DNA of 64,000 nt from Burkholderiaceae bacterium (GTDB taxonomy: Bacteria; Pseudomonadota; Gammaproteobacteria; Burkholderiales; Burkholderiaceae_C). The DNA is taken from the NCBI GenBank assembly GCA_026125795.1, contig JAHCKM010000005.1:248001-312000 (forward strand), given 5' to 3'. This document shows positions 1 to 64,000 of this stretch, one piece after another (position 1 is the stretch's first letter; each line of letters opens with the position of its first letter). The position numbers and the translations under genes are program-made. The notes under the pieces were generated by a model, which saw nothing but the letters and a program-made list of their open reading frames with translations, searched no databases and was not told the origin of the DNA.

Positions 1-1
1 C

Positions 2-730
<729 letters not shown>

Positions 731-768
731 AAACCCGATCTGCACGACACATCAACAAGGAGCGAGAC

Positions 769-1203
769 ATGAGAGCAGCGATCGTCGCCGGTGCGCTGGC
801 GCTGGCGGGGTTGTCGGCCGCGGCGCAGAACACGCCGGTGGGGCTGTGGAAGACCATCGACGACGACGGCAAGACCGAGAAGTCGCTGGTGCGCATCAGC
901 GATGCGGGCGGCGTCCTGAGCGGCAAGATCGAGAAGATCTTCGACCCGACCAAGCAGGATTCCAAATGCGACAAGTGCACCGACGATCGCAAGGACCAAC
1001 CGGTGCTGGGCATGGTGATCCTGCGCAACCTCAAGCAAGACGCCGATGACAAGGAAGTCTGGAGCGGCGGCGAGGTGCTCGATCCCAACAACGGCAAGGT
1101 CTACAAGACCCGCTTGAAGCCGATCGAAGGCGGCAAGCAGCTGCAGATGCGCGGCTACATCGGGCCTTTTTACCGCACGCAGGTGTGGCAACGCGTCGAA
1201 TAG
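769..1203 (+). CDS. DUF2147 family exported protein
   Basis: This 144-residue protein begins with a cleavable signal peptide (hydrophobic stretch ending near AAAQN at residue 22) and is therefore probably periplasmic. The mature part has the DUF2147 pattern: GLWKTIDD at the front, a central DxxCxxC-like segment (SKCDKCTDD) and a C-terminal MRGYIGPFYRTQVW. The function of the family is unknown; in beta- and alphaproteobacteria it often sits among lipid-metabolism genes, as here between an acyl-CoA dehydrogenase and a FadB-type enzyme. The ATG follows a purine-rich AAGGAG at 757-762, which decides the start. The CxxC pair is a visible feature; whether it binds metal or forms a disulfide is unknown. 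Confidence 0.85.
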   Translation: MRAAIVAGALALAGLSAAAQNTPVGLWKTIDDDGKTEKSLVRISDAGGVLSGKIEKIFDPTKQDSKCDKCTDDRKDQPVLGMVILRNLKQDADDKEVWSGGEVLDPNNGKVYKTRLKPIEGGKQLQMRGYIGPFYRTQVWQRVE

Positions 1204-1233
1204 ACGCACACAGCATTGGTTGGAGAAACCGCA

Positions 1234-3627
1234 GTGAATCGATTCGTGGTGCGCAAGGTGGCCGTGCTCGGAGCCGGCGTGATGGGTGCGCAGATCGCCG
1301 CCCATCTGGTCAACGTGAAGGTGCCGGTGGTGCTGTTCGACCTGGCAGCGAAGGAAGGGCCGAAGAACGGGATCGTGTTGAAGGCCCTCGACGGGTTGAA
1401 GAAACTCAAGCCTTCGCCGATCGGCGTGGCCGACGAGGTGAGCCTGATCCAGGCCGCCAACTACGACGAGCACCTGGAGCAGCTCAAGGGTTGCGATCTG
1501 GTGATCGAGGCGATCGCCGAGCGCATGGACTGGAAGCTCGACCTGTACAAGCGCGTCGCGCCCTACGTGGCGCCGCATGCGATCGTCGCATCCAACACCT
1601 CCGGCCTGTCCATCACCAAGCTGTCGCAGGCGCTGCCGGTCGAGATCAAGCCGCGCTTCTGCGGCATCCACTTCTTCAACCCGCCGCGCTACATGGCGCT
1701 GGTCGAGCTGATCCCCACGCCGACCACGCAAGCCGACGTGCTCGACCAGCTCGAGAGCTTCGTCACCACCGCGCTGGGCAAGAGCGTGGTGCGCGCCAAG
1801 GACACGCCCAACTTCATTGCCAACCGCGTGGGCATCGCCGGCATGCTGGCCACGATGGTCGAGGCCGAGAAGTTCGGGCTGACCTTCGACGTGGTCGACG
1901 ACCTCACAGGCAAGAAGATGGGCCGTGCCAGCTCCGGCACGTTCCGCACCGCCGACGTCGTGGGCCTCGACACCATGGCCCACGTGGTCAAGACCATGCA
2001 GGACAACCTGCAGGCCGATCCGTTCTACCCGCACTTCGCCACACCCAAGGTGCTCGCCGGCCTGATCGAAAAGGGCGCGCTCGGACAGAAGACCGGCGCG
2101 GGCTTCTACAAGAAGGTGGGCAAGGACATCCTGCGCCTCGACCCGGCCAAGGGCGACTACGTGCCCGCCGGTGGCAAGGCCGAGCCGATCGTCGAGCGCA
2201 TGCTGAAGAAGCCGGCCGGCGAGCGGCTCAAGCTGCTGCGCGAGTCGAGCAACCCGCAGGCGCAGTTCATCTGGTCCATCCTGCGCGACGGCTTCCACTA
2301 TGCCGCGGTGCATCTGGAGCAGATCGCCGACAGTGCGCGCGACGTCGACCTGGCGATGCGCTGGGGCTTCGGCTTGAAGCAGGGGCCGTTCGAGCTGTGG
2401 CAGGAAGCCGGCTGGAAGCAGGTGGCGCAATGGATCGCCGACGACATCGCATCGGGCAAGGCGTTGTCCAGCGCGCCGTTGCCGGCTTGGGTGACCGATG
2501 GCCCGGTCGCAACGAATCAGGGCGTGCACACGCCTGAAGGTTCATGGAGCCCGAGCCAGAAGCGCTACGTGCCACGCTCCAAGCTGCCGGTGTACGAGCG
2601 CCAGCCGTTCCCCGAGGCCGTGCTCGGCTCGGGCGCGCTGAGTCCGCTGCACAGCGGCACCGAGCTGTACAAGAACGACGAGATCCGCGTGTGGACGCGC
2701 GGCGACGACGTGCTCATTGCGAGCATCACGGCCAAGCTGCACCTGATCAGCCCGGCGGTGATCGAGGGCCTGAGCAAGGCGCTTGAAATCGCCGAAGCGC
2801 AATTCAAGGCGCTGGTGATCTGGTCGCCCGACGACGTGTTCTCGGCCGGCGCGAACCTCGAATCGCTGATGCCGGTGTTCATGAAGATGGGCTCCAAGGG
2901 CATCGCGCCGGAGGTCAAGAAGCTGCAGGACTTCATGCTGCGCATGCGCTATTCGCAGGTGCCGGTGGTCAGCGCGATGCGCGGCCTGGCGCTGGGCGGC
3001 GGCTGCGAGCTGGCGCTGTACAGCGCCCGCCGCGTGGCGCACATGGAGACCTACGTCGGTCTGGTCGAGGTCGGCGTCGGTCTCGTGCCCGCGGGCGGTG
3101 GCCTGGCCGCGATCGCGCGCAAGGCGGCCGAAGCCGCCGCGGCTGCGCCTGGCACCGACCTGCTTGCCTTCATCAAGGAGCCGTTCACCGCGGCCGCGAT
3201 GGCCAAGGTGGGCACCAGCGCGATCGAAAGCCAAGCGCTCGGCTATCTGGGCAGCGACGACGTGATCGTGCCGCACAAGGACGAACTGCTGACCGTCGCG
3301 CTGGCCCAGGCCAACGCCATGGCCGATTCCGGCTGGCGCGCGCCGCACAGGAAGCTGATTCCCGTGGCAGGCCGCAACGGCATCGCGACGATCAAGGCGT
3401 CGCTGGTCGGCCTGCGCGACGGCGGCTTCGCCAGCCCGCACGACTTCCACCTCGCGAGCCTGATCGCCGACGTGGTCTGCGGCGGCGATGTCAATGCCGG
3501 CGCCTTGGTGACCGAGGAATACCTGATGGCGCTGGAGCGCAAGCACTTCTGCTCGCTGCTGGACCATCCGAAGACCCAAGAGCGAATCATGGGGATGCTG
3601 CAAACCGGCAAGCCCGTTCGGAACTGA
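1234..3627 (+). CDS. 3-hydroxyacyl-CoA dehydrogenase / enoyl-CoA hydratase fusion (FadB/FadN-type)
   Basis: A 797-residue bifunctional beta-oxidation enzyme. The N-terminal half is an NAD-dependent 3-hydroxyacyl-CoA dehydrogenase: Rossmann motif GAGVMG near residues 10-15, then CGIHFFNPPRYM and the C-terminal dehydrogenase domain. The second half, from about residue 490, is a crotonase domain with the oxyanion segment RGLALGGGCELAL near residue 585. This order (dehydrogenase first, hydratase second) is the FadN-like arrangement, the reverse of E. coli FadB. The start is taken as GTG at 1234, which follows GGAGA at 1222-1226; a TTG 18 bases upstream is less likely. The thiolase gene starts 14 bases after the stop, so the two are almost certainly co-transcribed and act on successive intermediates. 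Confidence 0.93.
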   Translation: MNRFVVRKVAVLGAGVMGAQIAAHLVNVKVPVVLFDLAAKEGPKNGIVLKALDGLKKLKPSPIGVADEVSLIQAANYDEHLEQLKGCDLVIEAIAERMDWKLDLYKRVAPYVAPHAIVASNTSGLSITKLSQALPVEIKPRFCGIHFFNPPRYMALVELIPTPTTQADVLDQLESFVTTALGKSVVRAKDTPNFIANRVGIAGMLATMVEAEKFGLTFDVVDDLTGKKMGRASSGTFRTADVVGLDTMAHVVKTMQDNLQADPFYPHFATPKVLAGLIEKGALGQKTGAGFYKKVGKDILRLDPAKGDYVPAGGKAEPIVERMLKKPAGERLKLLRESSNPQAQFIWSILRDGFHYAAVHLEQIADSARDVDLAMRWGFGLKQGPFELWQEAGWKQVAQWIADDIASGKALSSAPLPAWVTDGPVATNQGVHTPEGSWSPSQKRYVPRSKLPVYERQPFPEAVLGSGALSPLHSGTELYKNDEIRVWTRGDDVLIASITAKLHLISPAVIEGLSKALEIAEAQFKALVIWSPDDVFSAGANLESLMPVFMKMGSKGIAPEVKKLQDFMLRMRYSQVPVVSAMRGLALGGGCELALYSARRVAHMETYVGLVEVGVGLVPAGGGLAAIARKAAEAAAAAPGTDLLAFIKEPFTAAAMAKVGTSAIESQALGYLGSDDVIVPHKDELLTVALAQANAMADSGWRAPHRKLIPVAGRNGIATIKASLVGLRDGGFASPHDFHLASLIADVVCGGDVNAGALVTEEYLMALERKHFCSLLDHPKTQERIMGMLQTGKPVRN

Positions 3628-3641
3628 AGTCGGAGAACCAG

Positions 3642-4841
3642 ATGACCAAGCAAGTTCAAGACGCCTACATCGTCGCCGCCACGCGTTCGCCGATCGGCAA
3701 GGCGCCGCGCGGCATGTTCCGCCACATGCGCTCCGACGACCTTCTCGTGGCCACGATCCAGCATGCGTTGAAGCAGGTGCCGTCGCTCGACCCCAAGGCG
3801 ATCGAAGACGCGATCATCGGCTGCGCGATGCCCGAGGGGCAGCAGGGGCTCAACATGGCGCGTGTCGCCGCGCTGCTGGCCGGGCTGCCGCACACGGTGG
3901 GCGGCGTCACGATCAACCGCTTCTGCGCGTCGGGCGTCACGGCGGTGCAGATGGCGGCCGATCGCATCCGCGTCGGCGAGGCCGACGTGATGATCGCCGG
4001 CGGCGCCGAAAGCATGAGCGCCGTGCCGATGACCGGCCACACGCCGTCGTTTAACGCGCACATCTTCGAGCGCGACGAGAACATCGGCATCGCCTACGGC
4101 ATGGGGCTGACTGCGGAGCGCGTGGCCGAGCAGTGGAAGGTGAGCCGCGACGCGCAGGACCAGTTTGCGCTGGCCTCGCACCAGAAGGCGATCAAGGCGC
4201 AAGCCGCCGGCGAGTTCGCCGCCGAGATGACGCCGGTCCAGATCGAGGATCGTTTGCCCGATTTGGCCAGCGGCGACGTGATCGTGAAGACGCGCAAGGT
4301 CGAGCTCGACGAAGGTCCGCGCGCCGACACATCGCTCGAGGCGCTGGGCAAGCTGAAGCCGGTGTTCGCCACCAAGGGCAGCGTGACGGCCGGCAACTCC
4401 AGCCAGACCAGCGACGGCGCGGGCTGCCTGATCGTGGCCAGCGAAAGGGCGGTCAAGCAGTTCAACCTGAAGCCGCTCGCGCGTTTCGTCAGTTTTGCGA
4501 TCAAGGGCGTACCGCCACACATCATGGGCATCGGCCCGATCGAGGCGATTCCCGTCGCGCTGGCGCATGCGGGCTTGAAGCTCGACCAGATGGACTGGAT
4601 CGAGCTGAACGAGGCCTTCGCTGCGCAATCGCTCGCGGTCATCAACTCGGTGGGATTGAACCCGGCCAAGGTCAATCCGATGGGCGGCGCCATCGCGCTG
4701 GGCCACCCGCTCGGCGCCACCGGCGCCATCCGCTCGGCCACCGTCGTGCATGCCTTGCAGCGGCACAAGCTGAAGTACGGCATGGTGACGATGTGTGTCG
4801 GCACGGGCCAAGGGGCCGCCGGCATCTTCGAGCGCGTGTGA
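3642..4841 (+). CDS. fadA: Acetyl-CoA C-acyltransferase (3-ketoacyl-CoA thiolase)
   Basis: This 399-residue thiolase cleaves 3-ketoacyl-CoA to acetyl-CoA and a shortened acyl-CoA. The acylated cysteine lies in NRFCASGVTAVQ (near residue 92), the GGAESMS motif follows, and the C-terminal active-site motifs NEAFAAQ, GGAIALGHPLGATG and CVGTGQGAA are all intact. Its length is normal for the family. The ATG is preceded by CGGAGA. It is paired with the FadB-type gene directly upstream, which supplies its substrate. Whether it is strictly catabolic (FadA/FadI) or also works in the biosynthetic direction cannot be decided from sequence; the operon context favours catabolism. Confidence 0.95.
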   Translation: MTKQVQDAYIVAATRSPIGKAPRGMFRHMRSDDLLVATIQHALKQVPSLDPKAIEDAIIGCAMPEGQQGLNMARVAALLAGLPHTVGGVTINRFCASGVTAVQMAADRIRVGEADVMIAGGAESMSAVPMTGHTPSFNAHIFERDENIGIAYGMGLTAERVAEQWKVSRDAQDQFALASHQKAIKAQAAGEFAAEMTPVQIEDRLPDLASGDVIVKTRKVELDEGPRADTSLEALGKLKPVFATKGSVTAGNSSQTSDGAGCLIVASERAVKQFNLKPLARFVSFAIKGVPPHIMGIGPIEAIPVALAHAGLKLDQMDWIELNEAFAAQSLAVINSVGLNPAKVNPMGGAIALGHPLGATGAIRSATVVHALQRHKLKYGMVTMCVGTGQGAAGIFERV

Positions 4842-4845
4842 CGCC

Positions 4846-5724
4846 ATGGGCCAGCCCATCACGTTCACGGCCGACTCCGGCAGCGTTGCGCTCGGCGGCC
4901 GCTACCACGCGCCGCATGGCTCCGCGAAAGCGGTGGTCCTGATCGCCGGCGCGATGGGCGTCAAGCAGGACTACTACGCCGAGTTCGCGCAGTGGCTCGC
5001 CGGTCAGGGTTATGCCGCCTTGCGCTTCGACTACCGCGGCATGGGTGAATCGCTGCCCGACGGACGCGGCCTGCGCGGCTTTCGGGCTGATCTGTTCGAC
5101 TGGGCGCGCGACATCGATGCGGCGATCGATGCGCTGCTCGCGCGCCACCCCGATCGGCCGCTCTATGTGGTGGGCCACAGCCTGGGCGCGCAGCTGCCGG
5201 GCCTGTTGCGCCACCGCGATCGCATCGCCGGGCTGGTGTCGGTGGCCGCGGGCAGCGGCTACTGGCGCGACAACGCGCCGCAGCTCAAGCGCATGGTGCT
5301 GTACTTCTGGCACGTGCTGGTGCCGGTCGGCGTGGCGCTGGCCGGCTACTTTCCCGGCAAGCGCATCGGCAAGGTCGGGGACCTGCCGCGCGGCGTGGTG
5401 TTGCAGTGGCGGCGCTGGTGCATGCACCCGCGTTACCACGTGGGCGCAGAGGGCGAGGCGGTGCGCGAGCAGTTTGCCGGCGCGAGGTTCCCGATCGTCG
5501 CGCTGTCGATCACCGACGACGAGCTGATGACCGAGCGCGGCACCCGCGTGCTGATCGATTGTTATGAGAACGCGCCGCGCCAGCTGCAGCGCATCGCACC
5601 GGCCGACGTGGGCGTCGAGCGCATCGGTCATTTCGGGTTCTTCCGGCGCCAGTTCGAGCCCACCTTGTGGCGGCGCCTGGAGCACCTGCTGGCAGGCTTC
5701 GGCCCGGCGCGCAGCGCGTCGTAA
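4846..5724 (+). CDS. Alpha/beta hydrolase (serine hydrolase), lipid-operon member
   Basis: A 292-residue alpha/beta-hydrolase fold protein. It has the nucleophile elbow GHSLGAQ (serine near residue 110), an early FDYRGMGES strand-turn, and a late GHFGFF segment that carries the probable catalytic histidine. No signal peptide is seen, so it is cytoplasmic. The ATG at 4846 lies 4 bases after the thiolase stop, which suggests translational coupling with the beta-oxidation genes. The family includes esterases and thioesterases; the substrate is not evident. An in-frame start 51 bases upstream would overlap the thiolase and is rejected. Confidence 0.82.
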   Translation: MGQPITFTADSGSVALGGRYHAPHGSAKAVVLIAGAMGVKQDYYAEFAQWLAGQGYAALRFDYRGMGESLPDGRGLRGFRADLFDWARDIDAAIDALLARHPDRPLYVVGHSLGAQLPGLLRHRDRIAGLVSVAAGSGYWRDNAPQLKRMVLYFWHVLVPVGVALAGYFPGKRIGKVGDLPRGVVLQWRRWCMHPRYHVGAEGEAVREQFAGARFPIVALSITDDELMTERGTRVLIDCYENAPRQLQRIAPADVGVERIGHFGFFRRQFEPTLWRRLEHLLAGFGPARSAS

Positions 5725-5758
5725 GTACACTGCGCGTCGCTGCTTGCAGGAGCGACGC

Positions 5759-6937
5759 ATGGCCGATCTTCCCCTCGACCCCTCCAGTTGCCTGCCTGAC
5801 GACGGTGCCGCGGGCACGCTGATCGGTCGCTGCTGGCTGCCGGGCGAGCATGCCGGCCCGGCAGTGGTGGCCGTGCGGCCTGAAGGCGTGTTCGACCTGT
5901 CGCAGCGCTTTGCTACCGTGAGCGACCTGCTCGACGATCCGGCGCCCGCCGCCGCGGTGCGCGCCACGCATGGCCGCCGGGTCGGCACCCTGGCGGAGAT
6001 CCTGCGCCACACCTTGCGCGCGCAGCGCGATGCGCCCACGCTGCTGGCACCGATCGACCTGCAGGTGATCAAGGCCGCCGGCGTCACGTTTGCCAGCAGC
6101 CTTCTGGAACGCGTGATCGAGGAGCAGGCCAAGGGCGACCCGTCGCGCGCCGAGGCCGTGCGGGCCGAAGTCCAGGCCGCGATCGGCACCAACCTGGCCT
6201 CGGTGAAGCCGGGTTCGCCTGCCGCCGCGGCGCTCAAGGCCGCGTTGCAGTCGCGCGGATTGTGGAGCCAGTACCTCGAAGTGGGCATCGGCCCGGACGC
6301 CGAGGTGTTCACCAAGGCGCCGCTGCTGTCGGCGCTGGGCAGCGGCGTGCCGATCGGCGTGCGCGGCGACTCGGCCTGGAACAACCCCGAGCCCGAGGTG
6401 GTGCTGGCGGTCAACAGCCGGGCCCACATCGTCGGCGCCACGCTCGGCAACGACGTCAACCTGCGTGACTTCGAGGGCCGCAGCGCGCTCCTGCTCGGCA
6501 AGAGCAAGGACAACAACGGGTCGACCGCGATCGGCCCGTTCATCCGGCTGTTCGACTCGACGTTTTCGCTCGACGACGTGCGCAAGGCCGACTTGACGCT
6601 GACCGTGACTGGCACCGACGGGTTCGTGCTCGAGGGCTCCAGCACGATGCGAGAGATCAGCCGCGACCCGCTCGATCTGGTGGCGCAGACCACGGCGATG
6701 CATCAGTATCCCGACGGCTTCGTGCTGTTCTGCGGCACGCTGTTCGCGCCCACGCAGGACCGGGGCGCGCCCGGCAGCGGCTTCACGCACCACGTGGGCG
6801 ACATCGTGCGAATCCGCAGCGCCAAGCTCGGCGAGCTGGTGAACCGCATCGAGCTGAGCGAGCGCCTCGCGCCATGGACCTACGGCGTGCGCGCGCTGAT
6901 GGGCCACGTGCACCGGCGGCAGGCCCCGGCGATCTGA
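5759..6937 (+). CDS. Fumarylacetoacetate hydrolase (FAH) family protein
   Basis: A 392-residue protein with a C-terminal FAH-type domain: the metal-site segment PEPEVVLAVNSR and the later GNDVNLRDFEGRSALLLGKSKD are characteristic. The family acts on C-C bonds next to keto groups (fumarylacetoacetase, 2-keto-pentenoate hydratase, acylpyruvase); this long subgroup is often only named FAH family protein. The ATG at 5759 follows a strong CAGGAG at 5747-5752 and lies 34 bases after the upstream hydrolase. No signal peptide is visible. The specific reaction cannot be assigned from sequence. Confidence 0.85.
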   Translation: MADLPLDPSSCLPDDGAAGTLIGRCWLPGEHAGPAVVAVRPEGVFDLSQRFATVSDLLDDPAPAAAVRATHGRRVGTLAEILRHTLRAQRDAPTLLAPIDLQVIKAAGVTFASSLLERVIEEQAKGDPSRAEAVRAEVQAAIGTNLASVKPGSPAAAALKAALQSRGLWSQYLEVGIGPDAEVFTKAPLLSALGSGVPIGVRGDSAWNNPEPEVVLAVNSRAHIVGATLGNDVNLRDFEGRSALLLGKSKDNNGSTAIGPFIRLFDSTFSLDDVRKADLTLTVTGTDGFVLEGSSTMREISRDPLDLVAQTTAMHQYPDGFVLFCGTLFAPTQDRGAPGSGFTHHVGDIVRIRSAKLGELVNRIELSERLAPWTYGVRALMGHVHRRQAPAI

Positions 6938-6943
6938 CGCGAC

Positions 6944-7825
6944 TTACGGCATCGTCCCCTTCGGGCGGCTGGCCGAAGGCCAGCCGCCCCCGGTGTGCTC
7001 GATCAGCGCATCGATCAGGCGCATCAGGTGGCGCTGCAGCGTTTCGAAGCCGGCGCTCGGCTCCAGCGTGGCCGGGTCCATGTACAGGCGCTTGTTGATC
7101 TCTATCTGCAGGCTGTGGCGGCCGGCCGCCGGATCGGAATAGGCCTGCACCAGCGCCACGCCCTTGAACGGATCGTTGACCCGGACGTCGTAGCCCGTCT
7201 GCTGGAGCGTGCGCTGCACGAAAGCGGTCAACGCCGGGTCGCAGGTGGTGCCGTCGCGGTCGCCGAGCACGAAATCGGCGCGCGCGCGGCCGGCGCCGCC
7301 TTCGCCCTGGGCGCCGCCGACCGCGTTCATTGAATGACAGTTGATGTGCACCACCTGGCCGAAGCGCCCGTGCGCCGCATCGAGCAGCCGTTTCAGGTGC
7401 CGGTGGTACGGCGTGTGGCAGCGCGCGATGCGCTCGCGGATCTCCTGCGCCGTCAGCCGGCGCGCATAGATCGGCCGGCCATCGTCGAGCGTGCGCCACA
7501 CCAGCGCCTTGCCCAGGCGCGCCTTGCTGCTGCCCGACAGGCCTTCCGGCGCCGTGTCGAGCAGCTCGGGGTCGATGTCGTCGGCGTGCCGGTTGACATC
7601 CAGGTAGAGCCTGGATACCCGGGCTGCCAGCAGCGGTATGCCGCGCTCGGTGGCCGGCATGTAAAGCCGGTCGACATAACAGTCCTCGGCGTCGCGCAGG
7701 TCGACCGCATCGAGCACGGCGCCGAAATCGGCCGGCAGCTCGCGCCCCGAGTGCGGCGAGTCGAGCACCAGCGGATGGTGCGGCGCGGCGGGGCCATGCA
7801 GAAACACGGGGTCCGACTCTTGCAT
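6944..7825 (-). CDS. N-formylglutamate amidohydrolase family protein
   Basis: A 293-residue protein of the N-formylglutamate amidohydrolase family (HutG/FGase type), zinc enzymes that hydrolyse N-formyl-L-glutamate at the end of one histidine-degradation route. Visible family features are LVLDSPHSGRELP near the start, DLRDAEDCYVDRLY, the LYLDVNRHADDID block and VVHINCHSMNAVGG. No other hut gene is nearby, so a role in histidine use is only an inference. It is convergent with the FAH gene (6-base gap) and divergent from the peptide ABC importer, sharing a 111-base upstream region with short hairpins. Confidence 0.85.
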   Translation of the reverse strand: MQESDPVFLHGPAAPHHPLVLDSPHSGRELPADFGAVLDAVDLRDAEDCYVDRLYMPATERGIPLLAARVSRLYLDVNRHADDIDPELLDTAPEGLSGSSKARLGKALVWRTLDDGRPIYARRLTAQEIRERIARCHTPYHRHLKRLLDAAHGRFGQVVHINCHSMNAVGGAQGEGGAGRARADFVLGDRDGTTCDPALTAFVQRTLQQTGYDVRVNDPFKGVALVQAYSDPAAGRHSLQIEINKRLYMDPATLEPSAGFETLQRHLMRLIDALIEHTGGGWPSASRPKGTMP

Positions 7826-7841
7826 GGGTCGCAGTATCGAT

Positions 7842-7870
7842 CACCCGAATGCTCGGGTGGACCCGAATGC
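7842..7870. promoter_or_regulatory. Hairpin plus direct repeat between divergent genes (operator candidate)
   Basis: In the 111-base gap between the divergent amidohydrolase and peptide-importer genes there is a perfect 7-bp stem (CACCCGA, loop ATGC, TCGGGTG, 7842-7859). The decamer ACCCGAATGC occurs twice, at 7843 and 7861, 18 bases apart. Paired sites in a divergent promoter region suggest an operator, but no regulator gene lies beside it. The function is inferred only. Confidence 0.35.
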
Positions 7871-7936
7871 GGGCGTTGGTGCACGGCGGATAGCATGCCA
7901 GGCACCGATTTGGACCATCGAGATCCGGAGGTTGTG

Positions 7937-9730
7937 ATGAAGGCGAAACAGATTCGCGCCATGGTCGAGCAAGTGCGCGAAGGCAAGCTGCCGCGTCGCG
8001 CGTTCATCGAACGTTTGGTCGGCGTCGGCCTCACGGCCCCGATGGCGTCGATGATGCTGATGCATTACGGCGTCGCGCAGACCGCGACCGCGCCCACCTA
8101 CAAGCCCACCAAACGCGGCGGTGGGGGCACGCTCAAAATCCTGTACTGGCAAGCCGCCGTGCACCTGAATCCGCACTACGCAGGCGGCACCAAGGACCAG
8201 GATGCGAGCCGCGTGTTCTACGAGCCGCTCGGCGGCTGGGACAACGAAGGCAACATGATCCCGATCCTGGCCGCCGAGGTGCCTTCGCGCGCCAATGGGG
8301 GCGTGGCGGCCGACGGCCGCAGCGTCACCTGGAAGCTCAAGCGTGGCGTGAAGTGGCACGACGGCAAGGACTTCACCGCCGACGACGTGGTGTTCACCGC
8401 GCAATACGCCGGCGATCCGGCCGCCGCGATGGTCACCATCGGGGCCTACAAGGATATCAAGGTCGTGAAGGTCGACTCGCACACGGTGCGTGTGGAGTTT
8501 CCGCGGCCCACGCCGTTCTGGGGCGAGCCTTTCACCGGCGCCGTCGGCGGCATCCTGCCCAAGCACGTGTTCGAGCCCTTCATGGGCGCCAAGTCGCGCG
8601 AGAACCCCGCCAACACCAAGCCGGTGGGCACCGGGCCGTACAAACTCGTCGACTTCAAGCCGGGCGACATCCTGCGCGCCGAGGCCAACCCGAACTACCA
8701 CGTGCCGAACCAGCCGTTCTTTGACGCGCTGGAGATCAAGGGCGGTGGCGACGCCACCAGCGCGGCGCGCGCGGTGCTGCAGACCGCCGAGTTCGACCTC
8801 GCCTGGAACCTGGCCGTGGAGGACGAGATCCTCAAGCGGCTCGAAGCCGCCAACAAGGGCCGCATGGAGTTCTATCCCGGCAGCGACATCGAGTTCGTGA
8901 TGCTCAACGTCACCGATCCGTGGAACGAGGTCGACGGCGAGCGCGCCAGCGCCAAGAGCAAGCACCCGGCGTTCTCCGACAAGGCGGTGCGCGAGGCGAT
9001 GAGCCTGCTGGTCGATCGCAAGGGCATCGCTGACGTGATCTACGGCCGCGGCGCGGTGACGACGTCGAACTTCCTCAACAACCCGCCGCGCTTTCGCAGC
9101 CCCAACACGCGCTACGAGTTCAACGTCGAGAAGGCCAACCAGGTGCTGGAGGCCGCCGGCTGGAAGAAGGGCGCCGACGGCATCCGCGCCAAGGGCAACG
9201 TGAAGCTGAAGTTCGTGTACCAGACCTCGGTGAGCGGGCCTCGGCAGAAGTGCCAGGCCATCATCAAGGACGCCTGCAGCAAGGCCGGCATCGAGCTCGA
9301 GCTCAAGAGCATCGTGGCCGCGGTGTTCTTCGGCAGCGACTTCGCCAATCCGGACACGTATCAGAAGTTCTGGTCCGACATGCAGATGTTCACCACCACG
9401 ATGACGCAGCCGGACCCGCACTACTTCATGAACCAGTTCCTCACCTCGGAGATCTCGCAGAAGGAGAACAAGTGGGCCAGCCGTAACCTGGTGCGCTGGA
9501 GCAACAAGGAATACGACGACACCTACAAGGCGCAGCAGGTGGAGCTCGATCCGGCCAAGCGCGCCGCGCTGTTCATCAAGCTGAACGACCTGGTCGTGGA
9601 AGACAAGCACGTGATCCCGTTGTTCGCGCGCCCGCGGCCCTACGGCATCGTCAACAAGCTCAAGCCCGCGCTGTCGGCCTGGGACAGCGCGACGGGCGCG
9701 CTGGGCTACTGGTATCGCGACGCCACTTGA
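7937..9730 (+). CDS. Peptide/nickel-type ABC transporter substrate-binding protein
   Basis: A 597-residue SBP family 5 protein, the periplasmic receptor of a DppABCDF/OppABCDF-type importer. The N-terminus has a twin-arginine-like motif (PRRAFIERL) followed by a hydrophobic segment, so export through Tat is likely. Family hallmarks include WKLKRGVKWHDGKDFTADDV and TGPYKLVDFKPGD. The ATG at 7937 is preceded by GGAGG at 7927-7931. Two permease and two ATPase genes follow on the same strand. Members bind peptides, nickel, glutathione or sugars, and the ligand cannot be inferred here. A long in-frame upstream extension overlaps the divergent amidohydrolase gene and is not used. Confidence 0.92.
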   Translation: MKAKQIRAMVEQVREGKLPRRAFIERLVGVGLTAPMASMMLMHYGVAQTATAPTYKPTKRGGGGTLKILYWQAAVHLNPHYAGGTKDQDASRVFYEPLGGWDNEGNMIPILAAEVPSRANGGVAADGRSVTWKLKRGVKWHDGKDFTADDVVFTAQYAGDPAAAMVTIGAYKDIKVVKVDSHTVRVEFPRPTPFWGEPFTGAVGGILPKHVFEPFMGAKSRENPANTKPVGTGPYKLVDFKPGDILRAEANPNYHVPNQPFFDALEIKGGGDATSAARAVLQTAEFDLAWNLAVEDEILKRLEAANKGRMEFYPGSDIEFVMLNVTDPWNEVDGERASAKSKHPAFSDKAVREAMSLLVDRKGIADVIYGRGAVTTSNFLNNPPRFRSPNTRYEFNVEKANQVLEAAGWKKGADGIRAKGNVKLKFVYQTSVSGPRQKCQAIIKDACSKAGIELELKSIVAAVFFGSDFANPDTYQKFWSDMQMFTTTMTQPDPHYFMNQFLTSEISQKENKWASRNLVRWSNKEYDDTYKAQQVELDPAKRAALFIKLNDLVVEDKHVIPLFARPRPYGIVNKLKPALSAWDSATGALGYWYRDAT

Positions 9731-9742
9731 TCGTCTCGGGGC

Positions 9743-9766
9743 GCCGGCCGCGGTAGCGCTGCCGGC
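9743..9766 (+). terminator. Stem-loop between binding-protein and permease genes
   Basis: In the 51-base gap after the binding-protein stop, GCCGGC at 9743-9748 can pair with GCCGGC at 9761-9766, extended by CGC/GCG around a GGTA loop. There is no U-tract. Such hairpins after a binding-protein gene usually protect its mRNA from decay or lower expression of the permease genes; this role is inferred from position. Confidence 0.35.
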
Positions 9767-9781
9767 ACACCCGATCACGCC

Positions 9782-10741
9782 TTGTTTCACTACATCCTGC
9801 GCCGCCTGCTGATCGCGGTGCCCAGCTTGCTGGGCATCAGCGTCGTGCTCTTCACGGTCCTGGCACTCGCGCCGGGCGACCCGTTCGAGGAACTGGCCAC
9901 CAACCCCAACGTGCCGCCCGAGGTGCGCATGGCGCTGCGCGCCAAGTTCGGTCTCGACGATCCGGTGTGGCAGCGCTACGCGCACTGGTTCGCCAGCATG
10001 CTCAAGGGCGATTGGGGCTTCTCGTTCGTGAGCCGCATCAACGTCGAGCAACTGATCCTGCAGCGGCTGCCCACCACCATCGTGGTGATCGGCCTGTCGC
10101 AGGTGCTGGCGATCCTGGTCGCGCTGCCGGTCGGCATCATCGCCGCTGTCAAACCGTATTCGTGGTTCGACCGCATCGCCAGCACGTTCGCCTTCGTGGG
10201 CTTCTCGTTGCCCACGTTCTTCACCGGCGTGATCTTCATCCTGTTCTTCAGCATCTACCTGGGCTGGCTGCCTTTCGTGTACCGCACCGACATCGCGGCC
10301 ACCGGCTGGCTCTGGTGGTGGGAGCAGTTCAAGCAATCGATCATGCCGATCACGGTGCTCGGCTTGTTCCAGGCGGCGAGCATGATGCGCTACGTGCGCT
10401 CGGCGGTGCTCGACGTGATCCGCCTCGAGTACGTGACCACGGCGCGCAGCAAGGGCCTGAGCGAGCATGTGGTGGTGCTCAAGCACGTGGTGCGCAACGC
10501 GCTGATCCCGGTCGTAACGCTGGTGGCGCTGCAGATGCCCGCGGTGTTCGGCGGGGCCATCGTCACGGAGCAGATCTTTCGCATCCCCGGCATCGGCAGC
10601 CTGCTGATTGACGCCATCCTGCGCAACGACACGCCGGTGATCATGGCGGTGACCTTCGTCTTCGCCTGCCTCGTGATCCTGTTCAACCTGATCGCCGACA
10701 TCCTCTATGGCTGGCTCGATCCGCGAATCAGCTACCGGTGA
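9782..10741 (+). CDS. Peptide-type ABC transporter permease (DppB-like)
   Basis: A 319-residue inner-membrane permease with about six transmembrane helices. It starts with the classical MFHYILRRLLIAVPSLLGIS helix and carries the EAA-loop segment EYVTTARSKGLSEHVVVLKHVVRNALIPV. It pairs with the DppC-like protein encoded next to form the membrane channel of the importer. The start codon is TTG at 9782, chosen because it gives exactly the family N-terminus; no ATG exists in the right place. The last 35 bases overlap the start of the next gene. Confidence 0.92.
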   Translation: MFHYILRRLLIAVPSLLGISVVLFTVLALAPGDPFEELATNPNVPPEVRMALRAKFGLDDPVWQRYAHWFASMLKGDWGFSFVSRINVEQLILQRLPTTIVVIGLSQVLAILVALPVGIIAAVKPYSWFDRIASTFAFVGFSLPTFFTGVIFILFFSIYLGWLPFVYRTDIAATGWLWWWEQFKQSIMPITVLGLFQAASMMRYVRSAVLDVIRLEYVTTARSKGLSEHVVVLKHVVRNALIPVVTLVALQMPAVFGGAIVTEQIFRIPGIGSLLIDAILRNDTPVIMAVTFVFACLVILFNLIADILYGWLDPRISYR

Positions 10742-11741
10742 TGCGGGCGCGGGCACGGCCACCGTGCGCGCGCCGCAACTGGACGAAGGCGCGCGCGGCG
10801 TCGTGGGTGTGGCGGTGCACCGCACGGCCGAGATGGCTGGCGCCCCGCTCGGCCTGGTGGGCAAGAGCGTTTCGCCTTGGGCCGAAGCGTGGCGGCGTTT
10901 CAAGCGCCACCGGCTCGCCTACTGGAGCCTGTGGATTCTGGCCGCGCTCGTGCTGGCGGTGCTTCTCGGACCGCTGCTCTACAAGGTCGGCATCAACGAC
11001 ATCGACTTCAAGGCGCGACTGGCCGGCCCCAGCCTGACACACCCGCTCGGCACCGACGACCTCGGGCGCGATTTGCTCGCCCGCATGCTCTACGGCGGGC
11101 GCATCAGCCTGGCGGTGGGGCTGTCGGCGATGCTGATGGCCATCACCGTGGGCGTGATCATCGGCGCGGTGGCGGGCACCGCGCGTGGCTGGGTCGACGC
11201 GGCGCTGATGTGGGTAACCGACCTGTTCCTCAGCCTGCCGCAACTGCCGCTGCTGCTGCTGCTGATCTTCCTGTTCCGCGAGCCGCTGAAGCAGGTGTTC
11301 GGCATCGAGGTGGGCATCTTCGTGCTGATTGTGCTGGTGATCGGCGGCTTTCGCTGGATGCCGGTGGCGCGCCTGGTGCGCGCGCAGTTCTTCTCGCTGC
11401 GCGAGAAGGAGTTCGTCGAAGCCGCGCGCGCGCTCGGCGCGAGCACCTCGCGCCAGGTGGTGCGCCACATCCTGCCCAACAGCCTCGGGCCGGTGATCGT
11501 GGCGGCGACGATCGACGTGGCCGCCGCCATCATCGCCGAGAGCACGCTGTCGTTCCTCGGCCTGGGCTTTCCGCCCGACATCCCGACCTGGGGGCGTATC
11601 CTGTTCGACGCGCGCGACTACATGGACCTGGCGATGCACTGGGCCATGTTTCCGGGTCTCGCGATCTTCGTTACCGTGCTGACCATCAACTTCATCGGCG
11701 ACGGCTTGCGCGACGCGCTCGACCCGCGCAAGGTGATGTAG
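10707..11741 (+). CDS. Peptide-type ABC transporter permease (DppC-like)
   Basis: A 344-residue permease with an extended cytoplasmic N-terminus of about 65 residues before the first membrane helix (LAYWSLWILAALVLAVLLG). The PLGTDDLGRDLLARMLYGGR motif and the EAA loop (FVEAARALGASTSRQVVRHILPN) identify the DppC/OppC family. The ATG at 10707 lies inside the previous permease gene (35-base overlap), so translational coupling is expected. There is no in-frame ATG or GTG close to the upstream stop, which supports this start, although the first 30 residues are low-complexity and could be untranslated. Confidence 0.9.
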   Translation: MAGSIRESATGDAGAGTATVRAPQLDEGARGVVGVAVHRTAEMAGAPLGLVGKSVSPWAEAWRRFKRHRLAYWSLWILAALVLAVLLGPLLYKVGINDIDFKARLAGPSLTHPLGTDDLGRDLLARMLYGGRISLAVGLSAMLMAITVGVIIGAVAGTARGWVDAALMWVTDLFLSLPQLPLLLLLIFLFREPLKQVFGIEVGIFVLIVLVIGGFRWMPVARLVRAQFFSLREKEFVEAARALGASTSRQVVRHILPNSLGPVIVAATIDVAAAIIAESTLSFLGLGFPPDIPTWGRILFDARDYMDLAMHWAMFPGLAIFVTVLTINFIGDGLRDALDPRKVM

Positions 11742-11754
11742 CGCACTCCACTGC

Positions 11755-13724
<1,970 letters not shown>

Positions 13725-13824
13725 CGGGTTGCGGAACTAGAGTTCAGATTCGATTCGCTTCGTGCGCCTGTGCGAAGCGCATTCGGCCGGTGCATGATCG
13801 CGGCCTGCCCAGCAGGAGTACACG

Positions 13825-13905
13825 ATGCCCCCACGCGCACTGCGTTCGCTGCCCCCCGAGGGGGCGCCCGGCCTCCTAGAGGCGGCTCGTCGGAGGCTGG
13901 CATGA
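13825..13905 (+). other. GC-rich repeat element read as a 26-codon leader ORF before the enoyl-CoA hydratase gene
   Basis: A clear ribosome site (CAGGAG at 13811-13816) precedes an ATG at 13825. From it a 26-residue frame ([14 protein letters not shown]...) runs without stop and ends on the TGA at 13903-13905, which overlaps the ATG of the hydratase gene (ATGA at 13902-13905). The DNA is a copy of the palindromic repeat family of this window (GCTGCCCCCCGAGGGGGC at 13849-13866). The likely reading is a repeat inserted at the original start codon, now translated as a leader that hands ribosomes to the hydratase start. Translation is inferred. Confidence 0.5.
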
Positions 13906-14663
13906 CCATCAAGACCGGTGTCCACCACGGCGTGGCCACGATCGAGATCGCGCGCCCGGAGAAGAAGAACGCGCTCACCGCCGCGATGTACCAGGCGATG
14001 GCCGACGCGCTGCGCGCGGCGTCAGACGACAACGCGGTGCGCGCCGTGCTGATCAGCGGGCAGCCCGGTGTGTTCACCTCCGGCAACGACCTCGAGGATT
14101 TCATGCAGCGCCCGCCCCAAGGTGCGGACTCGCCGGTGGCGCAGTTCATGCGCGCGCTGCTCGAGATCGACAAGCCGGTGGTGGCCGCCGTCACCGGCGC
14201 TGCCATCGGCATCGGCACGACCATGCTGCTGCACTGCGACTTCGTCTACGTAAGTGACGAGGCGCGCCTGGCCACGCCGTTCGTCAGCCTGGGGTTGGTG
14301 CCCGAGTACGCGTCGAGCCTGCTGATGCCGGCCCTTATGGGCCACCGCCGGGCGGCCGAGAAGCTGCTGCTCGGCGACCCGTTCACCGGCGACGTGGCGG
14401 TGGAGTGCGGCCTGGCCAATGCGGTGCTGCCGGCCGGCGAGGTGGTGAACCACGCGCGCCGCGTGGCCGAACGTTTCAACGCGCTGCCGCCGAGCGCCGT
14501 GCGCGAGACCAAGCAGTTGATGCGGCGTGCCATGCGCGAGGCGGCGCTGCAGACCATGCAGATCGAAGGCGAGATCTTCGGCAAGCGGCTGCGCAGCCCG
14601 GAGGCGATGGAGGCGTTTCAGGCCTTCTTCCAGAAGCGCAAACCCGACTTCTCCAAGTTCTGA
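13902..14663 (+). CDS. Enoyl-CoA hydratase/isomerase family protein
   Basis: A 253-residue crotonase-fold protein. The oxyanion-hole segments are FTSGNDLEDF near residue 62 and AAVTGAAIGIGTTMLLHCD near residues 90-108. A glutamate at the usual first catalytic position is not clearly placed, and the second position lies in LVPEYASS, so hydratase and delta-isomerase (PaaG/ECI-like) activities both remain possible. ATG 13902 is preceded by CGGAGG at 13891-13896, inside the repeat element. The gene is followed after 9 bases by an SGNH hydrolase gene, suggesting one transcript. Confidence 0.88.
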   Translation: MTIKTGVHHGVATIEIARPEKKNALTAAMYQAMADALRAASDDNAVRAVLISGQPGVFTSGNDLEDFMQRPPQGADSPVAQFMRALLEIDKPVVAAVTGAAIGIGTTMLLHCDFVYVSDEARLATPFVSLGLVPEYASSLLMPALMGHRRAAEKLLLGDPFTGDVAVECGLANAVLPAGEVVNHARRVAERFNALPPSAVRETKQLMRRAMREAALQTMQIEGEIFGKRLRSPEAMEAFQAFFQKRKPDFSKF

Positions 14664-14672
14664 GGTCCGATC

Positions 14673-15422
14673 GTGGTTGCGCTCGCGCTCAAGCTCGCCC
14701 TGAGTCCGCTGCTGGTGGCTCAGGCGCTGCGCACCCGCGCGCTCGTGCCGCAGCTGCCCGAGGCCGCGGGTGCACGGCAAGGCGCCCATGGCCGCTGCGC
14801 AACGCGGCTTCGAGTGCTGCTGGCCGGGGACTCGTCGGCCGCCGGCGTCGGCGTCGCCTTGCAGGACGAAGCGCTCGCCGGCCAACTGGTGCCGCTGCTG
14901 GCCGAACATTGCCAGGCCTGCGTGCAATGGGTGTTGTGCGCGCGCACCGGCCTGACCACCGCGCAGACTTTTGATGTGCTTCAGGCCGCCGACCTCGGGG
15001 TCGTTGACCTGGCCGTGGTGGTGACCGGGGTCAACGACGTCGTCGACCAGGTGAGCTCGACGCGTGCGGTGCGGGCGCGCGAGGCGATCGTCAACCTGCT
15101 GCGCAACCGCGCCGGCGCGCAACACGTGGTGTTCTGCCCGCTGCCGCCGATCCACCAGTTCCCGGCCTTGCCGCAACCGCTGCGCTGGATGGCTGGCGCC
15201 GACGCACAGCGCCACAACCGCGCGCTGCGGGATTGGGCCACCGAGCGCGCGCAACGCTGCGGCGACGTGTCGACACTCGAGCTCGAACACGTGCACCTCA
15301 GTCGAGACAACATGGCGAGCGACGGCTTTCATCCGGGCCCGCCGGTGTACCGCGCGGTGGCCGAATCGCTTGCAGCACACATCGGCCAACACGTGATGCC
15401 GCGCTTGCGGCTCGATTCCTGA
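14673..15422 (+). CDS. SGNH/GDSL-type esterase
   Basis: A 249-residue serine hydrolase of the SGNH superfamily. Block I is LAGDSSAAGVG (catalytic serine near residue 54), block III is VVVTGVNDVVDQ and block V is SDGFHPGPPVYRA, with the catalytic Asp/His pair. The N-terminus has a short hydrophobic stretch that could be an uncleaved anchor or signal. The GTG start at 14673 follows GAGGT directly after the hydratase stop. Family members are lipases, esterases or thioesterases; the location between an enoyl-CoA hydratase and an SDR suggests lipid metabolism. Confidence 0.83.
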   Translation: MVALALKLALSPLLVAQALRTRALVPQLPEAAGARQGAHGRCATRLRVLLAGDSSAAGVGVALQDEALAGQLVPLLAEHCQACVQWVLCARTGLTTAQTFDVLQAADLGVVDLAVVVTGVNDVVDQVSSTRAVRAREAIVNLLRNRAGAQHVVFCPLPPIHQFPALPQPLRWMAGADAQRHNRALRDWATERAQRCGDVSTLELEHVHLSRDNMASDGFHPGPPVYRAVAESLAAHIGQHVMPRLRLDS

Positions 15423-15435
15423 CACGGAGCCCGGC

Positions 15436-16278
15436 ATGAACGACCAACGAACGCTGAAGGACAAGACGCTGCTCATCACCGGCGCTTCGCGCGGCATCGG
15501 GCTGGCGATCGCATTGCGTGCGGCGCGCGACGGGGCGCGCATCGTGCTGCTGGCCAAGACCACCGAGCCCAACCCCAAGCTGCCGGGCACCTTGTACTCG
15601 GCGGCCGAGCAGATCGAGGCCGTCGGCGGACAGGCGCTGCCGGTGCCCACCGACATCCGCGACGAGAACGCGGTGGCGGCCGCGGTGGCGCAAGGCGTGC
15701 AGCGATTCGGCGGCATCGACATCCTGGTGAACAACGCCAGTGCGATCAGCCTCACGCCGACCGACGCCACGCCGATGAAACGCTTCGACCTGATGTTCGG
15801 CGTCAACGTGCGTGGCACCTATTGCTGCACGCAGGCGTGCCTGCCCGAGCTGATCAAGAGCGCCAAGGCCGGTCGCAACCCGCACGTGCTCAACATGAGC
15901 CCGCCGCTGTCGATGAAGCCGCACTGGTTCGCCAACCATGTGGCCTACACGATGGCCAAGTACGGCATGAGCGAATGCACCCTTGGCCACGCCGCAGAGT
16001 TCAAGCGACACGGCATTGCGGTGAACAGCCTGTGGCCCCGCACCGCGATCGCGACGGCGGCGCTGCAGATGATCCCCGGCATCGACATCAACCGGACGCG
16101 CAAGCCGGAGATCCTGAGCGACGCCGCGCACCTGATCCTCACCAGCGACGCCAAGGCCACGACCGGGAACTTCTTCATCGATGACGCGCTGCTCGCCGAG
16201 CACGGCATCACCGACCTTGACCGCTACGCGGTCGTGCCCGGCACGCAGGATCTGATCCCGGACTTCTTCGTCGACTAG
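15436..16278 (+). CDS. SDR family oxidoreductase (HSDL2-like)
   Basis: A 280-residue short-chain dehydrogenase. Cofactor motif TGASRGIG lies near residues 16-23, the NNAS motif is present, and the catalytic pair is in YTMAKYGMSE. The segment NMSPPLSMKPHWF before the tyrosine matches the HSDL2-type subfamily rather than ordinary FabG-like SDRs. The usual catalytic serine position is covered by the SPPLS segment. No C-terminal SCP2 domain is present, unlike human HSDL2. It follows the esterase gene by 13 bases and converges on the toxin-antitoxin genes with a 4-base overlap of stops. Confidence 0.87.
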   Translation: MNDQRTLKDKTLLITGASRGIGLAIALRAARDGARIVLLAKTTEPNPKLPGTLYSAAEQIEAVGGQALPVPTDIRDENAVAAAVAQGVQRFGGIDILVNNASAISLTPTDATPMKRFDLMFGVNVRGTYCCTQACLPELIKSAKAGRNPHVLNMSPPLSMKPHWFANHVAYTMAKYGMSECTLGHAAEFKRHGIAVNSLWPRTAIATAALQMIPGIDINRTRKPEILSDAAHLILTSDAKATTGNFFIDDALLAEHGITDLDRYAVVPGTQDLIPDFFVD

Positions 16279-16802
16279 AAGTGCCGCACCAGCGGCAGCA
16301 CCGCCTCCGGCGGTGAGCCTGCCACCACCGCCGGCCAGCCGACGGCACTGCAAAGACCGAACAGCACCCACACGCGGCCGTCGCGCGGCGTCGGCGCCGG
16401 CGCGACGCCGGGCGCGGCCGTCCAGCCGCGTGCGGTGCCGGGCTTGAGCGCTGCCGCAGGCGCCTGGAGCCGTTTGGCGCCGGCCCGTCGCAGGCGCCGT
16501 GCCTCGTTCTGGCAGGCGGTGTACGACAACAGACCGCCGGTCATCACGCGCTGGCTGAGCTTGGGCGCGGCGTAGCCGCTGTCGGGCAACTCGACCACCC
16601 ACAACGAACGGCGCACGCCGGCGAGATCGGCCGGATCGGTGATCTCTTCATGGCGCAGGAACTCGGCCCAGGCACCCATCGGCGTGTCGGCAAAGTAGTT
16701 GGCCGGCCCTTCGCCCGCACCGTGCCAGCGCGCGGGCGGCTGCACGTCGCTCTGCCAGAGAAACGGCTTGCGATGGTCGCAGTGGCGAAAACCCAGTCGC
16801 AT
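16275..16802 (-). CDS. RES-domain protein, probable toxin
   Basis: A 175-residue protein with RES-domain features: a conserved arginine in ARWHGAGEGPANYFADTP, the following AWAEFLRHEEI with the expected glutamate, and a serine in LLSYTACQNEARR. RES proteins of type II toxin-antitoxin systems are NAD+-degrading or ADP-ribosylating toxins. Immediately upstream lies a gene with the matching Xre/MbcA/ParS antitoxin C-terminus, in the usual antitoxin-first order. Assignment is from motif reading and context, with no search run. Between the two genes lies a copy of the GC-rich repeat; the ATG at 16802 comes 3 bases after the stop of a small ORF inside that repeat. Confidence 0.65.
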   Translation of the reverse strand: MRLGFRHCDHRKPFLWQSDVQPPARWHGAGEGPANYFADTPMGAWAEFLRHEEITDPADLAGVRRSLWVVELPDSGYAAPKLSQRVMTGGLLSYTACQNEARRLRRAGAKRLQAPAAALKPGTARGWTAAPGVAPAPTPRDGRVWVLFGLCSAVGWPAVVAGSPPEAVLPLVRHF

Positions 16803-16805
16803 CAG

Positions 16806-16877
16806 TCAGCGCCGGAGCGTTCCAGGCGGACGGATCCTCCTCGGGGGAGCGTGGAGCGCGGCGAGCAAGGGGGCCAT
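16806..16877 (-). other. GC-rich repeat element with short ORF between antitoxin and RES toxin genes
   Basis: On the minus strand a purine-rich AGAAGG precedes an ATG at 16877 that opens a 23-codon frame (MAPLLAALHAPPRRIRP...) ending at 16806-16808, three bases before the toxin ATG. The DNA carries the repeat core (CACGCTCCCCCGAGGAGG). Like other copies it sits exactly between two co-directional genes. It probably separates toxin translation from antitoxin translation; this is inferred. Confidence 0.4.
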
Positions 16878-16882
16878 CCTTC

Positions 16883-17554
16883 TCAGGCCGCCAGCGCCGA
16901 TGCGCCGCTGAGCGTGGCGGCGAGCCTGCGCACCTGCTGCGCGCCCTTTTCATCCGGCGTCCAACGCGCACCCAGCAGCGCGCGCGGGCTCTTGCCGCCC
17001 AACTGCGTGCGGGGGCGTTCGAACCAGCGGCGCATGCCGAAGTCGTTGTACGAGCCGGCAAGGTCGGACACCACCATCGCCAGCCAGTGCAGGCGTTCGG
17101 CCGTGGCCTGGGGGGTGGCACGTTCGGCGCCGGCGTAACGCCGCAGCGATGCCGGCGCGATGCCGAGCAGATCGCCCAGCACCTCGTCGCCGAACACGGC
17201 GCGCATCGGTGCCCACTCGCTCGACGGCACCGGGGAGTCGTCGAGCACCGCGACGAGCTGCTCGACGCTGTCGGCCATGCGCTGCGCGGTGGCGGCATCG
17301 AGCCGCGCCGGGCCTTGCTTGAGCAATGGCGCCAGGGCCACCGGCGCCGCACCGATCAGGCCTTGTTTGTGCAGTGCTGTGAGCACGCGCTGCACCGCCT
17401 GTGCATCGATCTGCGTGACCGTGGCGCCGGCGAGCACGCCCATGGCCGAGGCGCGCGTCAGCAGCGTGAGCAGCCGCTCGTGCAGCCGGCGGTTGGCCGA
17501 TGGAGCAGAATCGGGATGAATTCGGATCGGGACCATGCGCCGATCATAGTCCAT
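16883..17554 (-). CDS. Xre/MbcA/ParS-type antitoxin (toxin-binding C-terminal domain)
   Basis: A 223-residue protein whose last 50 residues match the ParS/MbcA (DUF2384-like) toxin-binding domain: NDFGMRRWFERPRTQLGGKS, followed by PRALLGARWTPDE. A helical segment around VFGDEVLGDLLGIAPASLRRY resembles the Xre-like helix-turn-helix of this class. The N-terminal 90 residues are longer than in typical antitoxins and not recognised. It precedes the RES-domain gene, the canonical order for RES-Xre systems, so autoregulated transcription is expected. The ATG at 17554 has GGAAG upstream; a second ATG 18 bases in is an alternative. Confidence 0.65.
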   Translation of the reverse strand: MDYDRRMVPIRIHPDSAPSANRRLHERLLTLLTRASAMGVLAGATVTQIDAQAVQRVLTALHKQGLIGAAPVALAPLLKQGPARLDAATAQRMADSVEQLVAVLDDSPVPSSEWAPMRAVFGDEVLGDLLGIAPASLRRYAGAERATPQATAERLHWLAMVVSDLAGSYNDFGMRRWFERPRTQLGGKSPRALLGARWTPDEKGAQQVRRLAATLSGASALAA

Positions 17555-17591
17555 ATCGCTTCCGGCTGCGCGTTTCCTCGTGCTCGACGGC

Positions 17592-18662
17592 TCAGGCGGC
17601 CGGCAGCGCCGCGGGCTGCGCAGAGGCTTCGGCGCCGCTGCCGCACTTCATGCAGTAGCGAAAGAAGGCGTTGCGCCGTGTGCCGCAGCCGCCGCAGGCC
17701 TGGAACAGCTTGAGGCCGCAGTGCACGCAGAAATCGGCCTTGACGTCGCCGGTGGTCATCACCGGCCGTTCGCAGCCCGGGCAGACGTTGGCGGCGAGCT
17801 TCTTCAACGCCTCGTCGTTCGACAGCGACTTGCGCCGCTCGCTCTCGGTCTGCTGCTCGACCAGCTTGCGCCGCTCGAGGTAGCGACGCATCGCCTTGAT
17901 GACGTAGTGCCCGGCAATGGCCGTGAGCACGATGCCGACGCCATAGCGCACATAGCCGCCGTAGCTCGGCAGGTACGGCACCAGCTCGAAGAAGAAGGTG
18001 AACACCGCGAACAGCACGAAGCCGCGCATCAGCGGCCAGTAGTCGCTCTGGCGTTTCTTGACGACCAGCCAGCCGGCGATCGCCAACAGCGGCAGGGTCA
18101 GCGCCAGGCGCGCGCCGAACACACGCAGCTGCTGCTTGAACAGCGCGCTGCGGTAGGCACTATCGGCGGCCTCCAGCAGCTGGCGCTCGGCACGGTGCTG
18201 CGCCGCAAGGGCCTGGCGCGCCACCAGCAGCCGGCCGTCGACCGCCTCCACGGCGCTTTGCATCTCGCGTTCGCGCGCCTTCAGCGCATCGAGGCTGCGC
18301 GTGCGCTGGATCACCTCGGGATCCTGCAGCGGGTCGGTGGTGGCGGTGCGTGTCGACAGCCAGTTGTTGTAGGTGGCGCGTGCCGACTGGTAGGCGTTGG
18401 CGGCTGCGGTGAGCGCCAGCCGGTTGCGCTCGCGTTCATCGTCGAGCTGGCGCTGCTGGTCGTTCAGCTTGCGGATGTCGTCGCGCACGGCCTTCAGCGC
18501 CGCCGGGTCGGCGAACTGGTCCTGCGACAGGTGCTCTTCGAGGCGCGGCAGGTCGGCGACGATCTTGCCGCCCAGTCCGACGAGAAAGCCGGCGAACACG
18601 AACGACACGATCCACATCACCAGCTTGAACAGCCGGTCGGGCACGCGCAGGAACTTGAACAC
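17592..18662 (-). CDS. Membrane protein with coiled coil and C-terminal double zinc ribbon
   Basis: A 356-residue protein of no recognised function. Residues 13-37 form a membrane helix; residues 45-165 are strongly helical and charged (coiled coil, probably periplasmic); three or so hydrophobic segments follow (about residues 178-265). The C-terminus, about residues 285-345, has four CxxC pairs (CPGC, CVHC, CGGC, CMKC), the pattern of two zinc ribbons, facing the cytoplasm if the helix count is even. The GTG start follows CAGGAG. It lies between a thioesterase and the toxin-antitoxin genes on the same strand. Confidence 0.75.
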
Positions 18663-18685
18663 GGTATCGTCTCCTGGGTCAGTTG

Positions 18686-18756
18686 GCGCTCGGTCGCCCC
18701 CGAGCCGATTGACGCCCCCTCGGGGCGCAGCGACCCACGGGAGCGTGGGGGTCCAC
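18686..18756 (-). repeat. GC-rich palindromic repeat copy (thioesterase/zinc-ribbon gene gap)
   Basis: The gap between the thioesterase stop and the zinc-ribbon protein start contains, on the minus strand, GACCCCCACGCTCCCGTGGG followed by TCGCTGCGCCCCGAGGGGGCG, a copy of the repeat core also seen near 13.85, 34.26 and 54.87 kb. A GTG overlapping the upstream stop (TGAGTG) opens a short frame, but it ends before the ribosome site of the next gene, so here the spacer does not reach the next start. Confidence 0.6.
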
Positions 18757-19185
18757 TCAGCTCTGTGGGATCGGACGCGGCCGGCCGTCGTGGTCGATGG
18801 CCACGTAGGTCAGGTTGGCGTCGGTGACCTTCACCACCTGTGGCGCCGCCGGGTTGCGCTCGGCGTAGACCTCCACGTGCACGGTGACCGACGTGTTGCC
18901 CACGCGCAGCACGCGCGCATAGAACGACAGCAGGTCGCCCACCGACACCGGCTGCTTGAAGACGAACTGGTTCACCGCCACCGTGGCAATGCGTCCGCGT
19001 GCGATGCGCGCCGGCAGCACCGCGCCGGCCACGTCGACCTGCGCCATGATCCAGCCGCCGAAGATGTCGCCGTTGGCGTTGGAATCGGCCGGCATCGGGA
19101 TCACGCGCAGCACGAGTTCCATGCCATCGGGCAAACTCGGCGGCGCGGCAAGCCGCTGCTGGGCCGGGCTTGAGGTCTTGCTCAT
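18757..19185 (-). CDS. Acyl-CoA thioesterase (YciA-like hotdog fold)
   Basis: A 142-residue single-hotdog acyl-CoA thioesterase. The YciA family motifs are visible: [20 protein letters not shown] near residues 30-50 with the catalytic Asn/Asp region, then [14 protein letters not shown] and the C-terminal VDVxVE-like strand. It hydrolyses acyl-CoA to free acid and CoA in the cytoplasm. The ATG at 19185 has GGTGGAGG upstream; a start 36 bases earlier adds residues outside the family alignment. It is divergent from the ABC half-transporter gene, with about 50 bases between starts. Confidence 0.9.
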
Positions 19186-19235
19186 CGTCTCCACCTCCAC
19201 AGAGCTCCAAGGCCCAGGCATTCTCCACGACCCCG

Positions 19236-21062
19236 ATGCGCCGATCTGCTGTCGCTTCCCGAGTACTGCCGCCTGCGCCCGACGGTGCCGCGCCGTCGGA
19301 CTGGAGCGTGCTCAAGCGCGTCACGCCGTACCTGTGGCATTACCGTTGGCGCGTGGCCGCGGCGCTGGGCTTCCTGGTGGCGGCCAAGCTGGCCAACGTC
19401 GGCGTGCCGGTGCTGCTGAAGCACCTGATCGACGCGCTCGACCTCAAGGCCGGCGACCCGCGCGCGGTGCTCGTGGTGCCGATCGGCCTGCTGCTCGCCT
19501 ATGCCGCGTTGCGCCTGTCGACCACGGTGTTCACCGAGCTGCGCGAGCTGATCTTCGCCAAGGCCTCGTTCGGTGCGTCGAAGGAGATCGCGCTCGCGGT
19601 GTTCGGGCACCTGCACGCGCTGAGCCTGCGCTTTCACCTGGAGCGGCAGACCGGCGGCCTGTCGCGCGACATCGAGCGCGGCACGCGCGCGCTGCAGTCG
19701 CTGCTGTCGTACTCGCTCTACACCATCGTGCCCACGCTGGTCGAGGTGCTGCTCGTGCTCGGCTTTCTCGGCTGGCGCTTCGACCTGGGTTATGTGCTGA
19801 TCACCGGGGTCGCGCTCGCGCTGTATGTCATGTTCTCGGTCGTGGTGACCGAATGGCGCACGCAGTTCCGCCGCACGATGAACGAGCTGGATTCGAGGGC
19901 TCACACACGCGCGATCGATGCCCTGCTCAATTTCGAGACCGTCAAGTACTTCAACAACGAGGCCTTCGAGACGCGGCGCTACGAGCAGGGCCTGGAGTCG
20001 TACCGCCAGGCGCAGGTGAAGTCACAGGCCACGCTGTCGCTGCTCAACACCGGCCAGCAGCTGATCATCGCGTTCAGCCTGGTGGCGCTGCTGTGGCGCG
20101 CCACCCAGGGCGTGGTCGACGGGCGGCTCACGCTGGGCGACCTGGTGATGGTCAACGCGTTTCTGATCCAGCTCTACATCCCGCTCAACTTCCTCGGCGT
20201 GCTGTACCGCGAGGTCAAGCAGAGCATCGCTGACCTCGACCGCATGTTTGCGCTGCTGGAGCGCGAACGCGAAGTGGCCGACGCGCCGGGCGCGCCACCG
20301 CTGCAGGTGCTCGAAGGCCGCGTGCGCTTCGAGGGCGTGTCGTTCTCGTATGAAGCCGCACGGCCGATCCTGCACGACGTGAGCTTCGAGATTCCACGGG
20401 GCAAGACCGTCGCGGTGGTCGGTGCATCGGGCGCCGGCAAGAGCACGCTGGCGCGCTTGTTGTATCGCTTCTACGACGTGAACGGCGGCCGCATCACCAT
20501 CGACGGCCAGGACATCCGCAGTGTCACGCAAGACAGCCTGCGCCGCGCGATCGGCATCGTGCCGCAGGACACCGTGCTGTTCAACGACACCGTGGGCTAC
20601 AACATCGCCTATGGCCGCCCGGGCGCCAGCAGCGCCGAGGTGCAGGCCGCTGCGTCGGCGGCGCACATCCACGGCTTCATCGCAAGCACGCCCAAGGGCT
20701 ACGACACGCTGGTGGGCGAACGCGGCCTCAAGCTGAGCGGCGGCGAGAAGCAGCGCGTGGCGATCGCGCGCACGCTGCTGAAGGACCCGCCCATTCTGAT
20801 CTTCGACGAGGCCACCTCGGCGCTCGATTCGGCCAACGAGCGCGCGATCCAGGCCGAGCTGAAGAGCGCCGCCCAGGGCAAGACTGCGCTGGTGATCGCG
20901 CACCGGCTGTCCACCGTGGCCGACGCGCATGCCATCGTGGTGCTTGACGCCGGCCGCGTGGTCGAGGTCGGGAACCACGCCGAGCTGCTGTTGCGCGATG
21001 GGCGTTATGCGCAGATGTGGCGGCTGCAGCAGGCCGAGGAGCCGGAGGTTGCAGGCGTCTGA
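19236..21062 (+). CDS. ABC transporter, permease-ATPase half-transporter (Atm1/HMT1-like)
   Basis: A 608-residue fused permease-ATPase that should dimerise in the inner membrane as an exporter. About six transmembrane helices occupy residues 30-325; the loop with NFETVKYFNNEAFETRRY is the hallmark of the Atm1/ABCB7 group, which exports glutathione-linked sulfur or metal conjugates. The ATPase domain has Walker A GASGAGKST, Q-loop IVPQDTVLFNDT, signature LSGGEKQR and Walker B ILIFDEATSALD. Start ATG 19236 is chosen for family length; its ribosome site is weak. The exported compound is not evident from context. Confidence 0.9.
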   Translation: MRRSAVASRVLPPAPDGAAPSDWSVLKRVTPYLWHYRWRVAAALGFLVAAKLANVGVPVLLKHLIDALDLKAGDPRAVLVVPIGLLLAYAALRLSTTVFTELRELIFAKASFGASKEIALAVFGHLHALSLRFHLERQTGGLSRDIERGTRALQSLLSYSLYTIVPTLVEVLLVLGFLGWRFDLGYVLITGVALALYVMFSVVVTEWRTQFRRTMNELDSRAHTRAIDALLNFETVKYFNNEAFETRRYEQGLESYRQAQVKSQATLSLLNTGQQLIIAFSLVALLWRATQGVVDGRLTLGDLVMVNAFLIQLYIPLNFLGVLYREVKQSIADLDRMFALLEREREVADAPGAPPLQVLEGRVRFEGVSFSYEAARPILHDVSFEIPRGKTVAVVGASGAGKSTLARLLYRFYDVNGGRITIDGQDIRSVTQDSLRRAIGIVPQDTVLFNDTVGYNIAYGRPGASSAEVQAAASAAHIHGFIASTPKGYDTLVGERGLKLSGGEKQRVAIARTLLKDPPILIFDEATSALDSANERAIQAELKSAAQGKTALVIAHRLSTVADAHAIVVLDAGRVVEVGNHAELLLRDGRYAQMWRLQQAEEPEVAGV

Positions 21063-21092
21063 GCACAGCGGTGCGATGCGAGAATCAGCCCG

Positions 21093-22133
21093 ATGGAGAC
21101 ACCGCGCACGCTGACGCTGATTCGACCGGACGACTGGCACCTGCACCTGCGTGACGGCGCGGCGATGGCCGCTGTGCTGCCGGCCACCGCGCGCCAGTTC
21201 GCGCGCGCCATCGTGATGCCGAATCTGAAGCCGCCGGTGGTCACCGCGCAGCAGGCGCAGGCGTATCGCGATCGCATCGTCGGCGCATTGCCGCCCGGCA
21301 GCGACTTCACGCCGCTGATGACGCTGTACCTCACCGACACGCTGCCACCCACCGAGATCGCCCGTGCCAAGGCGGCCGGCGTGGTGGCCGTGAAGCTGTA
21401 TCCGGCCGGCGCCACTACCCACAGCGACGCCGGCGTCACCGACATGCGCCGCGTGGCGCCGACGCTCGAGGCCATGCAGCGCGCCGGCCTGCTGCTGCTG
21501 GTGCACGGCGAGGTGACCGATCCGTCGGTCGACGTGTTCGATCGCGAGGCGGTGTTCATCGAGCGCGTGATGCAACCGCTGCGGCGCGACTTTCCGGCGC
21601 TGAAGGTGGTGTTCGAGCACATCACCACGCGCGAGGCGGCGCGATACGTGGCCGACAGCGACGAGAACACCGCGGCCACCATCACCGCGCACCACCTCCT
21701 GTACAACCGCAATGCCATCTTCATGGGAGGCTTGAGGCCGCACTACTACTGCCTGCCGGTGCTCAAGCGTGAGGTGCATCGCCAGGCGCTGATCGGCGCG
21801 GCCACCTCCGGCAGCCGCAAGTTCTTCCTCGGCACCGACAGTGCACCGCATGCCGCGGCGCTGAAGGAAGCGTCGGTGTGCGGCGCCGGCTGCTACACCG
21901 CGCCTGCCGCGCTCGAGCTGTATGCCGAGGCGTTCGAGGCTGCAGGCGCGCTCGACAAGCTCGAGGCGTTCGCCAGCTTCAACGGCCCCGACTTCTATGG
22001 TCTGCCGCGCAACCGCGGCAGCGTGACGCTGCGGCGCGAGCCCTGGCAGCTACCCGAGACGGTGCCGTTCGGCGACGCGCAGCTCAAGCCGCTGCGTGGC
22101 GGCGAGACCTTGAACTGGCGCTTGGTCACCTGA
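21093..22133 (+). CDS. pyrC: Dihydroorotase
   Basis: A 346-residue class II dihydroorotase, which closes carbamoyl-aspartate to dihydroorotate in pyrimidine synthesis. The metal site [10 protein letters not shown] near residues 12-21, the lysine that is carboxylated ([16 protein letters not shown]), the histidine strand [14 protein letters not shown] and the catalytic [11 protein letters not shown] are all intact. The length equals that of E. coli PyrC. The gene lies alone with respect to other pyr genes, 30 bases after the ABC gene and 9 bases before the NYN-domain gene. Confidence 0.96.
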
Positions 22134-22142
22134 GGAATCCGC

Positions 22143-22901
22143 ATGGAACGCAAGGCCCGCGTTGCGCTGTTGATCGATGCCGACAATTCGCCGGCTTCGA
22201 AGATCGACCTTATCCTCAACGAGCTGTCGACCTTCGGCGAGACCAGCATCCGGCGCGCCTACGGCAACTGGAAGAAGCAGGAGCTCAAGGGCTGGGAGGA
22301 CCAGCTGCACGAGCATGCGATCCGGCCGATGCAGCAGTACGACTACAGCAAGGGCAAGAACGCCAGCGACATGGCGATGGTGATCGACGCACTGGCGTTG
22401 CTGTACACCGATCGGCCGGACGCATTCGGCATCGTCTCGTCCGACGCCGACTTCACGCCGCTGGTGATGCACCTGCGCGAGAAGGGTGCTGCCGTGTACG
22501 GCTTCGGCGCGCGCAAGACTCCCGAGCCGTTCGTCAACGCCTGTTCGCGCTTTCTGTTCCTCGACAAGCTGGCCTCGGAAGGCGAGCCCAACGGCGACAA
22601 GGAGGCCGGCACGGCCGCGCCGCTTCGCGTGCCGAGCGCGCAGCTGCGCCAGGACGCCAAGCTGGTGAGCCTGCTGCGCAACGCGGTGACGGCTGCGCAG
22701 GACGATGAAGGCTGGGCGCGTGTGGGCGATGTGGGCCAGCAGATCGCCAACCAGGCCTCGTTCGACCCGCGCAACTACGGCTATGCCACGCTGACCAAGC
22801 TGCTGAAGGAAACCCAGCTGTTCGAGATGACTCGCGAGGGCACGAGTCAGGTGGCGGTGCGCGACAGGCGCACCGCCAAGGGCGGCGCTTCGAAGGGTTG
22901 A
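22143..22901 (+). CDS. NYN-domain putative RNase with C-terminal OST-HTH/LOTUS domain
   Basis: A 252-residue protein. Residues 1-145 form a NYN (PIN-like) nuclease domain with the acidic residues in LLIDADNSPASK, KGKNASDMAMVIDAL and IVSSDADFTPLV, the expected metal-binding aspartates. Residues 170-245 match an OST-HTH/LOTUS module (LVSLLRNAVTAAQDDEGWA, then VGDVGQQI and YGYATLTKLLKE), a domain linked to RNA binding. Proteins of this layout are conserved in many proteobacteria but poorly characterised. It is directly followed by the RNase P RNA gene. An RNA-processing role is inferred from the domains. Confidence 0.85.
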   Translation: MERKARVALLIDADNSPASKIDLILNELSTFGETSIRRAYGNWKKQELKGWEDQLHEHAIRPMQQYDYSKGKNASDMAMVIDALALLYTDRPDAFGIVSSDADFTPLVMHLREKGAAVYGFGARKTPEPFVNACSRFLFLDKLASEGEPNGDKEAGTAAPLRVPSAQLRQDAKLVSLLRNAVTAAQDDEGWARVGDVGQQIANQASFDPRNYGYATLTKLLKETQLFEMTREGTSQVAVRDRRTAKGGASKG

Positions 22902-22947
22902 ACGGGGTCCGAAGGTTCGGTGAGTGGTCCGGATGAACCCGGCGCGC

Positions 22948-22953
22948 GATAAT
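22948..22953 (+). promoter_or_regulatory. Probable -10 box of rnpB
   Basis: GATAAT lies 7 bases upstream of the predicted 5' end of RNase P RNA, the right distance for a sigma-70 -10 element. No clear -35 hexamer is visible at 17 bases, so the call rests on position. Confidence 0.5.
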
Positions 22954-22960
22954 CGCACGG

Positions 22961-23290
22961 TGAAGCAAGCCAGGCCGCCGCTGGTGCAAGTGCCGAAAGG
23001 CCGCACTGGAGGAAGGTCCGGACTGCACAGGGCAGCGCAGGAGGTAACGCCTCCCCACCGCAAGGTGCGAATCAGAGCCACAGAGACGAGCCGGTTCAGT
23101 CCGGAGTGAAACGCGGCAATCTTTGCGCGCAGCAACACCAAATAGGCCGGCGATGAGGTGGCCCGCGGAGCCGGCGGGTAGGTGGCATTGAGCCGTGCGA
23201 GCGATCGCGCGGCCCAGATGAATGGCGGTCACGGGCGTGTCTTCGCAAGAGGACGCGCCCGCACAGAATCCGGCCTATCGGCTCGCTTCA
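22961..23290 (+). ncRNA. rnpB: RNase P RNA (class A)
   Basis: The catalytic RNA of RNase P, which matures tRNA 5' ends. Conserved pieces in order: GAGGAAGGTCCGGACT, ACAGAGACGAG, GTGAAACGCGG, CCAAATAGG, CCCAGATGAATGGC and CACAGAATCCGGCCTATCGG. The ends are set by the P1 helix: TGAAGCAAGCC at 22961-22971 pairs with GGCTCGCTTCA at 23280-23290 with one mismatch. About 330 nt is normal for a proteobacterial class A RNA. It lies between the NYN-LOTUS gene and the convergent intradiol dioxygenase gene. Confidence 0.96.
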
Positions 23291-23309
23291 CACTTTGTCT
23301 TGCGGCTGC

Positions 23310-23969
23310 TCACGCCGGCACCACGAGATCGTGGCGCACCAGCCAGCGCAGACCGCTGTCGCCGGCCGCAGGCTCAAGCTTCATCTCCAGGCCTGCACGG
23401 TCGTCGGCCGACAAGCGGCGCCACAGTCCATCGCGTGCATTGCCGGGGTCGCCGGCGACGAAGAGCTGCGACGTCACCTCGCCGAACGCGGCGTGGCGCA
23501 GCTTCACGTGGATGTGTGGCGTGCGGCCCGGATAAGGCACCGGGCGGATGGTGCGAAAGCGCAGCTGTCCTTGCGCATTGCTGTGCGTGCTGCCCAGGCC
23601 CTGGAAGCCGTCATCGACCGCATCGGTGGTCGGCTCGGTGCTCGGGTGGCGGTAGTGTCCCACCGCGTCGCATTGCCAGATCTCCACCGTGGCGCCATCG
23701 ATCGCGCGGCCGTCGACATCGACCACACGCGCCTCGAGGCCGAGGTGCTCGCCTTTGGCCACGCGGGTGCTGCCGCCGTGCTGCACACGCGTGAGATCGG
23801 CATCCCAATCGCTCCAGCGTTCGCGCCAGGCGCGCGGCGGATAGAACGGCCCGTCGGTCATGCGCGCGATCGCGCGCCGCGACGTGGCCAAGGCGGGCAA
23901 CGCCAGGGCGGCGGCCGAAAACGCGGCCGCACGCAGCACATCGCGGCGGATCAGGCTTTGGATTTGCAT
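23310..23969 (-). CDS. Intradiol ring-cleavage dioxygenase, exported
   Basis: A 219-residue protein of the protocatechuate 3,4-dioxygenase/catechol 1,2-dioxygenase fold. The non-haem iron ligands are visible as Tyr in DGPFYPP, Tyr in GHYRHPS, and the two histidines of PHIHVKL. The N-terminus MQIQSLIRRDVLRAAAFSAA is Tat-like, so the enzyme is probably periplasmic, unlike classical cytoplasmic catechol dioxygenases. The ATG at 23969 follows GGAGG and gives this signal; a start 66 bases upstream adds an unlikely leader. No aromatic pathway genes are nearby, so the substrate is unknown. Confidence 0.86.
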   Translation of the reverse strand: MQIQSLIRRDVLRAAAFSAAALALPALATSRRAIARMTDGPFYPPRAWRERWSDWDADLTRVQHGGSTRVAKGEHLGLEARVVDVDGRAIDGATVEIWQCDAVGHYRHPSTEPTTDAVDDGFQGLGSTHSNAQGQLRFRTIRPVPYPGRTPHIHVKLRHAAFGEVTSQLFVAGDPGNARDGLWRRLSADDRAGLEMKLEPAAGDSGLRWLVRHDLVVPA

Positions 23970-24046
23970 GTGGCCTCCGATCGGATTGCAGCGTCGTTGG
24001 TTCCGCAGCATCGCATGGACGGCGCGCGGGCGCATACACTGCCCGA

Positions 24047-25270
24047 TTGACCGCGCCGGCTCACTTCAGCACCCACTGGTCGCGTCCGCGCTGGATGCTG
24101 GCGGCGCTGCTCGGCAGCCTCGGCACCATCGGTCCGTTTGCGGTCGACACCTACCTGCCCGCGTTTGTCGGCATCGCGTCGTCGCTCGCGGCCAGTCCAC
24201 TGCAGATGCAGCAGACGCTGTCGTCCTACCTGCTCGGCATTGCGGTGATGAACCTGTTCCACGGCGCGTTGTCCGACGGCTTCGGCCGCCGGCCGGTGAT
24301 CCTGGCCGGCATCGGCGTGTTCGCTCTGGCGTCGGTGGGGTGCGCGCTCGCCGACAACATCGGCACGCTGGTGGCGTGGCGCGTGCTGCAGGGCCTGTCG
24401 GGCGGCGCCGGCATGGTGGTGTCGCGTGCGGTGGTGCGCGACCTGTTCGATGCCGTCGAGGCGCAGAAGATGATGTCTCAGATGGTGTTGTTCTTCGGCG
24501 TCGCGCCCGCGTTGGCGCCGGCGATCGGCGGCCTGCTGTTCGTGCACCTGGGTTGGGCGTCGATATTCTGGTTCCTGGCCGGCGTGAGTCTGCTGCTGTG
24601 GTTGTCGTGCGCCGCCTGGCTGCCCGAGACTCTGCCCCCGGAGCGTCGCCAATCGTTGCGGATGGGGCCGCTGCTGCGCGGCTATTGGCAGCTGATGAGC
24701 AGCGCGCGCTTCGTCGCGCTGGTGCTGGTCAGTGTGTTGCCGTTCAACGGCTTCTTTCTGTACATCCTGAGTTCGCCCGAGTGGCTCGGCACCCACCTGC
24801 AACTGGCGCCGACGCAGTTCGCCGTCTACTTCGTGCTGTCGATCGGCTGCGTGATGACCGGCGCCTGGCTGTGCGGACGCCTTGTCGGCCGCGTGGCTAC
24901 GCGGCGCCAAGTGCGCTGGGGCTTTGTGATCATGGCGGTCACGGCGCTCGGCAACGTGGTGCTCAACCTGCTGTTCACCGCGCACGTGGCCTGGGCGCTG
25001 CTGCCGGTGACGCTGTATGCGTTCGGCTGGTCGCTGATGACGCCGCTGGTCACGGTGATGCTGCTTGACCTGTCGCCGCAACGGCGCGGCCTGGCATCGT
25101 CGTTGCAGACCGGCCTGGGCGCCGCCATCAACGCCGTGGTGGCCGGCGTGGTGGCGCCGGCAGTGATGCACGGCACGCGCAGCCTCGCGTTCGCGGCCGC
25201 CACGCTGTTCGGCGGCGGCTTGCTGGCGTGGCTGTGGGTGCAGCCTCGACTACCCGACCGCATTGCCTGA
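24047..25270 (+). CDS. MFS drug-resistance exporter (Bcr/CflA family)
   Basis: A 407-residue transporter with about 12 membrane helices. The first helix region IGPFAVDTYLPAF and the loop FHGALSDGFGRRPVILAG are typical of the Bcr/CflA drug:H+ antiporter group, as is the motif LQGLSGGAGMVVSRAVVRDL. The start codon is given as TTG 24047; the first 15 residues are uncertain because no ATG is near and the ribosome site is weak. It is divergent from the dioxygenase gene, with starts about 80 bases apart. The exported compound cannot be inferred. Confidence 0.88.
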   Translation: MTAPAHFSTHWSRPRWMLAALLGSLGTIGPFAVDTYLPAFVGIASSLAASPLQMQQTLSSYLLGIAVMNLFHGALSDGFGRRPVILAGIGVFALASVGCALADNIGTLVAWRVLQGLSGGAGMVVSRAVVRDLFDAVEAQKMMSQMVLFFGVAPALAPAIGGLLFVHLGWASIFWFLAGVSLLLWLSCAAWLPETLPPERRQSLRMGPLLRGYWQLMSSARFVALVLVSVLPFNGFFLYILSSPEWLGTHLQLAPTQFAVYFVLSIGCVMTGAWLCGRLVGRVATRRQVRWGFVIMAVTALGNVVLNLLFTAHVAWALLPVTLYAFGWSLMTPLVTVMLLDLSPQRRGLASSLQTGLGAAINAVVAGVVAPAVMHGTRSLAFAAATLFGGGLLAWLWVQPRLPDRIA

Positions 25271-25390
25271 ACAAGCGCGCAAACGCCGGTCAGTTGTGGG
25301 CTTCGCCCTCGGCCGCCGGCTCAAGCTTGGCGCCGGCGCGCCGAAACAGCAGTCGAACCGGGCCGTTTCGCGCCCGCATGCCGAGCCCCC

Positions 25391-26407
25391 ATGTCCAAGC
25401 TCCACGCCGTCGTCGCCATCGCCATGCTTGCGCTGCAGCCGGCCGGGCATGCCGACGAGCCATCGAAGTCCGACGCCGACGAGACACCGCGCACCAAAGG
25501 ACCGCGCGGCGCCGTGGTGGTCGACCCGATGCAGGACCTGCGCGACCGCCTGGCCGCCAAGCTGAATGCAACCAAGACCTCCGAGGGCAAGGGCGAGCAG
25601 GGCCTTCGCGTCAGCACGCAGGCCGATGGTGAGATCCAGCTCGCACCGGCCGCACGGCCGGCGCCGGCGCTGCGCGCCGCGGCATCCAAGCGCGCCGCGC
25701 CGAAGCCAGCCGCCAAGCCGCAGGGACACGGCTCAGCGCATTGGTCTTACGACGGCGACGCCGGACCGCACGCTTGGCATCAGCTCAAGCCCGAATACGT
25801 CAAGTGCGGCAGCGGCACGCGCCAGAGCCCGATCGACATCCGCGACGGCATCCGCGTCGACATGGATCCGGTGCAGTTCGACTATCGCGCGGGCACGTTT
25901 CGTGTCCTCGACAATGGCCACACGGTGCAGGCCCATGTCGCGGCGGGCAACTTCATCGACGTGATGGGTCGCCGCTATGAGCTGCAGCAGTTCCACTTCC
26001 ACCGGCCGTCGGAGGAGCGCATCGACGGCAAGCAGTTCGACATGGTGGTTCACCTGGTGCACAAGGACCTCGAGGGGCGACTGGCCGTGGTGGCGGTGCT
26101 GCTCGAGCGCGGCGCTGCGCACGCCGTGGTGCAAAGCGTATGGAACAACCTGCCGCTGGAGAAGAATGAGGAACTGGCCGCGCGCACTCCGCTCGATCCG
26201 AGCCAGCTGTTGCCCAAGGACCCGCGCTACTTCGCCTACATGGGCTCGCTCACCACGCCGCCGTGCAGCGAAGGCGTGTTGTGGATCGTGATGCAGCAGC
26301 CGGTGCCCGTGTCGGCCGAGCAGATCGAGGTGTTCGCGCGCCTGTACCCGATGAACGCACGGCCACTGCAGCAGGCGTCGGGTCGCTTGATCAAGCAGTC
26401 GAACTGA
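25391..26407 (+). CDS. Alpha-class carbonic anhydrase, exported
   Basis: A 338-residue periplasmic protein. A signal peptide ends near GHADEP (residue 22). A variable, Ala/Pro/Lys-rich segment runs to about residue 115. The carbonic anhydrase domain follows from HWSYDGDAG, with QSPIDIRD, the zinc histidines in QFHFHRPSEE and MVVHLVHKD, and the gate segment SLTTPPCSEGV. All three zinc ligands appear intact. It interconverts CO2 and bicarbonate. The long N-terminal linker is unusual compared with minimal bacterial enzymes of about 250 residues. The 120 bases upstream show no recognisable gene. Confidence 0.93.
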   Translation: MSKLHAVVAIAMLALQPAGHADEPSKSDADETPRTKGPRGAVVVDPMQDLRDRLAAKLNATKTSEGKGEQGLRVSTQADGEIQLAPAARPAPALRAAASKRAAPKPAAKPQGHGSAHWSYDGDAGPHAWHQLKPEYVKCGSGTRQSPIDIRDGIRVDMDPVQFDYRAGTFRVLDNGHTVQAHVAAGNFIDVMGRRYELQQFHFHRPSEERIDGKQFDMVVHLVHKDLEGRLAVVAVLLERGAAHAVVQSVWNNLPLEKNEELAARTPLDPSQLLPKDPRYFAYMGSLTTPPCSEGVLWIVMQQPVPVSAEQIEVFARLYPMNARPLQQASGRLIKQSN

Positions 26408-26460
26408 GCGCGCTCGCGCCGGCGCGTTAGCATGCGCTCGTGCCGTGGCACGAGGAACGC

Positions 26461-27252
26461 ATGACAAAGGCCGAAGCGCGTGTGGCGTTGATCACCGGTG
26501 CCGCCCGCGGCATCGGGCTGGCGATCGCACAGTGGTTCGATGCGCGCGACTGGCGCGTGGTGTTGCTCGACCTCGATGGGGAGCAACTGCAACGCACGTT
26601 TGCACAGTGGCCTCACCGCGAGCGTGCGTTGGCGTTGCACGCCGACGTGTCGAACCCCGGGCAGGTGACCGAGGCGGTGCATGAGGCCGAAGCCGCGTTC
26701 GGTCGCATCGATGCGCTGGTCAACAACGCCGGCGTCGCCGTGTTCAAGCCGCTGCTGCAGATTCGCTTCGACGAGTGGCGGCATGTGATGGCCACGAACC
26801 TCGATGGCCCGTTTCTATGCACGCAGGCCGTGGCGCCGCTGATGCTGCGTAACGGGGGAGGCAGCGTGGTGCACATCGCATCGATCTCCGGCCTGCGCGC
26901 CAGCACGCTGCGTGTGGCCTACGGCACCAGCAAGGCGGCGCTGCTGCACTTGATGCGCCAGCAGGCGGCCGAACTCGGCGCGCTCGGCATCCGCGTCAAC
27001 GCGGTGGCCCCGGGGCCGGTTGAAACGGCGATGGCGCAGCAGGTGCACACCCCGCAGATCCGCGCCGGCTACCACGCGGCGATTCCGCTCGGGCGCTACG
27101 GCACCCCGCTGGAGATCGCCGAAGCGGTGGGCTTCTTGTGCAGCGACGCCGCGGCGTACGTGAACGGTCAGGTGCTTGCCGTCGACGGAGGATTCGATGC
27201 CACGGGCATCGGCCTCAACGACCTCGACGTGCGCAAGAACGCGCCAGGCTGA
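26461..27252 (+). CDS. SDR family oxidoreductase (FabG-like)
   Basis: A 263-residue classical short-chain dehydrogenase. Cofactor motif TGAARGIG near residue 14, NNAG motif, catalytic serine in IASISGLRAS, YGTSKAALLHL with Tyr and Lys, and the C-terminal YVNGQVLAVDGGF are all present. ATG 26461 follows GAGGAAC; a GTG 21 bases upstream is an alternative. It is likely an NAD(P)-dependent reductase or dehydrogenase of unknown substrate. It is the last gene before the AT-richer mraZ promoter region. Confidence 0.9.
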   Translation: MTKAEARVALITGAARGIGLAIAQWFDARDWRVVLLDLDGEQLQRTFAQWPHRERALALHADVSNPGQVTEAVHEAEAAFGRIDALVNNAGVAVFKPLLQIRFDEWRHVMATNLDGPFLCTQAVAPLMLRNGGGSVVHIASISGLRASTLRVAYGTSKAALLHLMRQQAAELGALGIRVNAVAPGPVETAMAQQVHTPQIRAGYHAAIPLGRYGTPLEIAEAVGFLCSDAAAYVNGQVLAVDGGFDATGIGLNDLDVRKNAPG

Positions 27253-27408
27253 GAATGCATCCAGCCCTGCTGGCGCCGATGTTTGATCTAAAGCTTTGAG
27301 ATAACCCCGCAAGTTGTTATTTTTGAACTACTTTTCTTCATTTGATGAAGTGCTCTGAACAGGCACCAGTAAGTGTTTGATTTCATTGATTTTTTGAACT
27401 GAAGCCGA

Positions 27409-27438
27409 TTGACCCGGTCCCCGGGGATCCGTTACAGT
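27409..27438 (+). promoter_or_regulatory. Main dcw promoter upstream of mraZ
   Basis: TTGACC at 27409-27414 and TACAGT at 27433-27438 are separated by 18 bases, a good sigma-70 pair. They sit at the downstream end of an unusually AT-rich 150-base stretch (27280-27430) in an otherwise GC-rich window. Transcription would start near 27445, about 34 bases before the mraZ start, and drive the division and cell-wall genes. Confidence 0.7.
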
Positions 27439-27447
27439 GCCGCACCG

Positions 27448-27462
27448 TGGAGTGAAGTGGGG
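27448..27462 (+). promoter_or_regulatory. Candidate MraZ operator
   Basis: TGGAG-TGAAG-TGGGG forms three 5-base units; the first and third are 10 bases apart, matching the known E. coli MraZ preference for TGGGN repeats spaced by 5 bases. It lies just after the predicted transcription start and before mraZ, the expected place for autorepression. Binding is inferred, not shown. Confidence 0.55.
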
Positions 27463-27478
27463 CATCGTGCCGGGAACC

Positions 27479-27907
27479 GTGTTTCAAGGGACCTCGGCGC
27501 TCACCTTGGACGCCAAGGGCCGCATCGCGGTCCCGTCGCGCCATCGTGATGCGCTGATGGAGTCGGTGGGGGGGCAGCTCACGCTGACCAAGCACCCCGC
27601 CGACTGCCTGCTCGTGCTGCCGCGCCCCGCCTGGAACCAACTGCGCGAACGCCTGATGAGCCTGCCGATGGAGGCCGACGGCTGGCGCCGCATGTTCATC
27701 GGCAGTGCGGTCGACGTCGACATCGACTCCGGCTCGCGCATCCACATCTCGCCTGAGCTGCGCCGCGACGCCGGCTTGATCCGCGACGTGCTGTTGATCG
27801 GCATGGGCGGGCACCTGGAGCTGTGGGACACCGCGCGTTATGCCGCGCACGAGGCGGTGGTCAAGCAAGGCCCGATGCCCGAGGCGATCAAGAGCTTCGT
27901 GTTCTAG
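27479..27907 (+). CDS. mraZ: Transcriptional regulator MraZ
   Basis: A 142-residue protein with two SpoVT/AbrB-like MraZ repeats: [20 protein letters not shown] at the N-terminus and [17 protein letters not shown] in the second half. MraZ is a DNA-binding repressor of the mra/dcw operon; in E. coli it represses its own promoter and is counteracted by RsmH. The start is GTG at 27479, which gives the conserved M-FQGT N-terminus and the usual length; two GTGs upstream (27437, 27467) would add a non-conserved leader. A candidate operator lies directly upstream. Confidence 0.93.
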
Positions 27908-27920
27908 ACGCGCGAGATGC

Positions 27921-28847
27921 ATGCACACCTCCGTCCTGCTGCACGAAGCGATCGACGCGGTCTTCACCGACCCGGACGGCATCTACGCCGATGGCACCTA
28001 TGGGCGCGGCGGCCATGCGCGTGCGCTGCTGGCGCGCCTGTCCGCCAAGGGCCGCCTGGTGGCGTTCGACAAGGATCCGCAGGCGGTGCAGTCGGCCACT
28101 GCGGGGCCGGATGGCATTCACGACGCGCGCTTCGCGATCGAACACGCCAGCTTCACGCAGATGCGCGAGCGGCTCGCCGCGCGCGGCATCTCGCGGCTCA
28201 CCGGCGTGCTGCTCGACCTGGGCGTCAGCTCGCCGCAGCTCGACGACGCGTCGCGCGGCTTCAGCTTTCGATTCGATGCGCCGCTGGACATGCGCATGGA
28301 CACCACCCGCGGCGAGACCGCTGCGGACTTTCTGGCCCGCGCCGATGAGCGCCAGCTCGCCGAGGTGATCCGCGACCATGGAGAAGAACGGTTTGCTGTT
28401 TCGATTGCAAAGGCGCTTGTTGCTCGCCGGGAAGGCGGCCGCCCCGTTCGAACCACCCGCGAGCTGGCCGAAATCGTGGCTCGTGCGGTCAAGACCCGCG
28501 AGCCGGGCCAGGACCCTGCAACGCGCACGTTTCAGGCTCTTCGGATTTTCATCAACGCTGAACTCGAAGATCTGCAGCAGGGGTTGACCGTGGCCATGCA
28601 GTTGTTGGTACCCCACGGACGCCTGGCGGTGATCAGCTTCCACTCGCTGGAAGACCGCATCGTCAAGCGCTTCATCGCACGCGAGAGCACCCGCGAGCCC
28701 GACCGACGCGCGCCGTTCGCCGAGCCGTTGCCCACGCGGCTGAAGGCGCTGGCGCGAATCAAGCCGTCAGCGGCCGAAATCGCCGCCAATCCACGCGCGC
28801 GCTCGGCGGTGCTGCGCGTGGCCGAGCGCACGGAGGTGCAGGCATGA
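27921..28847 (+). CDS. rsmH: 16S rRNA (cytosine(1402)-N(4))-methyltransferase
   Basis: A 308-residue RsmH (MraW), which uses SAM to methylate C1402 in the ribosomal P site. Motifs include [13 protein letters not shown] at the N-terminus, the SAM loop [33 protein letters not shown] and the C-terminal [17 protein letters not shown] 27921 lies 13 bases after mraZ. The stop overlaps an ATG (28844-28847), normally the place where ftsL would start; here a 90-bp repeat array intervenes before ftsL. Confidence 0.96.
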
Positions 28848-29137
28848 GGCGATGTGTACCGAAGAGCGGCGGGCCGAGCGCGCCGCCGCTCCGGAGCCGG
28901 CCCGCCACCCCCTCGGGGGGTCGCGCGCCGCACGCGGCGAGCGGGGGGCTCACAGATGGCGGGCCGAGCGCGCGGCCGCTCCGGAGCCGGCCCGCCACCC
29001 CCTCGGGGGGTCGCGCGCCGTACGCGGCGAGCGGGGGGCTCACAGATGGCGGGCCGAGCGCGCGGCCGCTCCGGAGCCGGCCCGCCACCCCCTCGGGGGG
29101 TCGCGCGCCGTACGCGGCGAGCGGGGGGCTCACATGA
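28844..29137 (+). other. Open spacer frame through the repeat array, linking rsmH stop to ftsL start
   Basis: An ATG overlapping the rsmH stop (ATGA) opens a 97-residue frame that reads through all three 90-bp repeats and ends on a TGA overlapping the ftsL ATG (ATGA at 29134-29137). The product would be a 30-residue Arg/Pro/Ser-rich repeat, not resembling a folded protein. It is better seen as a translated spacer that preserves stop-start coupling than as a gene for a functional protein. Another frame (ATG 28852) would fuse the repeats to FtsL. Confidence 0.4.
28868..29133 (+). repeat. Tandem array, 90-bp GC-rich unit, three copies
   Basis: Copies start at 28868, 28958 and 29048; the third stops at 29133, where ftsL begins. 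Copies 2 and 3 are identical over 86 bases; copy 1 differs at two positions. Each unit holds an ACCCCCTCGGGGGGT palindrome and ends in CGGGGGGCTCAC, so the last copy supplies the purine run before the ftsL ATG. The unit length is divisible by three, so frames stay open across copies. Identity between copies points to recent amplification. Confidence 0.93.
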
Positions 29138-29418
29138 CGCGCTTGCACTTCGTGCTGTTGCTCGCGCTGATCTTCAGCTGCCTGGCGCTGGTGCAAAGCT
29201 CGTACGAGTCGCGCCGCCTGTTCAACGAGACCAACCGCGCGCACGACGAGGCCGCGCGCCTGCAGGCCGAATACAAGCGCCTCGAGGCCGAGCGCCAGGC
29301 CCAGGGCACGCACCTGCGCGTGGAGAAGGTGGCGCGCGAGAAGCTGGCGATGCGCACCGTGACCCCCGCGGTGACGCATTTCGTGGTCGACACAGCCGCC
29401 TCCGGAGTGGCCAAATGA
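29134..29418 (+). CDS. ftsL: Cell division protein FtsL
   Basis: A 94-residue bitopic membrane protein: one N-terminal helix (LHFVLLLALIFSCLALVQSS, about residues 4-23) and a periplasmic coiled coil rich in Arg/Glu/Ala (about residues 24-75). FtsL forms the FtsQLB complex that activates FtsWI for septal peptidoglycan synthesis. The start at ATG 29134 matches the short cytoplasmic N-terminus of the family. Its ribosome site is only the GGGGGG run of the upstream repeat. The frame is open upstream through the repeats to 28852, so an N-terminally extended form is formally possible. Confidence 0.92.
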   Translation: MTRLHFVLLLALIFSCLALVQSSYESRRLFNETNRAHDEAARLQAEYKRLEAERQAQGTHLRVEKVAREKLAMRTVTPAVTHFVVDTAASGVAK

Positions 29419-29543
29419 TGGGCATGAGCCGGCGGGCCGCTCCCCAGGCGACAACGCAGTTGCGGCGAAGACTCACAACTGGGCCAAGCGCTTGTGATGT
29501 CGCAGCCAATGCCGCAGCGCACAGCGCGGAGGCTCGTCGATGA
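29415..29543 (+). other. Short open spacer frame between ftsL and ftsI
   Basis: An ATG overlapping the ftsL stop (ATGA at 29415) opens a 42-residue frame (MMGMSRRAAPQATTQ...) that ends on a TGA overlapping the ftsI ATG (ATGA at 29540-29543). No similarity to known proteins is recognised. It shares the geometry of the rsmH-ftsL, mraY-murD, murG-murC and dusB-fis spacers, but its sequence matches the GC-rich repeat only loosely. Confidence 0.35.
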
Positions 29544-31327
29544 ACCGTCGCAACAGCAGCGCGGTCAGCGCGCGCAGCCTGGCCTACGCGAGCTCGCCGC
29601 TGTTGGCCTCCAAGACACCGCCGTGGCGCAGCCGCGTGCTGGTGGTGATGGTGGCGCTGGGGTTCGCGCTGTTGCTCGGTAGGGCGGTGTACGTGCAGAT
29701 CGTGGCTTCGGACTTCTATCTTGCGCAGGGCGAACGCCGCTTCGTCCACACCTTCGACGTGCCGGCCAGCCGCGGCCGCATCGTCGATCGCAACGGCCTG
29801 ATCCTGGCCACCAGCGTGGCCACCAGCACGGTGTACGCCAACCGGCAGCACTTCAAGGCCACGCCTGCGCAAAAGAAAGAGCTGCTGCGCCTGCTCGGCA
29901 TGACCAGCGCCGAGTTCGAAGACCGCATGTCGCAGGACCTGACCGAGGTCCTGCTCAAGCGGCAGGTGCCCGATGCGCAGTGGCGACAGGCGCGCGCGCT
30001 GGGCGTCAAGGGCCTGCGCGCCACGCCGGGCTACACGCGCAGCTACCCCGAGGGCGAAGCGGCGGCGCACGTCGTGGGCTTCACCGACCAGAGCGAGCGC
30101 GGCCGCGAAGGCGTGGAGCTGGCGTTCCAGAAGGACCTGGAGGGCCGCGACGGCCAGCGCGGCATCGTGCGCGACGGCGTCGGCCGCGTGGTGGACGACT
30201 ATGTCGACGCCATCGACCCGACGCCGGGGCGCGAGGTGCAGCTGTCGCTCGACACCAAGGTGCAGTTCTTCGCGTACCAGCGCGTGCGCGACGCGGTGGC
30301 CGAGCACGGCGCCAAGGCGGGCAGCGTGGTGGTGATCGACGTGATCACCGGCGAGGTGCTGGCGCTGGCCAACTACCCGAGCTTCCATCCGTCGATGCGC
30401 AGCAAGGTCAAGCAGGACCAGTTCGGCGAAGCGGCGCGCAACCGCGCGCTCACCGACGTGTTCGAGCCCGGCTCGGTGATGAAGCCGTTCGTCGCCGCGT
30501 GGGCGCTCGAGACAGGCCGGGTCAAGCCGCACACAGTGCTGTCGACCGCGTCGTTCTCGGTCGGCGGCCGGCCGATCCACGACACGCACCCGCGCGAGCA
30601 GATGACGGTGACCGAGATCGTGCAACGTTCCAGCAACATCGGCGCCGCCAAGCTGGCGATGCAGATGGAGCCGCGCGAGCTGTGGGAGATGTACACCAAC
30701 GTCGGCTTCGGCCAGCGCCCGCAGATCGAGTTTCCCGGCGCGCGCTCGGGCGTGCTGCGGCCCTATCGCAACTGGAAGCCGGTGGACCAGTCGCGCCTGG
30801 CGTTCGGCTATGGGCTGTCCGCGTCGCTGCTGCAGATGGCGCGCGCCTACACCGTGTTCGCGCGCGACGGCGAGCTGGTGCCGATCACCATGCTGCGCCA
30901 GGACCAGCCCGCCGCGGGGGTGCGCGTGCTCTCGCCGGAGGTGGCGCGCGAGATGCGCAAGATGCTGCAGCTGGCCACCGAGAGCGGAGGCGGGACCGCC
31001 ACGCGCGCGCAGGCCGTGGGCTACAGCGTCGCCGGCAAGACCGGCACCGCCCATGCGTACGACGGCGGCGAGTATGCGAGCAACAAGCATCGCGCGTGGT
31101 TCGTCGGCCTGGCGCCGGTGAGCAACCCGCGCATCGTGGTGGCGGTGATGGTCGACCAGCCGAGCCAGGGCGGGCACTTTGGCGGCGAGGTCGCGGCGCC
31201 GGTGTTCAGCCAGGTGGTGCAACAGACGCTGCGCCTGCTCAACGTGCCGCCCGACATCGAGGTGCGGCGCCAGATCGTGGCACAAACCGTGGCGCAGGCG
31301 CCGGCGGCGGCGGTCGGAGCCCGTTGA
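29540..31327 (+). CDS. ftsI: Peptidoglycan D,D-transpeptidase FtsI (penicillin-binding protein 3)
   Basis: A 595-residue class B penicillin-binding protein that crosslinks septal peptidoglycan as partner of FtsW. A cytoplasmic tail of about 32 residues precedes the membrane anchor (VLVVMVALGFALLLGRAVYV). The pedestal domain begins with the RGRIVDRNG motif. Transpeptidase motifs are SxxK with Ser312 (EPGSVMKPF), SSN at 364-366 and KTGT with Lys500. ATG 29540 has GCGGAGG upstream. The stop overlaps the murE start (TGATG), giving coupled translation. Confidence 0.97.
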   Translation: MNRRNSSAVSARSLAYASSPLLASKTPPWRSRVLVVMVALGFALLLGRAVYVQIVASDFYLAQGERRFVHTFDVPASRGRIVDRNGLILATSVATSTVYANRQHFKATPAQKKELLRLLGMTSAEFEDRMSQDLTEVLLKRQVPDAQWRQARALGVKGLRATPGYTRSYPEGEAAAHVVGFTDQSERGREGVELAFQKDLEGRDGQRGIVRDGVGRVVDDYVDAIDPTPGREVQLSLDTKVQFFAYQRVRDAVAEHGAKAGSVVVIDVITGEVLALANYPSFHPSMRSKVKQDQFGEAARNRALTDVFEPGSVMKPFVAAWALETGRVKPHTVLSTASFSVGGRPIHDTHPREQMTVTEIVQRSSNIGAAKLAMQMEPRELWEMYTNVGFGQRPQIEFPGARSGVLRPYRNWKPVDQSRLAFGYGLSASLLQMARAYTVFARDGELVPITMLRQDQPAAGVRVLSPEVAREMRKMLQLATESGGGTATRAQAVGYSVAGKTGTAHAYDGGEYASNKHRAWFVGLAPVSNPRIVVAVMVDQPSQGGHFGGEVAAPVFSQVVQQTLRLLNVPPDIEVRRQIVAQTVAQAPAAAVGAR

Positions 31328-32862
31328 TGGCGCTGCAGCGGCTCGCCGACTTCAACGACGCGGTGCAGTGGTTGCGCGCCGGCGGCGTCGGCACGCTGCG
31401 CACCGACAGCCGGCAGGTGCGCGCCGGCGATGCGTTCCTCGCCTGGGCCGGAGGGCGTCACGACGCGCGTGGCCACGTGGCCGACGCATTGGCCGCCGGT
31501 GCCGCGCGCTGCCTGGTCGACGACGCGGGAGCCGACGCGTTCGGCTTCGACGATGTCCGCATCGCCGCCGTGCCGCAGCTCAAGGCGGCCGCGGGTCTGG
31601 TGGCCGATGCCTGGTACGGCCAGCCGAGCCGGGCGCTCGAGGTGGTGGCGGTCACCGGCACCAACGGCAAGACCTCGGTGGCCTGGTGGACCGCGCAGGC
31701 CCTGAGTGCACTCGGCCGGCGCTGCGGAGTCATCGGCACGCTCGGTGTCGGCGAGCCGCCGCAGCCCGGCGACGCGTCGCACTCGCTGCAATCCACCGGC
31801 TTGACCACGCCCGACGCCGTGTTGCTGCAGGCCACGCTGCGCGACTTCGTTGCGCGCGGCTTCGCCGCATGCACGATGGAAGCCTCGTCGATCGGCATCG
31901 TCGACCACCGCCTCGCCGGCACACGCATCGCGGTGGCGCAGTTCACCAACTTCACGCGCGACCATCTCGACTACCACGGTGACATGGTCAGCTACTGGGC
32001 CGCCAAGCGGCTGCTGTTCGGCTGGCCGGGCCTGCGCGCCGCGGTGGTCAACGTCGACGACGAGCAGGGCGCCGCGCTGGCAGACGAGCTGCAAGCCGCG
32101 TTCGCGCAGCGCAGCGCGCCGGCGGTGTGGACCTATGGCATGCATGGCCCGGCGCGGCTGCAGGCGCAACGCGTGCGCCACCTGGCCGACAGCATGGCTT
32201 TCGATCTGGTCGAGGCAGAAGCCACCGTGCCGGTGCGCTGCGCGCTGATCGGTGCCTACAACGTGAGCAACCTGCTGGCCGTGGTCGGCGCGTTGCGTGC
32301 GCTCGGCATCGCGCTCGCCGATGCGGCGCGTGTCGTGCCGCAGCTCTCACCGGTACCCGGCCGCATGCAGCGCGTGGCGGCGCCCGATGGGTCGATGCCT
32401 CTGGCGGTGGTCGACTACGCGCACACGCCCGATGCGCTGGAGCATGCGCTGCTGGCCTTGCGTCCGCTGGCGCATGCACGCGGCGGCCGGCTGTGGTGCC
32501 TGTTCGGCTGCGGCGGCAACCGCGATGCGACCAAGCGGCCGCTGATGGGTGCCATCGCGCACCGTCTTGCCGACCATGTGGTGCTCACCAGCGACAACCC
32601 GCGCGACGAAAGCCCGGCGCTGATCCTCTCGCAGATCCTGGCCGGCATCCAGGGCGACGACACGGTCGACGTGATCGAGGACCGCCGCGCCGCCATCCAC
32701 GACGCGTTGAGCCGAGCCGATGCGGCCGACGTGGTGCTGCTGGCCGGCAAAGGACACGAAGAGACCCAGGAGGTGGCCGGCGTCAAGCGAGCGTTCAGCG
32801 ACGTGGCGGTGGCCGCGCAGGCGCTGGCGCTGCGTGCCAAGGCAGGAGGTCACGCCGCGTGA
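31327..32862 (+). CDS. murE: UDP-MurNAc-L-Ala-D-Glu:meso-diaminopimelate ligase MurE
   Basis: A 511-residue Mur ligase that adds the third amino acid of the stem peptide in the cytoplasm. ATP loop GTNGKTS (near residue 113), TNFTRDHLDYHGD with the carbamoylated-lysine region nearby, and the DNPRDES motif near residue 425, which marks specificity for meso-diaminopimelate rather than lysine. The ATG shares its A with the ftsI stop, and the gene overlaps murF by one base. The C-terminal GKGHEETQE segment is the family ending. Confidence 0.96.
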   Translation: MALQRLADFNDAVQWLRAGGVGTLRTDSRQVRAGDAFLAWAGGRHDARGHVADALAAGAARCLVDDAGADAFGFDDVRIAAVPQLKAAAGLVADAWYGQPSRALEVVAVTGTNGKTSVAWWTAQALSALGRRCGVIGTLGVGEPPQPGDASHSLQSTGLTTPDAVLLQATLRDFVARGFAACTMEASSIGIVDHRLAGTRIAVAQFTNFTRDHLDYHGDMVSYWAAKRLLFGWPGLRAAVVNVDDEQGAALADELQAAFAQRSAPAVWTYGMHGPARLQAQRVRHLADSMAFDLVEAEATVPVRCALIGAYNVSNLLAVVGALRALGIALADAARVVPQLSPVPGRMQRVAAPDGSMPLAVVDYAHTPDALEHALLALRPLAHARGGRLWCLFGCGGNRDATKRPLMGAIAHRLADHVVLTSDNPRDESPALILSQILAGIQGDDTVDVIEDRRAAIHDALSRADAADVVLLAGKGHEETQEVAGVKRAFSDVAVAAQALALRAKAGGHAA

Positions 32863-34247
32863 TGACGCTGACGCAAGCGCACGCGCTGCTGCCGGCCTCG
32901 GTGCTGGTGGGCGACGGCAAGATCCGCTTCGAGCGCGTGCACAGCGACACGCGTTCGCTGCGCGCGGGCGACCTGTTCGTCGCGCTGCGCGGCGAGCGCT
33001 TCGATGCGCACGACTTTCTCGCGCAGGCACGCGCCGCGGGCGCGGTGGCGGCCCTTGCGGAGCGCGGGCTGGCCGCAGATGCCTTGCCCGGCCTGCAGGT
33101 GCGCGACAGCCTGCAAGGCCTGCAGCAGATGGCGGCCGGCTGGCGCCGCCGCATGGAGCTGCCGCTGGTGGCGGTGACCGGCAGCAACGGCAAGACCACG
33201 GTGACGCAGATGCTCGGCAGCATCCTGCGCGCATGGTGGGGTGACGCGGCGCTGGTCACCGCCGGCAACCTGAACAACCACATCGGCGTGCCGCTGATGG
33301 TGCTCAGGCTGCGCCAGGACGACAAGCTGTGGCACCGCGCCGCGGTGCTCGAGCTCGGCATGAACCACCCGGGCGAGATCGCGCTGCTGGCGCAGATCGC
33401 CGCACCCACCGTGGTGCTGGTCAACAACGCGCAGCGCGAGCACCAGGAGTTCATGGCCAGCGTGGAAGCGGTGGCGATCGAAAACGGCAGCGCGATCGAA
33501 GCGCTGCCGGCAACCGGCGTGGCGGTGTTTCCGTCCGGCGACGGGCAGGCGGCGATCTGGCGCCGACAGGCGGGTGCGCGCGCGCAGCTCACGTTCGCGC
33601 GCAGCGGCAGCGCCGACGTCACAGGCGATGCGTTGTGGGTCGATGACCATTGGATGCTGCGCTTCCACAGCCCGGCCGGTGCCGCCGAATTCGCCTTGCA
33701 CGCGCCGGGCGCACACAATCTGCACAACGCGCTGGCGGCGGTCACTGCGGCGCTGGCCGCGGGTGCGCCGCTCGACGCCATCGTGCACGGGATGGAGTCG
33801 TTCCGCCCGGTCAGCGGACGCTCGCGGCTGTTGAGCTGGCAGCGCGGCACCGAGCGGGTCGTGCTGGTCGATGACAGCTACAACGCCAATCCGGATTCGG
33901 TGCGCGCGGCGATCGACCTGTTGTCGGGGCTGCAGGGCCCGCACTGGCTGGTGCTGGGCGACATGGGCGAGGTGGGGGCCAAAGGCCCGGAGTTCCACAG
34001 CGAGATCGGCGCGTATGCGAAGGAACGCGGCATCGAGCACCTGTGGGTCGCCGGCACGCTGGGTGCGCACGCCGCGAGCGCCTTTGGCGCTGCCGCGCGC
34101 CATTTTGTCGGCACGCCCGAGCTGATCGCGGCGCTGCAGCAGGCGCCGCGTTGTGCGTCGGCGCTGATCAAGGGCTCGCGCTTCATGGGCATGGAGCGCG
34201 TCGTGCGTGCACTGGTGCCGCAGGACGGGGCCTCGCATGGTCACTGA
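32862..34247 (+). CDS. murF: UDP-MurNAc-tripeptide:D-alanyl-D-alanine ligase MurF
   Basis: A 461-residue Mur ligase that completes the UDP-MurNAc-pentapeptide. ATP loop GSNGKTTVTQML near residue 107, AGNLNNHIGVPL, ELGMNHPGEI and DDSYNANPDSV are intact. ATG 32862 follows AGGAGGT at 32845-32851; a GTG one codon earlier is possible. It is tightly linked to murE. Downstream, the mraY gene is separated by an 87-base copy of the GC-rich repeat. Confidence 0.96.
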   Translation: MTLTQAHALLPASVLVGDGKIRFERVHSDTRSLRAGDLFVALRGERFDAHDFLAQARAAGAVAALAERGLAADALPGLQVRDSLQGLQQMAAGWRRRMELPLVAVTGSNGKTTVTQMLGSILRAWWGDAALVTAGNLNNHIGVPLMVLRLRQDDKLWHRAAVLELGMNHPGEIALLAQIAAPTVVLVNNAQREHQEFMASVEAVAIENGSAIEALPATGVAVFPSGDGQAAIWRRQAGARAQLTFARSGSADVTGDALWVDDHWMLRFHSPAGAAEFALHAPGAHNLHNALAAVTAALAAGAPLDAIVHGMESFRPVSGRSRLLSWQRGTERVVLVDDSYNANPDSVRAAIDLLSGLQGPHWLVLGDMGEVGAKGPEFHSEIGAYAKERGIEHLWVAGTLGAHAASAFGAAARHFVGTPELIAALQQAPRCASALIKGSRFMGMERVVRALVPQDGASHGH

Positions 34248-34334
34248 GTTGGCGCCCCCACGCTCGCTCCGCTCGCTGCCCCCCGAGGGGGCTCAGTCGT
34301 CTTGGGGCGGCCCGGCGCCGACCGAGGTGGCGCC
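34248..34334 (+). repeat. GC-rich palindromic repeat copy, murF-mraY gap
   Basis: This gap holds one of the best copies of the repeat core: CCCCCACGCTCGCTCCGCTC followed by GCTGCCCCCCGAGGGGGCTC (34256-34295). An ATG inside the murF end (34237) opens a 34-codon frame ([19 protein letters not shown]...) through it that stops at 34339-34341, just inside mraY. The 3' part supplies CGAGGTGG as ribosome site for mraY. Confidence 0.75.
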
Positions 34335-35516
34335 ATGCTGATCTCCATCGCGCAGTGGCTGCAGGCGTGGTCGCCCGAGAACCTGGGCTTCCTGCGCGTC
34401 ATCCAGTACCTGACGTTCCGCGCCGTGATGGCGGCGATGACGGCGCTGCTGATCGGCCTCGCGTTCGGCCCGTGGGTGATCCGCCGACTCGCCGAGCTGA
34501 AGATCGGCCAGCCGGTGCGCGAGTACGGCGTGCAGACGCACCTGATCAAGCGCGGCACGCCGACGATGGGCGGCGTGCTGATCCTGATCGGCGTCGGCGT
34601 GTCGACGCTGCTGTGGTTCGACTGGAGCAACCGCTTCGTCTGGATCGTGCTGCTGGTGACCTTCGGCTTCGGCACCATCGGCTGGATCGACGACTGGCGC
34701 AAGGTGGTCAAGAAGAACCCCGAGGGCATGCCGTCGGGCGAAAAGTACTTCTGGCAGTCGGTGATCGGCCTGATCGCGGCGCTGTACCTCGCCTTCAGCG
34801 TGTCGGAGACCACCAACCTGCGCGTGGTCGAGCTGTTCCTGCGCTGGGTGCAGAGCGGCTTCTCGAACGACCTGCCGCCCAAGGCCGACCTGATGCTGCC
34901 GTTCTTCAAGACGGTGAGCTATCCGCTGGGCGTGTTCGGCTTCATCGGGCTGACCTACCTCGTGATCGTCGGCGCCAGCAACGCGGTCAACCTGACCGAC
35001 GGTCTCGACGGCCTGGCCATCATGCCGGTGGTGATGGTCGGCTCGGCGCTCGGCGTGTTCGCGTACGTGGTGGGCAGCTCGGTGTATTCGCGCTACCTGC
35101 TGTTCCCGCACATCCCCGGCGCCGGCGAGCTGCTGATCTTCTGTGCCGCGATGGCCGGCGCGGGGCTGGCGTTTCTTTGGTTCAACGCGCATCCGGCGCA
35201 GGTGTTCATGGGCGATGTCGGCGCGCTCGCGCTCGGCGGCGCGCTCGGCACGATCGCGGTGATCACGCGCCAGGAGATCGTGCTGGCGATCATGGGCGGC
35301 GTGTTCGTGATGGAAGCGCTGTCGGTGATGATCCAGGTGAGCTGGTTCAAGTACACCAAGCGCAAGTACGGCGAGGGCCGGCGCATCCTGTTGATGGCGC
35401 CGCTGCACCACCACTTCGAGAAGAGCGGCTGGACCGAGACGCAGGTGGTGATCCGCTTCTGGATCATCACGATGCTGCTGTGCCTCATTGGCCTGGCGAG
35501 CCTGAAGCTGCGGTGA
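34335..35516 (+). CDS. mraY: Phospho-MurNAc-pentapeptide-transferase MraY
   Basis: A 393-residue integral membrane enzyme with about ten helices that transfers phospho-MurNAc-pentapeptide to undecaprenyl phosphate, giving lipid I. Conserved acidic motifs are visible: [22 protein letters not shown] and [13 protein letters not shown], then [20 protein letters not shown] 34335 gives the family N-terminus with CGAGGTGG upstream. The stop (TGATGA) overlaps an ATG that opens the spacer frame leading to murD. Confidence 0.97.
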
Positions 35517-35590
35517 TGAACGACGCACGGCCGTTCCGAAGTCGTTCGCTCCCCCCGGGGGACGGCGCGCAGCGCCAAGGGGTGACATGA
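35516..35590 (+). other. GC-rich repeat element as open spacer frame, mraY-murD junction
   Basis: An ATG overlapping the mraY stop (TGATGA) opens a 24-residue frame ([19 protein letters not shown]...) ending on the TGA at 35588-35590, which overlaps the murD ATG (ATGA). The DNA carries a shortened repeat core (TCGTTCGCTCCCCCCGGGGG). ATGAA occurs at both edges, as a target-site duplication would. The last bases, CAAGGGGTGAC, act as the murD ribosome site. Confidence 0.55.
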
Positions 35591-37155
35591 ATGCCATGAT
35601 CCAATCCCCGCTGCACGGTCAACAGGTTCTGGTGCTAGGGCTCGGCGAGTCCGGCCTGGCGATGGCGCGCTGGTGCGCCCGCCAGGGCGCCAGCGTGTCG
35701 GTGTGGGACTCGCGGCAGGTGCCGCCGCAGCTCGCGGCATTGCGCGCCGCGCTGCCCGATGTCGCGCTGCGCAGCGGCGAGCTCGGCCCCGATGCGCTGG
35801 AAGGCGTGAGTCTCGTGCTGAAGAGCCCGGGCCTGAGCCCGCGCGATGCGCGCATCGTGCCGCTGTTGCAGGCGGCGCACGAGCGCGCCATGCCGGTGGC
35901 CGGCGAGCTCGAGCTGTTCGTGCAGGCGCTCGAGCAGCTGCGCGCCGAGCGCGACCATGCGCCGCAGGTGCTGGCGGTCACCGGCACCAACGGCAAGACC
36001 ACGACCACCGCGTTGACCGCGCTGCTGGTCGAGCGCGCCGGCCGCAGCGTCGTGGCCGCCGGCAACATCAGCCCGACGATGCTCGACACGCTGATGCAGC
36101 GGCTCGACGAGAACACGCTGCCGCAGGCGTGGGTGCTCGAGCTGTCGAGCTTCCAGCTCGACGGCGTGCTCGGCTTCGAGCCGCACGCCGCCGCGGTGCT
36201 CAACCTGACTCAGGATCACCTCGATTGGCATGGCGACATGGCCGCTTATGGCGCGGCCAAGGCACGCATCTTCGGCGAGCGAACGATCGCGGTCGTGAAC
36301 CGCGACGATCCGGCGGTCGACGCGATGGCGAGCGCGCCATTGCCGGCGCCGCCGCCCAAGCCCGGCGCCAAACCGGGCAAGCCGCGGGTGCCCAAGCCGG
36401 TGCAGCGCAACACGGTCCGCTTCGGCCTGAGCGCGCCGACGCATCCGGGCGACTATGGCCTCGTCACCGAAGGCGGCATGGCCTGGCTGGTGCGCGCCAT
36501 CCCCGACGAGCCCGGCACCAAACGGAAAAAGGACGAGCCGGCCGAGATCCATCTGCAGCGCCTGATGCCGGCCGATGCGTTGCGCCTGCGCGGCCGTCAC
36601 AACGCGGCCAACGCACTGGCCGCGCTGGCGCTGGCCACCGCGATCGGCTGCCCGCTGGCACCGATGTTGCACGGCCTGCGCGAGTACGCCGGCGAGCCGC
36701 ACCGCGTGCAGCCGATCGGCCGGGTTGGCGAGGTGGAGGCGTTCGACGACAGCAAGGGCACCAACGTCGGTGCGACCGTCGCGGCGCTGGTCGGGCTGGG
36801 TGCCGACAAGGCGCCGTCGAAGCTGGTGGTGATTCTCGGCGGCGACGGCAAGGGCCAGGACTTCAGCCCGCTGGTCGAACCGGTGGCGCTGCATGCGCGT
36901 GCGGTGGCGCTGATCGGCCGTGACGCGCCGGCGATCGAACAGGTGCTCGCCGGCGTCGACATCCCCAAGCGGCGCCACGACGACCTGCATGCGGCCGTGC
37001 GCTGGTGCTTCGAGCAGGCACGCGGCGGCGATGCGGTGCTGCTGAGCCCGGCCTGCGCCAGCCTCGACATGTTCCGCAACTACGGGCATCGCGCCGAGGT
37101 GTTCGTGCAGGCGGTGCACGACCTGGCGGCCGAGCGTGGGGAGATCGAGACGTGA
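35587..37155 (+). CDS. murD: UDP-MurNAc-L-alanine:D-glutamate ligase MurD
   Basis: A 522-residue Mur ligase that adds D-glutamate. It has the N-terminal [12 protein letters not shown] motif, ATP loop GTNGKTTTT near residue 137, [10 protein letters not shown], and the C-terminal [12 protein letters not shown]. It is clearly longer than E. coli MurD (438 residues): the middle domain has an Ala/Pro/Lys-rich stretch (near residues 254-275) and further inserted sequence before the conserved [14 protein letters not shown], something seen in Burkholderiales enzymes. The stop overlaps the ftsW GTG start. Confidence 0.96.
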
Positions 37156-38414
37156 AGGCCGAGCTCCCCTTCTTCGGCCTGCGCGGCTGGCTCGACCGCT
37201 GGCGCGGGCTGCGCGCGCCGCAACGGCGGTCGCTGCCGGTGCGCAGCGGCCTCGAGCGCGTGACCGCCAGGCCGGCGCACATCTCGGGCTTCGACCAGCC
37301 GCTGGTGCTGCTGGTGGCGGCGCTGCTCGCGTTCGGCTTCGTGATGGTGTTCTCCGCCAGCGTGGCGCTGCCCGACAGCCCGAAGGGCGCGCGTCTCGGC
37401 GAGTTGCACTTCCTGACGCGACACGGCTTGTCGATCGTGATCGGGTTGGTCGCGGCACTGCTGGCGCTGCAGATTCCGATCGCGGTGTGGGAAAAGTGGG
37501 CGCCGTGGCTGTTCGTCGGCGCGCTGGTGCTGCTGGCGCTGGTGCTGGTGCCGCACATCGGGCTGATGAAGAACGGCGCACGCCGCTGGATCCCGCTGGG
37601 CTTGCTGAACTTCCAGCCCAGCGAAGCCGCCAAGCTGGTGATGACGATGTACGCCGCCAGCTACATGGTGCGCAAGATGGACGTCAAGGAAGACTTCATC
37701 AAGGCGGTGTGGCCGATGGCGATGGCACTCGCGGTGATCGGCCTGCTGCTGCTGGCCGAGCCCGACATGGGCGCCTTTGTCGTCATCGCGGCGATCGCGA
37801 TGGGCATCCTGTTCCTTGGCGGCGTCAACATGCGCATGTTCCTGCTCGTGTGCGCGGTGCTGAGCCTGGCTTTCGTCGCGATGATCGCTTTCAGCGACTG
37901 GCGCGCCGATCGCATCTGGGCCTGGCTCGACCCGTGGAACGAAAAGTACGCGCGCGGCCGCGCCTACCAGCTCACGCATTCGCTGATCGCATTCGGCCGC
38001 GGCGGCATCTTCGGCGAGGGGCTGGGCGGCAGCGTCGAGAAGCTCAACTACCTGCCCGAGGCGCACACCGACTTCCTGCTCGCGGTGATCGGCGAGGAAC
38101 TGGGCTTCATTGCGGTGGCCACCGTGATCGTGGCGTTTTTCTGGCTCACGCGTCGCATCTTCGTGATCGGCCGCCAGGCGATCGTGCTCGATCGTGTGTT
38201 TGCCGGTTTGATGTGCCAGGGCATCGGCATCTGGATCGGCGGCCAGGCGTTCATCAGCATCGGCGTCAACCTGGGCGCGCTGCCGACCAAAGGGCTGACC
38301 ACGCCGCTGCTGAGCTTTGGCGGGTCGGCGCTGCTGATGAATCTGATCGCGCTGGCGATCGTGGTGAGGATCGATTTTGAGAATCGCCAGCTCATGCGCG
38401 GAGGCCGGGCGTGA
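37152..38414 (+). CDS. ftsW: Septal peptidoglycan glycosyltransferase FtsW
   Basis: A 420-residue SEDS protein with ten predicted membrane helices after a cytoplasmic N-terminus of about 50 residues. It polymerises lipid II at the septum together with FtsI. Conserved features: [20 protein letters not shown] at helix 1, [26 protein letters not shown], and the loop [18 protein letters not shown]. The GTG at 37152 overlaps the murD stop (GTGA) and the stop overlaps the murG GTG, so the three genes are translationally linked. Confidence 0.96.
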
Positions 38415-39493
38415 GTCAACGCCATCTCGTCGTCATGGCCGCCGGCACGGGTGGCCACGTGTTCCCCGGCCTGGCGGTCGCGCGCGAGGTGCAGCGGCGC
38501 GGCTGGAGCGTGAGCTGGCTCGGCACGCGTAACGGCATGGAAAATCGTCTCGTGCCGCCCGCCGGCATCGCGCTCGACGCGATCGGCTTTTCCGGGCTGC
38601 GCGGCAAAGGCGTGCTCGGCGCGATGACCGGCGGCGTGCGCATGCTGAAGGCGTTCTGGGATTGCCTGAGGATCCTGCGCGCGCGCGGCACGAGCGCGGT
38701 GCTCGGCATGGGCGGCTACGTGTGTTTTCCGGGCGGCCTGATGGCCTCGCTGCTCGGCAAGCCGCTGGTGCTGGTCAACGCCGATGCGTCGCTGCTGCTG
38801 TCGACGCGCTCGCTGCTGCCGGTGGCCGACGCGGTGGCCTTCGGCTTCGACGGGCCGGCCGCGGAGAAGACCCGACACGCACTGGTCACCGGCAACCCGG
38901 TGCGCGCCGAGATCGAGGACCTGCCGTCGCCGACCGAACGTTTTGCCGGCCGCACCGGCCCGCTCAACGTGCTGGTGGTCGGCGGCAGCCTGGGCGCACG
39001 CGTGCTCAATGAAACGATGCCCGCAGCGCTGTCGCGCCTCGACCCATCGAAGCGGCCCAACGTGGTGCATCAAAGCGGGATCGCGCACCTCGACGCCGTG
39101 CGTGCCACCTATGCCACGCTGCGTGTGCAAGCCGAGGTGCTGCCGTTCATCGACGACATGCCCGCACGACTGGCGGCCTGCGACGTGATCGTCTGCCGCG
39201 CCGGCGCGGTGACGGTGAGCGAGTTGTGCGCGGCCGGCGTGGCCAGCGTGCTGGTGCCGCTGATCGTCAGCACCACCTCGCACCAGCGTGACAACGCGGC
39301 GTGGATGGCGCAGCGCGGCGCGGCGATCCACCTGCCGCAGGACCAGCTGACGCCCGAGTCGCTGGCCACGCTGCTGTCGGAGCTTGACCGCGACAAGCTG
39401 CGCGCCATGGCGGAACAAGCGCGCCTGCTGGCACGACCGCAAGCCGCGGCGCGTGTCGCCGATGCGATCGAGAAGCTGGTGGCGGCCGCATGA
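38411..39493 (+). CDS. murG: UDP-GlcNAc:lipid I GlcNAc transferase MurG
   Basis: A 360-residue peripheral membrane glycosyltransferase that makes lipid [15 protein letters not shown] near residues 12-24, [12 protein letters not shown], the hydrophobic patch region, [11 protein letters not shown] and the C-terminal donor site [15 protein letters not shown] are intact. The GTG start overlaps the ftsW stop by 4 bases. Its own stop overlaps an ATG (39490) that opens a 29-codon spacer frame before murC. Confidence 0.96.
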
Positions 39494-39579
39494 AGCACGC
39501 CGTCACGCACATCGCCCGTTTCGTGGCGCATCGACGAATGCCGACGAAGCGGCTCGTGGCCTGCGGAGGCCGCGCATGA
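39490..39579 (+). other. Duplicated murC start as a 29-codon spacer frame, murG-murC junction
   Basis: An ATG overlapping the murG stop (ATGA) begins [20 protein letters not shown] and runs for 29 codons to a TGA that overlaps the true murC ATG (ATGA at 39576-39579). Its first residues mimic MurC ([11 protein letters not shown]), with third-base differences (AAG/AAA, GCC/GCG, ATC/ATT), so it looks like an old duplication of the murC 5' end. The spacer supplies CTGCGGAGG as the murC ribosome site. It is open in the same geometry as the repeat-derived spacers. Confidence 0.5.
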
Positions 39580-40991
39580 AACACGCGGTCAAGCACATTC
39601 ATTTCGTCGGCGTGGGCGGTGCCGGCATGAGCGGCATCGCCGAGATCCTGCACAACCTGGGCTACACCGTGTCGGGCTCGGACCTGACCGACAGCGCGAC
39701 CACGCGCCGGCTGGCTCAACTCGGCGTGCGCGTGTCGATCGGGCACGACGCTGCACACGTTGCCGGCGCCGAAGCCGTGGTGACCTCCACCGCGGTGAAG
39801 GACGACAACCCCGAGGTGTTGGCGGCGCGCGCCGCGCGCATCCCGCTGGTGCCGCGCGCGGTGATGCTGGCCGAGCTGATGCGCCTGAAGCAGGGCATCG
39901 CGATCGCCGGCACGCACGGCAAGACCACCACCACGTCGCTGGTGACCAGCGTGCTGCACGAAGCCGGCGTCGATCCGACGTTCGTGATCGGCGGCAAGCT
40001 CAACAGCGCCGGTGCGCATTCGCGCCTGGGCGAGGGCACCTACATCGTGGTCGAGGCCGACGAGAGCGACGCGTCGTTCCTCAACCTCAATCCGATCCTG
40101 AGCGTGGTCACCAACATCGACGCCGACCACATGGAGACCTACGGCCACGACGTCAGCCGGCTGCGCCAGGCGTTCGTCGACTTCCTGCACCGCATGCCGT
40201 TCTACGGCGCCGCGGTGGTGTGCGGCGACGATCCCGGCGTGCAGGCGATCGAGGCCGACATCGGTCGTCCGATCATCCGCTACGGGCTCGGCGACGACGT
40301 GCACGTGCGCGCCGAGCGCGTGCAGGCGCTGCCCGGCGGCCGCATGCGCTTCGTCTGCCGGCGCCGCAACGGCGCCGCGATGGCGCCACTGGAGATCACG
40401 CTCAATCTCGCCGGCGTGCACAACGTGCGCAATGCGCTGGCCGCGATCGCGGTGGCCACCGAGCTGGAGCTGCCCGATGCGCCGATGGTCAAGGCGCTGG
40501 CCGAGTTCACCGGCGTGGGCCGGCGCTTCCAGCGCTACGGCGAGCTGCCGGCGCGCGACGGTGGCCGCTTCGCGCTGATCGACGACTACGGCCACCACCC
40601 AGTCGAGATGGCGGCGGTGCTGGAGGCCGCGCGTGGCGCGTTCCCCGGGCAGCGCATCGTGCTGGCGTTCCAGCCGCACCGCTACAGCCGCACGCGCGAC
40701 TGCTTCGAGGATTTCGTCAAGGTGCTCGGCCAGGCCGACGCAGTGCTGCTGACCGAGGTCTATGCAGCCGGCGAGCAGCCGATCGTCGCTGCCGACGGCC
40801 GTTCGCTGGCGCGCGCGTTGCGCGTGGCCGGCCATGTGGACCCGGTGTTCGTCGACGACGTGGCCGCGCTGCCGCAGGCGGTGATCGAGCATGCGCGCGC
40901 GGGCGACGTGGTGATCGCGATGGGCGCGGGCTCGATCGGCCAGGTGCCGGCGCAGTTGGTCGAGCGGCTCGGTGTGGGAGGCGGCACATGA
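39576..40991 (+). CDS. murC: UDP-MurNAc:L-alanine ligase MurC
   Basis: A 471-residue Mur ligase, first of the stem-peptide ligases. [15 protein letters not shown] near residues 10-24, ATP loop [10 protein letters not shown] near residue 112, [20 protein letters not shown] and DDYGHHPVE are intact. ATG 39576 has GCGGAGG upstream and the conserved [12 protein letters not shown] start. A near copy of this start lies 86 bases upstream. The stop overlaps the ddl ATG (ATGA). Confidence 0.96.
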
Positions 40992-42025
40992 CCCGTCGCG
41001 CTGCAACGTCAAGGAAGACCGTAACCGCGCCGTCGATCGACGCCAAGACGCTCGGGAAGACCGCCGTGCTGATGGGCGGAAGCTCGGCCGAGCGGGAGAT
41101 CTCGCTGCTGTCGGGCAATGGGGTGCTCGCTGCGTTGAAGTCCGCCGGCGTCGACGCGCAAGCGTTCGATCCGAGCCAGCGCGACCTGGCGGACCTGAAG
41201 CGCGAAGGCTTCGCGCGCTGCTTCATCGCGCTGCACGGCCGGCACGGCGAAGACGGCACGGTGCAAGGTGCGCTCGAGCTGCTCGGCATCCCATACACCG
41301 GCTCCGGCGTGATGGCCTCGGCGATCGCGCTCGACAAGGTGATGACCAAGCGGGTCTGGCTCGCCGAAGGGCTGCCGACGCCGCGCTGGGTGCGGCTCGA
41401 CGCCGACGATCAATCGCGCGAACGCGTGCGCACCGTGCCCGACGACCTCGGCCTGCCGTTGATCGTGAAGCCGCCGCGCGAAGGCTCGTCGATCGGCGTC
41501 ACCAAGGTGATGGGCTATTCGCAGATGCAGGACGCGGTGGCGCTGGCCGCACGCTACGACCCCGACGTGTTGTGCGAGGAGTTCATCGAAGGCATCGAGG
41601 TCACCTGCCCGGTGCTCGGCGAGGGCGCGACGGCACGGGCGCTGCCGGTGGTGCGCATCGCCGCACCCGAGGGCAAGTACGACTACCAGAACAAGTACTT
41701 CACCGACGAGGTGCACTACCACGTGCCGAGCGGTCTGCCGGCCGCCGAGGAGGCCGAGATCCAGCGCATCGTGCTGGCGGCCTACCGTGCACTCGAGTGC
41801 CGAGGGTGGGGTCGCGCCGACCTGATGGTGCGCTCCAGCGACCGCAAGCCGTTCCTGCTCGAAATGAACACCTCGCCCGGCATGACTGGGCATTCGCTGG
41901 TGCCGATGTCGGCCAAGGCCGCCGGCATCGCGTACGAGCAGCTGTGCCTGATGCTGCTGGCCTCGGCGCGTCTCGACGCGCCGCAGGCCTCGAGGCTCGG
42001 CCCACCACCGAAGGCAGGAGCCTGA
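40988..42025 (+). CDS. ddl: D-alanine:D-alanine ligase
   Basis: A 345-residue ATP-grasp enzyme that makes the D-Ala-D-Ala used by MurF. The family start [20 protein letters not shown] begins near residue 20, so this protein has an N-terminal extension of about 18 residues (Arg/Thr/Lys-rich). [40 protein letters not shown] and the metal site [15 protein letters not shown] follow. The tyrosine loop reads [13 protein letters not shown] overlaps the murC stop. Confidence 0.95.
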
Positions 42026-42029
42026 CCGC

Positions 42030-42899
42030 ATGGCCCGCGCCGCCGCCATCACCCCGTTGCCGTTTGACGTGCGCCTTGCGCTCGTCGGCGCCAACGTGCT
42101 GCTGACGCTGCTCGGGGTGGTGCTGCTCGCCGGCTTGATGTGGTGGCTGGCGACGCGGCCCACGTTCACGCTGCGCGGCATCACGCTCGAAGGCGACCTG
42201 GCGCACAACACGCCGCTGACGGTGCGCGCGGCGGTGAACAACAAGCTGGCGGGCAACTTCCTGTCGCTCGACCTCGACCGCGCGCGCGACGCCTTCGAAT
42301 CGGTGCCTTGGGTGCGGCGCGCCACCGTGCGGCGCGTGTTTCCCGATCGCCTGGCGGTGCGGCTGGAGGAGCACCGCGCCGCCGCGCTGTGGGACGACGA
42401 TGCGAGCGAGGCGCGCCTGGTCAACACCTTCGGCGAGGTGTTCGAGGCCAACATCGGCGACGTCGAAGACGAGGCGCTGCCGCGCCTGGCCGGCCCGCCG
42501 GGCAGCGCGGCGCGCGTGCTGTCGATGCACCACGCGCTCGAGCCCGTGCTGCAGCCGCTCGGCAGCCCGATGCGCACGCTGCAGCTCAGCGGCCACGGCA
42601 CCTGGCGCACCCGGCTGGCCAGCGGCGTCGTGATCGAGCTGGGCCGCGGCGAGACCGCGGCAGTGGTCGGACGCACGGCGCGCTTCGTGCGCACGCTGCC
42701 GCAGGTGACGGCGTCGATCCAGCAGCGGCCGGAGTCAACCAAGGGCCGCTCCCGAGCGGACTCGACCTCCGCGGGGGGCGGCGGCGACTCCTTGTCGCCG
42801 CCTGGGGGCTCGCTTCTGTACGCCGACCTGCGCCATCCCGATGGTTACGCCGTGCGCCTGCAAGGCGTCACGACCACCAGCAACGCAGGACGCAAGTAA
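42030..42899 (+). CDS. ftsQ: Cell division protein FtsQ
   Basis: A 289-residue bitopic division protein: cytoplasmic tail, one helix (NVLLTLLGVVLLAGLMWWLA), POTRA domain (TLRGITLEGDLAHNTP), then the beta domain with SVPWVRRATVRRVFPDRLAV and the C-terminal YADLRHPDGYAVRL that contacts FtsB. Between RPES and LLYADLRH lies a stretch of about 26 residues (STKGRSRADSTSAGGGGDSL...) that does not belong to the family and is encoded by a copy of the GC-rich repeat inserted in frame. ATG 42030 lies 4 bases after ddl. Confidence 0.94.
   Translation: MARAAAITPLPFDVRLALVGANVLLTLLGVVLLAGLMWWLATRPTFTLRGITLEGDLAHNTPLTVRAAVNNKLAGNFLSLDLDRARDAFESVPWVRRATVRRVFPDRLAVRLEEHRAAALWDDDASEARLVNTFGEVFEANIGDVEDEALPRLAGPPGSAARVLSMHHALEPVLQPLGSPMRTLQLSGHGTWRTRLASGVVIELGRGETAAVVGRTARFVRTLPQVTASIQQRPESTKGRSRADSTSAGGGGDSLSPPGGSLLYADLRHPDGYAVRLQGVTTTSNAGRK
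42738..42815 (+). repeat. Repeat element inserted in frame within ftsQ
   Basis: About 78 bases with the repeat flavour (GGGCCGCTCCCGAGCGGACT, CTCCGCGGGGGGCGG) plus a perfect 9-bp stem, GGCGGCGAC / GTCGCCGCC at 42780-42802 with loop TCCTT. They interrupt the conserved end of FtsQ without changing frame, adding a Gly/Ser-rich loop just before the FtsB-binding strand. The exact edges are approximate. Confidence 0.65.
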
Positions 42900-42921
42900 A
42901 GGCAATCACAAGGGCACGCAG

Positions 42922-44154
42922 ATGGCCAAGGACTACAAGGATCTGATCGTCGGACTCGACATCGGCACCGCCAAGGTGATGTGCGTGGTGGCCGAGATCC
43001 TGGCCGACGGGGAGCTGCGCGTCGCCGGACTCGGCGTGTCGGCGTCGCACGGGCTCAAGCGCGGCGTGGTGGTGAACATCGATGCCACCGTGCAGAGCAT
43101 CCAGCACGCGCTCAAAGAGGCCGAGATGATGGCGGCCTGCAAGATCGAGCGCGTGCACACCGGCATCACCGGCAGCCACATTCGCGGGCAGAACAGCTCG
43201 GGCATGGTGATCGTGCGCGACAACCGCGAAGTGACGGCGGTCGACGTCGGACGCGTGGTCGAGACGGCCAAGGCGATCAACATCCCGAACGACCAGCGCT
43301 TGCTGCTGGTGGAGCCGCAGGAGTTCGTGATCGACGGCCACGAGGTCAAGGAGCCGATCGGCATGAGCGGCAACCGGCTCGAGGTCAAGGTGCACATCGT
43401 CACCGGCGCACAGAGCGCGGCGGAGAACATCCTCAAGTGCGTGCGCCGCTGCGGCCTCGAGGTGGAGCAGCTGGTGCTCAACCCGAGCGCGTCGTCGCTG
43501 TCGGTGCTCTCGGCCGACGAGAAGGACCTCGGCGTTGCGCTGGTCGACATCGGCGCCGGCACCACCGACGTGGCGATCTTCACCGACGGCGCGATCCGCC
43601 ACACCGCGGTGATCCCGATCGCCGGTGACCTGATTACCAGCGACATCGCGATGGCGCTGCGCACGCCCACCAAGGACGCCGAGGAGATCAAGGTCGAGAA
43701 CGGCGTGGCCAAGCAGCTGCTGGCCGACCCGGCGGCGCAGCTCGAGGTGCCGGGCCTGGGCGACCGCGCGCCGCGCATGCTGAGCCGGCAGGCGCTGTCC
43801 GGCGTGATCGAGCCGCGCGTGGAGGAGATCTATTCGCTGGTGCACCAGGTGATCCGCGAGTCGGGCTACGAGGAGCTGCTGTCCTCGGGCATCGTGATCA
43901 CCGGCGGCACCTCGGTGATGCCGGGCATGGTGGAGCTCGGCGAGGACATCTTTTTGAAGCCCGTTCGCAAGGGCGTGCCCACCTATTCGGGCGCGCTCTC
44001 CGACATGGTGGCCAACCCGCGGTCGGCCACCGTGATGGGCTTGCTGGAGGAGGCGCGCATCGCGCGCGCCCGAGGGCACAAGGCGCAGGCCCAGCCGGGC
44101 TCGATCAAGTCGATGTTCGGACGCGCCAAGGATTGGATCGTGGGCAATTTCTGA
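42922..44154 (+). CDS. ftsA: Cell division protein FtsA
   Basis: A 410-residue actin-like ATPase that anchors FtsZ to the membrane. Phosphate loops VGLDIGTAKVMCVV near residue 9 and LVDIGAGTTDVAIF near residue 205, adenosine motif IVITGGTSVMPGM, and the C-terminal amphipathic helix (MFGRAKDWIVGNF) that binds the membrane. ATG 42922 gives the MAKDYKDL start typical of betaproteobacteria. It is separated from ftsZ by 63 bases. Confidence 0.96.
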   Translation: MAKDYKDLIVGLDIGTAKVMCVVAEILADGELRVAGLGVSASHGLKRGVVVNIDATVQSIQHALKEAEMMAACKIERVHTGITGSHIRGQNSSGMVIVRDNREVTAVDVGRVVETAKAINIPNDQRLLLVEPQEFVIDGHEVKEPIGMSGNRLEVKVHIVTGAQSAAENILKCVRRCGLEVEQLVLNPSASSLSVLSADEKDLGVALVDIGAGTTDVAIFTDGAIRHTAVIPIAGDLITSDIAMALRTPTKDAEEIKVENGVAKQLLADPAAQLEVPGLGDRAPRMLSRQALSGVIEPRVEEIYSLVHQVIRESGYEELLSSGIVITGGTSVMPGMVELGEDIFLKPVRKGVPTYSGALSDMVANPRSATVMGLLEEARIARARGHKAQAQPGSIKSMFGRAKDWIVGNF

Positions 44155-44217
44155 TCAAGGGGTTCGCGCGAGGCCCCGGGGGTTTGTTCAATTGATGGCA
44201 ACTGCTAGGAGAGAACC

Positions 44218-45441
44218 ATGCCAATCGAAATGATCGAAGAGTTCACCGAAGGCACCATGATCAAGGTGGTGGGTGTCGGCGGCGGCGGCGGCAACGCCGT
44301 CGAGCACATGATCAGGAGCGGCGTGCAGAACGTCGAGTTCATCTGTGCCAACACCGACGCGCAGTCGCTCAACCGCTCGACTGCGCGCGCGCTGATCCAG
44401 CTGGGCGACAGCGGGCTGGGCGCCGGCGGCAAGCCCGACAAGGGCAAGGCCGCGGCCGAGGAGGCCGAGGGCCGGATCCGCGAGATGCTCGACGGTGCGC
44501 ACATGGTGTTCATCACCGCCGGCATGGGCGGTGGCACCGGCACCGGCGCGGCGCCGGTGATCGCCCGCATCGCAAAGAGCATGGGCATCCTGACCGTCGG
44601 CGTGGTGACCAAGCCGTTCGAGTTCGAGGGGCCGCGCCGCGCCAAGCAGGCCGACGCCGGCGCGCAGGAGCTGGAGGCCAATGTCGACAGCCTGATCGTG
44701 ATCCTCAACGAGAAGCTGCTCGAGGTGCTGGGCGACGACGTCACGCAGACCGCGGCGTTCGCACACGCGAATGACGTGCTGCGCAACGCGGTGGGCGGCA
44801 TCAGCGACATCATCCACATGGACGCGCTGGTCAACGTCGACTTCGAAGACGTCAAGACGGTGATGAGCGAGCCGGGTAAGGCGATGATGGGCACGGCGAT
44901 GGCCGGCGGCCCGGATCGTGCCATCAAGGCCGCCGAGGCCGCGGTGGCGTGCCCGCTGCTCGAGGGCATCGACCTGTCCGGCGCGCGCGGCGTGCTGGTG
45001 CTGATCGCGGCCAGCGAGGCGACGTTCAAGCTCAACGAGAGCAAGAACGCGATGAACTGCATCCGCCGCTACGCCGCCGACGACGCCTACATCATCTATG
45101 GCGCCGCCTTTGACGAGACGCTGGGCGACCAGTTGCGTGTCACGGTCATCGCCACCGGGCTGTCGCATGCCAAAAGGGTGCAGACGCCACTGACGGTGGT
45201 GCAGTCGGCTCCCGCGCAGCGCACCGGCACCGACAACCAGCCGCTGCAGCCGCATGCTCCGGCGCTGCACAACGGCGCGCACGCGCCGGTGCAGGCGGCC
45301 GCGCCCGACTACGGCCAGTACGCCACGCCGAGCGTGTGGCGCAGCAACCGTGCCCAGGCGGCGGCCCGCGTGGAGGCGCTCAGCTCCAACGGCATGGACG
45401 AGATCGAGATCCCGGCCTTCCTGCGGAAACAGGCCGATTGA
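44218..45441 (+). CDS. ftsZ: Cell division protein FtsZ
   Basis: A 407-residue tubulin-like GTPase that forms the Z ring. The N-terminal [18 protein letters not shown] motif [11 protein letters not shown] (near residues 104-114), the T7 synergy loop ([11 protein letters not shown]), a Gln/His/Ala-rich linker of about 60 residues, and the conserved C-terminal peptide [14 protein letters not shown] for FtsA binding are all present. ATG 44218 follows AGGAGAG. Its own promoter may lie in the 63-base gap, which includes an AT-rich TTTGTTCAATTG segment. Confidence 0.98.
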
Positions 45442-45545
45442 ACTTCGACCTGCTGCGGCGGTCGGCCGGCGGCCTGCGCCTGGGCGCGCGCCGCCGGACC
45501 GACCTTGTGGGCACGGACGGTTTGGCGCCTTCCTACAATGGCGTC

Positions 45546-46478
45546 ATGTTGGCGCAACGCACACTGAAGTCGCTCGCCCGCGCCGTCGGCGTGGGCATGC
45601 ACAGCGGACAGAAGGTCGAGTTGACGCTGCGCCCCGCGCCGCCGGACACCGGCATCGTGTTCCGGCGCGTCGACCTGCCGCGGCCGGTGGACATCCCGGT
45701 CAATCCATCGGCGGTGTGCGACACGCGCATGGCCTCCACCATCTCGCCCGGGGGCGATCCGGGCGCGCCGAAGGTGCAGACGATCGAGCACCTGATGTCG
45801 GCCTGCAGCGGACTGGGTCTGGACAACCTGCGCGTGGACATCGATGCCGACGAAGTGCCGATCCTCGACGGCTCGGCCGCCAGTTATGTGTTCCTGCTGC
45901 AAAACGCCGGCATCGAACTGCAGGACAAGCCCAAGCGCTATTGGCGCGTGACGCGGCCGGTGGAGGTACGCGAAGGCGAGGGCGACAAGCTGATGTGGGC
46001 GCGCCTGGAACCGCACCACGGCTTCCTGCTCACCTTCGAGATCGACTTCGGGCATCCCGCGGTCGACGCCACCGGCCAGCAGGTGACCTTTGACATGGGC
46101 AGCGGCCGCTACAAGCGCGACATCGCACGCGCCCGCACCTTCGGCTTCAGCAAGGATGTCGCGGCCATGCGCTCGCGTGGCCTCACGCTGGGCGGCGCAA
46201 TGGACAACGCGATCGTCGTCGACGACTCGCGCGTGCTCAACGCCGAAGGGCTGCGCTACGACGACGAGTTCGCCAAGCACAAGGTGCTCGATGCGATCGG
46301 CGACCTCTACATCGCCGGCCCGATGCTGGCGCGCTACACCGCGTTTCGCAGCGGGCACGCGCTCAACAACAAGCTGTTGCGCCGGCTGTTTGCCGAGACG
46401 GGCGCCGTCGAGCCGGTGACGTTTGACGACGCCGCCAAGGCGCCCTCAGGTTTTGCCGAGCTGGCGCCCGCGTGGTGA
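45546..46478 (+). CDS. lpxC: UDP-3-O-acyl-N-acetylglucosamine deacetylase LpxC
   Basis: A 310-residue zinc deacetylase, the committed step of lipid A synthesis. [20 protein letters not shown] at the start, zinc histidines in TIEHLMSAC and the [20 protein letters not shown] region, and [10 protein letters not shown] are intact. No Shine-Dalgarno is seen before ATG 45546, while a TACAAT at 45534-45539 lies only 7 bases upstream; a leaderless transcript is possible but the -35 is poor. It ends the dcw cluster as in most proteobacteria. Confidence 0.96.
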
Positions 46479-46493
46479 GGCTGCGGCATCTTG

Positions 46494-46685
46494 ATGGCCG
46501 TCCTGCGCCTGGTGTTCGGCCTGCTGCTGCTGGCCAGCGTGGTCTGCTTCGCGATGTACATCGGCACCCGGGAGCCGATGTGGCGCACGCGAGGCGTGCG
46601 CGTGCTGACATGGACGCTGCTGGCCGCGGTCGTGTTCTTCGGCGTGCTGGTGGTCGAACGGCTGATCCCGCTGCTGCAAGGCTGA
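46494..46685 (+). CDS. Small membrane protein, two helices
   Basis: A 63-residue protein with two predicted membrane helices (VFGLLLLASVVCFAMYIGT and WTLLAAVVFFGVLVVERLI) and a short positively charged loop between them. The function is not recognised. It starts 15 bases after lpxC (ATG 46494; TTG one codon earlier is possible) and lies 13 bases before another small membrane protein gene, so the pair probably form an lpxC-linked operon. Confidence 0.6.
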   Translation: MAVLRLVFGLLLLASVVCFAMYIGTREPMWRTRGVRVLTWTLLAAVVFFGVLVVERLIPLLQG

Positions 46686-46698
46686 GGCGGGCACCACG

Positions 46699-46995
46699 AT
46701 GACCTGGGTCTTCATCATCGGTGGCGTGCTCACCGTGCTCATGCTCGCAGGCTCGGTGCTGTACTGGACACTGCATGCCAGCACCGGCGAGGACATCGCG
46801 CGCCAGCGCGCGGTCGCATTCTTCCGCTGGGCGGTGGTGTTCGTGCTCGGCACGTTCAACATCTGGATCTTCACGCGCGTGGGCGGCGCCATCAAGGACA
46901 TCTGGTTCCCGTCGCTGCCACCGCCGCCGCCGGCGCTGATCGACGGCCAGCTTCCGGGCCGGCCGCCGCCGGAAGAAGACGCGTCGAAGAACTGA
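46699..46995 (+). CDS. Small membrane protein with proline-rich tail
   Basis: A 98-residue protein with two hydrophobic helices (residues 4-24 and 42-62) and a C-terminal cytoplasmic or periplasmic tail containing a run of five prolines. It is not recognised as a known family. It is co-directional with the preceding small membrane protein and convergent with the dienelactone hydrolase gene (10-base gap). Frame, ATG start and membrane pattern support a real gene. Confidence 0.6.
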   Translation: MTWVFIIGGVLTVLMLAGSVLYWTLHASTGEDIARQRAVAFFRWAVVFVLGTFNIWIFTRVGGAIKDIWFPSLPPPPPALIDGQLPGRPPPEEDASKN

Positions 46996-47005
46996 CGCCG
47001 CAGCG

Positions 47006-47713
47006 CTAGAACAGCTGCGCCAGGAACTGCAGGCTGCGCCCGTGCGCCAGCGCGGCGCTCGGCGCGTGGTACGAGCCGCGCGCCCAGCAGTTGAAGCCGT
47101 GCATTGCGCCGGGGTATACGTGCACGTCGGCCGGCTTGCCTTGCATCGCGCTGCGCACCTTGTCGACCGCGCTCATCGGGATGTGATCGTCGCGCTCGGC
47201 ATAGTGGAACTGCACCGGGCACTTGATGCCGGCGGCCTTGTCGAGCTGATCATGGATGCCGCCGCCGTAGTAGGCCACCGCGGCGTCGACGCCGGCCGTG
47301 GCGGCCGCCAGGAACGCGAGCCGTCCGCCCATGCAATAGCCGATGGCGCCCACTTGGCCCCCGTTGACCTCGAGGCGTGAGCGCAGCGCGGTCACCGTGG
47401 CCACCATGTCGAGCCCGAGCTCGGCTCCCTTGAGCTGTCCGGCCAGCTGGATGCCGCGTTGCCGATCGGCGCCCTCGTAACCGAGGTCGACCCGGCGTTC
47501 CGAGCGCCAGAAGATGTCGGGTGCGAGCACCACGAAGCCGTCGAGCGCGTACTGCTCGGCCACGGTGCGGATGTGATCGTTGACGCCGAAGATCTCCTGG
47601 AACAGCACCAGCCCCGGGCCTTTGCCGGCCGGCGGCGTGGCAAGGTAGGCATCGAAGAAGGCGCCGCCGGGCACGGCCACGGCGATCCATTCGGTCTTCA
47701 CGGGTGAGGCCAT
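47006..47713 (-). CDS. Dienelactone hydrolase family protein
   Basis: A 235-residue alpha/beta hydrolase of the dienelactone hydrolase family. The cysteine nucleophile lies in IGYCMGGRLAFL (near residue 123), and the late histidine in GAMHGFNCW. Carboxymethylenebutenolidase activity on dienelactone is the name-giving reaction, but many relatives have other roles and no aromatic pathway is next to it. ATG 47713 has GGAGAG upstream. It is downstream of ruvC, on a separate frame with a 36-base gap. Confidence 0.85.
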   Translation of the reverse strand: MASPVKTEWIAVAVPGGAFFDAYLATPPAGKGPGLVLFQEIFGVNDHIRTVAEQYALDGFVVLAPDIFWRSERRVDLGYEGADRQRGIQLAGQLKGAELGLDMVATVTALRSRLEVNGGQVGAIGYCMGGRLAFLAAATAGVDAAVAYYGGGIHDQLDKAAGIKCPVQFHYAERDDHIPMSAVDKVRSAMQGKPADVHVYPGAMHGFNCWARGSYHAPSAALAHGRSLQFLAQLF

Positions 47714-47749
47714 CGGGTGTCTCTCCGGTTGAGGGGCAATCCGTCAATG

Positions 47750-48298
47750 TCAATAGGTACGGCCGCGTTTGTACTGCGCATGCGCCTTGCGCGCCAGCGG
47801 CGCGGCGCGCGCGATGGCATCAAACGAATGCGCCGCGTGCGCATGCGTGATCGCCAACCCGAGCGCATCGGCGGCGTCCTTGCCGGGCTCCCGCGGCAGC
47901 GCCAGCAGCCGCGTGACCATGGTCTGGATCTGCGCCTTGGTGGCCAGGCCGTGGCCGACCACCGCCTTCTTCATCTGCAGCGCGGTGTACTCGGCCACCG
48001 GCAGGCCGCCGGCCACCAGCGCGGCCAGCGCAGCCCCGCGCGCCTGGCCGAGCAACAGCGTGCTCTGTGGATTGACGTTGACGAACACGATTTCGATCGA
48101 TGCCGCGTCGGGGCCGTAGCGCTTCACGATCTCGTTGACGCCTTCGAAGATCAGCTTCAGCCGCAACGGCAGCTCACCGCGCGGCGCCTCCAGGGTGCTG
48201 ATGGTGCCGCTGGCCACATACCGCAGTCGCGAACCTTGGCTTTCGACCACGGCGAAACCCGTTCGTTGCAGGCCGGGGTCGATACCGAGGATTCTCAT
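47750..48298 (-). CDS. ruvC: Crossover junction endodeoxyribonuclease RuvC
   Basis: A 182-residue Holliday-junction resolvase. Catalytic acidic residues are visible: Asp in [12 protein letters not shown] (residue 7), Glu in [12 protein letters not shown], and the Asp pair in [16 protein letters not shown]. It acts with RuvAB, which are not in the window. ATG 48298 gives the conserved MRILGIDPG; longer in-frame starts run into the repeat block upstream and are rejected. Confidence 0.95.
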
Positions 48299-48875
48299 GG
48301 CGTCGCGTCGCTGTCTGCTGCGGGCGAGCGAGCAAAGCCGCGGCCGGGTATGCACCGGCGCTCGGCTGCGGCAGCCCCTCGCTGCGCGAGGGGTTCCCTG
48401 CGGTCCTCGATCGCATGGCCCGCCGGGAAACTCCCTTCACTCCCTTCGGTCGTTCCGGTCAGACAGTCCCGGCGAGTCAGAAGTTGAAGCGCGCGCTGCG
48501 CGCGCGCGGCCATGCGCTCTGTGGTCCTCGGCGCCGCAGATGTCGCTGCCGGCGCACACCCGACCGCGGCTTTGCCGATGCACCGAGGTATTCCTCGAGC
48601 AACACCACGAGCGGTGCTCCGCGGTGGGCGGTACCCGGGGTGGGCGACTTGTGGGGCGGCGAGGAGCGGAGCGACGCAAGGGGGAGTCCGGACCCGCAGG
48701 GGCCGGACCGGCGAGAAGCCATGAAGCAGTGGCCCGTTCAGGGCCGCTGCGAGCGGCATCGCAGCCGCCCTTGTGGCGCGAGCACCGCAGCGAAGTCGGC
48801 CTGCAAGGCCGACCGACCCAGTAGGAGCCCACCCCGGGTACCGCCCGCCGCGCCGCGCATGTGCTGCAACCATCT
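48299..48875. repeat. 577-bp non-coding block with two long inverted repeats
   Basis: No convincing gene lies between ruvC and cdsA. The block holds two imperfect inverted repeats. Pair A: 48332-48359 and 48548-48575, 28 bp with three mismatches (core GCAAAGCCGCGG). Pair B: 48621-48645 and 48827-48851, 25 bp with one mismatch (core CCCACCCCGGGTACCGCCC). Between the arms of B are further short hairpins and GGAGCGGAGCGACGCAAGGGGG, the complement of the GC-rich repeat core. Long open frames on both strands here are an effect of base composition. Confidence 0.75.
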
Positions 48876-49841
48876 TCAGACCCGAAAGTACCACCGCGTC
48901 AGGTGAAAGAAGATTGGTGCCGCGAACGCCAGCGGCGCGATCCGGTCGAGCAGCCCCACCGCGCCGGTGAGAGCACTTGCGTTACCCCAAGACGCCACGC
49001 CCGCATCGCGCTTCAATGCGCGCATCACCAATTCGCCCAGCGTGCCCGCGCCGCCCGCGATGGCGCCGAGCACGAACGCCTGGAACGGCTTGAACGGCGA
49101 GATCCAGTACAACGCCGCGCCCACCACGCCGGCCACCGCCACGCCGATGAACCAGCCGCGCGCCGAGAAGCTGCGGTCGATGTGGCGCGCCGCCGGGATG
49201 CCGCGAAAGCGCCGGCTCATGCCCTCCTGCACGATCTGCGCGCAGGCGCAGACGACGACCAGGAAGAACAGCAGGAACGCGCCGCGGCCGTCGTAGCCGT
49301 GGAACTCCAGCAGCAACAGCGCCGGCGCGTGGCTCAGGCCGTAGACGCACACCATGATGCCCCACTGGATCTTGGCGTTGCGCTCGAGAAAACGCTGCGG
49401 GTCACCGGCCAGCGCGCTGATCACCGGAATGGCCAGGAACACGTAGACCGGGATGAACACGGTCAGCAGATCGAACCAGCGGCCGCCGGCAATCACGAAC
49501 TGCAGCGGCAGCACGACGAAGAACGCGATGATCAGGCCGCGATGGTCACCGCGGCGCGTGTGCATCAGCGTGATGAACTCGCGCAGCGCCAGGAACGACA
49601 CGATGCCGAACAGCAGCACCGCGCCGACCGCGCCCGACATCCACGACAGCCAGAACAGCACGGCGCCGACCCACACCGCGCGCAGGTCGCGGCCAAAGCG
49701 CTCGTGGCGCGCCTTTGAATCGTCCGCCATGTCGCGTAGCGACAACAGCGTCCACGCGACAGTGGCTGCGAGCAACGCGCCGAACACAATGACGAACAGC
49801 AGCGCCACCTGCTCGCCGACGGAGAGCGACCTCAGGTTCAT
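48876..49841 (-). CDS. cdsA: Phosphatidate cytidylyltransferase
   Basis: A 321-residue integral membrane protein with about eight helices. The CTP-transferase signature region is visible as GELVMRALKRDAG near residue 265, although the classical ending (KDFG...PGHGG) is modified; this divergent CdsA-like form occurs next to acyltransferases in Burkholderiales. It would convert phosphatidate and CTP to CDP-diacylglycerol. ATG 49841 overlaps the stop of the acyltransferase gene (ATGA), so the two lipid enzymes are translated together. Confidence 0.82.
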   Translation of the reverse strand: MNLRSLSVGEQVALLFVIVFGALLAATVAWTLLSLRDMADDSKARHERFGRDLRAVWVGAVLFWLSWMSGAVGAVLLFGIVSFLALREFITLMHTRRGDHRGLIIAFFVVLPLQFVIAGGRWFDLLTVFIPVYVFLAIPVISALAGDPQRFLERNAKIQWGIMVCVYGLSHAPALLLLEFHGYDGRGAFLLFFLVVVCACAQIVQEGMSRRFRGIPAARHIDRSFSARGWFIGVAVAGVVGAALYWISPFKPFQAFVLGAIAGGAGTLGELVMRALKRDAGVASWGNASALTGAVGLLDRIAPLAFAAPIFFHLTRWYFRV

Positions 49842-50458
49842 GGGGTCAGGGGCCGCAAGGCAACGACCGCGTCGCGTGCACGTTCGAGAAACTCGCGCTT
49901 GTCCTCGCCATCGATGCGCTGCAATGGCGCACCGAACGTCACCGTGCACAGGATCGGTACCGGCACGACCTCGCCCTTGGGCATCACGCGCTGCACGTTG
50001 TCGATCCACGCCGGGATCAGCTGCACCTGCGGGAACTGCTGAGCCAGGTGGTACAGCCCGCTCTTGAACGGCTGCGGCTCGCCCTTGTTGCTGCGCGTGC
50101 CTTCGGGAAAGATCACCAGCGAGTCGCCGTGGCTCAGCGCGTCGGCCAGCGGCTCGAGCGGATCCTGGTCGTCGGTTCTCTGCCGGCTGACATACACGGC
50201 ATGGAACACCTCGCGCGTGATCCAGTGCTTGAACGGTGTCGCGGTCCAATAGTCGCGTGCGGCGATCGGCCGCGTGGTGGCGCGCAGTTCACTCGGCAGC
50301 GCGGCCCAGATCAGCACCCAGTCGAAGTGGCTCTGGTGGTTGGCGAAGTAGATGCGCTGCTCGGCCTTCGGCGGACAGCCCTTCCAATGGCCTTGCGCGC
50401 CGGTGATCAGCCGGGCGAGAAACGACAGCAGATATCCGAACGCATCGGCGCGCGTCAT
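49838..50458 (-). CDS. 1-acyl-sn-glycerol-3-phosphate acyltransferase family (PlsC-like)
   Basis: A 206-residue acyltransferase with the catalytic HX4D box NHQSHFD (near residue 40) and the substrate motif FPEGTRSNKGE (near residue 117). PlsC-type enzymes make phosphatidate from lysophosphatidate at the inner membrane; the product would feed the CdsA-like enzyme encoded by the overlapping downstream gene. The ATG at 50458 gives the usual N-terminal hydrophobic segment (FGYLLSFLARLI). Confidence 0.88.
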   Translation of the reverse strand: MTRADAFGYLLSFLARLITGAQGHWKGCPPKAEQRIYFANHQSHFDWVLIWAALPSELRATTRPIAARDYWTATPFKHWITREVFHAVYVSRQRTDDQDPLEPLADALSHGDSLVIFPEGTRSNKGEPQPFKSGLYHLAQQFPQVQLIPAWIDNVQRVMPKGEVVPVPILCTVTFGAPLQRIDGEDKREFLERARDAVVALRPLTP

Positions 50459-50520
50459 GGGGCGCGATTGTCACCGAGCCGCGCGGTGGCGTTTTGGCTT
50501 CGGCCCGGCGCTACGCGCCT

Positions 50521-50572
50521 TCACATCGCTGCGCGATGTGAGCCTGCACCGCAATCGACCTGACGGTCGATT
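50521..50572. terminator. Two perfect hairpins downstream of the binding-protein gene
   Basis: TCACATCGC / GCGATGTGA (9-bp stem, 3-base loop, 50521-50541) and AATCGACC / GGTCGATT (8-bp stem, TGAC loop, 50553-50572) lie right after the stop of the minus-strand binding-protein gene. No T-tract follows, so this is a possible terminator or mRNA-stabilising structure rather than a classical terminator. Confidence 0.45.
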
Positions 50573-50573
50573 G

Positions 50574-51692
50574 TCAGCGCACGAACTTGCCGTCGAAGCG
50601 CACCTGCACCAGTTCGACGAAGCGGGAGGCGGCGATGCTGCCGGTCGTGAAATCGAGGTCGACGCCGGCCACGCGCATCTTCAGCGACCGCATCACCGCC
50701 AACAGTCGCGCACGCGAAAGCTCGCGGCCGGCGCGCTTGAGCGCCTCGACCATCACCTGCGCGTTGAGCCAGCCCTCGAAGCTGTAGTAGTTGGGATCGG
50801 CCTTGACCTGCTGCAACGCGCGATGGTAGGTCTGCAGGTCCTGATCGGCCTGCGCCCAGGGGTAGGGCACCACCTGCGCGATCGCCAGTCCGCGGGCCCG
50901 ATCGCCCAGCACCCTGGCCACCACCTCGCCCGAAACGATCGACATGCCGTAGAACATCGGATCGCTACCGGCGGCACGGACCGCGGGCATCAGGTCGGCC
51001 GGCTGGCGGCCGCTCAGGTACATGATCACCGCCTGCGGCTGACCGGACGCGAGCTCGCGCCCGACCAGCGCGGCATTGCTGCTGTCGCCCTTGACCGCAC
51101 CGGAGGCCACCGGCTTGAGCTGATGCGCCTGCAGCGCCTTGGTCACCAGCGCCAGCGCTTCCTGTCCGCCTGGGTTGTCCATGTGGGCGACGGCGAAGCG
51201 CGTGATGCCGATCGTCGTCAGCTGCCGCACCAGCACTTCGGCCTCGCGGCCCATGCTGGCGCGGATGAAGAAGCCGTTGCCGCCGGTTCTCTCGCGCGCC
51301 GAATCCGCGATCGCGTAGCCGCCGACGGAGGCACAGCCGTGATCGACGAGCAGCTTGCCCGCCGCGGCGGTGGTGCCCGAACCGACGCAGCCGAACATCG
51401 CGACCACGCCCTCGTCCAGCAGCTTCTTGTAGTTGGCCACGGCCTTGGGCGGCGCCAGCTCGTCGTCAAGTGTGACGAGGCGGATCTTGCGTCCCTGGAC
51501 ACCGCCTTGTGCGTTGACGCCATCGAAGGCGAGCTGCGCGCCCGAGATCATCGCTTTGATCGGGCCGCCGAGCGGGCCGCTGATCACGGCGCTCTGGCCG
51601 AGCACGATCTCGTTGGCTTCGGCGGCGTGAACGCCGCGCAGTCCACTGAATGCGACCGCGCCGATGGCGGCCGCCACTTGGCGTCTTTGCAT
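50574..51692 (-). CDS. Branched-chain amino-acid-type ABC substrate-binding protein (orphan)
   Basis: A 372-residue periplasmic binding protein of the Leu/Ile/Val (type I) family. A signal peptide (MQRRQVAAAIGAVAFSGL...) ends near AAEANE; the mature start IVLGQSAVISGPLGG, FGCVGSGTTAA, and the late SFEGWLNAQVMVEALKRAG fit the family. ATG 51692 follows GGAGGGGGA. No permease or ATPase genes are adjacent, so it either serves a transporter encoded elsewhere or has a sensory role. Such orphan binding proteins are numerous in Burkholderiales. The ligand is unknown. Confidence 0.87.
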   Translation of the reverse strand: MQRRQVAAAIGAVAFSGLRGVHAAEANEIVLGQSAVISGPLGGPIKAMISGAQLAFDGVNAQGGVQGRKIRLVTLDDELAPPKAVANYKKLLDEGVVAMFGCVGSGTTAAAGKLLVDHGCASVGGYAIADSARERTGGNGFFIRASMGREAEVLVRQLTTIGITRFAVAHMDNPGGQEALALVTKALQAHQLKPVASGAVKGDSSNAALVGRELASGQPQAVIMYLSGRQPADLMPAVRAAGSDPMFYGMSIVSGEVVARVLGDRARGLAIAQVVPYPWAQADQDLQTYHRALQQVKADPNYYSFEGWLNAQVMVEALKRAGRELSRARLLAVMRSLKMRVAGVDLDFTTGSIAASRFVELVQVRFDGKFVR

Positions 51693-51800
51693 CTGATGTC
51701 CCCCTCCGGGCAGCCCGCGCGGATGCGCTGTCTGCACTGCCGCGGCAGATTCTGCGAGGGCCGATGTACGGGCCGGCGCGCCAGCCGGCTCAAGTGTGAA

Positions 51801-53426
51801 TCAATGCCGGAAATGCCGCACGCCGGTAAACACCATCGCGATGCCGCGCTCGTCGGCCGCGGCGATCACCTCGGCATCGCGCATCGAGCCGCCCGGCTGG
51901 ATCACGCAGGCGGCGCCGGCGTCCACCACCACGTCGAGCCCGTCGCGAAACGGGAAGAACGCATCGCTGGCCACCGCCGCGCCTTGCAGCGACAGCCCCG
52001 CGTTGGCGGCCTTGATCGACGCGATGCGCGACGAGTCGACGCGGCTCATCTGTCCGGCGCCCACGCCGAGCGTCATGCCGCCTGCGCAGTAGACGATGGC
52101 GTTGCTCTTGACGAACTTGGCCACCTTCCACGCGAACATCAGGTCGTCAAGCTGCTGCGCCGAGGGCTGTGTCTTCGTCACGACCGTCAGCTCGTTGCGC
52201 TGCACGTTGCGCGCGTCGGCACTTTGCAGCAGCACGCCGCCGCCGACCCGTTTGAAATCGAGCGCGTTGCCTTGCGACGAGATCGGCACCTCGAGCAGTC
52301 GCACGTTGGCCTTGCTCGCGAACAACGCGCGCGCTTCCGGCGTGACGGCCGGCGCGATCAGCACCTCGACGAACTGCTTGTTGGCCTGGATCGCCTCGGC
52401 GGCCGCGCGGTCGAACGGCCGGTTGAACGCCACGATGCCGCCGTAGGCGCTGGTGGGGTCGGTCTTCCAGGCCTTGCCGTATGCCTCGGCGGCCGAGTCG
52501 CCCACGGCCACGCCGCATGGGTTGGCATGCTTGACGATCACGCACGCGGCCCGGTCAGGGCCGCCTCCTGCTCCCGGCGCATCGAAGCTCTTGACGCATT
52601 CCCACGCCGCGTCGGCATCGGCGATGTTGTTGTAGCTCAGCTCCTTGCCCTGGATCTGCTTCCATTGCGCCAGCGTGCCGGGCGCGGCGTCGCGCTCGCG
52701 GTAGAAGGCGGCGCTCTGGTGCGGGTTCTCGCCGTAGCGCAGGTCCTGCGTCTTGACCACCTGCAGGTTGAACACCGCGGGGTAGGGCTCGCGCTGCGGC
52801 GCCTGCTGCGGCTGGCCCTCGGCGCCGGCGGTCAGCGATCCGAGGTAGTTGGTGATCAGGCCGTCATAGGCGGCGGTGTGCGCGAACACCTTCTTCGCGA
52901 ACGCGAACTTCGTCGCCCGCGTCAGGCCTGCGGCGTCGAGCTCGGCCAGCACCTGCGCATAGTCGGCCGGGTCGATCACCACCGCCACGTCCTGCCAGTT
53001 CTTGGCCGCGGCGCGCAGCATCGCCGGGCCGCCGATGTCGATGTTCTCGATCGCCTGTTCCAGCGTGCAGCCTTCGCGCGCGACGGTCTGCGCAAACGGG
53101 TACAGGTTGATCACCAGCAGGTCGATGGTCGTGATGCCGTGTTCCTTCAACGCCGCCATGTGCGCTGGGTCGTCTCGCCGCGCCAGCAGGCCGCCGTGGA
53201 TGCGCGGGTGCAGCGTCTTCACGCGGCCATCGAGCATCTCGGGGAAACCGGTGACGTCGGACACTTCGGTCACGGCCACACCGGCGTCGGCCAGCAACCG
53301 CGCGGTTCCGCCGGTGGACAGAAGCTCGACGCCGCGCTCGCGCAACGCGCGCGCGAACTCGACGATGCCGGTCTTGTCGGAAACGGAGAGAAGTGCAGTC
53401 AAGCGGGTATTCACACGCAAGTGCAC
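51801..53426 (-). CDS. purH: Bifunctional AICAR formyltransferase / IMP cyclohydrolase
   Basis: A 541-residue enzyme that performs the last two steps of IMP synthesis. The N-terminal cyclohydrolase domain starts [18 protein letters not shown] with STGGTARLL; the C-terminal transformylase has [25 protein letters not shown] and [11 protein letters not shown]. Start GTG 53426 is the farthest in a short window; GTG 53414 is equally possible and gives a start closer to the family. It ends the dusB-fis-purH set, the conserved betaproteobacterial order. Confidence 0.96.
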
Positions 53427-53448
53427 GGCTGCGCAGCAACCGTGTTCC

Positions 53449-53685
53449 CTATTTGATCAACTTGTGGTCGGTGAGCTTGCGCCGCAGCGTGTTGCGGTTG
53501 ATGCCGAGCCACTCGGCGGCTTTGCTCTGGTTGCCGTCGGCTTGGCGCATCACCACCTCGAGCAGTGGCTTTTCCACAGCGCTCATGATCATCTCGTGCA
53601 CACCGTTCGGCTGGGTGCCGCGCAGGTCGTCGAAGTAGCGCTGCAGCGTGTCGCGCACGCACTCCTCGAGGTGCCTTCTGCTCAT
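53449..53685 (-). CDS. fis: Fis family DNA-binding protein
   Basis: A 78-residue nucleoid-associated protein. The C-terminal helix-turn-helix [20 protein letters not shown] is the Fis signature; the N-terminal beta-hairpin of enterobacterial Fis is shortened, as in other betaproteobacteria. It bends DNA and tunes growth-linked transcription. ATG 53685 (ATGA) overlaps the end of a repeat-derived spacer frame that starts on the dusB stop. The ribosome site CGCGGAG lies inside the spacer. Confidence 0.93.
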
Positions 53686-53750
53686 CGACGAGACTCCGCG
53701 CTGCGCGCTGCGATGCGAGCGCCCTTCGGGGCGGCCGGGCGGGGGCTCAT
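53682..53750 (-). other. GC-rich repeat element as open spacer frame, dusB-fis junction
   Basis: On the minus strand an ATG overlapping the dusB stop (ATGA at 53750) opens a 22-residue frame (MSPRPAAPKGARIAARSAES...) that ends on the TGA of the ATGA holding the fis start. ATGAGC is present at both edges. The sequence CCGCCCGGCCGCCCCGAAGG belongs to the repeat family. The geometry equals that of the dcw spacers although the operon is unrelated. Confidence 0.5.
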
Positions 53751-54787
53751 GCCGCGATGCTCAGAGAGTCGTCGTTGGCCGCTGTCGTTGCGGCCGGCAG
53801 CACGGCATGCCGTGCGCCCAGTTCATCGAAGAACGTGGCCACCGCCTCGACCTGCGCCGCGCAGCTGTCCAGCGTGTTCATCGCCGCGCGGAACGCCTCA
53901 CCGCCCGGCAGCGCACGCACGGCCCAACCGATGTGCTTGCGCGCGCTGCGCACGCCGGTGTACTCGCCGTGCAGCGCGTAGTGGTCGTGCAGGTGCTCGA
54001 GCAACCATGCACGCACGTCGGCCGTGGCCGGCGGCGGCAGCGGCCTGCCGGTGGTCAGTTCGTGCGCGATCTCGCGAAAGATCCACGGCCGGCCCTGCGC
54101 GGCCCGGCCGATCATCAGCGCGTCGGCGCCCGTGATGCGCAACACGTCGCGCGCCTTGGCCGCGCCATCGATGTCGCCGTTGGCCACCACCGGGATGCGC
54201 AGTGCCGCCTTCACCGCCGCGATGGTGTCGTACTCGGCGCGGCCGATGAATCCTTGCTCGCGCGTGCGCCCGTGCACGGTGACCATCGCCACGCCGGCAG
54301 ACTCGGCTGCGCGCGCCAGCGCCACTGCATTGCGCTCGGCTTCGCGCCGCCCGGTGCGCATCTTCAGCGTCACCGGCACACCGCGCGGCGCGCAGGCGGC
54401 GACCACCGACTCGACGATGGCCAGCGCCAGCGGCTCGTTGCTCATCAGCGCCGAGCCGGCAAACACGTTGCACACCTTCTTGGCCGGGCAACCCATGTTG
54501 ATGTCGATGATCTGCGCGCCTCGGTCGACGTTGTAGCGCGCGGCATCGGCCATCCCGGCCGGATCCACGCCGGCGATCTGCACCGCGATCGGCGCGCTCT
54601 CGCCGCTGTGGTCGGCACGGCGCGAGGTCTTGAGGCTGGCCCACAGCTCGCGCTTGGACGTGACCATCTCGCTCACCGCGTAGCCCGCGCCGAGGCGCCT
54701 GCAAAGCTGACGAAACGGCCGATCGGTGACACCGGCCATCGGCGCGACGAACAGGTTGTTCGGCAGCTCGATCGAGCCGATCTTCAT
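53747..54787 (-). CDS. dusB: tRNA-dihydrouridine synthase DusB
   Basis: A 346-residue FMN enzyme that reduces uridines in the tRNA D-loop. The TIM-barrel motifs are intact: NNLFVAPMAGVTDRPFRQL, the catalytic cysteine in DINMGCPAKKV (near residue 104), VTVHGRTREQGF, and GDIDGAAKARDVL with IGRAAQGRPW. ATG 54787 gives the family start MKIGSIELPN; longer starts overlap the divergent promoter region. It is the first gene before fis and purH, as in many proteobacteria. Confidence 0.95.
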   Translation of the reverse strand: MKIGSIELPNNLFVAPMAGVTDRPFRQLCRRLGAGYAVSEMVTSKRELWASLKTSRRADHSGESAPIAVQIAGVDPAGMADAARYNVDRGAQIIDINMGCPAKKVCNVFAGSALMSNEPLALAIVESVVAACAPRGVPVTLKMRTGRREAERNAVALARAAESAGVAMVTVHGRTREQGFIGRAEYDTIAAVKAALRIPVVANGDIDGAAKARDVLRITGADALMIGRAAQGRPWIFREIAHELTTGRPLPPPATADVRAWLLEHLHDHYALHGEYTGVRSARKHIGWAVRALPGGEAFRAAMNTLDSCAAQVEAVATFFDELGARHAVLPAATTAANDDSLSIAA

Positions 54788-54857
54788 GGGTGGTGGAAGC
54801 GGTGGGCGCGGCGGGGAGCCGGAGTATAGCGATGGCCCGTACCGATAATCGCCACCC

Positions 54858-54935
54858 ATGCGGCTCCCACGCTCGCTCGACACGCTGCCCCCCGATGACG
54901 CTTATCGGCGGCAGCGGGCCGCCGGGCCTTGCTGA
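54858..54935 (+). other. GC-rich repeat element as short leader frame before the YqaA-type gene
   Basis: An ATG at 54858 opens a 25-residue frame (MRLPRSLDTLPPDDAYRRQR...) through a repeat copy (CCCACGCTCGCTCGACACGC, then TGCCCCCCGAT); its TGA directly abuts the ATG of the membrane protein gene (TGAATG). A GATAAT about 15 bases upstream of the leader ATG could be its -10 box. Same arrangement as at 13.8 kb, with contact instead of overlap. Confidence 0.42.
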
Positions 54936-55421
54936 ATGGAAGCCTGGTTCGCGCACCTGCTGGAGGCGCTTGCGCTGCCCCGGTTCGGGCTCAGCACGGT
55001 GTTCGTGGTGTCGCTGGTGTCGGCGACGCTGCTGCCGCTGGGCAGCGAGCCGGCGGTGTTCGGGCTGGTGAAGCTCAACCCCGAGCTGTTCTGGCCCGCG
55101 GTACTCGTGGCCACGGTCGGCAACACGATCGGCGGTGCCATCAGCTACTGGATGGGTTACGGCGCCGAGCGGGCCTACGAACATGTGCGTCATCGCAAGC
55201 CGGCCGAGGTGCGCGCATTGCGCTGGCTCGAGCGCTTCGGCGCCAAGGCCTGCCTGCTGAGCTGGTTGCCTGCGGTGGGCGACCCGCTGTGTGCGGTGGC
55301 CGGCTGGCTGCGCTTTCCGTTCTGGCCCTGCGTGGTCTACATGGCGATCGGCAAGTTCCTGCGCTATCTCACGATGACGGCAGCGCTGCTGTGGGTGTTC
55401 CCCGGCCAGTTCAGCGTCTGA
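54936..55421 (+). CDS. YqaA/DedA-type membrane protein
   Basis: A 161-residue inner-membrane protein of the VTT/SNARE-associated (DedA-like) superfamily, YqaA subgroup. LGSEPAVFGLVKLNP, the glycine-rich GNTIGGAISYWMGYG and the later FGAKACLLSWLPAVGDPLCA with LPAVGDP are the family motifs. Related proteins act as lipid scramblases or flippases; the role of the YqaA group is not established. It is divergent from dusB. The start follows a short repeat-derived leader frame. Confidence 0.85.
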   Translation: MEAWFAHLLEALALPRFGLSTVFVVSLVSATLLPLGSEPAVFGLVKLNPELFWPAVLVATVGNTIGGAISYWMGYGAERAYEHVRHRKPAEVRALRWLERFGAKACLLSWLPAVGDPLCAVAGWLRFPFWPCVVYMAIGKFLRYLTMTAALLWVFPGQFSV

Positions 55422-55530
55422 CCGCCCACCCGTGATCCACGGGATCCGCGGGGCCACCGCTTCGGAGCCACAATGCGCGACCGTTTGAAACCATCGGCGG
55501 CGGTCACGAGCCGCGCGCCGGACGCGCACG

Positions 55531-57024
55531 ATGGACACCGCCACGCCGAGCTACGACGAGCTGACCCGGACCTTCACCCGTCTGTACCGGCTGCAGCACC
55601 TGCAGTCGATCGCCAGCTGGGACCAGGCCGCCAACATGCCGCCGCGCGGCAATGAGGCGCGCGCCGCCGCGATGGCCGAGATGGGCGCACTGCTGCACCG
55701 CATGCGCACCGACCCCCAACTTGCCAAACAGTTGGACAAGGCGGAGGCCGAGCCGCTGAGCGAGCCGCAGCGGGCCAACCTGCGCGAGATGCGTCGCGAG
55801 TGGCGCCAGTCCAACGCACTGCCCGAGTCGCTGGTCCAGCGCGCCTATCTGGCCGTTGCGCGTTGCGAACACGCCTGGCGCACGCAGCGCCCGGCCAACG
55901 ACTGGAAAGGCTTCCTGGAGAACTTCCGCCCCGTGCTGGCGATCGAGCGCGAGACCGCCGAGCTGCTGTCGCAGCAGATGGGTCTGTCACGCTACGACGC
56001 CCTGATGGAGCGTTTCGAGCCGGGCATGACTGCCAAGGCGGTCGATGCCGTGTTCGGCGATCTGCGCAGCTGGCTGCCCGGGCTGATCCGGCAGGTGATC
56101 GCCAAGCAGTCGAAAGAGACCGTGCTGCAGCCGAAGGGACCGTTCCCGGTGGAGGCGCAGCGCAAGTTGTGCGAACGCGTGATCGGGCTGCTGGGGTTCG
56201 ACTTCGAGGCCGGCCGGCTCGATGTCAGCACGCACCCGTTCTGCGGCGGCGTGCCGGAAGACGTGCGCATGACCACGCGTTTTCGCGACGACGAGTTCCT
56301 CGGCTCGCTGATGGGCACGATCCACGAGACGGGCCATGGCCGCTACGAGCAGAACCGGCCGCGCGAGCTGCTGGGCCAGCCGGTGTCGGAGTCCCGCTCG
56401 ATGGCGATCCACGAGAGCCAGTCATTGAGCTTCGAGATGCAGCTCGGCAGCCATCCCGGGTTCGTGGCGCAGCTCAGCTCGCTGGTGGCCGATGCGTTCG
56501 GCGCGCAGCCGGCCTTTGAACCGGCAAACCTGCACCGCCTGATCACGCGCGTCAAACGCGGACTGATCCGCGTCGACGCCGACGAGGTGACCTATCCCGC
56601 GCACATCATCGTTCGCTACGAGATCGAGCGCCCGCTGGTCGAGGGCGAGATCGAGGCCGAGGACATCCCCGCACTGTGGGACGCCAAGATGGACGAGTTG
56701 CTGGGCCTGGACACGCGCGGCAACTTCAAGGACGGCCCGCTGCAGGACGTGCACTGGCCGAGCGGCATGTTCGGCTACTTTCCGTGTTATTCGCTCGGCG
56801 CGATGTACGCGGCGCAGTGGTTCGCGGCGATGCGCCGCGCCACGCCCGACCTCGATGCGCGCATCACGCGCGGCGACCTGGCGCCGGTGTTCGAGTGGTT
56901 GCGCGCCAACGTGTGGAGCCAGGCCAGCCGCTGGACCACCGATGAGCTGGTGCGCCGTGCCAGCGGCGAGCCGCTGAACCCGGCGCACTTCCGCGCCCAC
57001 CTGGAGCAGCGCTACCTGGCGTAG
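55531..57024 (+). CDS. M32 family carboxypeptidase (thermostable carboxypeptidase 1-like)
   Basis: A 497-residue cytoplasmic metallocarboxypeptidase. The zinc motif HETGH (near residue 265) with downstream glutamate in SMAIHESQSL, the early IASWDQAANMP, the DVSTHPFCGG block and the C-terminal FGYFPCYSLGAMYAAQ are all as expected, and the length is normal. It releases C-terminal amino acids. ATG 55531 lies 109 bases after the YqaA-type gene; the gap shows no further gene. Confidence 0.94.
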   Translation: MDTATPSYDELTRTFTRLYRLQHLQSIASWDQAANMPPRGNEARAAAMAEMGALLHRMRTDPQLAKQLDKAEAEPLSEPQRANLREMRREWRQSNALPESLVQRAYLAVARCEHAWRTQRPANDWKGFLENFRPVLAIERETAELLSQQMGLSRYDALMERFEPGMTAKAVDAVFGDLRSWLPGLIRQVIAKQSKETVLQPKGPFPVEAQRKLCERVIGLLGFDFEAGRLDVSTHPFCGGVPEDVRMTTRFRDDEFLGSLMGTIHETGHGRYEQNRPRELLGQPVSESRSMAIHESQSLSFEMQLGSHPGFVAQLSSLVADAFGAQPAFEPANLHRLITRVKRGLIRVDADEVTYPAHIIVRYEIERPLVEGEIEAEDIPALWDAKMDELLGLDTRGNFKDGPLQDVHWPSGMFGYFPCYSLGAMYAAQWFAAMRRATPDLDARITRGDLAPVFEWLRANVWSQASRWTTDELVRRASGEPLNPAHFRAHLEQRYLA

Positions 57025-57040
57025 CGCTGCGCACTGCGCG

Positions 57041-57556
57041 TCAGCTCGCGGCGGCCTTGCGCGGTGCGCGCTTGGCCGGCGCCTTCTTGGCGGCTGCCTT
57101 CTTGGCCGGAGCGGCCGCGGCCGTTTTGGCGCCGCGCTTGCCGAGCGCCGCTTCGAGCTTGGCGATGCGCGCGTTGAGCTCGGCCATGTCCTTGCCGGAC
57201 GGCACACCCAGGCGACCCATCGCCTTGGCGGTGCGCTGTTCGAAGATCGACTCCAGCTTGTCCCAGTGCTGTCCCGCCTTGGCCGTGACCTCGCCGGCCA
57301 TTGCGGTCATCTTGCCGGTGACCTCGTTGATCTTGTCTTCGGCCATCCCTTGCGTCTTCTTTTGCAGGTTGAGGCCGTCCTTGATCAGCTTCTCGAAGGC
57401 CTGCGTGCCTTCGGCCTGCGCCTTGGCGAACGCGCCCATGCCGGCGAGCCAGATCTGCTGCGCCGAGTCCTTGATGGTTTGGGCCAGTGCGTTGTCGAGC
57501 AGGCCGGCCGGGTTGCCGGCCTTCTTGTCGGCCATGGCTTTGAGTTTCTTGACCAT
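57041..57556 (-). CDS. Phasin-type polyhydroxyalkanoate granule-associated protein
   Basis: A 171-residue PhaI/PhaF-type phasin. Residues 15-125 form a long amphipathic helix with AQQIWLAGMGAFAKAQAEG, the conserved granule-binding region. The C-terminus (about residues 138-171) is a histone H1-like tail of repeated AAKKA/PAKR units, expected to bind DNA and link storage granules to the nucleoid. It implies polyhydroxyalkanoate storage, although no phaC or phaB gene is in the window. It is convergent with the carboxypeptidase and divergent from the fatty acyl-CoA reductase gene. Confidence 0.88.
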   Translation of the reverse strand: MVKKLKAMADKKAGNPAGLLDNALAQTIKDSAQQIWLAGMGAFAKAQAEGTQAFEKLIKDGLNLQKKTQGMAEDKINEVTGKMTAMAGEVTAKAGQHWDKLESIFEQRTAKAMGRLGVPSGKDMAELNARIAKLEAALGKRGAKTAAAAPAKKAAAKKAPAKRAPRKAAAS

Positions 57557-57724
57557 GTGAGCTCCGTAGGCAGTCCGGGCGCCAGTGTAGGCAGCCCACG
57601 CCGCGCGTAAAGCGGCAATCGCTAGAAGCGTGCGTCTAACCGGCGCCCTTCAGGGTTAGCGCGTGCCGCCACGCACAGCCAGTTGCACAAGAATGTCCGC
57701 CGAGAAAACGTCCAGGAGGAGTCC

Positions 57725-59731
57725 ATGCAGTACTTTGTGACCGGCGCGACCGGCTTCATCGGCAAACGCCTCGTCAAGGCCCTGCTGGCCCGCCGCGGTG
57801 CGACGGTGCACTTTCTGGTGCGGCCGGGCAGCGAGGACAAGCTGCCTGCGCTGCGCGAATACTGGGGCGCCAACGGGCAGCGCGCCCATGCGGTCACCGG
57901 CGACCTCACGGCCAGAAAGCTCGGTGTTTCGGCCGACCACCTGAAGGCGCTCAAGGGCAAGATCGACGCCGTGTACCACCTGGCCGCGGTGTACGACCTC
58001 GGCGCCGACGAAGAGAGCCAGGTGCAGGTCAACATCGAGGGCACGCGCCACGTGTGCGAGTTTGCCAAGGCGGTTGATGCCGGGCACCTGCACCACGTGT
58101 CGTCCATCGCCGCCGCGGGCCTGTACGAAGGCGTGTTCCGCGAAGACATGTTCGACGAGGCGGAGAACCTCGAGCACCCGTACTTCATGACCAAGCACGA
58201 ATCCGAGAAGATCGTGCGCACCGAGTGCAAGGTGCCGTGGACGGTGTACCGGCCGGCGCTGGTGGTGGGCGACTCCACCACCGGCGAGATGGACAAGATC
58301 GACGGTCCGTACTACTTCTTCAAGCTCATCCAGCGCATGCGGCAGATCCTGCCGCCGTGGTTCCCGGCCGTGGGGCTGGAGGGCGGGCGCGTCAACATCG
58401 TGCCGGTGGACTTCGTCGTCGCGGCCATCGACCACATCTCGCACCAGAAGGGCATCGAACGCAAGTGTTATCACCTGGTCGATCCCACGGGGTACCGCGT
58501 CGGCGACGTACTCGACATCTTTGCCAAGGCGGCGCATGCGCCGAAGATGAACCTGTTCATCAACGCCGCGCTGCTCGGCTTCATCCCCAAGAGCGTGAAG
58601 AAGGGCATGATGGCGCTGGCGCCGGTGCGCCGCATCCGCAATGCGGTGATGAAGGACCTGGGGCTGCCCGACGACATCCTGGAGTTCGTCAACTACCCCA
58701 CGCGCTTCGACCGCCGCGACACCGATGCGATGCTCAAAGGCACCGGCATCGAGTGCCCCAATCTCCACGACTACGCGTGGCGGCTGTGGGATTACTGGGA
58801 GCGCCACCTCGATCCCGATCTGTTCATCGACCGCAGCCTGAAGGGCACGGTGGGCGGCAAGGTGGTGCTGGTGACCGGCGGCTCCTCGGGCATCGGGCTG
58901 GCTGCGGCCTGCAAGTTCGCCGAGGCCGGCGCCGTCACCATCATCTGCGCGCGCGACGAGACCAAGCTGGCCGAGGCGGTGAAGGAGATCGTGGCGTATG
59001 CCAGGCAGCGCGGTGTCGACAAGCCGCGGGTGTTCAGCTACAGCGTCGACATCGCCGATGCGCAGGACTGCGCGGCCTTCGTGAAGGCGCTCGAGGACGA
59101 ACACGGCGGCGTGGACTATCTGGTCAACAACGCCGGCCGCTCGATCCGGCGCGCAATCGAATCAAGCTACGAGCGCTTCCACGACTACGAGCGCACGATG
59201 CAGCTCAACTACTTTGGCTGCCTGCACGTGACCACCGGCCTGTTGCCGGGCATGGTGAAGAAGCGCAAGGGCCACGTGGTCAACATCAGCTCGATCGGCG
59301 TGCTCACCAACGCGCCGCGTTTCTCGGCCTATGTGGCGAGCAAGGCCGCGCTCGACGCCTGGACGCGCTGTGCCGCCAGCGAGTTCGCCGACCAGGGCAT
59401 CACGTTCACCACCATCAACATGCCGCTGGTGCGCACGCCGATGATCGCGCCGACCAAGATCTACCAGAACGTGCCGACGCTGTCGCCCGAGGAGGCCGCG
59501 GAGATGATCGCGCAGGCCTGTGTCTACAAGCCGGTGCGCATCGCCACCCGGCTGGGCATCTTCGGCGAGGTGCTGCATGCATTGGCGCCGCGCATCGCGC
59601 AGATCGTGATGAACACCAGCTTCCGCATGTTCCCCGACAGCGAAGCGGCCAAGGGCGACAAGGCCGAGAAGCCCAAGCTCAGCGCCGAGGCGATCGCGCT
59701 GCAACAGATGATGCGGGGGATTCACTTCTAG
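57725..59731 (+). CDS. Fatty acyl-CoA reductase-like fusion protein (Marinobacter FAR type)
   Basis: A 668-residue fusion of two Rossmann domains. The N-terminal extended-SDR domain has TGATGFIGKRLVK (residues 6-18), HLAAVYDLGADEE, HVSSIAAAGL and the catalytic YFMTKHESEK; it corresponds to the acyl-CoA reductase part. From about residue 380 a classical SDR follows (TGGSSGIG, NNAGRSIRRA, YVASKAALDAW near 535). Order, length and many segments match the Marinobacter enzyme that reduces acyl-CoA to fatty alcohol for wax ester synthesis. ATG 57725 follows CAGGAGG. No wax synthase is nearby. The substrate assignment is by recognised similarity, not by a search. Confidence 0.83.
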   Translation: MQYFVTGATGFIGKRLVKALLARRGATVHFLVRPGSEDKLPALREYWGANGQRAHAVTGDLTARKLGVSADHLKALKGKIDAVYHLAAVYDLGADEESQVQVNIEGTRHVCEFAKAVDAGHLHHVSSIAAAGLYEGVFREDMFDEAENLEHPYFMTKHESEKIVRTECKVPWTVYRPALVVGDSTTGEMDKIDGPYYFFKLIQRMRQILPPWFPAVGLEGGRVNIVPVDFVVAAIDHISHQKGIERKCYHLVDPTGYRVGDVLDIFAKAAHAPKMNLFINAALLGFIPKSVKKGMMALAPVRRIRNAVMKDLGLPDDILEFVNYPTRFDRRDTDAMLKGTGIECPNLHDYAWRLWDYWERHLDPDLFIDRSLKGTVGGKVVLVTGGSSGIGLAAACKFAEAGAVTIICARDETKLAEAVKEIVAYARQRGVDKPRVFSYSVDIADAQDCAAFVKALEDEHGGVDYLVNNAGRSIRRAIESSYERFHDYERTMQLNYFGCLHVTTGLLPGMVKKRKGHVVNISSIGVLTNAPRFSAYVASKAALDAWTRCAASEFADQGITFTTINMPLVRTPMIAPTKIYQNVPTLSPEEAAEMIAQACVYKPVRIATRLGIFGEVLHALAPRIAQIVMNTSFRMFPDSEAAKGDKAEKPKLSAEAIALQQMMRGIHF

Positions 59732-59851
59732 CCGGCACGGCGCCGGGCCTGGTCGATCGAAGGACGCGCTCCGATCGATTCAGGCCGCGCGCGCCCGACC
59801 CGCACGCAGCGTCAGCCGGAAAACCGCTCCGATCGTTCGGGGCGGTCGCGC

Positions 59852-60913
59852 TCAATCCGCCACGTGCAGCACCAGCTTGCCGAAATTCTCGCCCGAGAAC
59901 AGCTTGAGCAGCGTCGACGGAAACGCCTTGACGCCGCCGCGCACCACGTCTTCCTTGCTCTTCATGCGGCCGTCCTTGAGGTAGCCGGCCAGCTCGGCGA
60001 TCGCCTGCGGGTAACGATCGGCATAGTCAAACACCACCATGCCTTCCATGCGCGCGCGGTTGACCAGCAGCGACATGTAGTTCCGTGGACCCTGCATGCC
60101 ACCGGTGGCGTTGTACTGTGCGATCGCGCCGCAGATCACGATGCGTGCCTTGCGGTTGATGCGCGCCAGCACGGCGTCGAGGATCGGCACGCCGACGTTG
60201 TCGAAGTACACGTCGACGCCGCCGGGGCAATGCTGCTTGAGCCCTTCGCGCACCGCGTCCCAGCGCTCGACCCCAGCGGGAGCTGTGGCTTTGTAGTCGA
60301 TGCAGGCATCGAACCCGAGTTCCTTCACCACCCACTCGCACTTGGCCTGCCCGCCGGCGATGCCGACCGCGCGGCAGCCCTTGATCCGGGCGAGCTGCCC
60401 GACGGTCTGGCCCACCGCACCGGCAGCGCCTGACACCACCACGGTCTCGCCGGCCTTGGGCTGGCCCACGTCGAACAGGCCAAAGTACGCCGTCATGCCC
60501 GGCATGCCGAGCACGTTGAGCCATTGCGTGGGTTGCCCCAAGCGAGGGTCGATCTTGTGCAGCCCGCTCTTGGGCAGCTGTTCGGCCGGGACCGACCAGT
60601 ACTCCTGCACGCCGAGGGTGCCGGCCACCAGATCGCCCGCCGCGAACGCCGAAGTGCGCGATGCCACCACGCGGCCGACGCCGCCGGCACGCATCACTTC
60701 GCCGATTTCCACCGGCCGGATGTAGCTCTTGCCTTCGTTCATCCAGCCGCGCATCGCCGGGTCGAGCGACAGGGCCAGCACCTGCACCAGCACGCCGCCG
60801 GCGCCGGGATCGGTCACCGGTTCCTCGCTGAACTGCCAGTTGGCATCGGTGGGCAGACCACTCGGGCGCGCGGCCAAGCGCACCTGGTGGTTGATGGCGG
60901 CGACGGTGCTCAT
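59852..60913 (-). CDS. NADP-dependent oxidoreductase (CurA/leukotriene B4 dehydrogenase-like)
   Basis: A 353-residue medium-chain reductase without the zinc ligands of alcohol dehydrogenases. Visible: LSLDPAMRGWM, the cofactor motif SGAAGAVGQTVGQLARIKG near residue 160, FDACIDYKA and YFDNVGVPILDAV. The family reduces the double bond of alpha,beta-unsaturated ketones such as curcumin or prostaglandin-like substrates. It is convergent with the fatty acyl-CoA reductase gene. The physiological substrate is unknown. Confidence 0.9.
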   Translation of the reverse strand: MSTVAAINHQVRLAARPSGLPTDANWQFSEEPVTDPGAGGVLVQVLALSLDPAMRGWMNEGKSYIRPVEIGEVMRAGGVGRVVASRTSAFAAGDLVAGTLGVQEYWSVPAEQLPKSGLHKIDPRLGQPTQWLNVLGMPGMTAYFGLFDVGQPKAGETVVVSGAAGAVGQTVGQLARIKGCRAVGIAGGQAKCEWVVKELGFDACIDYKATAPAGVERWDAVREGLKQHCPGGVDVYFDNVGVPILDAVLARINRKARIVICGAIAQYNATGGMQGPRNYMSLLVNRARMEGMVVFDYADRYPQAIAELAGYLKDGRMKSKEDVVRGGVKAFPSTLLKLFSGENFGKLVLHVAD

Positions 60914-60978
60914 GCGATTTCTCCTGTGGCCGCGCGATCGTAGCCGCGCCCGCCGCCGGCCGCGTCACGCAGGCGACT

Positions 60979-61956
60979 TCAGAGGCCGCAGCCCGGGCAC
61001 TGGTGCACCTCGATCGTTACGTGCTGCAGCTCGGTGATGCCGCCCAGCCGGGCGCGGTAGTCGGCGCTCGGCAACGGCCGGTCGGCCACCACGCTGACCA
61101 CCGCCGACCAGGCCCGCGGGCCGACCTGCCACACGTGCAGGTCGGCCACACGCGCGTCGCCGTCGGTCTCGATGGCGCGGCGCACGCGCTCGCGCAGACG
61201 CGTGTCGCTCGACGCGTCGACCAGCGACCGCGCGGAGTCGCGCAACACCACAAAAGCCCAGCGCGCGATCAGCGCACCGCCGGCCAGCGCCACCAGCGGG
61301 TCGAGCCAGTTCCAGCCGAACACCAGCCCGCCGGCCAGCGCGACGATCGCCAGCACCGAAGTCAGCGCATCGGTCAGCACGTGCAGCATCGCGGCACGGT
61401 AGTTGTGATCGTGTGCCGTTGCATGGTCGTGGTCGTGGTGCGCATGCGCGTCGTGTCCGTGGTGATCATGGCCGTGGTGGGCGTGCGTGCCACCGCGCTG
61501 CAGCACCCATGCGCAGGCGCCGTTGACCACCAGGCCGATGGCCGCCACCACCATCGCCTGCTGGTAGGCGATCGGGTGCGGTGTCACCAGCGCACGCGTG
61601 GCGTCGATGCCGATCCACACGCTCACCGCCAGCAGCAACAGGCCGCTCGAGTACGCCGCGAGCACCTCGATCTTCCAGCCCCCGAAGGCAAAGCGCACGT
61701 TGCCGTGCACGCGGCGCGCCATGTGTGCCGCGAGCGCCGCGCCGCCGAGCGCCAACGCGTGTGTGCCCATGTGCCAGCCGTCGGCAACCAGCGCCAGCGA
61801 GCCGCTCCAGTAGCCCGCCACCAGTTCCAGCGCCATCGTGGCCAGCGTGATCGCCGTCACCCACCACAGCGCACGCTCGCGGCGCGGCGCGGCGGCGTCG
61901 CCGAACGCGTGCGTGTGCAGAAAGGGACGCAGGTCGTGGCTGCGCGGCGTGCTCAC
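60979..61956 (-). CDS. Cation diffusion facilitator (DmeF/ZitB-like metal exporter)
   Basis: A 325-residue inner-membrane metal:H+ antiporter with six helices. Zinc/cobalt site residues lie in ADGWHMGTHA (helix 2) and HVLTDALTS (helix 5). A histidine-rich loop (HAHHGHDHHGHDAHAHHDHD) precedes helix 5, and the cytoplasmic domain follows, ending in HQCPGCGL. The N-terminal HDLRPFLHTHAFG resembles DmeF. Start is GTG 61956; a GTG 21 bases upstream is possible. It lies downstream of the multicopper oxidase on the same strand. Confidence 0.9.
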   Translation of the reverse strand: MSTPRSHDLRPFLHTHAFGDAAAPRRERALWWVTAITLATMALELVAGYWSGSLALVADGWHMGTHALALGGAALAAHMARRVHGNVRFAFGGWKIEVLAAYSSGLLLLAVSVWIGIDATRALVTPHPIAYQQAMVVAAIGLVVNGACAWVLQRGGTHAHHGHDHHGHDAHAHHDHDHATAHDHNYRAAMLHVLTDALTSVLAIVALAGGLVFGWNWLDPLVALAGGALIARWAFVVLRDSARSLVDASSDTRLRERVRRAIETDGDARVADLHVWQVGPRAWSAVVSVVADRPLPSADYRARLGGITELQHVTIEVHQCPGCGL

Positions 61957-62008
61957 GACTGCAGTGTGCCTCGGCACCTCGCGGCGTCAACTGAAGACCG
62001 CAAGGGCG

Positions 62009-63427
62009 TCAAAGCACACGCAGGCAGGCGGCCATGCCGCTGGCCTGGTGATCGAGCACGTGGCAGTGGAACATCCAGTCGCCCGGGTTGTCGGCGACGA
62101 ACGCGATTTCTGCGCTCTCGTTGGGCGCCAGCAGCACCGTGTCGAGCCACTCGCGCCGCAGCGTGGCGCGGTCGTTGCGCGAGATCACGCGAAACGCATG
62201 GCCGTGCCAGTGCATCGGGTGGTGCCACGCGGTGTCGTTGACCAGGCGCAGCACGTGGCTGCTGCCGCGCCGGAAGATCAGCAGCGGATCGAACATGGCG
62301 GCGCCGTCGCCGCAGCCGGTGGCCTTGCCGTTCAAGGCCCACGCCTTGCCTCGCGGCAGGGCGGACATGTCGCCCATCATGCCGCCGCGCAGCACGATCT
62401 CGTGCCGCTGCGCATGGGCCAGGTCGGGCTCCGCCAGCGGGTTGGCCGGCAGGCGGATCGGCGCGTCGAGCGCGCGCGTGCGCAACGGCGCCTGGTCGGT
62501 GTACACGATGTCGAGCAGCCGGTATTCGCGGCGACGGTAGAAGCCGTCGCGCACCAGATGCCGGCTGCCCGGCGGGCCAAGCATGTCGATGACCACGTCG
62601 GCGCGCTGCGCCGGCGCCAGCATGACCACGCCGCCGTCGGGCTCGTGCGGCTCGACCGGCTGGCCGTCGAGCGCCACCACCCTCGGTGCGTGGCCGCTGA
62701 AGCCGAGCGCGAAGATGCGCGCGCTGGCGGCGTTGATCAGCCGCAGGCGCACGCGCTCGCCGCTGCGCACGGCGAAGGTCTCGCGCACGCGGCCGTTGAC
62801 GGTGACGGTATTGCCCACGCGCCCGTCGTGGCTCGCATCCATGAAAGCACCGAATCCGCCGCGGATCGACGCGTCGCCGTCGAGCCGCCAGTCGCCGAGC
62901 ACCCAGACCTCGTCGCGATCGACGGCGATCGGCTCGCGCTCCTCGACGATCAGCGCACCGGCCAGGCCGCGCGCCAGCTGCTCGTGGCTGCGCAGGTGCG
63001 GGTGGTAGAAGAAGGTGCCGGCATCGGGCAGCGCGAACTCGTAGACGAATCGCTCGCCGGGCGCGATCGGCGGCTGCGTGAGACCGGGCACGCCGTCCAT
63101 CGCGTTGGGCAGACGGATGCCGTGCCAATGCACGGTGGTCGGTTCACCGAGCCGGTTGTCCACCTGCACGCGCAATCGATCGCCCTGACGCACGCGCAGC
63201 GCCGGGCCCGGTACCTGGCCACCGTAGGCCCAGACGCGCGTGGCCGGATGCGGCTCGGGCACGAGGCGCACCGACGCCGGTGCCGCGACCAGGCTTCGTT
63301 CCACCGTGGCCGCCGGCGTGGCCGCCCGTGCGCTGCTGCGCAGCGGCAGCAGCGGCGCTGCCGCGAGCGCCGCGAGCGTGCCCAGAACCTGGCGGCGCGC
63401 GGCCTGTGGGCGGCGACGCGCCTTCAT
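62009..63427 (-). CDS. Multicopper oxidase (CueO/CopA-like), exported
   Basis: A 472-residue periplasmic multicopper oxidase. The N-terminus ([20 protein letters not shown]...) has a twin-arginine-like signal. Copper ligands appear in [31 protein letters not shown] and [14 protein letters not shown], the last giving the Cys-His-Met type 1 site. A methionine/glycine segment (GGMMGDM) precedes the last domain. Role: probably oxidation of Cu(I) or phenolic substrates in metal tolerance. ATG 63427 overlaps the stop of the RND pump gene (ATGA). Confidence 0.92.
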
Positions 63428-63999
63428 GCCGTGGCCTCGCGCAAGGCCGGCCGCGGCTGGCTGCGCTCGCGCCGACGCCGCATCAGCAGGTACGCCGCCG
63501 GAATCACGAACATCGACAGCAGCGGTGCGGTGATCATGCCGCCCACCATCGGCGCGGCGATGCGCTGCATCACCTCGGAGCCGGTGCCCGAACCCCACAT
63601 GATCGGGAACAGGCCGGCCAGGATCACCGCCACCGTCATCGCCTTGGGTCGCACGCGCAAAACGGCGCCGTCGCGGATCGCATCGAGCAGATCGGCATCG
63701 CCGGTCTGGCCGCGCGCGACGCGCGCTTCCCAGGCGTGTTTGAGGTACAGCAGCATGATCACCCCGAACTCGGCCGCCACGCCGGCCAGTGCGATGAAGC
63801 CCACGGCTCCGGCCACCGAGAGGTTGTACCCGAGCCACCACAGCAGCCAGATGCCGCCCACCAGCGCGAACGGCAATGTGGCCATGATGACCAGCGCCTC
63901 GTCGAAGCGCTGAAAGCTCATGTACAGCAGCACCAAGATGATCAGCAGCGTGAACGGCACGACGAGCTTCAGCTTCGCGGTGGCACGCTCGAGGAACTC
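63424..63999 (-). CDS. Heavy-metal RND efflux pump permease, C-terminal part (CusA/CzcA type)
   Basis: The last 191 residues of a large RND pump; the rest lies beyond the window end. Readable from the edge: [20 protein letters not shown], then membrane helices with [29 protein letters not shown], and [38 protein letters not shown] split over helices 11-12. These are typical of copper/silver or cobalt/zinc exporters of the CusA/CzcA group. It overlaps the multicopper oxidase gene, which points to copper as the likely ion. Confidence 0.92.
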
Positions 64000-64000
64000 G

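Follow-up and report, generated by a model that had tools for sequence, protein, structure and literature searches.

Spacers at gene junctions in the window

The window, a stretch of 64,000 nucleotides from a Burkholderiaceae genome, carries a dcw cluster on its plus strand, with gene names in agreement or compatible with Pfam: rsmH (27921..28847; Methyltransf_5, i.e. MraW), ftsL (29134..29418; FtsL), ftsI (29540..31327; Transpeptidase), mraY (34335..35516; MraY_sig1), murD (35587..37155; MurD-like_N), murG (38411..39493; Glyco_tran_28_C) and murC (39576..40991; Mur ligase domains). At four of their junctions the original prediction described spacers with a characteristic geometry: an ATG overlapping the upstream stop opens a frame that closes only on the TGA of the ATGA containing the next start, the distance between the two ATGs leaving a remainder of 2 on division by three (phase 2). 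All four hold up: each frame is open and is closed by the TGA within the ATGA of the gene that follows.

The longest of them, rsmH-ftsL (28844..29137; 97 codons), runs from an ATG at 28844, overlapping the rsmH stop (28845-28847), to a TGA at 29135-29137 within the ftsL ATGA, at a distance of 290 nt from the ftsL ATG (29134). It contains three tandem copies of a repeat, here class B (28868..29137), and the frame is kept through them because each copy is 90 nt long. The ftsL-ftsI frame (29415..29543; 42 codons) connects the ftsL stop (29416-29418) with the ftsI ATGA (TGA 29541-29543), its ATG at 29415 lying 125 nt from that of ftsI at 29540. Between mraY and murD the frame (35516..35590; 24 codons; ATG at 35516 to ATG at 35587, 71 nt) begins on the mraY stop (35514-35516) and consists of a class A repeat, whose G-rich right end (AAGGGG) is followed by the murD ATGA. 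The murG-murC frame (39490..39579; 29 codons) starts at 39490 on the murG stop (39491-39493) and ends with the TGA at 39577-39579 within the murC ATGA, 86 nt separating its ATG from that of murC (39576). Its left end (39490..39516) is a diverged copy of the murC 5'-end, encoding MKHAVTHI against MKHAVKHI in murC, and the first 33 nt are 67% identical.

Three further spacers depart from or extend this set. In the 87-nt murF-mraY spacer, a class D repeat copy, the murF stop is not overlapped by any start; a looser relay (34237..34341, plus strand) begins at an ATG inside murF and is closed by a TGA (34339-34341) that shares bases with the mraY start. On the minus strand, dusB and fis (Dus and Fis-type HTH_8 by Pfam) flank an open frame of 22 codons (53682..53750; ATG 53750 to ATG 53685, 65 nt), class A-like by eye. 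Finally, a class D repeat carries an open 26-codon leader frame (13825..13905, plus strand; ATG 13825 to ATG 13902, 77 nt), which ends in the ATGA of an enoyl-CoA hydratase-type gene (ECH_1), its own start being ATGC rather than ATGA and overlapping no called upstream stop. It had been claimed that six of six such spacers are in phase. Five are indeed full relays (the four dcw frames and dusB-fis) and the leader is in phase, but since only phase 2 yields the described geometry the six are a chosen set, from which the murF-mraY spacer of the same cluster had been omitted. RNA folding in the four window spacers was no better than in shuffles (z 0.84, -0.34, 0.32 and -1.39), and over 27800-41100 Rfam gave nothing above the gathering score, with one match at E 0.15.

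The dcw junctions of related genomes

We judged 708 dcw junctions in 81 genomes, i.e. the window and 80 relatives, of which 20 come from 54 genomes with a match and 60 were chosen for MurG similarity and room on the contig among the matches listed, of 296; four junctions had no usable match and others were absent from the stretches examined. Among these are 125 spacers of 21-600 nt. The window's own rsmH-ftsL relay is missing from the counts, having been entered as a tight junction because its start was placed at 28852, and an ftsW-murG chain (in L020) was scored as a failure because the start was set further downstream. In 35 of the 125 spacers a same-frame start lies at the upstream stop; these are excluded from the shuffle, tree and per-junction counts and included in the deletion and phase counts.

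The tight state, an overlap or a gap of at most 20 nt, is the usual one (580/708 junctions, with 294 at -4 and 92 at -1), and a tight start/stop overlap is probably ancestral. Strict relays, in which every link has a -4 or -1 stop/start overlap, make up 59 of the 125 spacers, and a looser rule adds 16. Deletion in the middle of the spacers reduces the 59 to 13-20 when one base is removed and to 2-7 with two, as against 55-59 with three. Two-ended spacers of 35-600 nt (n=61) fall into phases 2, 1 and 0 at 49:8:4 (binomial p 6e-14), or 46:8:4 without the window (n=58; p 9e-13), values which, the rows being related to each other, are to be read beside the number of changes on a tree. Relays have many scattered appearances on such a tree, a quick one built from MraY, MurG, MurC and MurD, i.e. 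from the dcw proteins themselves: for the 57 strict relays that lack an alternative start in the same frame, at least 50 changes across nine junctions are required, gain and loss being undirected.

Complete relays account for 56 of the 61 two-ended spacers. Nine of these relays, namely all eight in phase 1 and the only one in phase 0, are chains in which two or three units follow one another, each unit being in phase 2; four chains contain unit pairs of equal length, and 67 relay units have 30 distinct lengths. Strict relays are rare at ftsI-murE (1/8), murE-murF (0/5) and murF-mraY (0/6), where 11 spacers nevertheless have a frame that stops within about 11 nt of the start of the downstream gene.

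Sources of the spacers and phase in the host genome

In 1.264 Mb of the host genome, repeats of class A have 11 matches, B five (including the three tandem copies in the window), C ten and D 27, dispersed over many loci. The repeats are putatively mobile, and no fresh insertion was observed. Strict relays occupy 5/8 class A gaps and 3/3 class B gaps and are few in classes C and D (2 and 1 in sense), with others there being relays only by the looser rule. Within co-directional gaps class A (9/9) and class B (5/5) are always in sense; classes C and D resemble the reverse orientation of an A/B superfamily, the merged cluster standing at 51:26. An early indication of a sense-orientation bias (39-40 sense to 2 antisense) was dropped on account of this resemblance of C and D. 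Across the whole genome, ATGA follows the right end of class A in 9/10 pattern matches, and class A copies are mostly flanked on both sides by a start-type TGA (DTGA), by eye. An origin from RAYTs was ruled out by the absence of PF01797 (Y1 transposase), with no match in this genome (98.9% complete) as against matches in 5/14 control genomes.

Other relays contain copies of neighboring gene ends. Copies of the murC 5'-end are found in 23 relay units, a few of them weak, with the genome's own murC being nearest or tied in only 7/23, and copies of the ftsW 3'-end also occur (7/17).

The phase rule was also counted in a sample of the host genome made up of the window and 60 stretches, each 20 kb long (61 pieces, 1.264 of 6.57 Mb), at planned rather than random spacing. 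Genes were called with our own caller at a minimum of 80 codons, so that small genes such as fis were missed. Two-ended gaps (n=85) show phases 2, 1 and 0 at 50:18:17, which is not the even spread that would have spoken against the original prediction, whereas control gaps without an upstream start are even at 35:36:37. Thus, separate counts in the relatives and in this sample place the phase rule far beyond chance. Repeat-bearing spacers, i.e. members of the largest BLAST cluster (93 intergenic regions), carry most of the genomic signal: 30/64 are single relays versus 7 and 7-8 once the phase is broken, and outside this cluster the figures are 25/308 versus 11-15. One stretch, L114, was excluded from the repeat test and kept in the phase count, where it supplies 2/85 two-ended gaps; an apparent intergenic cluster of 14 members proved to be a repetitive long gene in this stretch, called on the wrong strand. 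In 400 kb of a second genome, with few cases, the signal is weak: two-ended phases are 10:2:7 (n=19; p 0.065), with strict relays at 3/16 versus 1 and 0 and single relays at 5/16 versus 1-2 and 0.

The earlier claim that spacers survive only if translated thus stands as a preference for the relay phase, strongly supported in both the dcw comparison and the genome sample, and is too strong as worded: 34/64 repeat-bearing spacers of the genome sample are not single relays under either rule, strict or looser; among the two-ended dcw spacers 5/61 fall outside the relays, and a few insertions instead seem to extend the downstream protein by an in-frame fusion (in L044 and L023).

Proposed coupling relays and comparable systems

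Taken together, we propose, with a probability of a little over 70%, that the spacers are coupling relays which preserve translation across gene junctions. This reading joins the observed geometry, phase bias and gene-end copies with spacer translation, reinitiation and selection as their putative cause. A tight overlap junction would gain DNA in at least three ways, from a dispersed palindromic repeat, from a copy of the upstream gene's 3'-end with its Shine-Dalgarno sequence and start, or from a copy of the downstream gene's 5'-end. Such DNA would tend to be kept if one of its starts lies at the upstream stop, the frame stays open and the frame's stop overlaps the downstream start. Ribosomes ending the upstream gene are predicted to begin again on the mini-frame and to translate it, terminating at the next start, where reinitiation would follow once more; in the longer spacers two or three relays may be joined in a chain. 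The relay would thereby maintain both coupling and ribosome cover of the RNA over 31-430 nt that would otherwise break the coupling; in E. coli, a native coupling is reported to be nearly abolished by a spacing of +38 nt (PMC10666635).

The advantage may lie in termination-reinitiation, in protection against Rho polarity or in both acting together, which look alike at the level of sequence. In the polarity alternative, which we consider unlikely, translation of the spacer matters mainly in that ribosome-covered RNA escapes Rho-dependent termination, and the downstream gene may initiate by itself from an SD-like right end. Class A and the spacers of the window have right ends with a G-rich stretch before the start, which would suit such initiation, and a few genomes seem to contain in-frame fusions, by which the RNA is likewise covered. 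Polarity alone, however, would not require an exact placement of the stop, and the stops lie mostly exactly on the downstream start (the 59 strict against the 16 looser cases among the 125 spacers), although the ATGA may be inherited. Improbable, too, is that the phase comes from the elements themselves, with a repeat of fixed 2 mod 3 length and its own DTGA end inserting beside DTGA sites, so that each copy would have one and the same geometry. Copies of classes A and B closely resemble each other, and the DTGA flanks and the ATGA after class A right ends fit this, as does the precedent of the MIRUs (mycobacterial interspersed repetitive units), whose transposition targets are DTGA sites. Against it stand the 30 distinct unit lengths, the relays derived from murC and ftsW end copies, which are not transposon-like, and the chains, which obey the phase rule unit by unit. 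That the spacers encode functional small proteins is very improbable: several genomes have murG-murC peptides that resemble each other, but this likeness is mostly the copied murC start, and an unsystematic look noticed no common peptide at other junctions. Chance, with fitting cases picked from GC-rich DNA that is open in most frames, is refuted by the even control phases, by the drop in single relays among repeat-bearing spacers once the phase is broken, by the loss of most relays upon phase-shifting deletions and by 57/90 strict relays against a mean of 30/90 (sd 3.2) in shuffled spacers of the same length, a mean which does show that this openness accounts for part of the signal.

Coming back to the proposed coupling relays, the spacers offer dozens of natural replicates in which DNA has come to lie between coupled genes. 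Given the strong bias in their phase, comparison and simple reporter fusions can test the distance that post-termination ribosomes travel and the value of coupling. The relay reading also predicts many translated mini-frames missed by gene callers, and the pattern suggests an evolutionary tendency to maintain continuous translation across the joints of cell-wall and cell-division genes. More tentatively, and at somewhat under even odds, there might be a convergent rule in the Burkholderiales by which unrelated repeats (without a Y1 transposase) and gene-end copies alike become phase-2 relays, MIRU-like in behavior and not one family. Were this so, it would have been tried some 50 times here by the fewest-changes count, and translational continuity would be a strong general constraint on additions to operons.

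Literature searches over titles and the openings of abstracts gave no description of such relays in the Burkholderiales among the papers listed, and comparable elements are known elsewhere. The GTAG and CGTC REPs with RAYTs (Y1) are described as short, palindromic, dispersed repeats, many lying between co-directional genes (PMC3733652). The present repeats share these properties, and differ in that PF01797 is lacking in the genome and in that they often adjoin the downstream start, often in phase. The enterobacterial ERIC/RU, alongside which the Rickettsia palindromic elements are mentioned, are reported to be small mobile repeats carrying open frames (PMC2759123); as described, those frames are fused in frame into proteins, whereas here separate frames link two genes. 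Closer still are termination-reinitiation pairs, reported to couple at ATGA and TGATG overlaps (PMC6728339; PMC10666635). These known pairs consist of two real genes, and their -4 or -1 overlap recurs at every end of a strict relay; here the two genes are separated by a mini-frame that has no evident function.

The MIRUs reportedly have one orientation relative to transcription. By the published account they insert at start codons and carry a small ORF coupled at -4 nt, which is thought to limit the harm of insertion, and their mobility is stated in a 2025 review (PMC12548453). Short, apparently mobile repeats at start codons and a coupled small ORF are common to both, and in classes A and B this ORF overlaps the flanking genes at -4. 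The relay principle itself is therefore already known, since the mycobacterial MIRU works alike. The mycobacteria, however, belong to another phylum, several repeat classes are involved here, apparently in both orientations, and some relays derive from copies of neighboring gene ends with no repeat. The present reading would extend the mycobacterial mechanism to a second phylum and to DNA without evident mobility.

Putatively translated spacers at the dcw junctions

As originally predicted, spacers separate rsmH-ftsL, ftsL-ftsI, mraY-murD and murG-murC in the window, with ATG-to-ATG distances of 290, 125, 71 and 86: in each, an ATG overlaps the stop of the upstream gene (rsmH, ftsL, mraY or murG) and opens a frame that is stop-free up to the TGA within the ATGA of the downstream gene (ftsL, ftsI, murD or murC, respectively). 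We term such a spacer frame, with stop/start overlaps at both ends, a relay. The dusB-fis spacer (65, minus strand) has the same geometry, while the leader of the enoyl-CoA hydratase-type gene (13825-13902; 77), placed under the same rule by the original prediction, is open and in phase, with a first start that has no ATGA and touches no called upstream stop. A fifth spacer in the cluster, murF-mraY, was not part of that prediction; it has no start overlapping the murF stop, but a frame opened by an ATG at 34237 inside murF reaches a TGA overlapping the mraY start. The earlier count of six of six in phase is invalid as a test, because the cases were selected for fitting.

We fetched the dcw clusters of 80 relatives, placing downstream starts by homology to genomes with a tight junction. 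By MurG, the nearest named relative of the host is a metagenome-assembled genome called Ideonella sp. (81%), with Ideonella, Rubrivivax, Rhizobacter, Methylibium and Aquabacterium as further near relatives. Overlaps or gaps of at most 20 nt were found at 580 of 708 judged junctions, the commonest spacing being -4 (294), followed by 0-20 nt gaps (130) and by -1 (92); thus, the tight junction is the usual state. Spacers of 21-600 nt occupy 125 junctions, and 59 of these are strict relays, in which all links are overlaps of -4 or -1 and the chain finishes on the gene's own start. When one, two or three bases were deleted mid-spacer, 13-20, 2-7 and 55-59 strict relays remained. After exclusion of 35 spacers that have, at the upstream stop, a start in the same frame, the remaining 90 comprised 57 strict, 13 near and 20 failing cases; deletions of one, two or three bases directly past the stop left 20, 11 and 55 strict, and length-preserving shuffles gave a mean of 30 (sd 3.2). 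As the length of a strict unit is 2 mod 3 by definition, the telling result is the scarcity of strict relays after a phase shift.

Overlaps at both ends are present in 61 spacers of 35-600 nt; the phase (ATG-to-ATG distance mod 3) is 2 in 49 of them, 1 in 8 and 0 in 4, and 56 are relays. The eight phase-1 relays and the one phase-0 relay are chains built entirely of phase-2 units: in four of them the two units match in length (86+86 twice, 74+74, 83+83), and in the others the units differ, e.g. 221+83 and 38+83+83. In four of the five failing cases there is also a start in the same frame on or close to the upstream stop; in one failing case (relative L044), a repeat appears to be joined in frame to MurG. 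The ftsW-murG junction of a genome of another family (L020) has two 113-nt units that by eye look almost the same; both extend from ATGA to ATGA and have phase 2. The spacer observation is true and general in the dcw clusters of this group. Relays are scattered, with at least one in 37 of 81 genomes, and the 67 relay units fall into 30 lengths; on a quick tree of four proteins, 57 relays across the nine junctions require a minimum of 50 changes, a number in which gain and loss are indistinguishable and which tree errors inflate.

Sources of the spacer DNA

Three sources of spacer DNA were seen: dispersed palindromic repeats, copies of the ftsW 3' end and copies of the murC 5' end. An ftsW 3' end copy with a Shine-Dalgarno-like GGAG occurs in 7 of 17 ftsW-murG relays, with a score reached by 0 of 200 shuffles. 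The murC 5' end copies lie at the left of murG-murC spacers, where 23 units start MKH with a matching run of 16-52 nt; most are close, those of two relatives are weak over 33 nt (L018, 42%; L066, 52%) and that of the window is diverged (67%). A clear murG 3' end copy was found in 0 of 24 murG-murC relays (best 1 of 200 shuffles), and a search for the source of the ftsL-ftsI spacer of the window found none.

Of the repeats, class A forms the mraY-murD spacer and class B contributes three 90-nt copies to the rsmH-ftsL spacer; classes C and D look like the reverse orientation of one superfamily shared with A and B. The host genome has no PF01797 transposase and, by that test, these are therefore not RAYT-driven REPs. 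Class C copies start at most a few bases away from the stop codon of an upstream gene (e.g. L134 11229-11315 and L111 13657-13571, both stretches of the host genome) and are found between convergent genes too, where class A was not seen in the own-genome sample. In class D copies, e.g. window 34254-34325, the right half seems by eye to contain a hairpin whose stem letters vary between copies with pairing kept, often with a TGA at its end ahead of the next start. Two class D copies elsewhere in the genome (L137 5941-5869, minus strand; L104 11170-11242, plus strand) lie in leaders between divergent genes, where, by eye, an ATG shortly upstream of the repeat begins a frame that stays in phase up to where the next gene starts. 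A 25-codon, class D-like leader frame at window 54858-54935 (plus strand) ends in a TGA directly followed by the ATG of a VTT-domain gene at 54936.

The phase signal beyond the cluster

The own-genome sample comprised 60 stretches and the window, in total 1172 called genes on 1.264 Mb. Gaps of 21-400 nt that have an overlap at either end show phases 2, 1 and 0 in the ratio 50:18:17 (p 1.3e-6), against 35:36:37 in control gaps whose upstream stop has no start beside it; the ratio is 43:17:16 (n=76) when the window and L114 are left out, L114 (own genome C2:820001-840000) being a stretch with a very long repetitive gene that is apparently a wrong-strand call. Gaps of 35-400 nt that contain a dispersed repeat have 30 single relays in 64, versus 7 and 7-8 when the phase is broken and 30 after removal of three bases (25 of 55 versus 4 and 8 without the window); those without a repeat have 25 in 308, versus 11-15 when phase-broken. 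Thus, the signal extends beyond the window, mainly in repeat-bearing spacers, about half of which are not single relays. Genome-wide, the sequence next to the class A right end is ATGA in nine cases and a different ATGN in one. A second genome (G005, 400 kb) shows the same tendency on too small a number of cases: 3 of 16 strict versus 1 and 0 phase-broken, and two-ended phases of 10:2:7 versus 7:9:8 in controls.

Proposed working and relation to known systems

The original interpretation, that spacers survive only if translated and passing ribosomes on, is partly supported: the phase pattern stands, and translation, reinitiation and selection are inferred from it. In a study of native E. coli genes, coupling is down 40-80% at +14 nt and nearly gone at +38 nt (PMC10666635); at 70-300 nt, a spacer left untranslated would thus uncouple the genes. 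A relay frame holds the spacing at -4 or -1 on both ends of the spacer. Protection from Rho-dependent polarity is a possible alternative that would likewise favor translated spacers.

Among the records listed by literature searches, there was no account of such relays in Burkholderiales. A precedent for the coupling reading is presented by the mycobacterial interspersed repetitive units (MIRUs), described in a 2025 translational coupling review as repeats that appear to be mobile and to target start codons for insertion, with their own ORF coupled at -4 nt, probably doing the gene little harm (PMC12548453). The architecture is the same, and the idea is therefore not new in principle. Unlike the MIRUs, the relays described here belong to another phylum, involve several repeat classes and include relays derived from gene-end copies.
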